Source: an uncultured Nitrospira sp.
GTDB lineage: Bacteria > Nitrospirota > Nitrospiria > Nitrospirales > Nitrospiraceae
Reading direction: 5' to 3'
Length of the DNA: 35,525 bases
Assembly: GCA_902500775.1 (NCBI GenBank)
Contig: CABVRZ010000045.1
Span: 1 to 35,525, forward strand
Position 1 is the first letter of the stretch. Each line of letters opens with the position of its first letter. Below are positions 1-35,525 of this stretch, one piece after another. Position numbers and translations under genes: made by a program. The notes beneath the pieces were generated by a model, which was given only the letters and a program-made list of their open reading frames with translations, had not been told where the DNA came from and did no database searches.

Positions 1-250
1 CAGATTGGAGACTCGATGGCTCTTTTCTGTCACCAGTCGTGAATTATCCGGGCTAAGGATCTACAGGTGCCTTTGGTTCAGGTCTGATTTCTTCTGCTCA
101 TCGTTTGACGCATGCTGAGTCATGGACCTCGTTCATGCAGCCGCCCGTTTTGAGCTACCCACGTATTCTGTGCTACCCTGACGTAAAGCGAGTTGAACGT
201 GGCCGGCGTTCGTTTGCTGAAACCTACTGTACCAAATTAAGGAGGAAGCC

Positions 251-697
251 ATGTCCACTGTTGCGCAGATCATGACAAAGCAGCCGAAATCAGTTGGGCC
301 AAAGGTGTCCATCGCAAGCGCCGCCAAAACGATGCGTCAAGCGCGTGTGGGATCGCTGCTGGTAAAGAAAGGGAAGCAATTGATGGGGATCGTGACAGAT
401 ACCGACATCGTGCGACGAGCTGTGGCAAGTGGCAAGCCGCTCGGCAAGCTGACGGTCGAGAAGATTATGACGACGCCGATCTGTACGATTGAGGGAAATC
501 AGTCAATCGATGAGGCGCAGGACATGATGGCTGATTTGGGTGTGCGCCATCTCGGAGTCACAAAGAACGGCGATATCTCCGGCATCCTTTCTGTGCGCGA
601 CGTGTTGCTGCATTATAAGCGCTCAGCAAAACGAGCCGCGCAGGCCAATATTTCAACGGACACGGCGTACGAAGAACCGAAGATTTCACAGGATTGA
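251..697 (+). CDS. Tandem CBS-domain protein
   Basis: A 148-residue cytosolic protein made of two CBS repeats (about residues 5-60 and 70-125). The signature endings are visible: GIVTDTDIVRRAV in the first repeat and GILSVRDVL in the second. CBS pairs bind adenosine-type ligands and usually sense energy state. A stand-alone pair like this has no catalytic domain, so its partner is unknown. The start is set by a strong Shine-Dalgarno (AAGGAGG) about 6 bases upstream of the ATG. The last 25 or so residues are a polar tail rich in K, A and T. It is a paralogue of the CBS protein at the far end of the window (34964). It is convergent with the moaB gene. Confidence 0.9.
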   Translation: MSTVAQIMTKQPKSVGPKVSIASAAKTMRQARVGSLLVKKGKQLMGIVTDTDIVRRAVASGKPLGKLTVEKIMTTPICTIEGNQSIDEAQDMMADLGVRHLGVTKNGDISGILSVRDVLLHYKRSAKRAAQANISTDTAYEEPKISQD

Positions 698-700
698 CGG

Positions 701-808
701 CCGGTGAAACGTAAAAAGTGAAAGGTGGAAAATGGGGTTGGAGACGGTCGCTTGCATGTGCTCATCGACAGAGCATCAGAAAACCTTTCCCCTTTCACTT
801 CTCACGGT
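701..808. repeat. Long imperfect inverted repeat of the GTGAAAG type between convergent genes
   Basis: AAGTGAAAGG at 716-725 is exactly complementary to CCTTTCACTT at 791-800. The flanks are also similar in inverted sense (CCGGTGAAAC near 701 and CTCACGGTT near 801-809). The arms are about 65 bases apart, so this is a long stem-loop or a pair of inverted short repeats rather than a classical terminator. It lies exactly between the CBS gene (plus) and moaB (minus). Confidence 0.55.
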
Positions 809-814
809 TTAGGC

Positions 815-1327
815 CTATTTCGAGAGTTGCTGAATCAGATGGCCGAGTTCCGGAAGGATGAGCTTTTCCATTGCGAGCCGGACGGCGTGTTCAGAACCGG
901 GGACCGAAAAGAGGACCCGTCCTTTGATGATGCCGGCAGTGGCCCGGGTCATGATAGCGGGTGATCCCACTTCCTGGTAGGTCAGGAGTCGAAAGATCTC
1001 CCCGAATCCGGGAAGTCGCTTTTCCAACATCGCATCGACGGCCTCAAAAGTGGCATCGCGTCGTGAAATACCCGTCCCTCCATTGATGATCAGCGTTTGG
1101 ACGGCTTCATTCGCCGTTGCCCGAGTGATCCATAACTGGATCTCAGCTGGATCGTCTTTGACGAGATGATAGCCGACAACCGTATGGCCCTGGTCTTTAA
1201 GCAGCTTCTGAATCAGCTGGCCACTGCTGTCCGTATCAGCTATCCGAGTATCACTGCAGGTAATGATCATACACCCGATCGCGCGAGGAGCATGGGCCTT
1301 ATGTTCATGAACCGTGGGTGCCGTCAT
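815..1327 (-). CDS. moaB: Molybdenum cofactor biosynthesis protein MoaB/MogA family
   Basis: A 170-residue protein of the MoaB/MogA fold, which binds molybdopterin and, in MogA-type members, adenylylates it before metal insertion. Visible motifs are TCSDTR (residues 23-28), the pterin-binding GGTG (83-86) followed by SRRDATFEA with an acidic residue at 91, and a later TYQEVGSPAIMTRATAG segment typical of the family. Length matches the usual 160-190. Two histidines in the N-terminal tail (8 and 12) precede the domain. It lies 56 bp downstream of the [2Fe-2S] ferredoxin on the same strand, so the two are probably co-transcribed. MoaB and MogA cannot be separated reliably by eye; MoaB is the safer family name. 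Confidence 0.9.
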   Translation of the reverse strand: MTAPTVHEHKAHAPRAIGCMIITCSDTRIADTDSSGQLIQKLLKDQGHTVVGYHLVKDDPAEIQLWITRATANEAVQTLIINGGTGISRRDATFEAVDAMLEKRLPGFGEIFRLLTYQEVGSPAIMTRATAGIIKGRVLFSVPGSEHAVRLAMEKLILPELGHLIQQLSK

Positions 1328-1383
1328 AGGAGATCCATTTACAACAATAGGTATACCGGTTCAACCAGCGATTCTGATGACAT

Positions 1384-1710
1384 CTATTTCCACACCGCAT
1401 CGGGGTTGAGCTTCGCAGCGGGCGTACCCTGTGCCACGTGTTCATCGAGAATCGTTGCCACATCTGCCTCTGTGACCTTGGAATACCAAGTGTTATCCGG
1501 ATAGACGACGACCGTTGGCCCCTGTTCGCACGGGCCGAGACAACCGGTTGCACTCACCAAGACCTGTCCTGGAGGAACGGAGCGCTGCATCAATCCCATA
1601 TTAAACGCCATGAGCAACTGGGCCGCTCCGGCTGACCCACATGAGGGCTTGGGATGGCCTGGAGGGCGAGAATTGGTGCAAACAAGAATATGATATTTTG
1701 GTTTTGGCAT
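1384..1710 (-). CDS. Thioredoxin-like (2Fe-2S) ferredoxin
   Basis: A 108-residue small ferredoxin with four cysteines at 11, 24, 57 and 61, in the C-x12-C ... GCLGPC pattern of the thioredoxin-fold [2Fe-2S] ferredoxins (related to the NuoE C-terminal domain). It should carry single electrons in the cytosol; the partner is unknown. The start is the ATG at 1710, chosen because AAGGAG lies 3-8 bases upstream and residue 1 begins MPKPKYHILVC. An upstream in-frame start at 1749 would add a meaningless 13-residue leader. The gene precedes moaB on the same strand with a 56-bp gap. Confidence 0.88.
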   Translation of the reverse strand: MPKPKYHILVCTNSRPPGHPKPSCGSAGAAQLLMAFNMGLMQRSVPPGQVLVSATGCLGPCEQGPTVVVYPDNTWYSKVTEADVATILDEHVAQGTPAAKLNPDAVWK

Positions 1711-1826
1711 AATCTCCTTAATATATATTGAGCCGCACGGTGTGAGCAAGCAACCGTTGGCTCACCGATACCCTCGCGCGCTGGCTAATAACGGAACACG
1801 GTGAACTGTGAGGTCTGTAGTACCTA

Positions 1827-2270
1827 CTACCTCGGCCTATATGATTCCCATTGCTGAATGACATTCTCTGGAAATTTCCACTGCTTGAGTCCTTTGAGTA
1901 CCCAGTCGAGGTAGTGATCTTTTGGCTTAAATTTCCCGATTGGGTTGGCGGCATAGGTAGTCACCAGTTCTTTTTCACCTGCTTCAGTTGAGACCGTCAC
2001 CTGCAGATGGCGGTAAGCCCCCTGTGGTACATCCTGCTCAAACTGATCCATACTGTGGACATCTTCATCCGTCAACTCAAACACTCCACCCCAGGCTTGT
2101 TCACCCTGCGACGGTACGATGCTGGCGAGTCCACATCGCCATTGTGACGACCATCGACAGAACCTGACAGTATGATCCGACAGCGTGGCACGGTACAGAA
2201 AACGATGTTCTGGAGCCCGCCGTTGAAGTTGGGACGGATTGAGGAGGTCACCGTACAGAAAGAACTTCAT
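1827..2270 (-). CDS. Gamma-glutamylcyclotransferase-like (AIG2/GGCT fold) protein
   Basis: A 147-residue protein of the GGCT/AIG2 fold. FLYGDLL at residues 4-10 is the substrate-loop YG motif. The acidic segment MDQFEQDVPQGAY, with E78, aligns with the catalytic glutamate region that precedes an aromatic residue in this family. Such enzymes release 5-oxoproline from gamma-glutamyl peptides or amines, but the substrate cannot be read from sequence. The ATG at 2270 has no strong Shine-Dalgarno. It is upstream of, and on the same strand as, the ferredoxin-moaB pair, separated by about 116 bp. Confidence 0.8.
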   Translation of the reverse strand: MKFFLYGDLLNPSQLQRRAPEHRFLYRATLSDHTVRFCRWSSQWRCGLASIVPSQGEQAWGGVFELTDEDVHSMDQFEQDVPQGAYRHLQVTVSTEAGEKELVTTYAANPIGKFKPKDHYLDWVLKGLKQWKFPENVIQQWESYRPR

Positions 2271-2406
2271 ACCCTCGACTCATGCGCACTCAAATCATAA
2301 TGAAAGCCAACCCTACTTGTAGCACATCGGCTTTTCATCAGACAAGCAGTCGACACGTTCCTCCGTCCTCTCGCTGGATTGACAGGGCCTTCCACATCTA
2401 CCTAAG

Positions 2407-2943
2407 ATGCAGGACAGGGCTCACTACGCATCGAAGGATTGTCCAACACTGAATCCCACACACATGACTGGCAGCGAGACCTCTGTACGATCGTTCGGCA
2501 CCCGCCGCGTCATCCATTATGCCGTCGTCGCCCTGTTACTCCTTGGCGGACTATATTATGCGTGGACGACATTACCCTCGACGACTCCATCGAGAACACC
2601 GCGAGAGGCCGAGGCGTTGGCTCTCGTGCAGCACCATCCGGCCATTGGGTTTCCCTCGATTTTAGATGCCATGACCGAGCATGTTCGCACGATGAAGACG
2701 CGCGGGCAGGGCGTGCGGCTTGGCGAGTGGCGCGTGAAACAGGTTGAGGGGCAGATCTACGAAATTCGTGTTCAGCTCCGCGATCAGAGCGTGCGCGGCC
2801 CATGGTTTGAGCGGGAATTTATTTGGCATGCCCACCTCGATTTGAAAAAGGTGAATGCGGCCTCTTTGCCGGCTGATGGCGTCACACCAAAACCACCCGA
2901 TTCTGACCCACAGTCGAGTCCACCCTTCCCTCCTTCATCATAG
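2407..2943 (+). CDS. Small membrane-anchored hypothetical protein
   Basis: Not recognised as a known family. From the ATG at 2407 it has 178 residues; an in-frame ATG at 2464 would give 159 and starts closer to the membrane segment. Neither start has a convincing ribosome binding site. After a basic stretch (RSFGTRRVIHY) comes one transmembrane helix (about residues 37-54, VVALLLLGGLYYAW), then a compact extracytoplasmic or cytosolic domain of about 100 residues with FEREFIWHAHLDL near its end. The tail is rich in proline and serine. It is an isolated gene between a minus-strand gene upstream and the convergent FTR1 gene downstream. Confidence 0.7.
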   Translation: MQDRAHYASKDCPTLNPTHMTGSETSVRSFGTRRVIHYAVVALLLLGGLYYAWTTLPSTTPSRTPREAEALALVQHHPAIGFPSILDAMTEHVRTMKTRGQGVRLGEWRVKQVEGQIYEIRVQLRDQSVRGPWFEREFIWHAHLDLKKVNAASLPADGVTPKPPDSDPQSSPPFPPSS

Positions 2944-3122
2944 CCAGCAGTCAGATTGCGAGCCGATTGAGGTACGTCTGAATCACGGCATCCAGGAAAG
3001 GAATGATTACCTCACTTGGTGCTACGAAATATTCGATGCGGCGGCAAAAAGCATGTACGTGGAAGGAGTGTCCGTAGCCTTCAATCTGGCCAAGATGAGC
3101 GCTACTGCAGTGTCTGTACGGA

Positions 3123-5054
3123 TTACTCAGTCTTTTCTCGGTTTGCCCAGATCCCGCCGGCAATCAAGGCTAATGTCAGCACCTGGGGAACAAGACTCTG
3201 CAGCGTTGGGTGGATCCCCAAGAACGGCAGTGAGAAGAATCGAACATTCGTCACGTCCAACACACCAGCCGCTTGGAGCGCTGCGATGCCGTTCCCGACA
3301 AAAATAACAGCCATCACGGCCATCAGGCTTGAGGCGACGGCGAAGAACGGGCCGATCGGCAGACGCACGCTGTAACGAAGAATCATCCCGCCAATCAGCA
3401 CCAACAGCACCGCGGCTGTGGCAATACCCCACACCACCGCACGATGTCCGACTGCCCCGGCCTGGGACCATAACGTCTCATAGAACAGAATCACCTCGAA
3501 TAATTCACGGTACACGACGAGAAACGAGAGACCAGCCATCGTCCAGAGCGTACGTGTAGCCAGCGCGCTGTTGAGCTGTTCACGGACATAGCGGTGCCAG
3601 GCTTGCGCATTCGAGCGGCTGTGCAGCCACCACCCCACGTAGAGCAGCATGGCCGCGGCCAACAAGGCGGTGAGACCCTCCGTGAGCTCACGGTTCGCAC
3701 CGGAAATGTTGAGCATGTAGCGAGCGAGGCTCCAGGTCACGGCGCCCAACGCGATGGCTCCGATCCAACCGAGATGGATATAGGGGAGTGCGTCACGTCG
3801 ACCGGTCCTCACAACGTAGGCCACGATAGTCGAAATAATCAAAATCGACTCCAGCCCTTCGCGGAGTAAGATCAAGAGTGAACTCGCAAATGCCGTATTC
3901 GGGGAAAGATTGCTGTCGGAGAGCTTGTCCGCCGCGCGAGCGAGTAAAGTTTTGATGTTCGCCGCCTGCGTAGCAATCGTATCGGAAGTCTTCCCGTCAG
4001 AGATGGCCGTGCGAAGGGCCATCATCTCGCGCTCTATTTCCGTGCGTAGTGGCGCATCCACATTGTTCAGCGCCGATTCAATCAGTTCAAATCCTTCTAG
4101 ATAGGCGGCAATGGCAAGGCGTCGAGCACTTTCCTGGTTGCCACTGGCGTACGCTTGCGTCATCTCGTCGATCTTCGTGCGTGAAAAAGTCAAGGGTTCT
4201 TGCGCAGCAGTCAGGAGCGCATATGGTTGCTGCGTGAGATAGGCACGTACGGCATCAAGAGGCGAACCAGCGGGAGCTTGTTGAACAGGTGATTTGGTTA
4301 CGAATGTACGCAAATTCTGGAACTCTGCATTGCCTTGCCCTTGCCGCCACAAAGTCTCGCCCTGTCTCACCGCCGTAGGGTCGGCGTGCAGGCCGGCAGT
4401 AAAGAATGCTAACGCCCAGCGGTCGGCTTCAGACAGTTCGCGGAAGGCGCGCATGGGAGTGCCCCGTACGCCAAGTGTGACCGTGTTGTATAAACCATAG
4501 AGGCTGCGCTGGCGCATACGGACTTCATCATGAAAGTTGCGCGGAGGTGGCTCCATCCCCCTGGCAAGTGGCCCATCACCCGTTCCCTGTGTCCCATGAC
4601 AAGCGGCGCAGTGCTGCGCAAACAACACCTCACCGTGTCGAAGATCTGGAGCCTGGCGTGGGGCGACACTCAGTTTCCATGTTTGGATGACATGGCCCAA
4701 TAACTGCTCAGTGAGTGTGGAAATCTCGTTGCCAGAGGCCTTCGCCTCGATGCGGGCCAGGAGTTCACGTGCCTGTTGCACTAATGCCTCTTGCTCAGGA
4801 ACAGCGGGGAGCTGGCTAAGCAGTGTGAGCGCCTGGGTAGCAAAGTCGCGCTGTTCAGCGTACTCCTCTTGTTTCATGACCTGACCGTTTTGAACGGATT
4901 CCGGGTAGTCGACGCTGATATAGTCGAGCATGTGAACGATGGTTTGTGCCTTGTCGTCGTTCGTTGCCTCCGCTCGCGCAGCATCTTGGGGACTCACGAC
5001 TACAAGCAAGATGGTTAGCCACCACTGGAATGCATTGAATAGGAAGAATCGCAT
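3123..5054 (-). CDS. FTR1-family iron permease with N-terminal cytochrome c domain
   Basis: A 643-residue iron transporter. The chosen ATG at 5054 begins with a hydrophobic signal (MRFFLFNAF then LTILLVVV, ending near AARA), so the N-terminal half is extracytoplasmic. A single c-type heme site CAACH lies at residues 149-153, with Met-containing GTPMRAF about 50 residues later as a possible axial ligand. The C-terminal part has about seven membrane helices and the two FTR1 signatures, REGLE (398-402) and RELFE (516-520), whose acidic residues bind Fe(III). By family knowledge FTR1 needs ferrous iron oxidised at the membrane; here the cytochrome domain could take that electron (inference). An in-frame GTG at 5117 is possible but would bury the signal peptide. 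Monocistronic. Confidence 0.9.
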   Translation of the reverse strand: MRFFLFNAFQWWLTILLVVVSPQDAARAEATNDDKAQTIVHMLDYISVDYPESVQNGQVMKQEEYAEQRDFATQALTLLSQLPAVPEQEALVQQARELLARIEAKASGNEISTLTEQLLGHVIQTWKLSVAPRQAPDLRHGEVLFAQHCAACHGTQGTGDGPLARGMEPPPRNFHDEVRMRQRSLYGLYNTVTLGVRGTPMRAFRELSEADRWALAFFTAGLHADPTAVRQGETLWRQGQGNAEFQNLRTFVTKSPVQQAPAGSPLDAVRAYLTQQPYALLTAAQEPLTFSRTKIDEMTQAYASGNQESARRLAIAAYLEGFELIESALNNVDAPLRTEIEREMMALRTAISDGKTSDTIATQAANIKTLLARAADKLSDSNLSPNTAFASSLLILLREGLESILIISTIVAYVVRTGRRDALPYIHLGWIGAIALGAVTWSLARYMLNISGANRELTEGLTALLAAAMLLYVGWWLHSRSNAQAWHRYVREQLNSALATRTLWTMAGLSFLVVYRELFEVILFYETLWSQAGAVGHRAVVWGIATAAVLLVLIGGMILRYSVRLPIGPFFAVASSLMAVMAVIFVGNGIAALQAAGVLDVTNVRFFSLPFLGIHPTLQSLVPQVLTLALIAGGIWANREKTE

Positions 5055-5444
5055 TGGCTGTATCACAACTGGGTCCTCGATGGGCTCGGACTCCGAACCT
5101 TCCCGGGCTGTCTGCACCCATTGGATTGGTTTGGATAAATGTCGTCGGTGTTGATCAGCAGTGTGAGTGTCGCTGAGGTGACGATTTATGTCCGTTCATT
5201 ATCAATGGCGCCACAGTCTACTGGCCAGCAAAGCACCTGCAGAATGGCACTCTACAGCCTAAAATAAAATTGTCTGTTTCCGCAAGAGCGTGCACACAGG
5301 TGTTTTCTGTTTGTCGGGACGGTGTGGTTGCTCGATTGACTCCACGTTTCTCCGCGGCTCAAGCATGGATCTGAGTCGAATGAACAGGCCTGAATAGGGA
5401 GGGTCGCAGGATCTCGCCGAACAGGGACTCGTCATCCTAACCAC
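5055..5444. other. Non-coding stretch upstream of the FTR1 gene
   Basis: About 390 bases between the FTR1 gene start and the end of the Rieske gene, both on the minus strand. I see no convincing gene. It must hold the FTR1 promoter. A GATAATGA-like half-site (complement of 5196-5203) resembles half of a Fur box but has no matching second half. Confidence 0.4.
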
Positions 5445-5777
5445 TCAATTCGGTGGTAACTGCAATTCCGCTGGAAGCCTGATCCTGACTTGACCGTCCA
5501 CGATGTGCACGTCACATCGAGCCACCTGGAAGTTCGAGTTGCCGACGCGCTCGCCCGACACGACATTGAATTTCCAGCCGTGCCAGGGACACTCCACATC
5601 AGTGCCGCAGAGTCTTCCTTCACCCAGTGGGCCACCGGCATGTGGACAGGCATTATCGATCGCATAGAAGGTTCCATCCACGTTAAACAGGGCGACCCAG
5701 ACCCCCTCAATTTCCACAGTTCGTCCCGTGCCGGGAGGGATCTCTGAAACGGACGCCACGGTAATGTATTCACCCAT
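5445..5777 (-). CDS. Rieske (2Fe-2S) ferredoxin-like protein
   Basis: A 110-residue soluble Rieske protein. Both cluster loops are intact: CPHAGG with ligands C44 and H46, and CPWHGW with ligands C63 and H66. It has no transmembrane anchor and no twin-arginine signal, so it resembles the cytosolic ferredoxins of dioxygenase systems and the NirD small subunit rather than the bc1-type subunit. The partner oxidoreductase is not in the neighbourhood. The start ATG at 5777 has GGAGG about 10 bases upstream. It is divergent from the HNH gene, with 158 bp between the starts. Confidence 0.9.
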   Translation of the reverse strand: MGEYITVASVSEIPPGTGRTVEIEGVWVALFNVDGTFYAIDNACPHAGGPLGEGRLCGTDVECPWHGWKFNVVSGERVGNSNFQVARCDVHIVDGQVRIRLPAELQLPPN

Positions 5778-5935
5778 GAGAAATGCGCCTCCGTGCGTAT
5801 CCGGGACGCCGTAAGAGGGGCGTCCTTACTTGATTTCAGCACAACCTTATGGCATAGAAACAGCAGTGATGTAGCTGGGCCCATCGGACGAGCGTATCCC
5901 ACCTTCGGGAGCTCGAGTAAGGATGAGGTTGCTGC

Positions 5936-6481
5936 ATGGAAATGACCCTCCTGTTGAATTCCACGTTCGAACCCTTACGGGTTGTACATTGGCAAAAAGC
6001 GATTGCGCTTCTCTGGCAAGGGAAAGTCGAAGTCTTGGAGGTGTACGATCGTGAAATCCACGGCATTTCTCTGTCGATCAAACTCCCCTCGGTCATGCGG
6101 CTCTTAAAACTGGTGCGATTGAAGGACAGCCATCGCGCCGTCAAGTTTTCGCGCATCAATATCTTTACTCGAGACGGATACTGTTGCCAGTACTGCCACC
6201 ATAAATTTCGCACGGAAGAGTTGACGTTCGATCATGTCGTCCCCATTGCCAAAGGTGGGAAAAAAACCTGGGAAAATATCGTGACAGCCTGCTGGCGCTG
6301 CAATAATCGGAAAAGCGGACGCACGCCTGAAGAAGCAGGAATGAAGTTAAAAAAGAAACCGGTGAAGCCTCGGTGGAATCCCGTCATTACGATCACGATC
6401 GGCATCAGAAATACACCGGAAAGTTGGCGTGACTATCTGTATTGGAACCTGGAATTGGATATAGATCCAGCTGGGACGTAG
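5936..6481 (+). CDS. HNH endonuclease family protein
   Basis: A 181-residue protein with a central HNH nuclease domain (about residues 75-130). A zinc-type knuckle CQYC (84-87) pairs with CWRC (119-122); the metal-binding LTFDH ends in the catalytic H100; an asparagine follows in TWEN (114). The N-terminal 60 residues (LLLNSTFEPLRVVHWQKAI) are the conserved extension of this widespread chromosomal HNH group, which sits outside restriction systems. Its biological role is not established. AAGGA lies upstream of the ATG. Not clearly in an operon. Confidence 0.88.
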   Translation: MEMTLLLNSTFEPLRVVHWQKAIALLWQGKVEVLEVYDREIHGISLSIKLPSVMRLLKLVRLKDSHRAVKFSRINIFTRDGYCCQYCHHKFRTEELTFDHVVPIAKGGKKTWENIVTACWRCNNRKSGRTPEEAGMKLKKKPVKPRWNPVITITIGIRNTPESWRDYLYWNLELDIDPAGT

Positions 6482-6704
6482 CGCCTCTCTCTCATAAAAG
6501 AACGAGCCGACCACGCGTGTCGCAAGCGTGATTCCCTGACTGGCCTTACCATCTCCGCATCGTCATTCGCGCATCACACCGATATCCGCTGCATTATAGC
6601 CGTGGCTCCCGCAAAAGTGGAGCTGATGTCTGTGAATTCCCTCTTGCATGCGACCCATCTCTTCTCGGATACTAGCTCTTTCAAATCTCATGGGAGTCGA
6701 ATTG

Positions 6705-7373
6705 ATGGCTGCCAATCCTGGTTTTCCCTTGGTGTTGGATGTCAAGAACTGGCCGGTGCTGGTGATCGGCGGTGACGAGGAGGCATCGGAAAAATCCGAA
6801 CGTCTGCTGGAGTCTGGTGCACGGGTTACGGTGCTCAGCCCGACACTCAACGAACCCCTTCGCCAGCTAGCCGCATCCGGGAAAATTATCCATCGAGGAC
6901 GTCATTTCCGTGAGACAGACCTTGAGCATATCATCCTGATCCTGAACACCATCCGAGGTGACCAGGAATTTTCCAGGATGCTCTTTGCAAAAGCCAGGGA
7001 GAAGCGCGTGTTACTCTGGTCAGTCGACTATCCGGAAGCCAGCAGTGTCACGATGCCGGCGGTGGTCGCAGCAGGGCATGTCCGTGTGGCCATTAGCTCA
7101 AGCGGCGTAGCCCCGGCCCTCTCTGGATTTATGAAAGAGGATTTGGAACGGATCCTTGATGCAGAATTTATTGAATTCGTCGAGTGGCTGGGACAGCTAC
7201 GGGAACAGGCGAAAGCAAATGAGCCGGATGCTGAGAAACGCCGTGCCCTGCTTCGCGAAGCCTTAGACGGCTTTCGGTTTCTGGGTAAAGTACGTTACCC
7301 CACGGTATGGTTAGCGCACCAGGCAGAACCCCAGGCACATACGTCAGCTGACACAACCGTGGAACCACAATAA
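6705..7373 (+). CDS. Precorrin-2 dehydrogenase / siroheme synthase N-terminal-like protein
   Basis: A 222-residue protein homologous to the NAD-binding part of CysG/Met8p/SirC, which oxidises precorrin-2 to sirohydrochlorin and, in bifunctional members, inserts iron. The order is a Rossmann beta-alpha-beta (VLVIGGDEEASEKSERLLESG), then SSSGVAPALSGFMKEDLE, the conserved substrate-site helix, and a helical tail. Odd points: the usual ATDD-type catalytic aspartate segment reads LNTIRGDQEF here, and the following region reads VDYPEASSVTMPA. The start at 6705 is preferred because GGGAG sits 8 bases upstream; starts at 6648 and 6690 are possible. The precorrin-2 would come from the CobA domain at 33341. 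It is followed 9 bp later by the thiamine-binding protein gene. Confidence 0.8.
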   Translation: MAANPGFPLVLDVKNWPVLVIGGDEEASEKSERLLESGARVTVLSPTLNEPLRQLAASGKIIHRGRHFRETDLEHIILILNTIRGDQEFSRMLFAKAREKRVLLWSVDYPEASSVTMPAVVAAGHVRVAISSSGVAPALSGFMKEDLERILDAEFIEFVEWLGQLREQAKANEPDAEKRRALLREALDGFRFLGKVRYPTVWLAHQAEPQAHTSADTTVEPQ

Positions 7374-7382
7374 GGAGTTGCG

Positions 7383-7691
7383 ATGGTCTTGCTGGAATTC
7401 AGTATGTCACCGTTAGGGAAGGGTGAAAGTGTCGGGAACTATGTGGCCCGTTCTCTGGACATCATTGATAAGAGCGGAGTCGCCTATCGCCTCAATCCGA
7501 TGGGGACGGTCCTAGAGGGAGAGTGGGAACAGGTCTTCGCGGTGGTCCAACAGTGCTATAAACGGATGAAGAAAGATTGCAACCGCATCTCGTGCACGAT
7601 CAAAGTTGACTACCGAAAGGGGCATTCCGGTCGTCTCCAGAGCAAAGTCGCCAGTGTCGAGAAGAAACTGAAGCGCTCAGTCAGACAGTAG
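7383..7691 (+). CDS. MTH1187-family thiamine-binding protein
   Basis: A 102-residue protein matching the MTH1187/YkoF-type small ferredoxin-fold family. The N-terminus has MSPLGKGESVGNYVARSLD and the middle has YRLNPMGTVLEGEW, the two conserved stretches of the family. Members bind thiamine-like ligands and are probably cytosolic. It has a strong Shine-Dalgarno (AAGGAG) overlapping the stop of the previous gene, so it is co-transcribed with the precorrin-2 dehydrogenase-like gene. The functional link between the two is unclear. Confidence 0.85.
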   Translation: MVLLEFSMSPLGKGESVGNYVARSLDIIDKSGVAYRLNPMGTVLEGEWEQVFAVVQQCYKRMKKDCNRISCTIKVDYRKGHSGRLQSKVASVEKKLKRSVRQ

Positions 7692-8093
7692 ACGATACGC
7701 CCCCACTATCCCGAGCACGAGCGGTGTTGCGTATCATGTGTCCGTGCCATTTGTTCAGAGGCTCATCTCCCAGATGTATCCCATCTTTTGACTGGTTGTA
7801 CCCCACGGACGCAAGGGGAAAGTCCTTCGTATTGCAAAGCGTAGGGGGCGTCGCTATACTCGCCCGTCCATACGTGCTATTCCGGTGGGGGAACTGTACT
7901 GGTACCGAAACCTGTGCTTGCTCGTCCGAGCACACAGTGAAGAATCAATGTTGGTGAGTTCATCAACATCGGTTTGGGAATAAAGGTCTGTCACCTGGGT
8001 CTGTTCATCGAAACACAACCATATTCACGTGCCGCTCAATAGGGCGAGTACACAGCTTGATGACCGGGTCACTGTCTTGTGAGAGACTGCGCA
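7692..8093. other. Non-coding leader region before the hybrid kinase
   Basis: About 400 bases with no credible gene. The only clear element is a sigma70-like promoter (7832-7860). The predicted transcript would have a 5' leader of roughly 225 bases. I saw no riboswitch class I could name. Confidence 0.4.
7832..7860 (+). promoter_or_regulatory. Candidate sigma70 promoter for the kinase-fadL pair
   Basis: TTGCAA (7832-7837), a 17-base spacer, then TATACT (7855-7860). The -10 matches the consensus at 5 of 6 positions and the -35 at 4 of 6. It points into the kinase gene. Confidence 0.45.
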
Positions 8094-10958
8094 ATGACAA
8101 GCAGTACGCTCAATAGCGTCGAAGCCCAATCATTTCCCACGATCGAACTCTTTCCCAAAGATCGCACCATTCTCGAACAGAGCGCCATGGTGTTCCGTCC
8201 CTTTGGCTTGGATGAACAGGGACACACTATTCGCGATCTGAGCGGCGTGAGCATCAGAGCCGTCACAGTTTTTATGGAGAAGCTCGTGACGTCTGAACGG
8301 GGACTATCAGCTGGACAAGCCGCCGTCGAAGAATTGTGCCGCCTCTTGAATGCTCGGATTAAGGATCCTGTCTACCATGTGACCCCAGACTTCTTAAAGA
8401 ACCCATGGAACAGTTATTCGTATGAATTTGCCTCGTACTTATACGAACTGTGTGAGCACATCTCGGGCGATACCCGGTTTGCGTTCAAAGCAGGTGTTGA
8501 GAAAGTCTCACCCATTATGCTGGCCCTCACGCGCCCATTTTCCCTCTCACAGATCTATACGATGTTCCCCTATTTCGGGAACAAATTCACATCTGGGTCC
8601 GTGGAGTTTCGTGTCGTAGAAGTCACAGGAGAGTCGGCAACGGTGGGAATGCAGTTCACCGACCGGACGCTTCGCCAATTTGGGCCTTATCGGCGGCGTT
8701 GTGCCTGTTTGGTCTGTCAGTCGGCTCAGGGCATCATGGTTGCCATGGCCAATCGCATCCCTGGGCTTTCACAGCCAGAGGTGATCGAGATCTCCTGTAT
8801 CGGCGACGACGATAAGTGGTGCCAGTGGACGATCCGATGGCAACAGGCTCCTCGATTCCAAACTCGATTTTGGTGGAAGACTGCACAGCTCGACCAACCT
8901 CATCCATCCCGGCAGGTTGGTGATGTCATGAGCGGAGGAGAGGGTCAGCAGGCAACGGCTTCCTCCTTACCAACGAATGTTGAGCTCTCACGCCACGCGC
9001 GTCAGAGCTTTTCCTGGTTTATATGGGGAGGCGTCGTAGGCCTGGCGCTCATGGCAGGTGTCGGTATCCTGAATCCAATGGTGAGCCTCGGTGAGGTAGT
9101 GCTCGTTGGTCTCTGCCCAATCCTTGCCGTCGGCATTATGGTCAATCGACGGCTCCTAAGAGAGAGCGAACGGCGCGAAACCTTGATCCAGGAGCAGATT
9201 GCCTTTGTCGAATCCCGGCACGAACAATTGCGCGAAGCCTACCTGGAACAAGAGCAGATGCGAGTGGAGTTACGCCGAAAAGTGGCTCAACTGACGGCCC
9301 TTCATCGAGCGGGACTTTCCTTCGGATCAACATTTGAACGAGATACATTACTTCATCAGGTCTTAGAGGCCCTGACACATGAGCTCAATTACAATAGCGC
9401 GATGGTCTCCATGTTTGATCCGGCGGAGCAGACCGTCCAGCATATTCAGCTCATCGGTGCACCGCCTGAGGTGGAACGGTTTGCCCAATCCTGTCGGATC
9501 TCAATCACCGATCCGGACAGTCCGGAAGGAACGGTGGTGCTACAGGGACAGGCGTTACTGGTGAAAGACATTGAGTTGATTCGGCATCGCCTCCATCCCC
9601 TCAACCAACGCTTGGCCGAATTGAGTCAGACAAAGGCGCTGGTTGTGGTTCCCATTAAGACGAAGGACCGTATCTGGGGAATGTTGACCGTGGATCGCTC
9701 GCACAACCAAACCGTGACGGAGGATGATTTGGACCTGATGACCACGGTCGCCGGCCAAGTGTCCATCGCACTCGACAACGCCTCCGCCTACCAACAAATT
9801 GAAGAGTGGAACGAAGGATTGGAAGTCAAAGTAAAAGAACGCACTGAGGCGCTTGAGCGAGCAGATCGTCTGCGAGCCCAATTCCTCTCGCATGTGTCCC
9901 ATGAACTGAGAACCCCGCTTACTTCCATCAAGGGATTTATTCAGAATTTGTTGGATGGACTGACCGGACCACTCAATGAGAAGCAACAGCGCTATCTTGT
10001 ACGGATGTCAGAAAACTCCGATCGCCTCGTCCGCATGATCGAAGACCTCCTTGATCGTACCCGCATTGAAACTGGGCGGTTAGAGGTGCATCCCGCTGAT
10101 GTCGACCTTGAACCCTGTCTCGCCGACGTGCTGGATCAACTCAAGCCGTTGGCACATGCAAAACAACAGACGCTGGATTTCTACTGTGCTGATACTAAGG
10201 TGGTGGTGTGGGCAGACCGGGATCGTCTGATTCAAACTGTCGTCAATCTCGTCCAAAACTCAATTAAATTCACCCCTGCAAGCGGAACGATCACGGTGAT
10301 CTGTACGATGCCGAACCACCGAACCGCCACCGTGCTGGTTCGAGATACGGGGCCAGGGATTCCTCCGGAATACCTCGATAAGATTTTTGATCCGTTCTTC
10401 AGGATTCAACAAGGACACCGCACGGGTCCTAAAGGGTTGGGGCTGGGGCTCTCCATCGTCAAAACCTTGGTTGAACTCCAAGGAGGAACAGTTGAAGCGC
10501 GCAACCGTCCGGAGGGTGGCGCTGAATTTTCATTCACCGTTCCGGTCCATGCTGTCATGACAGCGCAGCGACCAGATTCGCACACAACCGCTCGTCAAAT
10601 CCTCGTCGTCGACGATGACCCCGATATTCAGCAATGGCTTCATGATCGACTGAAAGCCGGAGGATATCAGACATGCTCGGCGCTCGATGGTCAACAGGCG
10701 TTGGCTGAACTTCAGCGCCGGGAATTTGATGGCATGATCCTCGATATCGGGATCGGCCAGATTGATGGTCTGGAAGTATTGCGACGGGTCCGCATGACGG
10801 ACCAACGCCTTCCGATTCTCATGATTACAGCATCAGGATCCCAAGAACTCGCTATGAAGGCTATTGGATTAGGAGCTCAGGCGTATTTGCTCAAACCATT
10901 CGACGTCCACCAGCTCCAGCAAATGATGGATCGGTGGTTTCAACGTGTTCTAGCATGA
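8094..10958 (+). CDS. Hybrid sensor histidine kinase/response regulator
   Basis: A 954-residue multidomain kinase. In order: an N-terminal sensory domain of about 250 residues ending in a V4R/heme-NO-binding-like pattern with conserved cysteines (CACLVC, then ISCIGDDDKWCQWTIRW); two membrane helices (about 305-345) with a short loop; a coiled coil; a GAF domain (about 400-560); HisKA with the phosphoacceptor H603 in SHVSHELRTPL; HATPase_c with DTGPGIPPEYLDKIF and GLGLGLSIV; and a C-terminal receiver with phospho-accepting D884 (MILDIGIG) and the KPF lysine. The start is ATG 8094; a GTG at 8079 is in frame. Because the receiver is terminal and no output domain follows, a separate phosphotransfer partner is expected. 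It is followed 25 bp later by a FadL-type porin gene. Confidence 0.9.
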   Translation: MTSSTLNSVEAQSFPTIELFPKDRTILEQSAMVFRPFGLDEQGHTIRDLSGVSIRAVTVFMEKLVTSERGLSAGQAAVEELCRLLNARIKDPVYHVTPDFLKNPWNSYSYEFASYLYELCEHISGDTRFAFKAGVEKVSPIMLALTRPFSLSQIYTMFPYFGNKFTSGSVEFRVVEVTGESATVGMQFTDRTLRQFGPYRRRCACLVCQSAQGIMVAMANRIPGLSQPEVIEISCIGDDDKWCQWTIRWQQAPRFQTRFWWKTAQLDQPHPSRQVGDVMSGGEGQQATASSLPTNVELSRHARQSFSWFIWGGVVGLALMAGVGILNPMVSLGEVVLVGLCPILAVGIMVNRRLLRESERRETLIQEQIAFVESRHEQLREAYLEQEQMRVELRRKVAQLTALHRAGLSFGSTFERDTLLHQVLEALTHELNYNSAMVSMFDPAEQTVQHIQLIGAPPEVERFAQSCRISITDPDSPEGTVVLQGQALLVKDIELIRHRLHPLNQRLAELSQTKALVVVPIKTKDRIWGMLTVDRSHNQTVTEDDLDLMTTVAGQVSIALDNASAYQQIEEWNEGLEVKVKERTEALERADRLRAQFLSHVSHELRTPLTSIKGFIQNLLDGLTGPLNEKQQRYLVRMSENSDRLVRMIEDLLDRTRIETGRLEVHPADVDLEPCLADVLDQLKPLAHAKQQTLDFYCADTKVVVWADRDRLIQTVVNLVQNSIKFTPASGTITVICTMPNHRTATVLVRDTGPGIPPEYLDKIFDPFFRIQQGHRTGPKGLGLGLSIVKTLVELQGGTVEARNRPEGGAEFSFTVPVHAVMTAQRPDSHTTARQILVVDDDPDIQQWLHDRLKAGGYQTCSALDGQQALAELQRREFDGMILDIGIGQIDGLEVLRRVRMTDQRLPILMITASGSQELAMKAIGLGAQAYLLKPFDVHQLQQMMDRWFQRVLA

Positions 10959-10983
10959 CGACAGAAGAGATCGGAGTGACTGC

Positions 10984-12384
10984 ATGCGTACCAGAAAAAC
11001 TCAACGCCACTTGATATCTGGATATTTCACCACATGGGCAGGAGCACTCCTCGTCATCTTCGTCGCTAGCGCATGGTGTGCTTCATCAGTGTCTGCGCAG
11101 ATACCCAGGATTCAAGGGCAAGGGGCCGCTGCTTCTGGGATGGGTAATGCTTTTGCGGCACAGGCCGATAATCCGTCGGCACTCTATTACAACCCAGCCG
11201 GAATGGCACAGTTGCGAGGCGTGCAAATGATGGGGGGAGCCCTGTTCGTTGGTGGGCCGCTCGATCACAGAAGCCCGGATGGCCTCACGACATCCGGCAA
11301 CCACGATGGTGTTGTTGCGGTACCTCCGCCAGGCCATGCCTATATCACGGCCAGTCTGCAGGGACTTGGTATTGCTTGGCTAGACAAGCTCACCGTAGGG
11401 GTGGGAGTGACGACTCCCTTCGGTGCCGCCACACGATGGTCGGATACGAGTCCTTTTAGTGCGACCGCAACATTCAGTGCCATGCCGTTATTCGATATTA
11501 AACCGACATTCGCGTATCAGCTTCTTCCGGATCTTTCCATTGGTGCAGGTCTCGACATCTATACTTTTTCAGGCTTGTTCGGAGAGGGCCATGCCGAATT
11601 CCATCGAATACTCCCCCCTGGGAATAGGGTGGAATTGAACGGGAAAGACACGTCACTTGGCTTTAATGTTGGTGCGCTCTACACCGCGTTGCGGAATGAA
11701 GATGAGCGCCCTCTTGTGAATATCGCGGTGGTGTATCGGAGCCAGGCCACACTCCATTTGGATGGGGTCCAGTTAGCCAATGGCGCAAAGGTACGAGACA
11801 CCACGACCACACTGGTACTCCCTCAAGTTATTACCGGTGGCATTGCCGTGTGGCCCATCCGAAATTGTGAGCACGAGTGGAAACTGGAATTGAACGTCGA
11901 CTATATCGGTTGGAAATCGGTCAGAAACTTAGATCTTCGGCAACCCGACGGAACCGTCTTTCTTCAACAACCACAAAATTGGAAAAGCACCTACGCTATT
12001 TTGGTTGGGACTGAATATCGGTGGCTTGAACTGGATCGATTCCCTGGATGGGAAGTCGCTGTACGAGGCGGGTATTCGAATCTGCAAACACAAGTCCCAG
12101 ACTCCACTTTCAATCCCGGAATCCCATCGGCTGATCTCCACATCATATCCACTGGTGTCGGATGGGTCTGCAAAGACAATGGATCGTTCTTTGGCCTGAC
12201 GACCTGCGGAAACTTGGGAGTGGGACCCGTCAAACCAAAATCTGTGGGTGTGGACCTGTCGTATCAAGTATCGCTCTACGAACCACGAACGGTCACGGGG
12301 AATACTGGGCTTCGAGCAGGAGTCAATGGATTCTACGAAAACACGGTACATACAGGGGGGATTTCCGTCCGTGCCAGCTTCTGA
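10984..12384 (+). CDS. FadL/OmpP1/TodX-family outer-membrane transport protein
   Basis: A 466-residue outer-membrane beta-barrel of the FadL family, which takes up hydrophobic compounds such as long-chain fatty acids or aromatic hydrocarbons. It has a signal peptide (about 1-39, ending SSVSAQ), then the hallmark N-terminal hatch motif GAAASGMGNAFAAQADNPSA and YYNPAGMAQL. Many alternating hydrophobic strands follow and the last residue is phenylalanine, as expected for BAM-dependent insertion. It starts 25 bp after the hybrid kinase, so the two are likely one transcript. The substrate cannot be told from sequence. Confidence 0.92.
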   Translation: MRTRKTQRHLISGYFTTWAGALLVIFVASAWCASSVSAQIPRIQGQGAAASGMGNAFAAQADNPSALYYNPAGMAQLRGVQMMGGALFVGGPLDHRSPDGLTTSGNHDGVVAVPPPGHAYITASLQGLGIAWLDKLTVGVGVTTPFGAATRWSDTSPFSATATFSAMPLFDIKPTFAYQLLPDLSIGAGLDIYTFSGLFGEGHAEFHRILPPGNRVELNGKDTSLGFNVGALYTALRNEDERPLVNIAVVYRSQATLHLDGVQLANGAKVRDTTTTLVLPQVITGGIAVWPIRNCEHEWKLELNVDYIGWKSVRNLDLRQPDGTVFLQQPQNWKSTYAILVGTEYRWLELDRFPGWEVAVRGGYSNLQTQVPDSTFNPGIPSADLHIISTGVGWVCKDNGSFFGLTTCGNLGVGPVKPKSVGVDLSYQVSLYEPRTVTGNTGLRAGVNGFYENTVHTGGISVRASF

Positions 12385-12476
12385 TGACGCTACGAGAAGG
12401 CCGCTGGCGGGCTTTTCCAGAACCCTGCTGAGGCCGTTCAGTCAACGGGAGCAGGAAAAAAAGGAGTTATGCTGAA

Positions 12477-12503
12477 GTCCGTTGAATTTTGCTGAGTGGC
12501 TCC
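12477..12503 (+). repeat. Left terminal inverted repeat of the IS256 element
   Basis: It begins GTCCGTTGAA and ends GCTCC. It matches the reverse complement of 13837-13863 at about 21 of 27 positions, with the first 10 identical. Confidence 0.75.
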
Positions 12504-12545
12504 GCCGTGGGATACTCCCCGGCACATACGAGGAGGGAGCCACCG

Positions 12546-13826
12546 ATGAAACGACGAGACACCCGACAACGGAAGCAGGCGCTGGCGGGATTAAAGACGA
12601 CCGCCGGGATCGACTGGATGCTGGGCACCCTAGTCCGTGTGATCCACTCCGGCAAACAGGCGCTGGATGCGGTGATGCTCGAGATGGGGCGGATGGTCGC
12701 GGAGAGCGTGATGTTGATGGAGCGAGAGGAAATAGCTGGGCCTGAGTATTATCCCACTGACCCGGCGTTTCGGAAATGGGCGCAGGAGCAAGGCTCCATC
12801 TATCTCGGCGACCAGAAGGTCCCCGTGACTCGTCCCCGGTTGCGGCACATCGAGCAGGGGGAGGTCACCCTCCAGTCCTATGCTCGCTTGCGCAACCCTG
12901 GGGCGTTCTCAGAGGAATTGCTAGAGAAGATTCTTCGCGGCGTCTCGGCCCAGAAGTATGCCGACACCGTCCTGGATGCGGCACACGCTGTCGGGGTGTC
13001 GCCCACCGCGATCTCGCAGAAGCTGGTGGAGCTGACGGCCACGAAGCTGAAAGCATTTTAAGAGCGCTCGCTGGCCAATTTCCAGCCGTTTGCCCTCTTC
13101 CTCGATACGATCCATCGAGGGGGCGAGGCGTTTCTCGTCGCCTTGGGCATGGACGTGTCCGGGGAGAAGATGGCCCTCGGGTTCTGGCAGGGCTCCTCGG
13201 AGAATCACGAGATTGGCGAGGCCCTGTTTCGAGACCTGGAGCGTCGCGGCTTGGTACTCTCCCCGAGCATCGTGTTCGTCACCGATGGCGGGAGCGGGCT
13301 GATCAAGGCGCTGCGGGCACGGTTTGGTAAGAAGCTCCTGCATCAACGCTGTGCCATTCACAAGAGCCGGAACCTGCAGCGGCACCTGGCGAAGCCGTAT
13401 CGGCCTGAGGCGCATCGGCGGCTGATGACGGCGTTGGAACAGACCAGCTATGCCGACGCGAAGCGAATGCTGCGGGAGTTGGAGACCTGGCTCCGGACCA
13501 AGAACGAGTCGGCGGCGGAGTCGCTCCACGAAGCCTTCGAGGAACTGTTGACACTCCATCGACTCAAGGTACCAGCCCTGCTGCGCAAAACGCTGATGTC
13601 CACCAACCCAATCGAGAGCATGTTCTCACTGGTCCGGCACAGTGAGCGAAACATCAAGCGGACGCGGGGCAGCCAGATGCTGCAGCGGTGGCTGGGAACC
13701 GTGCTGCTCGCCTGCGAGGGACGGTTCAGGCGGGTCAAGGGCTATGCGGAGATTGCACAGGTCCTGGCGATGATTGAGACCGAGCAGACAGAGTCACATC
13801 CAACTTCGACGAAGAAAGCGGCGTAA
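12546..13826 (+). pseudogene. IS256-family (mutator-type) transposase with an in-frame stop
   Basis: The reading frame is continuous over 427 codons except for one TAA at 13059-13061, just after LTATKLKAF and before ERSLANFQPF. The usual residue at this point in relatives is probably glutamine, so a single CAA-to-TAA change is the simplest explanation (inference). The DDE triad is intact: D in FLDTIHRGG (codon at 13104), D in FVTDGGSG (13284) and E in TNPIESMF (13614), plus the CAIHKSRN motif. The start is ATG 12546, with GGAGG upstream. The N-terminal piece ends at 13061, and a restart at ATG 13143 would lack the first aspartate. It is therefore probably inactive unless the stop is read through. 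Confidence 0.85.
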
Positions 13827-13836
13827 CCATAACCAT

Positions 13837-13863
13837 GGAGCGGCTCAGACTATTTCAACGGAC
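13837..13863 (-). repeat. Right terminal inverted repeat of the IS256 element
   Basis: The complement begins GTCCGTTGAA and ends GCTCC, pairing with 12477-12503. It lies 10 bp after the transposase stop codon. Confidence 0.75.
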
Positions 13864-13885
13864 ATCTTGATAATTCCGAAAAAAA

Positions 13886-15019
13886 CTACGAAGGGTGGTA
13901 GAGTCTCGGAATTTTTGGACTGATCGCACACAGCACTTCGTATGAGATGGTCCCTGCCCATTGTGCGATATCACCGGCAGTCAGTCGTTCGTTTCCTTGT
14001 TGTCCAATCAGCACGACTTCATCGCCGATGGTGGTATCTGGTAGGGTGGTGACATCCACCATGACCATATCCATGCACACAAGCCCCACAATGGGAACAC
14101 GTTGTCCACGAATGAGAACATGGCCACGATTGGATAGGCGACGGCTTAATCCATCAGCGTAACCGATGGGAAGGATTGCAATTCGAGTGAGCCGTTGTGC
14201 GGTAAAGGTTTGATTGTAACTAACCGTTCCTCCTGGCTGAATGGTTCGGAGTTGTGCAATGTGGGTGGTGAGTGAGAGGACCGGTTGAAGATCTGGCGCT
14301 GGAACGGTGCTGGGCAGAGTATGATACCCGTACAGCATAATTCCTGGACGAACCAGGGTAAAGTGTGATGAAGGGACGCGAATCACCCCACCGCTATTCG
14401 CCAAATGAATGAGCGGAACATGAAATCCGCCGTCAACCACCACCCTGATGGCGCGATTAAACCGCCTGAGTTGTTCCTCCGTGGCAATAGAATCCGGCCC
14501 ATCGCTATCGGCAAAATGAGACATGAGTCCTTCTAGGTGCAGAGAGGAGGGGAACTTTTGTGTGTTAATCACTGACTCGAGTTCTCTTTCTGAGAGGCCC
14601 AATCGTCCCATACCGGTTTCAACCTTGAGATGGATGGGCCAGCGGGTGGCCTGCGAGGCGGCATGTTGGGCAATGGACTCCAATGTCGAACAATCACTTA
14701 CCACCGGGGTCAGGCGATAGCTAAAGAGGGCATTGATTTGTTGTGGGAAGACCGGACCAAGTGTCACAATCGGTACGGTGACACCCGCTTGACGAAGCAC
14801 GACTCCTTCTGCCGTCGAAAATACAGCCAACCGGGTGACCCCATGCTGAATAAGGGTCTGGGCCGCTTGAATCGCGCCATGGCCATAGGCATTGGCCTTA
14901 ACAACAGGCATGATGTCGCAAGAAGGGGAGAGGATTCGGCGAAGTTGGGAAAGATTTTTGGCGAGTGCTGTCAGATCAACAGTCGCGTAGGTTGGGTGGA
15001 AATTCGAAGTAATCGACAC
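13886..15019 (-). CDS. alr: Alanine racemase
   Basis: A 377-residue PLP enzyme that makes D-alanine for peptidoglycan. The N-terminal TIM barrel carries the PLP lysine K41 in VVKANAYGHG, and the C-terminal domain supplies the second catalytic base Y268 in TVSYNQTF. ETGMGRLG, PIGYADGLSRR and CMDMVMVDVT are also typical. The start is a GTG at 15019 without a clear Shine-Dalgarno. It lies 31 bp downstream of frr and is the last gene of the rpsB-tsf-pyrH-frr run. Downstream it meets the IS256 element. Confidence 0.95.
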   Translation of the reverse strand: MSITSNFHPTYATVDLTALAKNLSQLRRILSPSCDIMPVVKANAYGHGAIQAAQTLIQHGVTRLAVFSTAEGVVLRQAGVTVPIVTLGPVFPQQINALFSYRLTPVVSDCSTLESIAQHAASQATRWPIHLKVETGMGRLGLSERELESVINTQKFPSSLHLEGLMSHFADSDGPDSIATEEQLRRFNRAIRVVVDGGFHVPLIHLANSGGVIRVPSSHFTLVRPGIMLYGYHTLPSTVPAPDLQPVLSLTTHIAQLRTIQPGGTVSYNQTFTAQRLTRIAILPIGYADGLSRRLSNRGHVLIRGQRVPIVGLVCMDMVMVDVTTLPDTTIGDEVVLIGQQGNERLTAGDIAQWAGTISYEVLCAISPKIPRLYHPS

Positions 15020-15050
15020 GTAAGGAGAAGGGAATCAGGAAGCAGTCACG

Positions 15051-15614
15051 CTACACTTCCATAATTTCCTGTTCCTTTTTCTTGATGATGTCATCGATTT
15101 TTTGGCCGTACTGTTCGATAAGTTTCTGCGTCTCTTGTTCGGCCTTGCGTAATTCATCTTCGGTGAGCTTCGCATCTTTTTGAAGTTTCTTCAACTCTTC
15201 GTTCGCATCTCGTCGGAATCCACGGATCTGCACTTTCGTGTCTTCACCATGCTTCTTGCAAATCTTTGTCAATTCTTTGCGCCGTTCTTCAGTCAATGGG
15301 GGAAGCGGAACTCGAATGATCTTACCGTCATTGGACGGGGTCACGCCTAATCCAGCATTCGCAATCCCTTTTTCAATCTCTTTGATGAGTTGAGGTTCCC
15401 AGGGTTGAATGGTAATCAATCGAGCTTCTGGAGTCGCCACATTCGCGACCTGCTTTAAGGGTGTCATGGTTCCGTAATAATCAACTCGGATCCCATCCAG
15501 CAAGGCTACGGAAGCGCGTCCCGTTCGGAGACCAGACAGATCCTTCCGCAAGTGTTCTAGTGATTGATCCATGTGGGAAACAAACGCCTGACGAACGGGG
15601 GCACTGTTGGACAT
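15051..15614 (-). CDS. frr: Ribosome recycling factor
   Basis: A 187-residue protein of standard length. With EF-G it splits the post-termination ribosome. It has the RRF pattern: an N-terminal helix with LRKDLSGLRTGRAS, then VDYYGTMTPLKQVANV, LITIQPWEP and VPLPPLTEERRKEL, and a highly charged coiled-coil C-terminus. The ATG at 15614 has GAGGTG upstream. It lies 20 bp after pyrH. Confidence 0.97.
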   Translation of the reverse strand: MSNSAPVRQAFVSHMDQSLEHLRKDLSGLRTGRASVALLDGIRVDYYGTMTPLKQVANVATPEARLITIQPWEPQLIKEIEKGIANAGLGVTPSNDGKIIRVPLPPLTEERRKELTKICKKHGEDTKVQIRGFRRDANEELKKLQKDAKLTEDELRKAEQETQKLIEQYGQKIDDIIKKKEQEIMEV

Positions 15615-15634
15615 AATACACCTCGTAATGGGGT

Positions 15635-16360
15635 TCAGCGATCACCGATCGTCACAGAGGTGCCAATTGGTTCGCCCAAAGCCACTCGTTTGAAGTTGCC
15701 AGGAACCTTGAGGTTAAAGACAATGAGCGGCAGTTTATTATCCATACAGAGACTGATAGCCGTGGCATCCATCACTTTGAGATGCTGATTTAAAATAGAA
15801 AGAAAGGAAATCTTTTCATACTTCTTCGCCGTGGGGTTGCTGACAGGGTCTGCGTCATAAATCCCGTCAACTTTGGTCCCCTTCATAATGACTTGTGCGC
15901 TGATCTCCATGGCTCGGAGAACCGCCGCCGTATCCGTTGAGAAGTAAGGGTTTCCAGTACCGCCGGCAAAAATAACCACCCGATTTTTTTCGAGATGGCG
16001 AATGGCTCGCCGTCGGATGTACCCTTCTGCCAGTTGGCGCATTTCAATAGCGGATTGAACACGGGTGATGATCCCGATGCGCTCCAAGGCATTTTGAAGC
16101 GCCAGGGCATTAAGCACAGTCGCCAGCATCCCCATATAATCAGCGGAAGCTCGCTCCATACCCGACGCACTGGCCGCGATCCCTCGAAAAATGTTGCCGC
16201 CACCAATCACAACGGCCACCTGAACATCAAGGGCCACAACCGAAGCGATCTCTGCGGCAAGAGTTTCTAGAACAGAAGGTTGGATCCCGTACCCCTGCTC
16301 ACCAGCCAACATCTCCCCGCTGACCTTGAGAAGGAGGCGTCGGTATTTGGCAGAGCTCAT
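15635..16360 (-). CDS. pyrH: Uridylate kinase
   Basis: A 241-residue UMP kinase of the amino-acid-kinase fold (UMP + ATP to UDP + ADP). Visible are LLKVSGEML at the N-terminus, the [10 protein letters not shown] phosphate loop, [16 protein letters not shown], the [17 protein letters not shown] motif and LPLIVFNL near the end. The start ATG overlaps the tsf stop by 4 bp (ATGA), so translation is coupled. Confidence 0.97.
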
Positions 16361-16953
16361 ACTTCGCCTAACTGATAACGGGTGAATCGGCGAATGTTCA
16401 TATTTTCACCGATCTTCGAGATTTTTTGGGCGAGTAAATCTTTGACCGTCACGGCCGGATCCTTAATGAAGGACTGTTCCAGTAAGCAATTTTCTTGATA
16501 GAACTTTTCCAGCTTCCCTTCGACAATCTTGGGCCAGGCGGCTGGCGGTTTGCCCATTTCTTTCGCCTGCCCTTCGTAAATCACTCTTTCTTTCTCAGCA
16601 ACGTCGGTGGGAACGTCGTCGCGTTTGACAAAAGTCGGTTTGGCCGCGGCAATTTGTAGAGCCAGATCGTTGACAAAGGCCTTGAATTCTTCATTGCGAG
16701 CCACGAAATCCGTTTCGCAGTTCACCTCAATCAAGACTCCAATCTTTCCCCCCATGTGGATATACGAATGAATGAGACCTTGATTCGTCTCGCGCCCGGA
16801 TTTTTTCGCTGCAGCCGCCAGACCCTTCTGACGCAAATAATCGATAGCTTTCTCGATATCGTTTTCATTCTCAATAAGGGCTTTCTGACAATCCAGAATG
16901 CCGGCCCCTGTTTTCTCACGAAGTTCCTTCACAAGCTGACTGGATCCTGTCAT
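16357..16953 (-). CDS. tsf: Elongation factor Ts (short form)
   Basis: A 198-residue guanine-nucleotide exchange factor for EF-Tu. It begins with the conserved UBA-like domain ([19 protein letters not shown]) and has the [10 protein letters not shown] motif that contacts EF-Tu. At about 200 residues it is the short form, lacking much of the second dimerisation module of the E. coli protein. The start is ATG 16953 with a GGAAG-type Shine-Dalgarno; the in-frame extension to 17103 would overlap rpsB and has no homology. It follows rpsB by about 64 bp. Confidence 0.95.
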
Positions 16954-17017
16954 GATTCTTTCTTCCTTCACACGAGCATTGACAATAAAAGCATTGATGG
17001 ATAGTTCTGCACGAGGA

Positions 17018-17794
17018 TTATGATACCGCCACGCCCTCGGATCGCGCCGCCGACTTCTTATCTCCAGCAGAGGCCGGGGCAGATTGGAACTCAGCCTCTT
17101 CACGCTGCGTCTTCAAATGGGCGCCTTCGATGCAGGCATCGGCGATTTTGGACGTAATCAGTTTGATGGAACGAATGGCATCATCGTTTCCTGGAATAGG
17201 ATACCCAATGTCATCGGGGTCGCAATTGCTGTCCAGAATCGCAATGACCGGAATATCAAGACGCTTGGCTTCTTGAACGGCAATCTTTTCGATTCTAGTA
17301 TCGAGGACAAAGACAGCACCGGGAAGGCTGCGCATATTCTTAATGCCAGACAAGTATTTTTGGAGTTTGGCGATATCCTTCTGCATCAGAAGGATTTCTT
17401 TCTTTTTCAACCCATGTTCGCTTGGGTTGAGCAAAGTCGTTTCCATCTTCTTCATTTTATCGATACTACGGCGAATGGTCTGGAAATTGGTCAGCATCCC
17501 CCCCAGCCACCGTTGATTCACGAAGTACATATTGGCCCGCTTGGCTTCTTCTTCAAGGATTTCTGCGGCCTGCCGTTTGGTCCCAACAAAGAGGACGGAG
17601 TCGCCGCCTGCGACAATGTCTCGAACGAAGGCATAGGCCTGTTCCATGCGCGCGAGGGTTTGTTGCAAGTCGATGATGTAGATCCCGCTGCGTTCACCAA
17701 AGAGAAACTTTTTCATCTTGGGATTCCAGCGGTTCGTCTGATGGCCAAAATGCACGCCGGCTTCCAACAATTCCTTGATTGCCACTACCCCCAT
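17018..17794 (-). CDS. rpsB: 30S ribosomal protein S2
   Basis: A 258-residue S2 protein. Typical segments are [20 protein letters not shown], the [14 protein letters not shown] stretch, [14 protein letters not shown] and [14 protein letters not shown]. It has a C-terminal alanine/serine-rich tail of about 25 residues beyond the core. GGAGG lies about 11 bases upstream of the ATG. First gene of the rpsB-tsf-pyrH-frr-alr cluster, preceded by a leader with two hairpins. Confidence 0.97.
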
Positions 17795-17824
17795 GCCTAC
17801 ACCTTCCTCCAGGCTTGCAGAGCA

Positions 17825-17855
17825 CCCGCCAAGCGGGCGAGGGAATCGCTTCCCT
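17825..17855 (-). promoter_or_regulatory. Two adjacent hairpins in the rpsB leader
   Basis: On the minus strand: AGGGAA-GCGA-TTCCCT (17855-17840), a 6-bp stem with a GNRA-type tetraloop, then CCCGC-TTG-GCGGG (17837-17825), a 5-bp stem. The second lies about 30 bases before the rpsB start. The position fits a ribosomal-protein autoregulatory leader, but the structure is not one I can assign to a known S2 leader class. Confidence 0.4.
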
Positions 17856-18005
17856 TAATCTCAAGCCACGCAGCGAACGACGCGCTGTCTTATGAGTTGA
17901 ATAATCGGTCGGTTCTCTTCTGCGGGAACACGACCCTGTTAGATACCGAACGGCGACGCTACCATAGTCACAGCGCGGTTTCAAGCGACAAACCGTCTTC
18001 ACACG

Positions 18006-19211
18006 CTACGATCGATAGCTGGCATTGATGCGCACGTAATCGTATGAAAGATCCGTGGTCCACATATGCGCGCGTGAGGCACCCAGTCCAAGATGGACCG
18101 CGATCGTAAACTCTTTCTGTTTGAAGACCCGTGCGATCTGGCGCTCGGCTTCAAGCCCGAGCCCAACCCCCTGTTTCACCATCCCAATCTCATCGAAACG
18201 GACGGTCACCTTGGTCGGGTTAATCGCAACGCCCGATCGTCCTATGGCGGCCATAACCCGTCCCCAATTGGCATCCTCTCCGAAGAGGGCAGTCTTCACC
18301 AGGTTAGAGGTAGCAATGGTGGCTGCCACGCGCTTCGCCGTGGCAACCGTCTTCGCCCCTTCGACTAACACCTTGACGACCTTGGTCACGCCCTCTCCAT
18401 CACGACAGATCAATAACGCCAGCGTCTGTGCGGCTTCAGTCAGGAGACGCTCAAAATCCCGAGAGGTACGGCTGCGCGGTGCAATTACTCGATTCTTCGC
18501 TAGACCGTTCGCCAGGCAGAGGACGGTATCGTTCGTGCTGGTGTCCCCATCCACGGTGATGCAGTTGAATGACTGGTCAGCTGCAGCCTTCAACGCCTGT
18601 TGAAGGGCAGAGGGCGTGATATGTGCGTCGGTCGTAAAATACGCTAACATTGTGGCCATATCGGGATGAATCATCCCAGACCCTTTGGCCATCCCGCCGA
18701 TGGTAATCAACTGACCGCCAATCCGAGCTTGGACGGAAACCGTCTTCGGCCGCAAGTCCGTGGTCAAGATCGCCTGAGCGGCTTGCGCGCCGCCCTTCAC
18801 ACTGAGACGCGAGAACAAGGTCGGAATGGCCGTCGTGATGCGGTCAATCGGAAGTGTACGTCCAATCACTCCGGTTGAGCCCACGAAGACCTGATAGAGA
18901 GGTACCGAAAGCTGTTCCGCAACCGCCCTCGCCATTGTGGTGGCCGAGAGTACCCCCTGTGGGCCAGTGCAGGCGTTGGCGTTGCCACTATTCACAAGGA
19001 TCGCACGTCCACACCGATGTCGAAGGTGGCGGCGATCGAGAAGGACCGGGGCGGCTGCCACACAATTCTTTGTAAAAACACCAGCAATCGGTCCACTGAC
19101 CTCCGACACACACAAGGCAAGATCGAGCAACCCTGGTTTCTTGATCCCACAATGGATGCCGGCGGCTTGAAAGCCGACTGGAGCGGTAATGCCTACATTT
19201 TTTGGCTTCAT
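18006..19211 (-). CDS. argJ: Bifunctional glutamate N-acetyltransferase/amino-acid acetyltransferase
   Basis: A 401-residue ornithine acetyltransferase that transfers acetyl from N-acetylornithine to glutamate in the cyclic arginine pathway. The autoproteolysis site is intact: KGSGMIHPDMATML, with cleavage before T187, which becomes the nucleophile of the beta chain. NSGNANACTG, the oxyanion STGVIGR, the VDGDTSTND motif and GEDANWGR are also present. It is 57 bp downstream of argC on the same strand. Whether it is mono- or bifunctional cannot be read from sequence. Confidence 0.95.
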   Translation of the reverse strand: MKPKNVGITAPVGFQAAGIHCGIKKPGLLDLALCVSEVSGPIAGVFTKNCVAAAPVLLDRRHLRHRCGRAILVNSGNANACTGPQGVLSATTMARAVAEQLSVPLYQVFVGSTGVIGRTLPIDRITTAIPTLFSRLSVKGGAQAAQAILTTDLRPKTVSVQARIGGQLITIGGMAKGSGMIHPDMATMLAYFTTDAHITPSALQQALKAAADQSFNCITVDGDTSTNDTVLCLANGLAKNRVIAPRSRTSRDFERLLTEAAQTLALLICRDGEGVTKVVKVLVEGAKTVATAKRVAATIATSNLVKTALFGEDANWGRVMAAIGRSGVAINPTKVTVRFDEIGMVKQGVGLGLEAERQIARVFKQKEFTIAVHLGLGASRAHMWTTDLSYDYVRINASYRS

Positions 19212-19268
19212 TAAACGAGGGTCCTGGGACGTGACTAATTCATACTGAGAGAGTTGAGTAGGGTGTGA

Positions 19269-20321
19269 CTATGGATAACTGCCAGGAGCGGTGAGGCCAG
19301 TCTCCTCTGGAAGGCCCAGCATGAGATTCATGGCTTGAATGGCCTGTCCCGCAGCCCCTTTGACAAGATTGTCGACAGCGGCCACTGTCACGACCCATCC
19401 CGCCCGGGTATCCGAGTACACACCAACATCGCAGTAGTTTGTCCCCTTGATATAGCGTGGATTCGGCACGACGTCGTCGTACAGTCGAACAAATCGTTCC
19501 CCCTTGTAGAACTCTCTGTACAACTCTCGGAGGTCTGCCAAGGGCATTGGTCGAGTCATTTTGCAATAGGCCGTGCTCAGAATGCCTCGATTCATTGGGA
19601 CGAGGTGTGGGGTGAATGTCACCGTCACCGGACCGGCCTGCTCCAGTAAGCCAGAGAGTTCCTGCTCGATTTCCGGCGTATGCCGATGTTGTCCAATCTT
19701 ATAGGGCTCCAGAGACTCGTGTGCCTCAGGGAAATGGTAGGGGAGGGCCGGACTCCGTCCAGCTCCTGATACACCAGACTTCGCGTCGATGACGATCATA
19801 TCTGGCTGCGCCAGCCCTTTGGCAAAGAGCGGTGCCAACTGGAGAATCGCCGCCGTAGGGTAACAGCCGGGAGATGCGACAAGTTTCGCTTGTGCAATGG
19901 CTCGCCGATGGAGTTCCGGCAACCCGTAGACGGCCTCTTGGATGAGCTGTGGGTAGGCATGCGGCGTCTGATACCACCGTTCGTACGTACCAACGTCTTT
20001 CAAACGGTAGTCTGCACTGAGATCGACGACAAACCTACCGGCCTTCATGCACAGTGCAACTGGATCCTGCGACTTGGTATGCGGAAGAGCGAGAAAAATC
20101 ACGTCCGCCCGGTCAGCCAAGGCTTCGGGTGCCAGCGCTTCAAACCGGTGATCCACGACCCCCTTGAGACTTGGGAACACAGACGCAACTGGTTGCCCCG
20201 CCGATTTTTCAGAGGTCACCGCGGTGATTGTGAAATGGGGATGAGCCGAGGCCAGTCGCACCAACTCCGCACCAGCATACCCACTTGCCCCAGCGATGGC
20301 GACTCGAAACGTCTTCCCCAT
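19269..20321 (-). CDS. argC: N-acetyl-gamma-glutamyl-phosphate reductase
   Basis: A 350-residue NADPH-dependent reductase of arginine synthesis. The N-terminal Rossmann motif is GASGYAGAELVRL; the catalytic cysteine is C153 in ASPGCYPTAAIL; GVSGAGRSP and GQHRHTPEIEQEL follow. The ATG at 20321 is chosen because the coding homology begins there (MGKTFRVAIAG) and a G-rich Shine-Dalgarno precedes it; the longer frame to 20396 adds a non-homologous leader. It forms an argC-argJ operon, insulated from rpsI by a strong terminator. Confidence 0.96.
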   Translation of the reverse strand: MGKTFRVAIAGASGYAGAELVRLASAHPHFTITAVTSEKSAGQPVASVFPSLKGVVDHRFEALAPEALADRADVIFLALPHTKSQDPVALCMKAGRFVVDLSADYRLKDVGTYERWYQTPHAYPQLIQEAVYGLPELHRRAIAQAKLVASPGCYPTAAILQLAPLFAKGLAQPDMIVIDAKSGVSGAGRSPALPYHFPEAHESLEPYKIGQHRHTPEIEQELSGLLEQAGPVTVTFTPHLVPMNRGILSTAYCKMTRPMPLADLRELYREFYKGERFVRLYDDVVPNPRYIKGTNYCDVGVYSDTRAGWVVTVAAVDNLVKGAAGQAIQAMNLMLGLPEETGLTAPGSYP

Positions 20322-20340
20322 CAAGTGCCCCCCCACGTTC

Positions 20341-20370
20341 ACTATTGCCGTTTCACATGCAGGGTGCCAA
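20341..20370 (-). promoter_or_regulatory. Candidate sigma70 promoter of argC-argJ
   Basis: On the minus strand TTGGCA (20370-20365), an 18-base spacer and AATAGT (20346-20341). It lies between the rpsI terminator and argC, where a promoter is required. The -10 match is only 4 of 6. Confidence 0.3.
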
Positions 20371-20382
20371 TCAACGACATAA

Positions 20383-20411
20383 AAAAGGGAAGGCACGAGG
20401 CCTTCCCTTTT
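20383..20411. terminator. Bidirectional rho-independent terminator after rpsI
   Basis: A perfect 12-bp stem AAAAGGGAAGGC / GCCTTCCCTTTT around a 5-base loop (20395-20399). On the minus strand it is followed by a run of six T and sits 22 bases after the rpsI stop, ending the rplM-rpsI transcript. Confidence 0.9.
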
Positions 20412-20433
20412 GTGTATCGGCAGCCTTCTGCGC

Positions 20434-20826
20434 CTAGCGTTTGGAGTACTGGAATCTCTTGCGTGCGCCTTTTTGTCCGTACTTCTTCCGTTCCTTCACT
20501 CGTGAATCACGGGTGAGCAACCCTTCCTTCTTCAGGGGACCACGGGTTGATGGCGTCATGGCCACCAATGCGCGTGCGATCGCATGTCGCAACGCTCCTG
20601 CCTGTCCCGTCGGGCCACCGCCGTAGACGGTCGCACTGATCGAATACTTACCCATCAAACCCGCCATCTCGAGCGGGAGTTGAATGATCTGCCGAAGCGT
20701 CAGACGCGGAAAGACCTGTTCCAACGGTTTCTCGTTCACGGTAATCTCGCCCGCAGTCCCTGTAACCCAGGCTCGTGCGACTGCACACTTTCTCCGTCCC
20801 GTTGCATACTGTGTCACTACTGCCAT
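20434..20826 (-). CDS. rpsI: 30S ribosomal protein S9
   Basis: A 130-residue S9. It shows the classic YATGRRKCAVARAWV start, VYGGGPTGQAGALRHAIARAL in the middle, and the basic tail ending RKRFQYSKR, whose last residues reach the P-site tRNA. It follows rplM by 37 bp, the usual L13-S9 pair. Confidence 0.98.
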   Translation of the reverse strand: MAVVTQYATGRRKCAVARAWVTGTAGEITVNEKPLEQVFPRLTLRQIIQLPLEMAGLMGKYSISATVYGGGPTGQAGALRHAIARALVAMTPSTRGPLKKEGLLTRDSRVKERKKYGQKGARKRFQYSKR

Positions 20827-20863
20827 GCGACTCGTCTCCTTCTCGTTTGGACCGTAAACTCAG

Positions 20864-21298
20864 TTAGAGTGAAATCGGCTGTGGACGTTGTGCCTGATGC
20901 GGGTGATTCGGCCCCGCATAGACACGAAGTTTCTTGGCCATACCATTCCCGAGCGGTGTCTTTGGGAGCATGCCCTCAATCGCCGTGATCAAGAGTTGTG
21001 TCGGATCCTTCTGGAAGACATGTTTGGCCGAAGCGGTTTTCAATCCACCCGGATAACCGGTATGACGATGATACAGCTTCTTGTCCATCTTCCCACCGGT
21101 CAGTTGGATCTTCTCCGCATTCACAATGACCACATGATCACCGATGTCGACATTCGGGGTGAACGTCGGACGATGTTTCCCTCGCAATACCCCAGCAACT
21201 CGGGCAGCCAAGCGCCCTAGGGTTTTGCCTTCAGCATCGACCAAATGCCAGGTTTCTTTGACATGAATTGGATTCTCAAAGTACGTCGTCATCGTCAT
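20864..21298 (-). CDS. rplM: 50S ribosomal protein L13
   Basis: A 144-residue L13 with WHLVDAEGKTLGRLAARVAGVLRGK, HVVIVNAEKIQLTGGK, HTGYPGGLK and MLPKTPLGNGMAKKLRVYAG, all diagnostic. GGAG lies upstream of the ATG at 21298; a second ATG two codons later is equally usable. It is 42 bp downstream of the second DUF151 gene on the same strand and heads rplM-rpsI. Confidence 0.98.
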   Translation of the reverse strand: MTMTTYFENPIHVKETWHLVDAEGKTLGRLAARVAGVLRGKHRPTFTPNVDIGDHVVIVNAEKIQLTGGKMDKKLYHRHTGYPGGLKTASAKHVFQKDPTQLLITAIEGMLPKTPLGNGMAKKLRVYAGPNHPHQAQRPQPISL

Positions 21299-21340
21299 CT
21301 TCGTTCTCCACTGCGGCTCTTGTAGCCGGCGTTAAAGGTC

Positions 21341-21829
21341 CTAAACTTCCTGCGCACCAATATTTTTCGTTTCTAGCTTTGACAGCCACGCGTCCAACTG
21401 CTGCCCGCTCCGGCGTTGCCAGACATCCTGTGTAACATAGATCGGCGCCTGACAGCGAAGGGCCAACGCGATAGCATCGCTAGGACGCGCATCAAGAGTA
21501 CGGGTCACACCCTTATTTTCAAGGAAGACCGTGGCATAGTACGTACTGCTCTTCACGTCGGTCAGGACTACACGTTCAGTGGTGACCCCAAGGTGCTCAC
21601 CGAAGCTCTTGATCAGGTCATGACTCATTGGCCGTTTGGTCACCGCGGTATCTAAGGCTCGTTTGATCGCTTCACCTTCAGAGGATCCGACCCACACCAT
21701 GAAATGGTCCAGTCCTCCATCCTTCCTGGCCAACACCAGGATCCGCGTATCCGTTGCTGGATCCTCGACCACGCGATCAACCAGCAGCTGGATTAAGGGG
21801 CCAGAACCGAGTGATGAGTCACCGTCCAT
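21341..21829 (-). CDS. Bifunctional nuclease family protein (DUF151), copy B
   Basis: A 162-residue DUF151 (BFN) domain protein. The family hallmark DARPSDAIALALRCQAPIYV is present, as are a WVGSSEGEAIKRAL segment and RPMSHDL. Some plant members have RNase and DNase activity; the bacterial role is not established. GAGGT lies upstream of ATG 21829. It starts 16 bp after the end of a related DUF151 gene, so the pair is a tandem duplication and co-transcribed. Copy B is more divergent in its N-terminal third (a longer leader GPLIQLLVDRVVED). Confidence 0.9.
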   Translation of the reverse strand: MDGDSSLGSGPLIQLLVDRVVEDPATDTRILVLARKDGGLDHFMVWVGSSEGEAIKRALDTAVTKRPMSHDLIKSFGEHLGVTTERVVLTDVKSSTYYATVFLENKGVTRTLDARPSDAIALALRCQAPIYVTQDVWQRRSGQQLDAWLSKLETKNIGAQEV

Positions 21830-21845
21830 ATCAGTGCTACCTCAT

Positions 21846-22301
21846 TCAGGAATCCAGCTTACCAAAGTCTTCGGGCTTCAGGTTTTCCAGCCACTGGCCA
21901 AGCTCTTCGGAACTTTGCTTTCGAATGACCGACTCACTCGCAAAAATCGGTGCCTGGCTCCGCAGCGCAAGGGCGATCGCATCGCTAGGGCGTGAATCCA
22001 CGGTATATTCCGAATCACCATACATCAGATGGATCTTGGCAAAGTAGGTATTCTCGTTCAGATCAGTAATGACCACACTGATCACTTTAGCGTCAAAGGC
22101 ATCCAAATAGGATTTCATAAAATCATGCGTCATGGGACGAGGCGGAGCTACTTTTTCCAATGCCAAGCTGATCGAACTGGCTTCCGCTTTGCCAACCCAG
22201 ATGGGAAGCATCTCGACCTGGTCATCGTCTCGAAGAATCACGATGTACGCATTATTGTAGGGGTCAAACATGAGCCCCTTGACCTGCATCTGCGTAATCA
22301 T
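21846..22301 (-). CDS. Bifunctional nuclease family protein (DUF151), copy A
   Basis: A 151-residue DUF151 protein with VKGLMFDPYNNAYIVIL, LPIWVGKAEASSISLAL, RPMTHDFMKS and DSRPSDAIALALRSQAPIF, the conserved core of the family. ATG 22301 is chosen with AGGGA about 6 bases upstream; the longer frame to 22340 adds a non-homologous leader. The C-terminus (EELGQWLENLKPEDFGKL) matches the usual end. It is first of the pair A-B ahead of rplM. Confidence 0.92.
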   Translation of the reverse strand: MITQMQVKGLMFDPYNNAYIVILRDDDQVEMLPIWVGKAEASSISLALEKVAPPRPMTHDFMKSYLDAFDAKVISVVITDLNENTYFAKIHLMYGDSEYTVDSRPSDAIALALRSQAPIFASESVIRKQSSEELGQWLENLKPEDFGKLDS

Positions 22302-22447
22302 CTGTATCCCTAAGCGTTCCCGCAAAAACGAAGCACACAATCAGTGCACCGTACCATTTCCAGCTTCGCCATGTCAACGAACTCGGCGACAACGCAGGGG
22401 AAAAGTTATGTTTGATTCCTGCATAACCCGTCAGGTGGAAGGTACGG

Positions 22448-22735
22448 TCAGCCGCTTGTTGGTCGATAATTCTCTGCGACCTTTGAGGAATCGACCGGTT
22501 CGCCGAGCTTCAGAAACGCCTTCATCTGTTTACGTAACAGCTCACGACCGCTTTCATCGCCGAGATTCACATGATATTCATTGATGACCATCACGCGCAT
22601 CCCTTCCCACTTTTTCCAACAGCTGAGACAGACCTTACTCCGGACTTCGGCTTCGAGCTTCCCAAGAAACAGGGGAGTCGTAATCGCCTCGCCAGTTTGA
22701 CCGCAGGTGATACATGGTACATCTGCCATAGCCAT
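22448..22735 (-). CDS. YggX-like Fe(II)-trafficking protein with added CxxC pairs
   Basis: A 95-residue protein. Its second half (GKLEAEVRSKVCLSCWKKW, then MVINEYHVNLGDESGRELL and RKQMKAFL) lines up by eye with the YggX family, which protects labile Fe-S clusters in E. coli and has the order GKRIY...W...W...LINE...L...FL. Unlike the E. coli protein it has two CxxC pairs, C8-C11 and C36-C39, giving a zinc-ribbon or rubredoxin-like metal site. ATG 22735 has AAGGAG upstream; ATG 22729 is also possible. It is upstream of the DUF151 pair on the same strand. Confidence 0.75.
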   Translation of the reverse strand: MAMADVPCITCGQTGEAITTPLFLGKLEAEVRSKVCLSCWKKWEGMRVMVINEYHVNLGDESGRELLRKQMKAFLKLGEPVDSSKVAENYRPTSG

Positions 22736-22857
22736 CACACTCCTTTTTCTCGACGTACGATCATTTACCAGTCAGCAGAAAGCCCCTGGGGCATCGACCA
22801 GTGATATTAACAGAGATACTCTGATGAAAAAAAGGTTCGAGTTTCTTGTACTCCAAG

Positions 22858-22887
22858 TTGTATCGATTCCTATGCACATGATAATAT
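22858..22887 (+). promoter_or_regulatory. Candidate sigma70 promoter in the long intergenic region
   Basis: TTGTAT (22858-22863), an 18-base spacer and TAATAT (22882-22887). It is 450 bases upstream of the next plus-strand gene, so it would give a long leader or a small RNA. Confidence 0.3.
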
Positions 22888-23129
22888 AGAAAATTGAACC
22901 TTGTCTCTTGCCAGAAGTCACAACATCCAAAACGATGTGTGTCCATATTCCCATCCTGAGAGCATAAACATTGTGCGATTCATTCGCATACCTTTCCCCG
23001 TTTCAGTGGCGTACGGTTATTGCCCAGGCAAGCTACCCACGGGGATAAGACAGACAATGTGAACGTAACAGAAGACCAATCGCCTTTCTAATAATATATG
23101 CATACCTCACGATTCCCCGATTAGGTCAG

Positions 23130-23170
23130 TGCATGATGCCTGATGCCCGCTACGGCGTCTCCATCATGCA
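23130..23170. repeat. Compound inverted-repeat hairpin
   Basis: An outer 9-bp perfect stem TGCATGATG (23130-23138) / CATCATGCA (23162-23170) encloses a second stem GATGCC (23142-23147) / GGCGTC (23154-23159; one G-T pair) with a 6-base loop. No T run follows, so it is not a standard terminator. Confidence 0.6.
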
Positions 23171-23340
23171 GGAGAATCTAGTGCTGTTCTTTAGATTGCC
23201 CACCACACTTCCTGAAAAATGCGATGACTCCCAGACCGCTTGTGATCAACGTAAAAATAGATGAAATCTATGCGGCAAGTTCAACGGATGACCTGGTCAG
23301 ATATGCTCTTGATCCCCGCAGCCACCGAAGATGAGACGAC

Positions 23341-25017
23341 ATGTTTGCTGGCTGGAATCATGTAGATAGCTGGGCTCTTCGGGGTTTCATTACCTGCGTT
23401 CTTGCTGAGGTGCTGTTTGTTCTCGTTTTTGACCCGTTCCCGACAGTCGACATGGCCGCACATCTCGCGTCTGCTCGAGGAGTGGCGGACATCATTGGTG
23501 GCGGATCGGTCACCACGTCTCATTTGCTTGAATGGAATTTCATCCCCCCTCCGAACCTGCTTCCCCAACTAGTCCTTGGGGCGCTTGTGCCGACGGTGGG
23601 CTCCCTCTGGGCAGAGCGGTGCATTCTGGTCACCTATGTCATTGTGTTCTCCCTCTCCGCTGTCTGGGCCATTCGGCAGACCCGCCCTGGAACGATGCTG
23701 CTCAGCTTTTTCGTACTACCCCTGACTTTCAATTTACCGTTCCTTTGGGGCTTCCTGAATTTTAGTTATTCGATCGCAGGCTTTCTCTTCGTCGCAGGTT
23801 TGCTGATGCGTTGGGATGGGCAGCTCGATTCCGATCGCATGAAGATGCTCGCCTTGGCGCTGGTCCTCGTGTTTTTCACGCACTTAGTCGGTTACCTGGA
23901 GGCCGGCCTCCTCAGCGTTTGCATGCTCGGCGCAGCGTGTATTCTCAGCGATAGGCCCCTGGCAGCGTTGACCCGCGCCGCAATGGCACTGTCGCCGGCT
24001 GCCGTGCTGACTCTGGTCTTCCTAATATTGACGGGCTCAGAGCCGACGTCCGTCTCATTTGATCTCGCCGCCAAACTCGCTGCATTGAAAGGCTTGATTT
24101 CACTGACGACTAGCGTCGCCACGTATGATCGGTTGGAACGCGTGCCCTGTGTGGCAACGGGAATTGCACTGTGGATATTGCTTCTGATGGCAGCCATGCG
24201 TGGTCAGTGGAGTTGGATTTACCGTCCGGCTCCTTTGGGGCTCGCGGCATTCGTATTTCTGTCATCGGTTGTTGCCGTCTTCGCTCCGAGCGGAATGGGA
24301 ACCGGCGGGACGCTTGGTTCCATTCGGTACGCGCTCTTTCCCATTCTCGGAGCAATCCTGTGGCTCGCATATCAGCCCCTGCCTCCCCGCATTGTGCTCA
24401 TAGGTGCCACCGTCGCGTGTCTCGCAGCATTGAGTTTGGCCTCGATTCGTCATGATGAGCTTCGTGCCATCGAGATCGCGTTGCAGGACCTGCGCAACCT
24501 TGAATCTTGTGTGTCACCTGATTCCACCGTGGTTCAGGCGAACCTTCGAACGGTAAAATTTGGATCACTCGCCCGTCCTAGTTCACTGGTGGCGGAAACC
24601 GGACGGCTTACAGCAGCCCGCAAGGCGTTGGATCTTAGTAATGTCGATTGGTCGGTGCCGTTCGGTCTCCTCCGATTCAGAGAAGAGACTAATCCGTATA
24701 CGCACTTAGTGCGGCCTGGAAAGGGATTCTTTCGGATCGAGTCTGTACCGCCTCCACTCGACTTGGAAGGCTACGAGCATCACACAAACATCCTGGTGGA
24801 TTATATCGTTGTGTTCGGCCGTACTTTGCCAACGGGTGCGATAGAGATACAACCTCCGGAACAATCTGCAGACCTGGTCGCCCTAGAGCTGAACCGGTTT
24901 GAGTCAACCTTGAATCAGCACTACGTCCGAGTCAGGACGTCCTCACTTGGAATTTGGGAACTCTGGGGGAGACGCCTCTCGTCATCGGACGAGAGGCTTT
25001 CAGGCTGCCAACGCTAA
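23341..25017 (+). CDS. Multi-spanning GT-C-like membrane glycosyltransferase (putative)
   Basis: A 558-residue integral membrane protein with about ten hydrophobic helices in residues 13-375 and a soluble C-terminal region of about 180 residues. The first loop contains VDMAAHLASAR with D37 and H41, the position where GT-C fold glycosyltransferases carry their catalytic acidic residue after the first helix. This and the neighbouring dolichol-phosphate-sugar-synthase-like gene suggest transfer of a lipid-linked sugar on the outer face of the membrane (inference); I do not recognise a specific family. The start ATG has only a weak GA-rich ribosome binding site. The last codons contain a terminator-like hairpin, and the gene converges on the CPBP protease gene. 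Confidence 0.65.
   Translation: MFAGWNHVDSWALRGFITCVLAEVLFVLVFDPFPTVDMAAHLASARGVADIIGGGSVTTSHLLEWNFIPPPNLLPQLVLGALVPTVGSLWAERCILVTYVIVFSLSAVWAIRQTRPGTMLLSFFVLPLTFNLPFLWGFLNFSYSIAGFLFVAGLLMRWDGQLDSDRMKMLALALVLVFFTHLVGYLEAGLLSVCMLGAACILSDRPLAALTRAAMALSPAAVLTLVFLILTGSEPTSVSFDLAAKLAALKGLISLTTSVATYDRLERVPCVATGIALWILLLMAAMRGQWSWIYRPAPLGLAAFVFLSSVVAVFAPSGMGTGGTLGSIRYALFPILGAILWLAYQPLPPRIVLIGATVACLAALSLASIRHDELRAIEIALQDLRNLESCVSPDSTVVQANLRTVKFGSLARPSSLVAETGRLTAARKALDLSNVDWSVPFGLLRFREETNPYTHLVRPGKGFFRIESVPPPLDLEGYEHHTNILVDYIVVFGRTLPTGAIEIQPPEQSADLVALELNRFESTLNQHYVRVRTSSLGIWELWGRRLSSSDERLSGCQR
24974..24997 (+). terminator. Terminator-like hairpin inside the 3' end of the GT-C-like gene
   Basis: A perfect 10-bp stem GCCTCTCGTC / GACGAGAGGC with loop ATCG, followed by TTTC. 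It lies 17 bases before the stop codon of the gene rather than after it. The T run is short. Confidence 0.5.
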
Positions 25018-25064
25018 GCATGTGGATACGGATCGAGGGCACCATCGGCTGGTGATGTCGTATG

Positions 25065-25084
25065 GTTGCCATGGGGGAGGCAAC
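25065..25084. repeat. Hairpin between convergent genes
   Basis: GTTGCC (25065-25070) pairs with GGCAAC (25079-25084) across an 8-base loop, between the GT-C-like gene and the protease gene. A smaller CACCA/TGGTG hairpin lies about 20 bases before it. There is no T run. Confidence 0.35.
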
Positions 25085-25149
25085 AAGAAAGAGCCATCCC
25101 CACGTGTTTTGGGCTTGCCGCAACATGCAGACAATCGATAAGGAGGATG

Positions 25150-25662
25150 CTATCGGACATCGGACTCTGTAGAAGGCAGCACAGAATCAATGAAAAAAAA
25201 GTACCCGCCGTTGTACCACATGTGCATCACGATTGAAGGCACTGTGGAATTGAAACGATCACGAAGATAGCCAAAGACCAGAGAGGGGAGGAACACCAGG
25301 GCGGCCCAGATTGGGCTATGGCTCCACAGGTGAACGGCTGTAAACACAAGAGAGACAATAATGTTCGCACCGCTCAAACCGAAGACCCAGGAGTGTGTCC
25401 ATCCACGCTCGATGAGTTCGCCCTGCAACAATCCTCGAAACAGCAGCTCTTCCCATAGTGGGTACCACAGGACTGCTGAGGCAAAGCCCAACGACCACAC
25501 GTGGACAAGAGACATCGAATGAACAGGAACAACCGATGCCATGATAGCCCAGACCAGTGGAGCAGCCACAGCACAAAGAAGAAAGGCTTTGCTGGCATAG
25601 AGTTTGAGCGGCCAGAAAAGCCCTAACCGACCACGTATGTGATACCAATCGGTCCTCGTCAT
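25150..25662 (-). CDS. CPBP (glutamic-type) intramembrane protease, MrtJ-like
   Basis: A 170-residue membrane protease of the CPBP/Rce1 superfamily with all three catalytic motifs: EELLFR (E71, E72, R76), FTAVH (H111) and HMWYN (H147, N151). The stretch VFLPSLVFGYLRDR and the order SGANIIVSLVF match what I recall of the JDVT-CTERM-associated branch (MrtJ), in which the protease processes a C-terminal sorting signal. The start ATG 25662 overlaps the stop of the upstream small gene by 4 bp (ATGA), implying translational coupling; a GTG at 25680 is also in frame. The overlapping upstream gene encodes the candidate substrate. The family call is firm; the MrtJ sub-assignment is by eye. Confidence 0.85.
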   Translation of the reverse strand: MTRTDWYHIRGRLGLFWPLKLYASKAFLLCAVAAPLVWAIMASVVPVHSMSLVHVWSLGFASAVLWYPLWEELLFRGLLQGELIERGWTHSWVFGLSGANIIVSLVFTAVHLWSHSPIWAALVFLPSLVFGYLRDRFNSTVPSIVMHMWYNGGYFFFIDSVLPSTESDVR

Positions 25663-25889
25663 AGTTGTCTTGAGAACCACAGGGCGATCAAATAAACCAA
25701 ATACGATATATAGGTTAAGGGCAATATGCGATCAACCTTGTTCAGGCGTTGTTTTCTGCACAGGGATACTAAGCCAACGACGACAAGAAACACGAGTGGT
25801 AGTCTCGCATCAGATGTTGCTGATCTGTTGAGTGTGCAACCGCCATGGTCATCGGCATGGGTAGGGGACGGAGTCGGATCGGTTGTCAT
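25659..25889 (-). CDS. Small protein with JDVT-CTERM-like sorting segment
   Basis: A 76-residue protein. A short D/T/P/S-rich N-terminus (1-15) leads to GGCTLNRSATSDARLPL, with C18, D27 and LP at 30-31, then a hydrophobic helix (about 31-43) and a basic patch (CRKQR). This Gly-Gly-Cys / Asp / Leu-Pro / helix / basic order is that of JDVT-CTERM sorting domains as I recall them. Unusually, the chain continues into a second membrane helix (about 56-71). There is no signal peptide and no passenger domain, and an in-frame stop at 25917-25919 blocks any upstream extension. The start lacks a good Shine-Dalgarno. The stop overlaps the protease start. It is either a minimal substrate or the relic of a larger one. 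Confidence 0.6.
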   Translation of the reverse strand: MTTDPTPSPTHADDHGGCTLNRSATSDARLPLVFLVVVGLVSLCRKQRLNKVDRILPLTYISYLVYLIALWFSRQL

Positions 25890-26126
25890 CGTGGTTAGGT
25901 GGCGGTATCGCTCACCTCAGCCGTTCAGGTAATCCCAAGTGATTGCACGCCTCCGTCAGACCACGATTTAAACATATGATTTATACTCCCCAACGCCGGG
26001 GGAATTCTGCCACGAACGGAATGAATTGAGCCTTGAACGACAGGGCGGGTACGTGGCGTGAAAGATTGGCATAACCATTTCGATGATTGTCGCACCGCAG
26101 TCCCAGACACCGATCCGCACACATCG

Positions 26127-27266
26127 TTACCTATTTTTGCCCCACGTATAGACCTGGGACACTGCGTAGTTCCAAACGGCACCGACCAGTATGCCAGCGA
26201 GCGCTGCAACGATCCACTGTGCGCGGTTTTCAAACAAATAGGAGGCGATCCCAACATTGGCAAGGGCGCCAAGGCTACAGGCGAGGATGAAGGTCACGAG
26301 CCCTTTCCACCAGGTCACGCCCCTCAATCGAGAGTCGCGGTAGGTTAAGACGTTATTGAGCGCAAAATTAAAGGTCATCGCGGCGCCTGTTGCGACAGAC
26401 TGTGCCGTTGTAAAACCCGAGTGCACTCCATGTAATGCGACGCTCAAGACGGCCATATGGACGAAGATGCCAATGCCGCCGATGATTGAAAAGGTGAGGA
26501 AGCGCACTGGTATGTAGCGACCGATCGTCTTATCGGCCAGCAACATGACATATTCCCAGACGACCATCTCGTCCAACTTGCTTTCCCCGGCGATACGATT
26601 ACGAAACCGGTAGGGTACTTCGGTGACACGCAGTGGCGGCTTGGCCGTCGCAAGGATGTCGAGAAGGATTTTGAAGCCTAAACCTGAGAGATGGTGAACG
26701 GTCGACTCCAACACGTTCCGTTGGAGCATGAAGAATCCACTCATGGGATCTGAGACAGGCTGTTTAAGGATCACTCGGCTTGCTGTGGTCGCAAATCGAC
26801 TCATGACTTTTCGAGATTCGTTCCAGTCACCCGTGCTCCCGCCCCCAGAATAGCGGGTTCCTATCACCACATCCGCACCACCTTCGATCTCGGTGAGCAT
26901 ATTAGGCAAAATCGACTCATCATGCTGCAAATCGGCATCCATCACGGCGATGGTGAGCGCCGAAGCTGCCAACATCCCCTCAATGCATGCCGACGATAAT
27001 CCTCGCCGGCCAACTCGTTGCAGACAACGGACGCGAGGATCGGTTCGTGCAATATCGCGCACGACTGCCGCAGTTCCATCGGGTGAATCATCATCGACGA
27101 AGATGATTTCCCATCCGGCCGCGCCAAGCGTCTCCTCGATGCGACGCAGTAATTCCTTGACGTTCTGAGACTCGTTAAACGTTGGGATAACGATTGACAA
27201 GCGAAGCCACGACGGACTCATACGTGTTGTGCTTTCCTCAGTTCGAGACCGTTGCACGACAGACAT
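26127..27266 (-). CDS. Polyprenol-phosphate sugar synthase-like GT2 glycosyltransferase with GtrA domain
   Basis: A 379-residue fusion. Residues 20-245 are a family-2 glycosyltransferase of the dolichyl-phosphate mannose synthase type: VIPTFNES, the nucleotide-sugar DDDSPDGT (58-65), and the metal-binding MDADLQHDE (D110, D112). Residues about 255-375 hold four membrane helices with the GtrA pattern, ending near WNYAVSQVYTWG; GtrA proteins are thought to move polyprenol-linked sugars across the membrane. The product should be an undecaprenyl-phosphate sugar for an outward-facing GT-C enzyme, possibly the one at 23341 (inference). The start at 27266 is uncertain; ATG 27221 (MSPSWLRLS) is an alternative. 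It is upstream of the sorting peptide and protease on the same strand, after a 237-bp gap. Confidence 0.9.
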   Translation of the reverse strand: MSVVQRSRTEESTTRMSPSWLRLSIVIPTFNESQNVKELLRRIEETLGAAGWEIIFVDDDSPDGTAAVVRDIARTDPRVRCLQRVGRRGLSSACIEGMLAASALTIAVMDADLQHDESILPNMLTEIEGGADVVIGTRYSGGGSTGDWNESRKVMSRFATTASRVILKQPVSDPMSGFFMLQRNVLESTVHHLSGLGFKILLDILATAKPPLRVTEVPYRFRNRIAGESKLDEMVVWEYVMLLADKTIGRYIPVRFLTFSIIGGIGIFVHMAVLSVALHGVHSGFTTAQSVATGAAMTFNFALNNVLTYRDSRLRGVTWWKGLVTFILACSLGALANVGIASYLFENRAQWIVAALAGILVGAVWNYAVSQVYTWGKNR

Positions 27267-27679
27267 TCGGCATGCATGCCCCGCAAACGTTCGCCGCTGG
27301 CGTGAGACGCTATGACACCGTGCCTATGTGGTTGCATCGGTGATGGAGTAGGTCAGCGGAAATGCTCACCCCATCAGTCCCATCATGCAGGCCCACACAG
27401 CGGACTGACAGGTAAAACGACATAGTTGCAGGTGGCGATAGTGGCTGTCATCACCACTTGCTATCGTTACTTCAGCGACACTGCATGAGTGTGTCTTATG
27501 CCCAGGCATCGTGTACGTCAGCTCGAGATGTATGTCAATACGGAAAGGGGCTTGCCACCTATGCTTCGCATTGTCATTAGGGCGCGAAGCAATCCGCCGT
27601 GAGGTTGTGGCTTAGGCTAGATCCCGATTGACCCATGAACGGCGGCATGTTAGAAACAGATCCGCTTGGTTGTGGGTAC
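27267..27679. other. Non-coding region between GT2-GtrA gene and tRNA-Leu
   Basis: About 410 bases without a credible gene. Two inverted repeats are visible: an imperfect CGATAGTGG...CCACTTGCTATCG (27436-27466) and GCTTCGC...GCGAAGC (27563-27569 with 27584-27590, loop of 14). Their role is unknown. It should contain the promoters for both the glycosyltransferase and the tRNA. Confidence 0.4.
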
Positions 27680-27766
27680 GCCCGGATGGCGGAACTGGCA
27701 GACGCGCCGGACTCAAAATCCGGTTCTCGCAAGAGAGTGGGAGTTCGACCCTCCCTCTGGGCACCA
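27680..27766 (+). tRNA. tRNA-Leu (anticodon CAA)
   Basis: 87 bases with the CCA end encoded. The acceptor stem GCCCGGA/TCTGGGC has one G-T pair. The anticodon stem CCGGA/TCCGG encloses the loop CTCAAAA, so the anticodon is CAA, reading UUG. A long variable arm (TTCTCGCAAGAGA) and the T-arm GGGAG-TTCGACC-CTCCC confirm a class II leucine tRNA. Confidence 0.96.
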
Positions 27767-28066
27767 TTATTACGTATAGAAAGCAAAAAAATGCCGAGTT
27801 CGTTGTTGTGATGTACGGCTCTCATCCGACAAATGGTGACGAATGAATCACCGAGAGCATAGGGTTTCCGCACCCAACATCAAGTACCCTCTTGACAGCG
27901 CCGCACTATTAGCCTAATTTCTGTCATATTTCTCAAGGACGTACACAGTGACTCGCTCAATTCTGAAACCGTCAGCGTGGAAGCGGCTGAACATCTTCAA
28001 TCATCACGGGGTGAGTTCTTCCTCTAAGGACGACCCATCCACTTATTTCTTTTAAGGAGGCAGCAC
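27767..28066. other. Intergenic region upstream of the secreted protein
   Basis: 300 bases without a gene. It contains a candidate promoter (27892-27920) and ends in the strong ribosome binding site of the next gene. Confidence 0.4.
27892..27920 (+). promoter_or_regulatory. Candidate promoter of the secreted protein gene
   Basis: A perfect -35 TTGACA (27892-27897), a 17-base spacer and a weak -10 TAATTT (27915-27920, 3 of 6). The transcript would have a leader of about 140 bases. Confidence 0.4.
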
Positions 28067-28843
28067 ATGCGTAACGTGTTGGCACTGGGAGCCGCCCTAC
28101 TTTGCGTCGGCTCTATGGGCGCTATGAATGTTGCAGTGGCACAAGAGCGACTCCAGCAATCATCCGGGGGATCTGCACTGGGTGTGGGAACAGGGGTGGG
28201 AGACGTGTCTGGTAACTCGAATCGCGTTCAGGCCTATGACCGGAATGCATTCCTCGACCGACTCTCTCTTCCGGAGACGATCTACGGTCGTGTGCTGGCG
28301 ATCGATTTTCCGGCTGGAAAAATGCTGCTTGAAACCGGTGGGAGCTCGCATGATGAAGGCCGTGCGGGAGCGGGAGTGATGAGTTCCATGACGGTCTACT
28401 TTGACGAGAGAACCAGCCTGGAGCAAATCAAAGTATTGAACAATGGAGATGATATTTCTCTCCAAGTAATTGAAGCGGTCACCCCCCATCAGCAATATGG
28501 GGTTGGGCATAAGATTGTTCGAGAAGTATATTTGCTGCGTGGGAATGAGCGGCTCGCCGGATTTGGGGGGTTGGGGCAACGTCCGAATCCGTCAACTGAG
28601 CGCGCTATAGAAACGAGCAGTGGTAGCACCACGGGGGGAGTGGCAGGATCCGTGTTGCCAGGTAAGATCACCGGGACCATCGACACCACAATCGGTGAAT
28701 TTACCGGTTCTGCTCCCTGTTGGAACTGTGAACCTCAGCCAGGCTGGGGCTATCAAACAGTCGCACCGGAAACAAAGATTCCGAACAAGTCTGATTACGG
28801 CACGGACACATCGAAGCCAAATTTGATCAAAGGCTTCAATTGA
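28067..28843 (+). CDS. Secreted hypothetical protein
   Basis: 258 residues, no family recognised. A clear Sec signal peptide (about 1-26, MRNVLALGAALLCVG to VAVAQ) is followed by a glycine- and serine-rich segment, then a compact beta-rich core (about 68-155) with IYGRVLAIDFPAGKMLLETG and MTVYFDERTSLEQ, which resembles a small OB/SH3-like barrel in layout only. The tail is rich in G, T, P and K, with one CWNC pair (about residues 221-224) that could form a disulfide. A strong Shine-Dalgarno (AAGGAGG) and its own terminator show a well-expressed single-gene unit. Periplasmic or extracellular; function unknown. Confidence 0.8.
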   Translation: MRNVLALGAALLCVGSMGAMNVAVAQERLQQSSGGSALGVGTGVGDVSGNSNRVQAYDRNAFLDRLSLPETIYGRVLAIDFPAGKMLLETGGSSHDEGRAGAGVMSSMTVYFDERTSLEQIKVLNNGDDISLQVIEAVTPHQQYGVGHKIVREVYLLRGNERLAGFGGLGQRPNPSTERAIETSSGSTTGGVAGSVLPGKITGTIDTTIGEFTGSAPCWNCEPQPGWGYQTVAPETKIPNKSDYGTDTSKPNLIKGFN

Positions 28844-28873
28844 GACGTTTTGGAGTCTGAGCCTTGTGATAGG

Positions 28874-28903
28874 GGGGGCAGCTGTTGCTGCCCCCTTTTT
28901 TTT
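28874..28903 (+). terminator. Rho-independent terminator
   Basis: A perfect 9-bp stem GGGGGCAGC / GCTGCCCCC with loop TGTT, followed by eight T. It lies 30 bases after the stop of the secreted protein gene. Confidence 0.95.
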
Positions 28904-28975
28904 AAGGCGAATTGCGAATGGCTTACCAATAGAAATTAACTGATCATCGGCGAGCTGGATCGCTATCTTCTTTGA

Positions 28976-29254
28976 ATGACTGAGTCTGTGACCATGAGTG
29001 AACAAGAGAAGTCAGCTGCTACTCCCACCTCAGAGCTTGATCTGCGCGGAGTGATTTGTCCCTATAACTTCGTGAAGACGAAGCTCAAGCTTGAGACCAT
29101 GAAAGAGGGAGAGGTCCTGTCGGTCCTCCTGGATGAGGGGGATCCAATTCGAAATGTCCCGCGCAGTGTCGCGAATGAAGGACACACGGTCTTGGGCCAA
29201 GAACGAGTGGATCAAGCCTATCGCGTCTTGATTCGGCGAGAGGATAGCGACTGA
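28976..29254 (+). CDS. TusA-family sulfurtransferase-like protein
   Basis: A 92-residue SirA/TusA-fold protein. LDLRGVICPYNFVKTKLKLETM holds the conserved cysteine C28 in a CPxx motif (CPYN rather than the usual CPxP), followed by the expected GEVLSVLLDEGDPIRNVPR segment. TusA proteins relay persulfide sulfur, for example to tRNA thiolation or sulfur oxidation; which one applies here is unknown. ATG 28976 has no clear ribosome binding site; ATG 28994 (MSEQEK) would shorten it by six residues. It stands alone, convergent with the RsmI-like gene. Confidence 0.85.
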   Translation: MTESVTMSEQEKSAATPTSELDLRGVICPYNFVKTKLKLETMKEGEVLSVLLDEGDPIRNVPRSVANEGHTVLGQERVDQAYRVLIRREDSD

Positions 29255-29349
29255 GGGGTGTTGAACATCCCTACGCCCTCGTCGAAGACGTCTCCGTTCA
29301 TTCAATACCCACGTTGGTTGCCATAATTCTGTGAGTGAGTCTGCCCCGT

Positions 29350-30090
29350 CTATCGCCGTTTTCTCCCCGACACAACAATCGTGATGTCTTCTCTTTGTAT
29401 GCCACAGAGTCGCCTGCTTACCTGACGTGCGGTTCCGCGAATCATCATCTCATTCGGTTTGGTCATGTCACAGGCCGCAGCGACAAGCCGTCGTGGTGCA
29501 AGACGACCAATGGTTTGAAACGCACGTGTAGCAGTGGTTCGAGTACCATAGGCAACAGTTGGCACCTCCTTCTTCAATGCATCAGTCAAGCATCGTGAGA
29601 GACGCGGACCGGTGCTCGGGAGCTGGCCAAGGAAATAGAACGACTCGCAAGGAAAGCCCGCAATAGTCAGCGCAGCAATTCCTGCGGACGATCCAGGGAT
29701 CGGAATCACTGGAATGCCTAGGGCATGGGCTCCCGCCACCAATCGAACGCCTGGATCCACAATAAGAGGCGAGCCCCTGTCTGCAACGAGGGCAATCCTG
29801 GCTCCCTGTCGTACGCGTTCGAGCAACACCGCCACCTTTTCCTTCACATTCACAGGACCATAGCTCGTCACCGTCGTTGAGATCCGATGATGCACGAGCA
29901 GCCGCTGTGTCAGTCTAGGATCTTCTGAGGCAATGAGATCAACGGATTTCAAGATCGCCAAGGCACGGAGGGTCAGATCATCAGGATGTCCGATGGGAAC
30001 GGCCACCACATACACCCCCCCCCTCCCAACCGATGGGTTGACCGAAGCCCTTGACGTGCCAGCGTTTTCTTGACTCTGTTTAGGCGGCAC
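29350..30090 (-). CDS. Divergent RsmI-like (SAM-dependent) methyltransferase
   Basis: A 246-residue protein of the tetrapyrrole-methylase fold closest to RsmI, the 16S rRNA C1402 2'-O-methyltransferase. The framework is present: VYVVAVPIGHPDDLTLRAL, DLIASEDPRLT, IVDPGVRLV and PIPGSSAGIAAL. Several RsmI hallmarks are altered: SYGPVN instead of SYHxHN, VADRGSP instead of SDAGTP, YGTRTTA instead of YEAPHR, and DMTKPNE instead of RELTKxxE. It may have changed substrate or be a degraded paralogue. A GTG at 30090 is the only upstream start seen, and the hem operon promoter lies within its first codons. It is also about 30 residues shorter than typical RsmI. Confidence 0.75.
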   Translation of the reverse strand: MPPKQSQENAGTSRASVNPSVGRGGVYVVAVPIGHPDDLTLRALAILKSVDLIASEDPRLTQRLLVHHRISTTVTSYGPVNVKEKVAVLLERVRQGARIALVADRGSPLIVDPGVRLVAGAHALGIPVIPIPGSSAGIAALTIAGFPCESFYFLGQLPSTGPRLSRCLTDALKKEVPTVAYGTRTTATRAFQTIGRLAPRRLVAAACDMTKPNEMMIRGTARQVSRRLCGIQREDITIVVSGRKRR

Positions 30091-30099
30091 CGATATAAT
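30070..30099 (+). promoter_or_regulatory. Near-consensus sigma70 promoter of the hem operon
   Basis: TTGACT (30070-30075), an 18-base spacer and TATAAT (30094-30099). The -10 is perfect and the -35 is 5 of 6. Transcription would start near 30106, about 47 bases before ccsA. The -35 lies inside the 5' coding end of the opposite RsmI-like gene. Confidence 0.7.
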
Positions 30100-30152
30100 T
30101 TCCTTTTGAGCTGTGTGAACGTCGGGGTAGAGATTCTACGGGGACATTCCCA

Positions 30153-30956
30153 ATGGCGGCCGTCTGCTTCATGATCACCTTGATCCTGTACATTGTGGCC
30201 ACAGGGTTGTTTCTGTCCTACTCCCTGAGACGGTCTGAGGCCCTTTCAAACGTGTCCCTGGGCATGACCACCGTCGGATTCGCGTCCCACACGATCACCC
30301 TGGTCATGAGGATGACGGGGGCCTCGTCATCGGCCCCACCGAGTTTTTCCGATGCCTTGTCGTTTTTCTCCTGGATGATCATCCTCGTGCTTCTCATCGT
30401 CGAATTTCGTCATCGGATTCACGTGCTGGGATCCTTCATGGTCCCCTTGGCGCTCGTCTCGCTCATCTCGGCGGCAGTTCTCCCGGAAAGCGAGCCGACG
30501 CTTCAGCCTGTCTTCACGACCTTGTGGTTTCATGTCACCCTGAGTATGTTGGGTACCGTCGGATTTGCCGTCGCATTTGTTGCGGGAGTGATGTACCTCA
30601 TTCAAGATCGGCTCCTCAAGTCGAAACAGTTCAACGTGCTCTATAGCAAGCTGCCGGCGCTCGACTTTCTCGATCATCTGAACCAGCAGTCGATCGTCTT
30701 AGGGTTCCCATTACTGACCTTGGGAATCGTGACGGGCGCCATCTCCGCCGAGTTCGCGCGCGGATCGTATGTCAGCTGGAATCCTGAACAAACGTGGGCC
30801 GTCGTGACCTGGCTTTTTTATTTTGTCGTTCTCCTCGGACGACTGACCATCGGCTGGAGAGCCAAGCGAGCGGCCTATCTTACAGTGATTGGATTTGCCT
30901 GTGTCATCCTGACATTGGTCGGCGTGCTGCTCAAAGGGCACACTGCCTTGTCGTAG
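30153..30956 (+). CDS. CcsA/HemX-type cytochrome c assembly protein
   Basis: A 267-residue integral membrane protein with eight hydrophobic helices. The WWD-like signature of the CcsA/CcmC/HemX group is present as SYVSWNPEQTWAVVTWLFYF near residues 209-228, the heme-handling segment between helices. By neighbourhood it is the HemX/CcsA type that precedes hemA: it could present heme for cytochrome c maturation or regulate HemA. The two roles cannot be separated here. GGGGA lies upstream of the ATG, and hemA follows after 20 bp. First gene of the tetrapyrrole operon. Confidence 0.85.
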   Translation: MAAVCFMITLILYIVATGLFLSYSLRRSEALSNVSLGMTTVGFASHTITLVMRMTGASSSAPPSFSDALSFFSWMIILVLLIVEFRHRIHVLGSFMVPLALVSLISAAVLPESEPTLQPVFTTLWFHVTLSMLGTVGFAVAFVAGVMYLIQDRLLKSKQFNVLYSKLPALDFLDHLNQQSIVLGFPLLTLGIVTGAISAEFARGSYVSWNPEQTWAVVTWLFYFVVLLGRLTIGWRAKRAAYLTVIGFACVILTLVGVLLKGHTALS

Positions 30957-30976
30957 GGTATAAGTGTGATTGTTCC

Positions 30977-32368
30977 ATGCATCTGATCGTCGTCGGTTTA
31001 AGTCATAAGACGGCTCCGGTGGAAATCCGGGAGCGGCTGGCTGTTCCCGAAAGTCGTCTTGGCGAAGCTCTCATCCGTCTCTGTTCTTACCCAGGTGTAA
31101 AGGAAGGGATTTTGCTGTCGACCTGCAATCGAGTCGAAGTGTACTCCGTGGTCGATGATGTTGAGACAGGATATGGCCGCATCCAGGAATTTCTCGCCGA
31201 CACACATCTCTCGTTGTCGTCTGAGCAGTTGACGCCGCATTTGTATTGGCATACGGGGGATCGAGCGATTGCTCACCTGTTTCGCGTAGCGTCCAGCCTG
31301 GATTCCATGATCATCGGTGAGTCCCAAATCTTAGGACAACTGAAAGACGCCTTCGAGGTTGCCCTGGCACATAAAGCCACCGGTGTGATCATGAACAAAG
31401 TGGTGAAGAAGGCGATCTCTGTGGCCAAGCGTGTGCGCACCGAGACGAAGATTGCCGAGATGGCGGTCTCCGTGAGTTATGCTGCCGTGGAGTTGGCTAA
31501 AAAGATCTTTTCGAATCTGCATGAGAAGACGGTCCTCTTGGTCGGGGCCGGTGAAATGGCAAAACTGGCGGCGAAGCATCTGATCGCAAATGGCGTGGAG
31601 CATGTACGGATCACCACCAGAACTCCGCAACATGCGGTTGATCTCGCCGAGCAGTTTGGAGGAACCGCCGTCCCGTTCGATCAGTTCAAGGATGACATGG
31701 CTTCGGCGGACATCGTGCTGGTCTCCACCGGCGCAGCCCATTACTTAGTTGGAGCCGAGGACGTGCATCGGGCCGTCGAAGAACGGATGAATCGTCCGAT
31801 GTTCCTGATCGATATTTCCGTTCCACGAAACATCGATCCCGCGGTCCGCCATGTCGACAACGCGTTCCTCTTCGATATCGATGATCTCAAGCAACGAGTA
31901 GAACAGAACCGTGCCGAACGGGTGCAGGAGGCGGAGAAGGCCGAGCGCATGGTGATTGAAGAAGTGACGACGATCCTCGATTGGATGAAATCGTTGGAGG
32001 TGACGCCGACGATCGTCGCCCTTCGCAACCGGGCGGAGGATATCAAGCGAGCGGAAGTCGAGAAAGTGCTTGGAAGGCTGGGACACCTGTCCGCACAGGA
32101 TCGAGAACTCGTCGAAGGTCTCGCCTCGTCCATCGTCAACAAATTGATTCATCGAACGATGGTGACGTTGAAAACTGAGGTCAATTCGTCGAGTGGCCCG
32201 GCGTTCGTTGAGGCAGCCCGTCGGTTCTATTCCCTCGATCAACCCTCTCCGTCCTCACAACAGACAGGGATGTATTCCGAATCGCCTCGGTACCTCACAG
32301 ACAATCGTCCTCACTCCGATGTTGAGGAACAGGCCCCAGAATCCTCGATTCCCAAACGAGCCCGCTAG
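30977..32368 (+). CDS. hemA: Glutamyl-tRNA reductase
   Basis: A 463-residue enzyme that reduces glutamyl-tRNA(Glu) to glutamate-1-semialdehyde, the first committed step of C5 heme synthesis. MHLIVVGLSHKTAPVEIRER opens the protein; the thioester-forming cysteine is C50 in LLSTCNRVEVY; SLDSMIIGESQILGQ follows; the NADPH domain has VLLVGAGEMAKLAAKHL; the C-terminal dimerisation helix is intact, with a proline/serine-rich tail. The start is ATG 30977; a longer frame from 30794 only overlaps ccsA. Gap to hemC is 28 bp. Confidence 0.97.
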   Translation: MHLIVVGLSHKTAPVEIRERLAVPESRLGEALIRLCSYPGVKEGILLSTCNRVEVYSVVDDVETGYGRIQEFLADTHLSLSSEQLTPHLYWHTGDRAIAHLFRVASSLDSMIIGESQILGQLKDAFEVALAHKATGVIMNKVVKKAISVAKRVRTETKIAEMAVSVSYAAVELAKKIFSNLHEKTVLLVGAGEMAKLAAKHLIANGVEHVRITTRTPQHAVDLAEQFGGTAVPFDQFKDDMASADIVLVSTGAAHYLVGAEDVHRAVEERMNRPMFLIDISVPRNIDPAVRHVDNAFLFDIDDLKQRVEQNRAERVQEAEKAERMVIEEVTTILDWMKSLEVTPTIVALRNRAEDIKRAEVEKVLGRLGHLSAQDRELVEGLASSIVNKLIHRTMVTLKTEVNSSSGPAFVEAARRFYSLDQPSPSSQQTGMYSESPRYLTDNRPHSDVEEQAPESSIPKRAR

Positions 32369-32396
32369 CGTACACGTACAAAGAAAGGATCGCCCT

Positions 32397-33344
32397 GTGT
32401 CGACATCGAACGGTCAACGCTCAACCCTGGTACTTGGAACAAGGGGGAGTAAGTTGGCGCTTTGTCAGAGTGAATGGTTCCAATCAAAGGTGCACGAGGT
32501 TGCGCCAGAGGTTCGCGTCACTCTCAAAACAATTCAGACGTCAGGAGACAAGATCGTTGATGTCCCACTGGCCAAGATCGGTGGAAAAGGGCTGTTCGTC
32601 AAAGAAATTGAAGATGCGTTGCTCGCCAGTGACATTGATTTCGCCGTTCACAGCATGAAAGACGTGCCGGCGCAACTTCCGGCAGGGCTGGATATTCTCT
32701 GCGTGCCGGTACGTGAGGATGCCCGCGATGCCCTCATCAGCCGAACCGGTTGTTCGTTCCAAGAACTTCCCCTCGGAGCGACGATCGGGACGGCCAGTCT
32801 CCGCCGCCAAGCCCAATTGTTACAGGCCAGGCCAGACCTCACAATCACCATGCTGCGTGGAAATCTCGATACCAGGCTGCGAAAACTGAAGGAGGGGCAG
32901 TTTGACGCGATTGTCTTAGCCGCAGCCGGCTTGCACCGGTTGGCATGGACTCAAACCATCACCGAATATCTCCCTCCCGTCCTCAGTCTTCCTGCGATCG
33001 GGCAGGGCGCACTCGGTATCGAAGGTCGTGCTGACGACGCCTTTGTCCGCTCGATCTTATCGCGGCTCAGCCACCAAGACACTCACACCACGGTCACGGC
33101 TGAACGGGCGTTTTTGCAGCGGTTAGAGGGTGGCTGTCAGGTACCCATTGCCGCGCATGCGACCTTATCCGGTGAACAACTGGTTCTGGAGGGACTGATC
33201 GCGAGCGTCGATGGAAAAACAATCTTTCGTGATCAGATTGAGGGCACTGGTCAACAGGCCCAGGCACTCGGGGTCCAGTTGGCGGAACGACTGTTGACAC
33301 GGGGCGGAGACAAAATTCTTCGGGAAATCTACGGATCGGCATGA
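32397..33344 (+). CDS. hemC: Porphobilinogen deaminase (hydroxymethylbilane synthase)
   Basis: A 315-residue enzyme that polymerises four porphobilinogens to hydroxymethylbilane. It has LVLGTRGSKLALCQ, KDVPAQLPAGLDI, TASLRRQAQLL, MLRGNLDTRLRKL and the dipyrromethane cofactor cysteine C247 in EGGCQVPIAAHA. The start is a GTG at 32397 with AAAGGA 7 bases upstream; the longer frame to 32193 lies inside hemA and is non-homologous. Its stop overlaps the next start by 4 bp (ATGA). Confidence 0.97.
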   Translation: MSTSNGQRSTLVLGTRGSKLALCQSEWFQSKVHEVAPEVRVTLKTIQTSGDKIVDVPLAKIGGKGLFVKEIEDALLASDIDFAVHSMKDVPAQLPAGLDILCVPVREDARDALISRTGCSFQELPLGATIGTASLRRQAQLLQARPDLTITMLRGNLDTRLRKLKEGQFDAIVLAAAGLHRLAWTQTITEYLPPVLSLPAIGQGALGIEGRADDAFVRSILSRLSHQDTHTTVTAERAFLQRLEGGCQVPIAAHATLSGEQLVLEGLIASVDGKTIFRDQIEGTGQQAQALGVQLAERLLTRGGDKILREIYGSA

Positions 33345-34909
33345 ACAGCATGGGGCAGCGTAACGGAAAGGTCTACCTCGTTGGAGCCGGCCCTGGAGAT
33401 CCCGGCCTCCTGACACTGCGTGGTCGAGACTGTCTGGCACAGGCCGATGTCGTCCTGTACGACTATCTGGCTAATCCCTCACTGCTGACCCATGCTCCCG
33501 AACATACGGAACGCCTGTATGTCGGACGGCGTGGAACGGGGAAATATCCAGAACAAGCCTCCATCAATCGGCTGCTGATCGAACGTGCACAAGCGGGGCA
33601 GGTGGTGGTGCGTCTGAAAGGCGGAGATCCATTTGTGTTCGGTCGTGGTGGAGAAGAAGCAGAAGCACTCGCGACTGCGGGGATTGCGTTTGAAGTGGTT
33701 CCTGGTGTCACCGCCGCCGTGGCGGTCCCGGCCTATGCAGGGATTCCCATTACCCATCGAACCTTGGCCTCCACCGTCACGATCGTGACCGGTCACGAGG
33801 ATCCCACAAAACCTTCGACATCGTTGGACTGGCCACGACTCGCGGCAACCCGGGGCACCCTGGTGTTCCTGATGGGCATGAAACACCTCCCAACGATCAC
33901 CGCCCAGCTCATGCACGAAGGGTTGTCACCCTCGACGCCTGTCGCGATTACCCGCTGGGGAACCAAAGCCTGCCAACAGACGCTTGTCGGAACGTTGTCG
34001 GATATTGCGTCAAAAGCTCAGGCTATTGGGATGGAGCCTCCCACCGTGATCGTGGTGGGTGACGTTGTTCAACTCAGATCAACACTCAACTGGTTCGAGC
34101 GACGTCCGCTGTTCGGCAAGCGTGTGCTGATGACACGAGCCAAAGAGCAGGCGCACGAGTTGGCCACTCGCCTCGCCGGTTGTGGGGCCGACCCGGTTGA
34201 GGGCCCGACGATCAGCATCGTCCCCCCTCTTGATTGGACCGTGGTGGATCGTGCCATTTCCGAGATCGGCACGTACGATTGGATCATCTTCACCAGCGTG
34301 AACGGGGTAGACCGCTTCATGACGCGGCTCTGGGCGAAGGGACTGGATGCACGTTGTTTTGCGGGGCGACGGCTCTGCTGCATCGGACCAAGGACCGCTC
34401 AGGAGTTGGAGCGGTTCGGCGTTCGAGCCGATCTGGTTCCGGCTGAGTATCAAGCAGAAGGAGTCTTAGCCGTACTGAATCAGCAGGAGATCCGAACATC
34501 TCGTATCCTGATCCCTCGAGCAGAAGTGGCGCGGGAGATCTTGCCGGATGAGCTTCGTGCCCGTGGGGCTCACGTCGCTGTGATCCCAGTGTACCGAACG
34601 GTGGTCCCAGACCTGACTGCCGATGGCTGGTGGCAGGAACTTAGAGACCATCGCCTTGATGTCGTCACTTTCACAAGTTCTTCTACGGTTCAAAATTTTG
34701 TTACTATGCTAGGAGGGAGGGAAGCTGTGAGTCCGCTCTTGCGGTCTGTTACCATTGCCTGCATCGGCCCAATCACAGCCAAGACAGCAGAGGAATTCGG
34801 TCTGACGGTCTCAATCATGCCCAGAGAAAATACCATTCCCGCATTGGTGGATGCCATTGCCCACCATTATGAGAGCCGCGCGCCGTGTGCCGCGGGTGTT
34901 GTGCAGTAA
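33341..34909 (+). CDS. cobA-hemD: Fused uroporphyrinogen-III C-methyltransferase / uroporphyrinogen-III synthase
   Basis: A 522-residue fusion. Residues 1-245 are the SAM-dependent methyltransferase CobA/SumT: VYLVGAGPGDPGLLTLRG, VRLKGGDPFVFGRGGEE, PGVTAAVAVPAYAGIPITHR and TGHEDP. It turns uroporphyrinogen III into precorrin-2. Residues about 255-515 are HemD, which closes hydroxymethylbilane into uroporphyrinogen III: WIIFTSVNGVDRF, IGPRTAQELERFG, LIPRAEVAREILP, and TFTSSSTVQNF. Fusion places branch-point synthesis and first methylation on one chain. It is translationally coupled to hemC and followed by a hairpin. Confidence 0.96.
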   Translation: MNSMGQRNGKVYLVGAGPGDPGLLTLRGRDCLAQADVVLYDYLANPSLLTHAPEHTERLYVGRRGTGKYPEQASINRLLIERAQAGQVVVRLKGGDPFVFGRGGEEAEALATAGIAFEVVPGVTAAVAVPAYAGIPITHRTLASTVTIVTGHEDPTKPSTSLDWPRLAATRGTLVFLMGMKHLPTITAQLMHEGLSPSTPVAITRWGTKACQQTLVGTLSDIASKAQAIGMEPPTVIVVGDVVQLRSTLNWFERRPLFGKRVLMTRAKEQAHELATRLAGCGADPVEGPTISIVPPLDWTVVDRAISEIGTYDWIIFTSVNGVDRFMTRLWAKGLDARCFAGRRLCCIGPRTAQELERFGVRADLVPAEYQAEGVLAVLNQQEIRTSRILIPRAEVAREILPDELRARGAHVAVIPVYRTVVPDLTADGWWQELRDHRLDVVTFTSSSTVQNFVTMLGGREAVSPLLRSVTIACIGPITAKTAEEFGLTVSIMPRENTIPALVDAIAHHYESRAPCAAGVVQ

Positions 34910-34915
34910 CCTAAC

Positions 34916-34934
34916 GGCCCATGCCTGATGGGCC
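34916..34934 (+). terminator. Hairpin after the hem operon
   Basis: GGCCCAT / ATGGGCC, a 7-bp stem with loop GCCTG, 7 bases after the cobA-hemD stop. Only a weak T run (CCTTT) follows, so it may be a terminator or an attenuator before the CBS gene. Confidence 0.5.
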
Positions 34935-34963
34935 AGTCCTTTACCGTAAGGAGGGTGCGTACC

Positions 34964-35356
34964 ATGGTTCCTGTGAAGTCATTCATGATTCCCCGAGACA
35001 AGTTTGTGACTGTGCCACGCGACACTGATTCCCAGACGGCAGCCCGGATCATGCGCGATCGCGGGATCGGCAGTTTATTCGTGACGAATGACCGTGAAAT
35101 TATCGGCATCATCACGGACACTGACATGATGCGTCGTGTCGTCGCAGCCGGCGCGGACGCGACCAAAACCACGGTTGAACAGATTATGTCGGCGCCCATC
35201 GTGACGATTGAAGAGAACAAGACGTTGTTAGATGCCAATGATCTCATGGCTCAATCACACCTCCGTCATCTGGGTGTGATACGTGACGGCCAGTTGGTCG
35301 GAGTCATCTCGGTCCGAGATCTTGTGGTCTTCTTGACCAATCTCCCAAGGAAGTAA
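34964..35356 (+). CDS. Tandem CBS-domain protein
   Basis: A 130-residue two-CBS protein, paralogous to the one at 251. The first repeat ends GIITDTDMMRRVV and the second ends GVISVRDLVVFL. ATG 34964 is chosen because AAGGAGGG lies 9 bases upstream; a frame from 34928 is less likely. No catalytic partner domain. It may be read through from the hem operon past the hairpin, or independently. Its last 70 bases and the following spacer are repeated downstream (35408-35525). Confidence 0.9.
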   Translation: MVPVKSFMIPRDKFVTVPRDTDSQTAARIMRDRGIGSLFVTNDREIIGIITDTDMMRRVVAAGADATKTTVEQIMSAPIVTIEENKTLLDANDLMAQSHLRHLGVIRDGQLVGVISVRDLVVFLTNLPRK

Positions 35357-35404
35357 GGATTCTCGCATATGGCGTTTCCAATCCATCGTCATATGGCTGT
35401 AACA
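35285..35404 (+). repeat. Direct repeat, copy 1 (CBS gene 3' end plus spacer)
   Basis: From GACGG inside the second CBS domain to the spacer ending GGCTGTAACA. It pairs with copy 2 at an offset of 121-123 bases. The spacer half is nearly identical; the coding half differs at several positions. Confidence 0.8.
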
Positions 35405-35407
35405 AGG

Positions 35408-35525
35408 GACGGTCAGCTGGGGGGAATAGTCTCCGTCCGAGACCTGGTGGTCTGCTTGATTAATCTCCAGGGAAGTAAGGATTCTCGTTATGGCGTTTCC
35501 AATCCATCGTCATATGGCTGTAACA
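35408..35525 (+). repeat. Direct repeat, copy 2: remnant CBS 3' end, cut by the window edge
   Basis: It reads RDGQLGGIVSVRDLVVCLINLQ in the same sense as the CBS gene, but has no start and no upstream half, so it is a gene remnant. A one-base deletion near 35467-35472 alters the frame just before the former stop. The following spacer repeats copy 1, with one base missing, up to the window end. Confidence 0.8.

Follow-up and report, generated by a model that had tools for sequence, protein, structure and literature searches.

Does a 76-aa open reading frame (ORF) that overlaps the start of a CPBP-family intramembrane protease gene constitute a minimal protein-sorting unit, or is it what is left of something larger? 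The question is raised by a locus in the window, i.e., the whole 35,525-nucleotide stretch analyzed here (contig CABVRZ010000045.1 of GenBank assembly GCA_902500775.1, from an uncultured Nitrospira sp.). The initial annotation had described two ORFs joined by an ATGA overlap and a protease with intact motifs, and both observations were confirmed on the minus strand (25889-25150); the attribution to a Nitrospira-like organism was likewise correct, in that the genome and the relatives carrying comparable loci are all Nitrospira. The functional proposal attached to the pair fared less well, and we conclude that the locus very probably represents a JDVT-CTERM/MrtJ protein-sorting pair that has decayed (Table 1).

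Table 1. Features of the decayed JDVT-CTERM/MrtJ locus and its flanks (positions in the window)
Feature	Position	Strand	Evidence
558-aa membrane-protein-like gene, convergent with mrtJ	23341..25017	+	G004 homolog, 74% identity
MrtJ, JDVT-CTERM system glutamic intramembrane protease	25150..25662	-	NF033192, 102 bits
76-aa ORF: 3' portion of the substrate remnant that stays in frame, with a run-on extension	25659..25889	-	NF033191, 12.5 bits; matches C-terminal ~60-70 residues of 831-843-aa relatives
TTT where the relatives' MrtJ ATG start stands	25690..25692	-	alignment
TTA where the substrate stop stood (TGA in G001)	25716..25718	-	alignment
Substrate remnant, second frame: former JDVT-CTERM tail	25719..25907	-	tblastn, G001 substrate residues 762-831, 53% identity
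First-frame part of the substrate remnant, interrupted by in-frame stops	25898..26068	-	residues about 730-775 of 843-aa substrate, continuing towards the tail
Glycosyltransferase family 2/GtrA gene, syntenic neighbor upstream	26127..27266	-	Pfam PF00535, PF04138

The protease half of the pair is readily classified. Its score against the MrtJ equivalog model NF033192 lies well over the curated cut-off of 75 bits and is the best among 11 models compared (next, 55 bits), which agrees with the family originally proposed and rules out an unrelated CPBP branch; Pfam assigns the protein to the Rce1-like family (PF02517). The catalytic motifs (EELLFR, FTAVH, and HMWYN) are intact, none of the 43 positions with at least 90% conservation among 43 relatives has changed, and the frame contains neither a stop nor an indel. 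The predicted protein has 170 aa from the ATG at 25662 or 176 aa from a GTG at 25680, 18 bases upstream.

The 76-aa ORF, read from an ATG at 25889 to 25659 on the minus strand (MTTDPTPSPTHADDHGGCTLNRSATSDARLPLVFLVVVGLVSLCRKQRLNKVDRILPLTYISYLVYLIALWFSRQL), matched no Pfam family and fell below the cut-off of 27 bits of the JDVT-CTERM model NF033191, with 12.5 bits in the protein scan and 13.6 in the genome search. This score alone is not decisive, because intact substrates of the same MrtJ clade also lie near the cut-off (23.4 bits for one in the protein scan and 28.5-31.1 in the genome search). The GGC cysteine codon at 25836-25838 in the second-frame remnant is followed by D, LP, a helix, and a basic patch, and the Cys, Asp, and LP positions are indeed common to the window tail and its relatives (GGCTLNRSATSDARLP versus GGCTLNRSGTGDALLP). 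We take these features to derive from a JDVT-CTERM tail; the label JDVT-CTERM-like is apt for the origin of the small protein but not for its score. The ORF overshoots the usual end of such a tail by ~20 residues, with a second hydrophobic stretch, and the secreted protein at whose very C terminus the tail should stand is gone. The ~180 bases upstream of the ORF encode a further part of the same protein in another frame. Altogether, with 831-844-aa relatives as queries, positions 26068-25719 match substrate residues ~730-842 (approximately the C-terminal 113 of 843); the match is spread over two frames and contains stops, of which two TGA and one TAA interrupt the part at 26068-25898. Judged from these alignments, the 76-aa ORF is a pseudogene fragment from the 3' end of a disrupted gene for an ~840-aa substrate. 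The rest of that gene was not found in the window's own genome (99.7% complete), where only distant paralogs (33-36% identity) and two subtilase tails were recovered. In the 36-codon remnant tail, Cys, Asp, and LP still lie in one frame, and pairwise dN/dS values of 0.22-0.45 give no clear indication of neutrality; most of this divergence could be older than the break. Since similar values were obtained for the pseudogene copy of the relative G032, pairwise dN/dS cannot date the decay in the window.

The nature of the missing gene is apparent from homologous loci. In the MrtJ tree, the window falls in a ten-locus clade (support 100/100), four members of which (G004, G037, G001, and G012) comprise a gene for an 831-844-aa JDVT-CTERM protein followed by a MrtJ gene whose product is 73-78% identical to that of the window; a short form of the substrate was encountered in none of these four. 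The G037 substrate, the one scanned, combines a glucose/sorbosone dehydrogenase (GSDH) domain with PKD domains and shares 74-76% identity with the remaining three. The two-gene unit of the initial annotation, with a 76-aa protein as one partner, is contradicted by these loci. Within the clade the window groups with G032, G075, and the intact G037 (support 93/92), and since this group includes an intact locus, the loss in the window looks separate from those in G032 and G075. An additional family of ~500-aa proteins without a Pfam match was observed ahead of JDVT-CTERM/MrtJ pairs, or of MrtJ alone, in several Nitrospira (L078:5468-6994, minus strand; L070, L073, L075, and L105). A gene of a ~508-aa family precedes the substrate in G001 and G012, and it directly precedes MrtJ in G018, G031, and G041.

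Sequence comparison thus shows, at the homologous loci, a gene for a full-length 831-844-aa GSDH-like PKD protein with a C-terminal JDVT-CTERM, followed by MrtJ, whereas the window retains no more than the final ~113 codons of the substrate gene, interrupted by a frameshift and stops. With the substrate stop lost, the final frame continues as far as a TGA within mrtJ, which produces the ATGA overlap. The alignment bears directly on this last step. The G001 substrate ends in ...VNKVDRTLP-TGA, and the corresponding window codon is TTA; the 76-aa ORF is longer because the old stop is read in this way, its frame continuing through the former spacer (LTYISYLVYLIALWFSRQL) to a TGA that in relatives such as G004 and G001 falls inside MrtJ codons (gTG Acg). 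This TGA and the protease ATG at 25662 form the ATGA. The ATG in question is specific to the window among eight sequences compared (V3M), and the possible MrtJ start of the relatives is an ATG located some ten codons farther upstream (ATG GAT CGT CCT and similar), where the window reads TTT GAT CGC CCT at 25692. The overlap thus results from the loss of the old stop codon combined with a window-specific ATG and is coincidental. None of the four intact relatives has the overlap; their substrate genes stop 52-71 nt ahead of the aligned MrtJ codon. No Shine-Dalgarno match was detected before the 76-aa ORF; that before either possible MrtJ start in the window is weak (-2.2), but two relatives are equally weak, so this carries little weight.

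Whether the window MrtJ is still in use is a separate matter. Its window-specific changes comprise 13 nonsynonymous and 10 synonymous substitutions, against ~72% nonsynonymous expected without constraint (P = 0.07), which hints at some constraint; recent decay and continued use both fit. The gene could be at an early stage of pseudogenization; alternatively, translation from the ATG at 25662 would yield a protease that could still work in trans on both of the subtilase JDVT-CTERM proteins encoded elsewhere in the genome. These were recovered by the search for further proteins with the same signal that had been suggested at the outset, and no other JDVT-CTERM protein passed the cut-off in this genome. 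They are encoded on contig G000:C14, each followed by a MrtJ gene of its own (98 and 76 bits, the two in tandem); both are full-size (787 and 795 aa, tails of 34.8 and 44.1 bits, over the cut-off), with a fervidolysin-like prodomain and an InlB-type repeat, and the two pairs (L039, G000:C14:12000-27000) are probably the product of a duplication. A further CPBP protein of ~500 aa in the same genome (G000:C3; L103:353-1849, plus strand), with a long N-terminal part, was considered as a MrtJ and set aside as a different family member with a subthreshold score; similar subthreshold matches occur in most Nitrospira and order-level relatives.

Among 147 related genomes, MrtJ passed the cut-off in 35 and JDVT-CTERM in 33, all of the latter from the window's genus and all 33 also encoding MrtJ. 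The two genomes with MrtJ alone are G075, whose copy contains stops and adjoins a transposase-like gene, and G078 (99% complete; L104, G078:C24:411620-411907), a possible orphan for which no JDVT-CTERM partner was found. Most MrtJ genes of the relatives lie directly downstream of one large JDVT-CTERM gene, and that of the window has only the broken 3' remnant beside it. Nitrospira has two main classes of substrate (subtilase and GSDH/PKD), which are associated with different MrtJ clades.

The linked substrate is missing not only here: six of the ten loci in the window's clade lack it (the window's own G000, G032, G075, G018, G031, and G041). At the G032 locus, where MrtJ has two stops, the JDVT tail alone persists, fused behind the first residues of a transposase-like ORF. 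The resulting 67-aa open frame (L101, G032:C197:49964-50059 and flanks) has a transposase-like start (MSEKFLLTKQQLNRI) and an almost entire JDVT-CTERM tail (26.4 bits), fused by chance through an insertion element. In G041, a possible vestige of the basic tail is left. In G018, G031, G041, and G012, the sole MrtJ over the cut-off belongs to the window's clade and a full-size JDVT-CTERM protein is encoded elsewhere in the genome; in the first three, the intact MrtJ is accompanied by such an unlinked protein only. The unlinked protein is a subtilase in G018, G012, and G041 (L107, G018:C5; L108, G012:C4; L109, G041:C6), and no MrtJ lies within several kilobases on either side of it in these three genomes (G041 being only 78% complete). 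The simplest reading of this gene content suggests that MrtJ of the window's clade processes the unlinked subtilase in trans.

The remnant itself might have been co-opted as a translational leader or mini-substrate that, through the ATGA coupling, keeps an otherwise orphaned MrtJ expressed. That MrtJ would then act in trans on JDVT-CTERM subtilases encoded away from it, an arrangement that the gene contents of G018, G031, and G041 suggest for their own MrtJ; taken broadly, we consider this quite improbable. Its leader form, in which translation of the remnant up to the ATGA would keep a MrtJ deprived of its start codon expressed for work in trans, draws on the loss of the old MrtJ ATG and the gain of a new one exactly at the run-on stop, on the conserved MrtJ residues, and on those genomes in which MrtJ of this clade has an unlinked partner only; with no Shine-Dalgarno sequence before the leader ORF, and with two MrtJ genes already beside the genome's two other substrates, it is very improbable. 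That the 76-aa protein itself serves MrtJ as a small substrate of its own, with its translation coupled to that of the protease and with lipidation at, or cleavage next to, its Cys, is extremely improbable: the retention of Cys, Asp, LP, helix, and basic residues, the open MrtJ frame, and the overlap would all accord with it, but the protein is under the JDVT-CTERM cut-off, it has, by eye, no N-terminal signal peptide, unlike a secreted substrate, it lacks a Shine-Dalgarno sequence, the remainder of an ~840-aa gene lies broken directly upstream, and no intact relative has a short form.

The flanking genes place the decayed pair in a locus that has also been reorganized. The glycosyltransferase/GtrA gene adjoins the pair in G004 (88% identical) and the broken locus in G032 (82%). 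In the window, the 558-aa gene, which has no Pfam or NCBIfam match above the cut-off, is found beyond mrtJ, and its G004 homolog sits between the glycosyltransferase and substrate genes. In the DNA alignment of G004 with the window, ~4.86 kb between two matches corresponds to 56 bp in the window; because the 558-aa gene has moved to the far side of mrtJ, the event is a rearrangement and not necessarily a single deletion. A misjoin that removed most of an intact substrate gene from the assembly is hardly credible, since several separate lesions (stops, a frameshift, a lost stop, and a lost start) are not expected from it and no other GSDH substrate part was found in the nearly complete genome, even if the assembly is single and fragmented (79 contigs) and the 558-aa neighbor is placed differently from that in G004.

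Gene decay of an ordinary kind in a known system is thus our preferred account, and it removes a false lead, that of a minimal JDVT-CTERM peptide. The comparative gain is modest: JDVT-CTERM/MrtJ is common in Nitrospira, its linked substrate has been lost repeatedly, and the co-occurrence in some genomes of one MrtJ with one unlinked JDVT-CTERM protein suggests that MrtJ is able to act on unlinked substrates belonging to another class. A literature search found no paper linking Nitrospira with JDVT-CTERM.

A close counterpart is the homologous locus of Nitrospira sp. ACE_NIT9 (G004; JAHBWQ010000140.1, L072/L079), which shares with the window the glycosyltransferase neighbor, a 78% identical MrtJ, and a substrate 3' end alignable at the DNA level; it differs in its intact 844-aa substrate gene and MrtJ start codon and in having the 558-aa neighbor on the other side of the pair. 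JDVT-CTERM/MrtJ as such is a two-gene sorting system (NF033191/NF033192; Haft 2024, via PMC11980579), which PMC11980579 describes as sporadic in beta- and gammaproteobacteria. The window resembles it in a protease over the curated cut-off that is preceded, in the customary arrangement, by a fragment derived from a gene for a JDVT-CTERM substrate, but here the substrate is broken and its product would have no secreted body, the usual protease start codon is lost, and the host is a Nitrospira. In the MYXO-CTERM system, lipidation is presumed to take place at the invariant Cys and the tail is removed by the protease, the protein staying anchored at the cell surface (PMC11980579; MrtX and TraA in Myxococcus); by analogy, an intact pair of the present type would involve secretion, presumed lipidation at the invariant Cys, and tail cleavage by MrtJ. 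MrtX and MrtC of the MYXO-CTERM system (PMC11980579) are, like the window protease, CPBP glutamic proteases with EExxxR, FxxxH, and HxxxN motifs whose target tails have an invariant Cys, a helix, and a basic end, but the window protease scores far under both cut-offs, with 27.9 bits against the cut-off of 180 for MrtX (NF040593) and 41.8 against 195 for MrtC.
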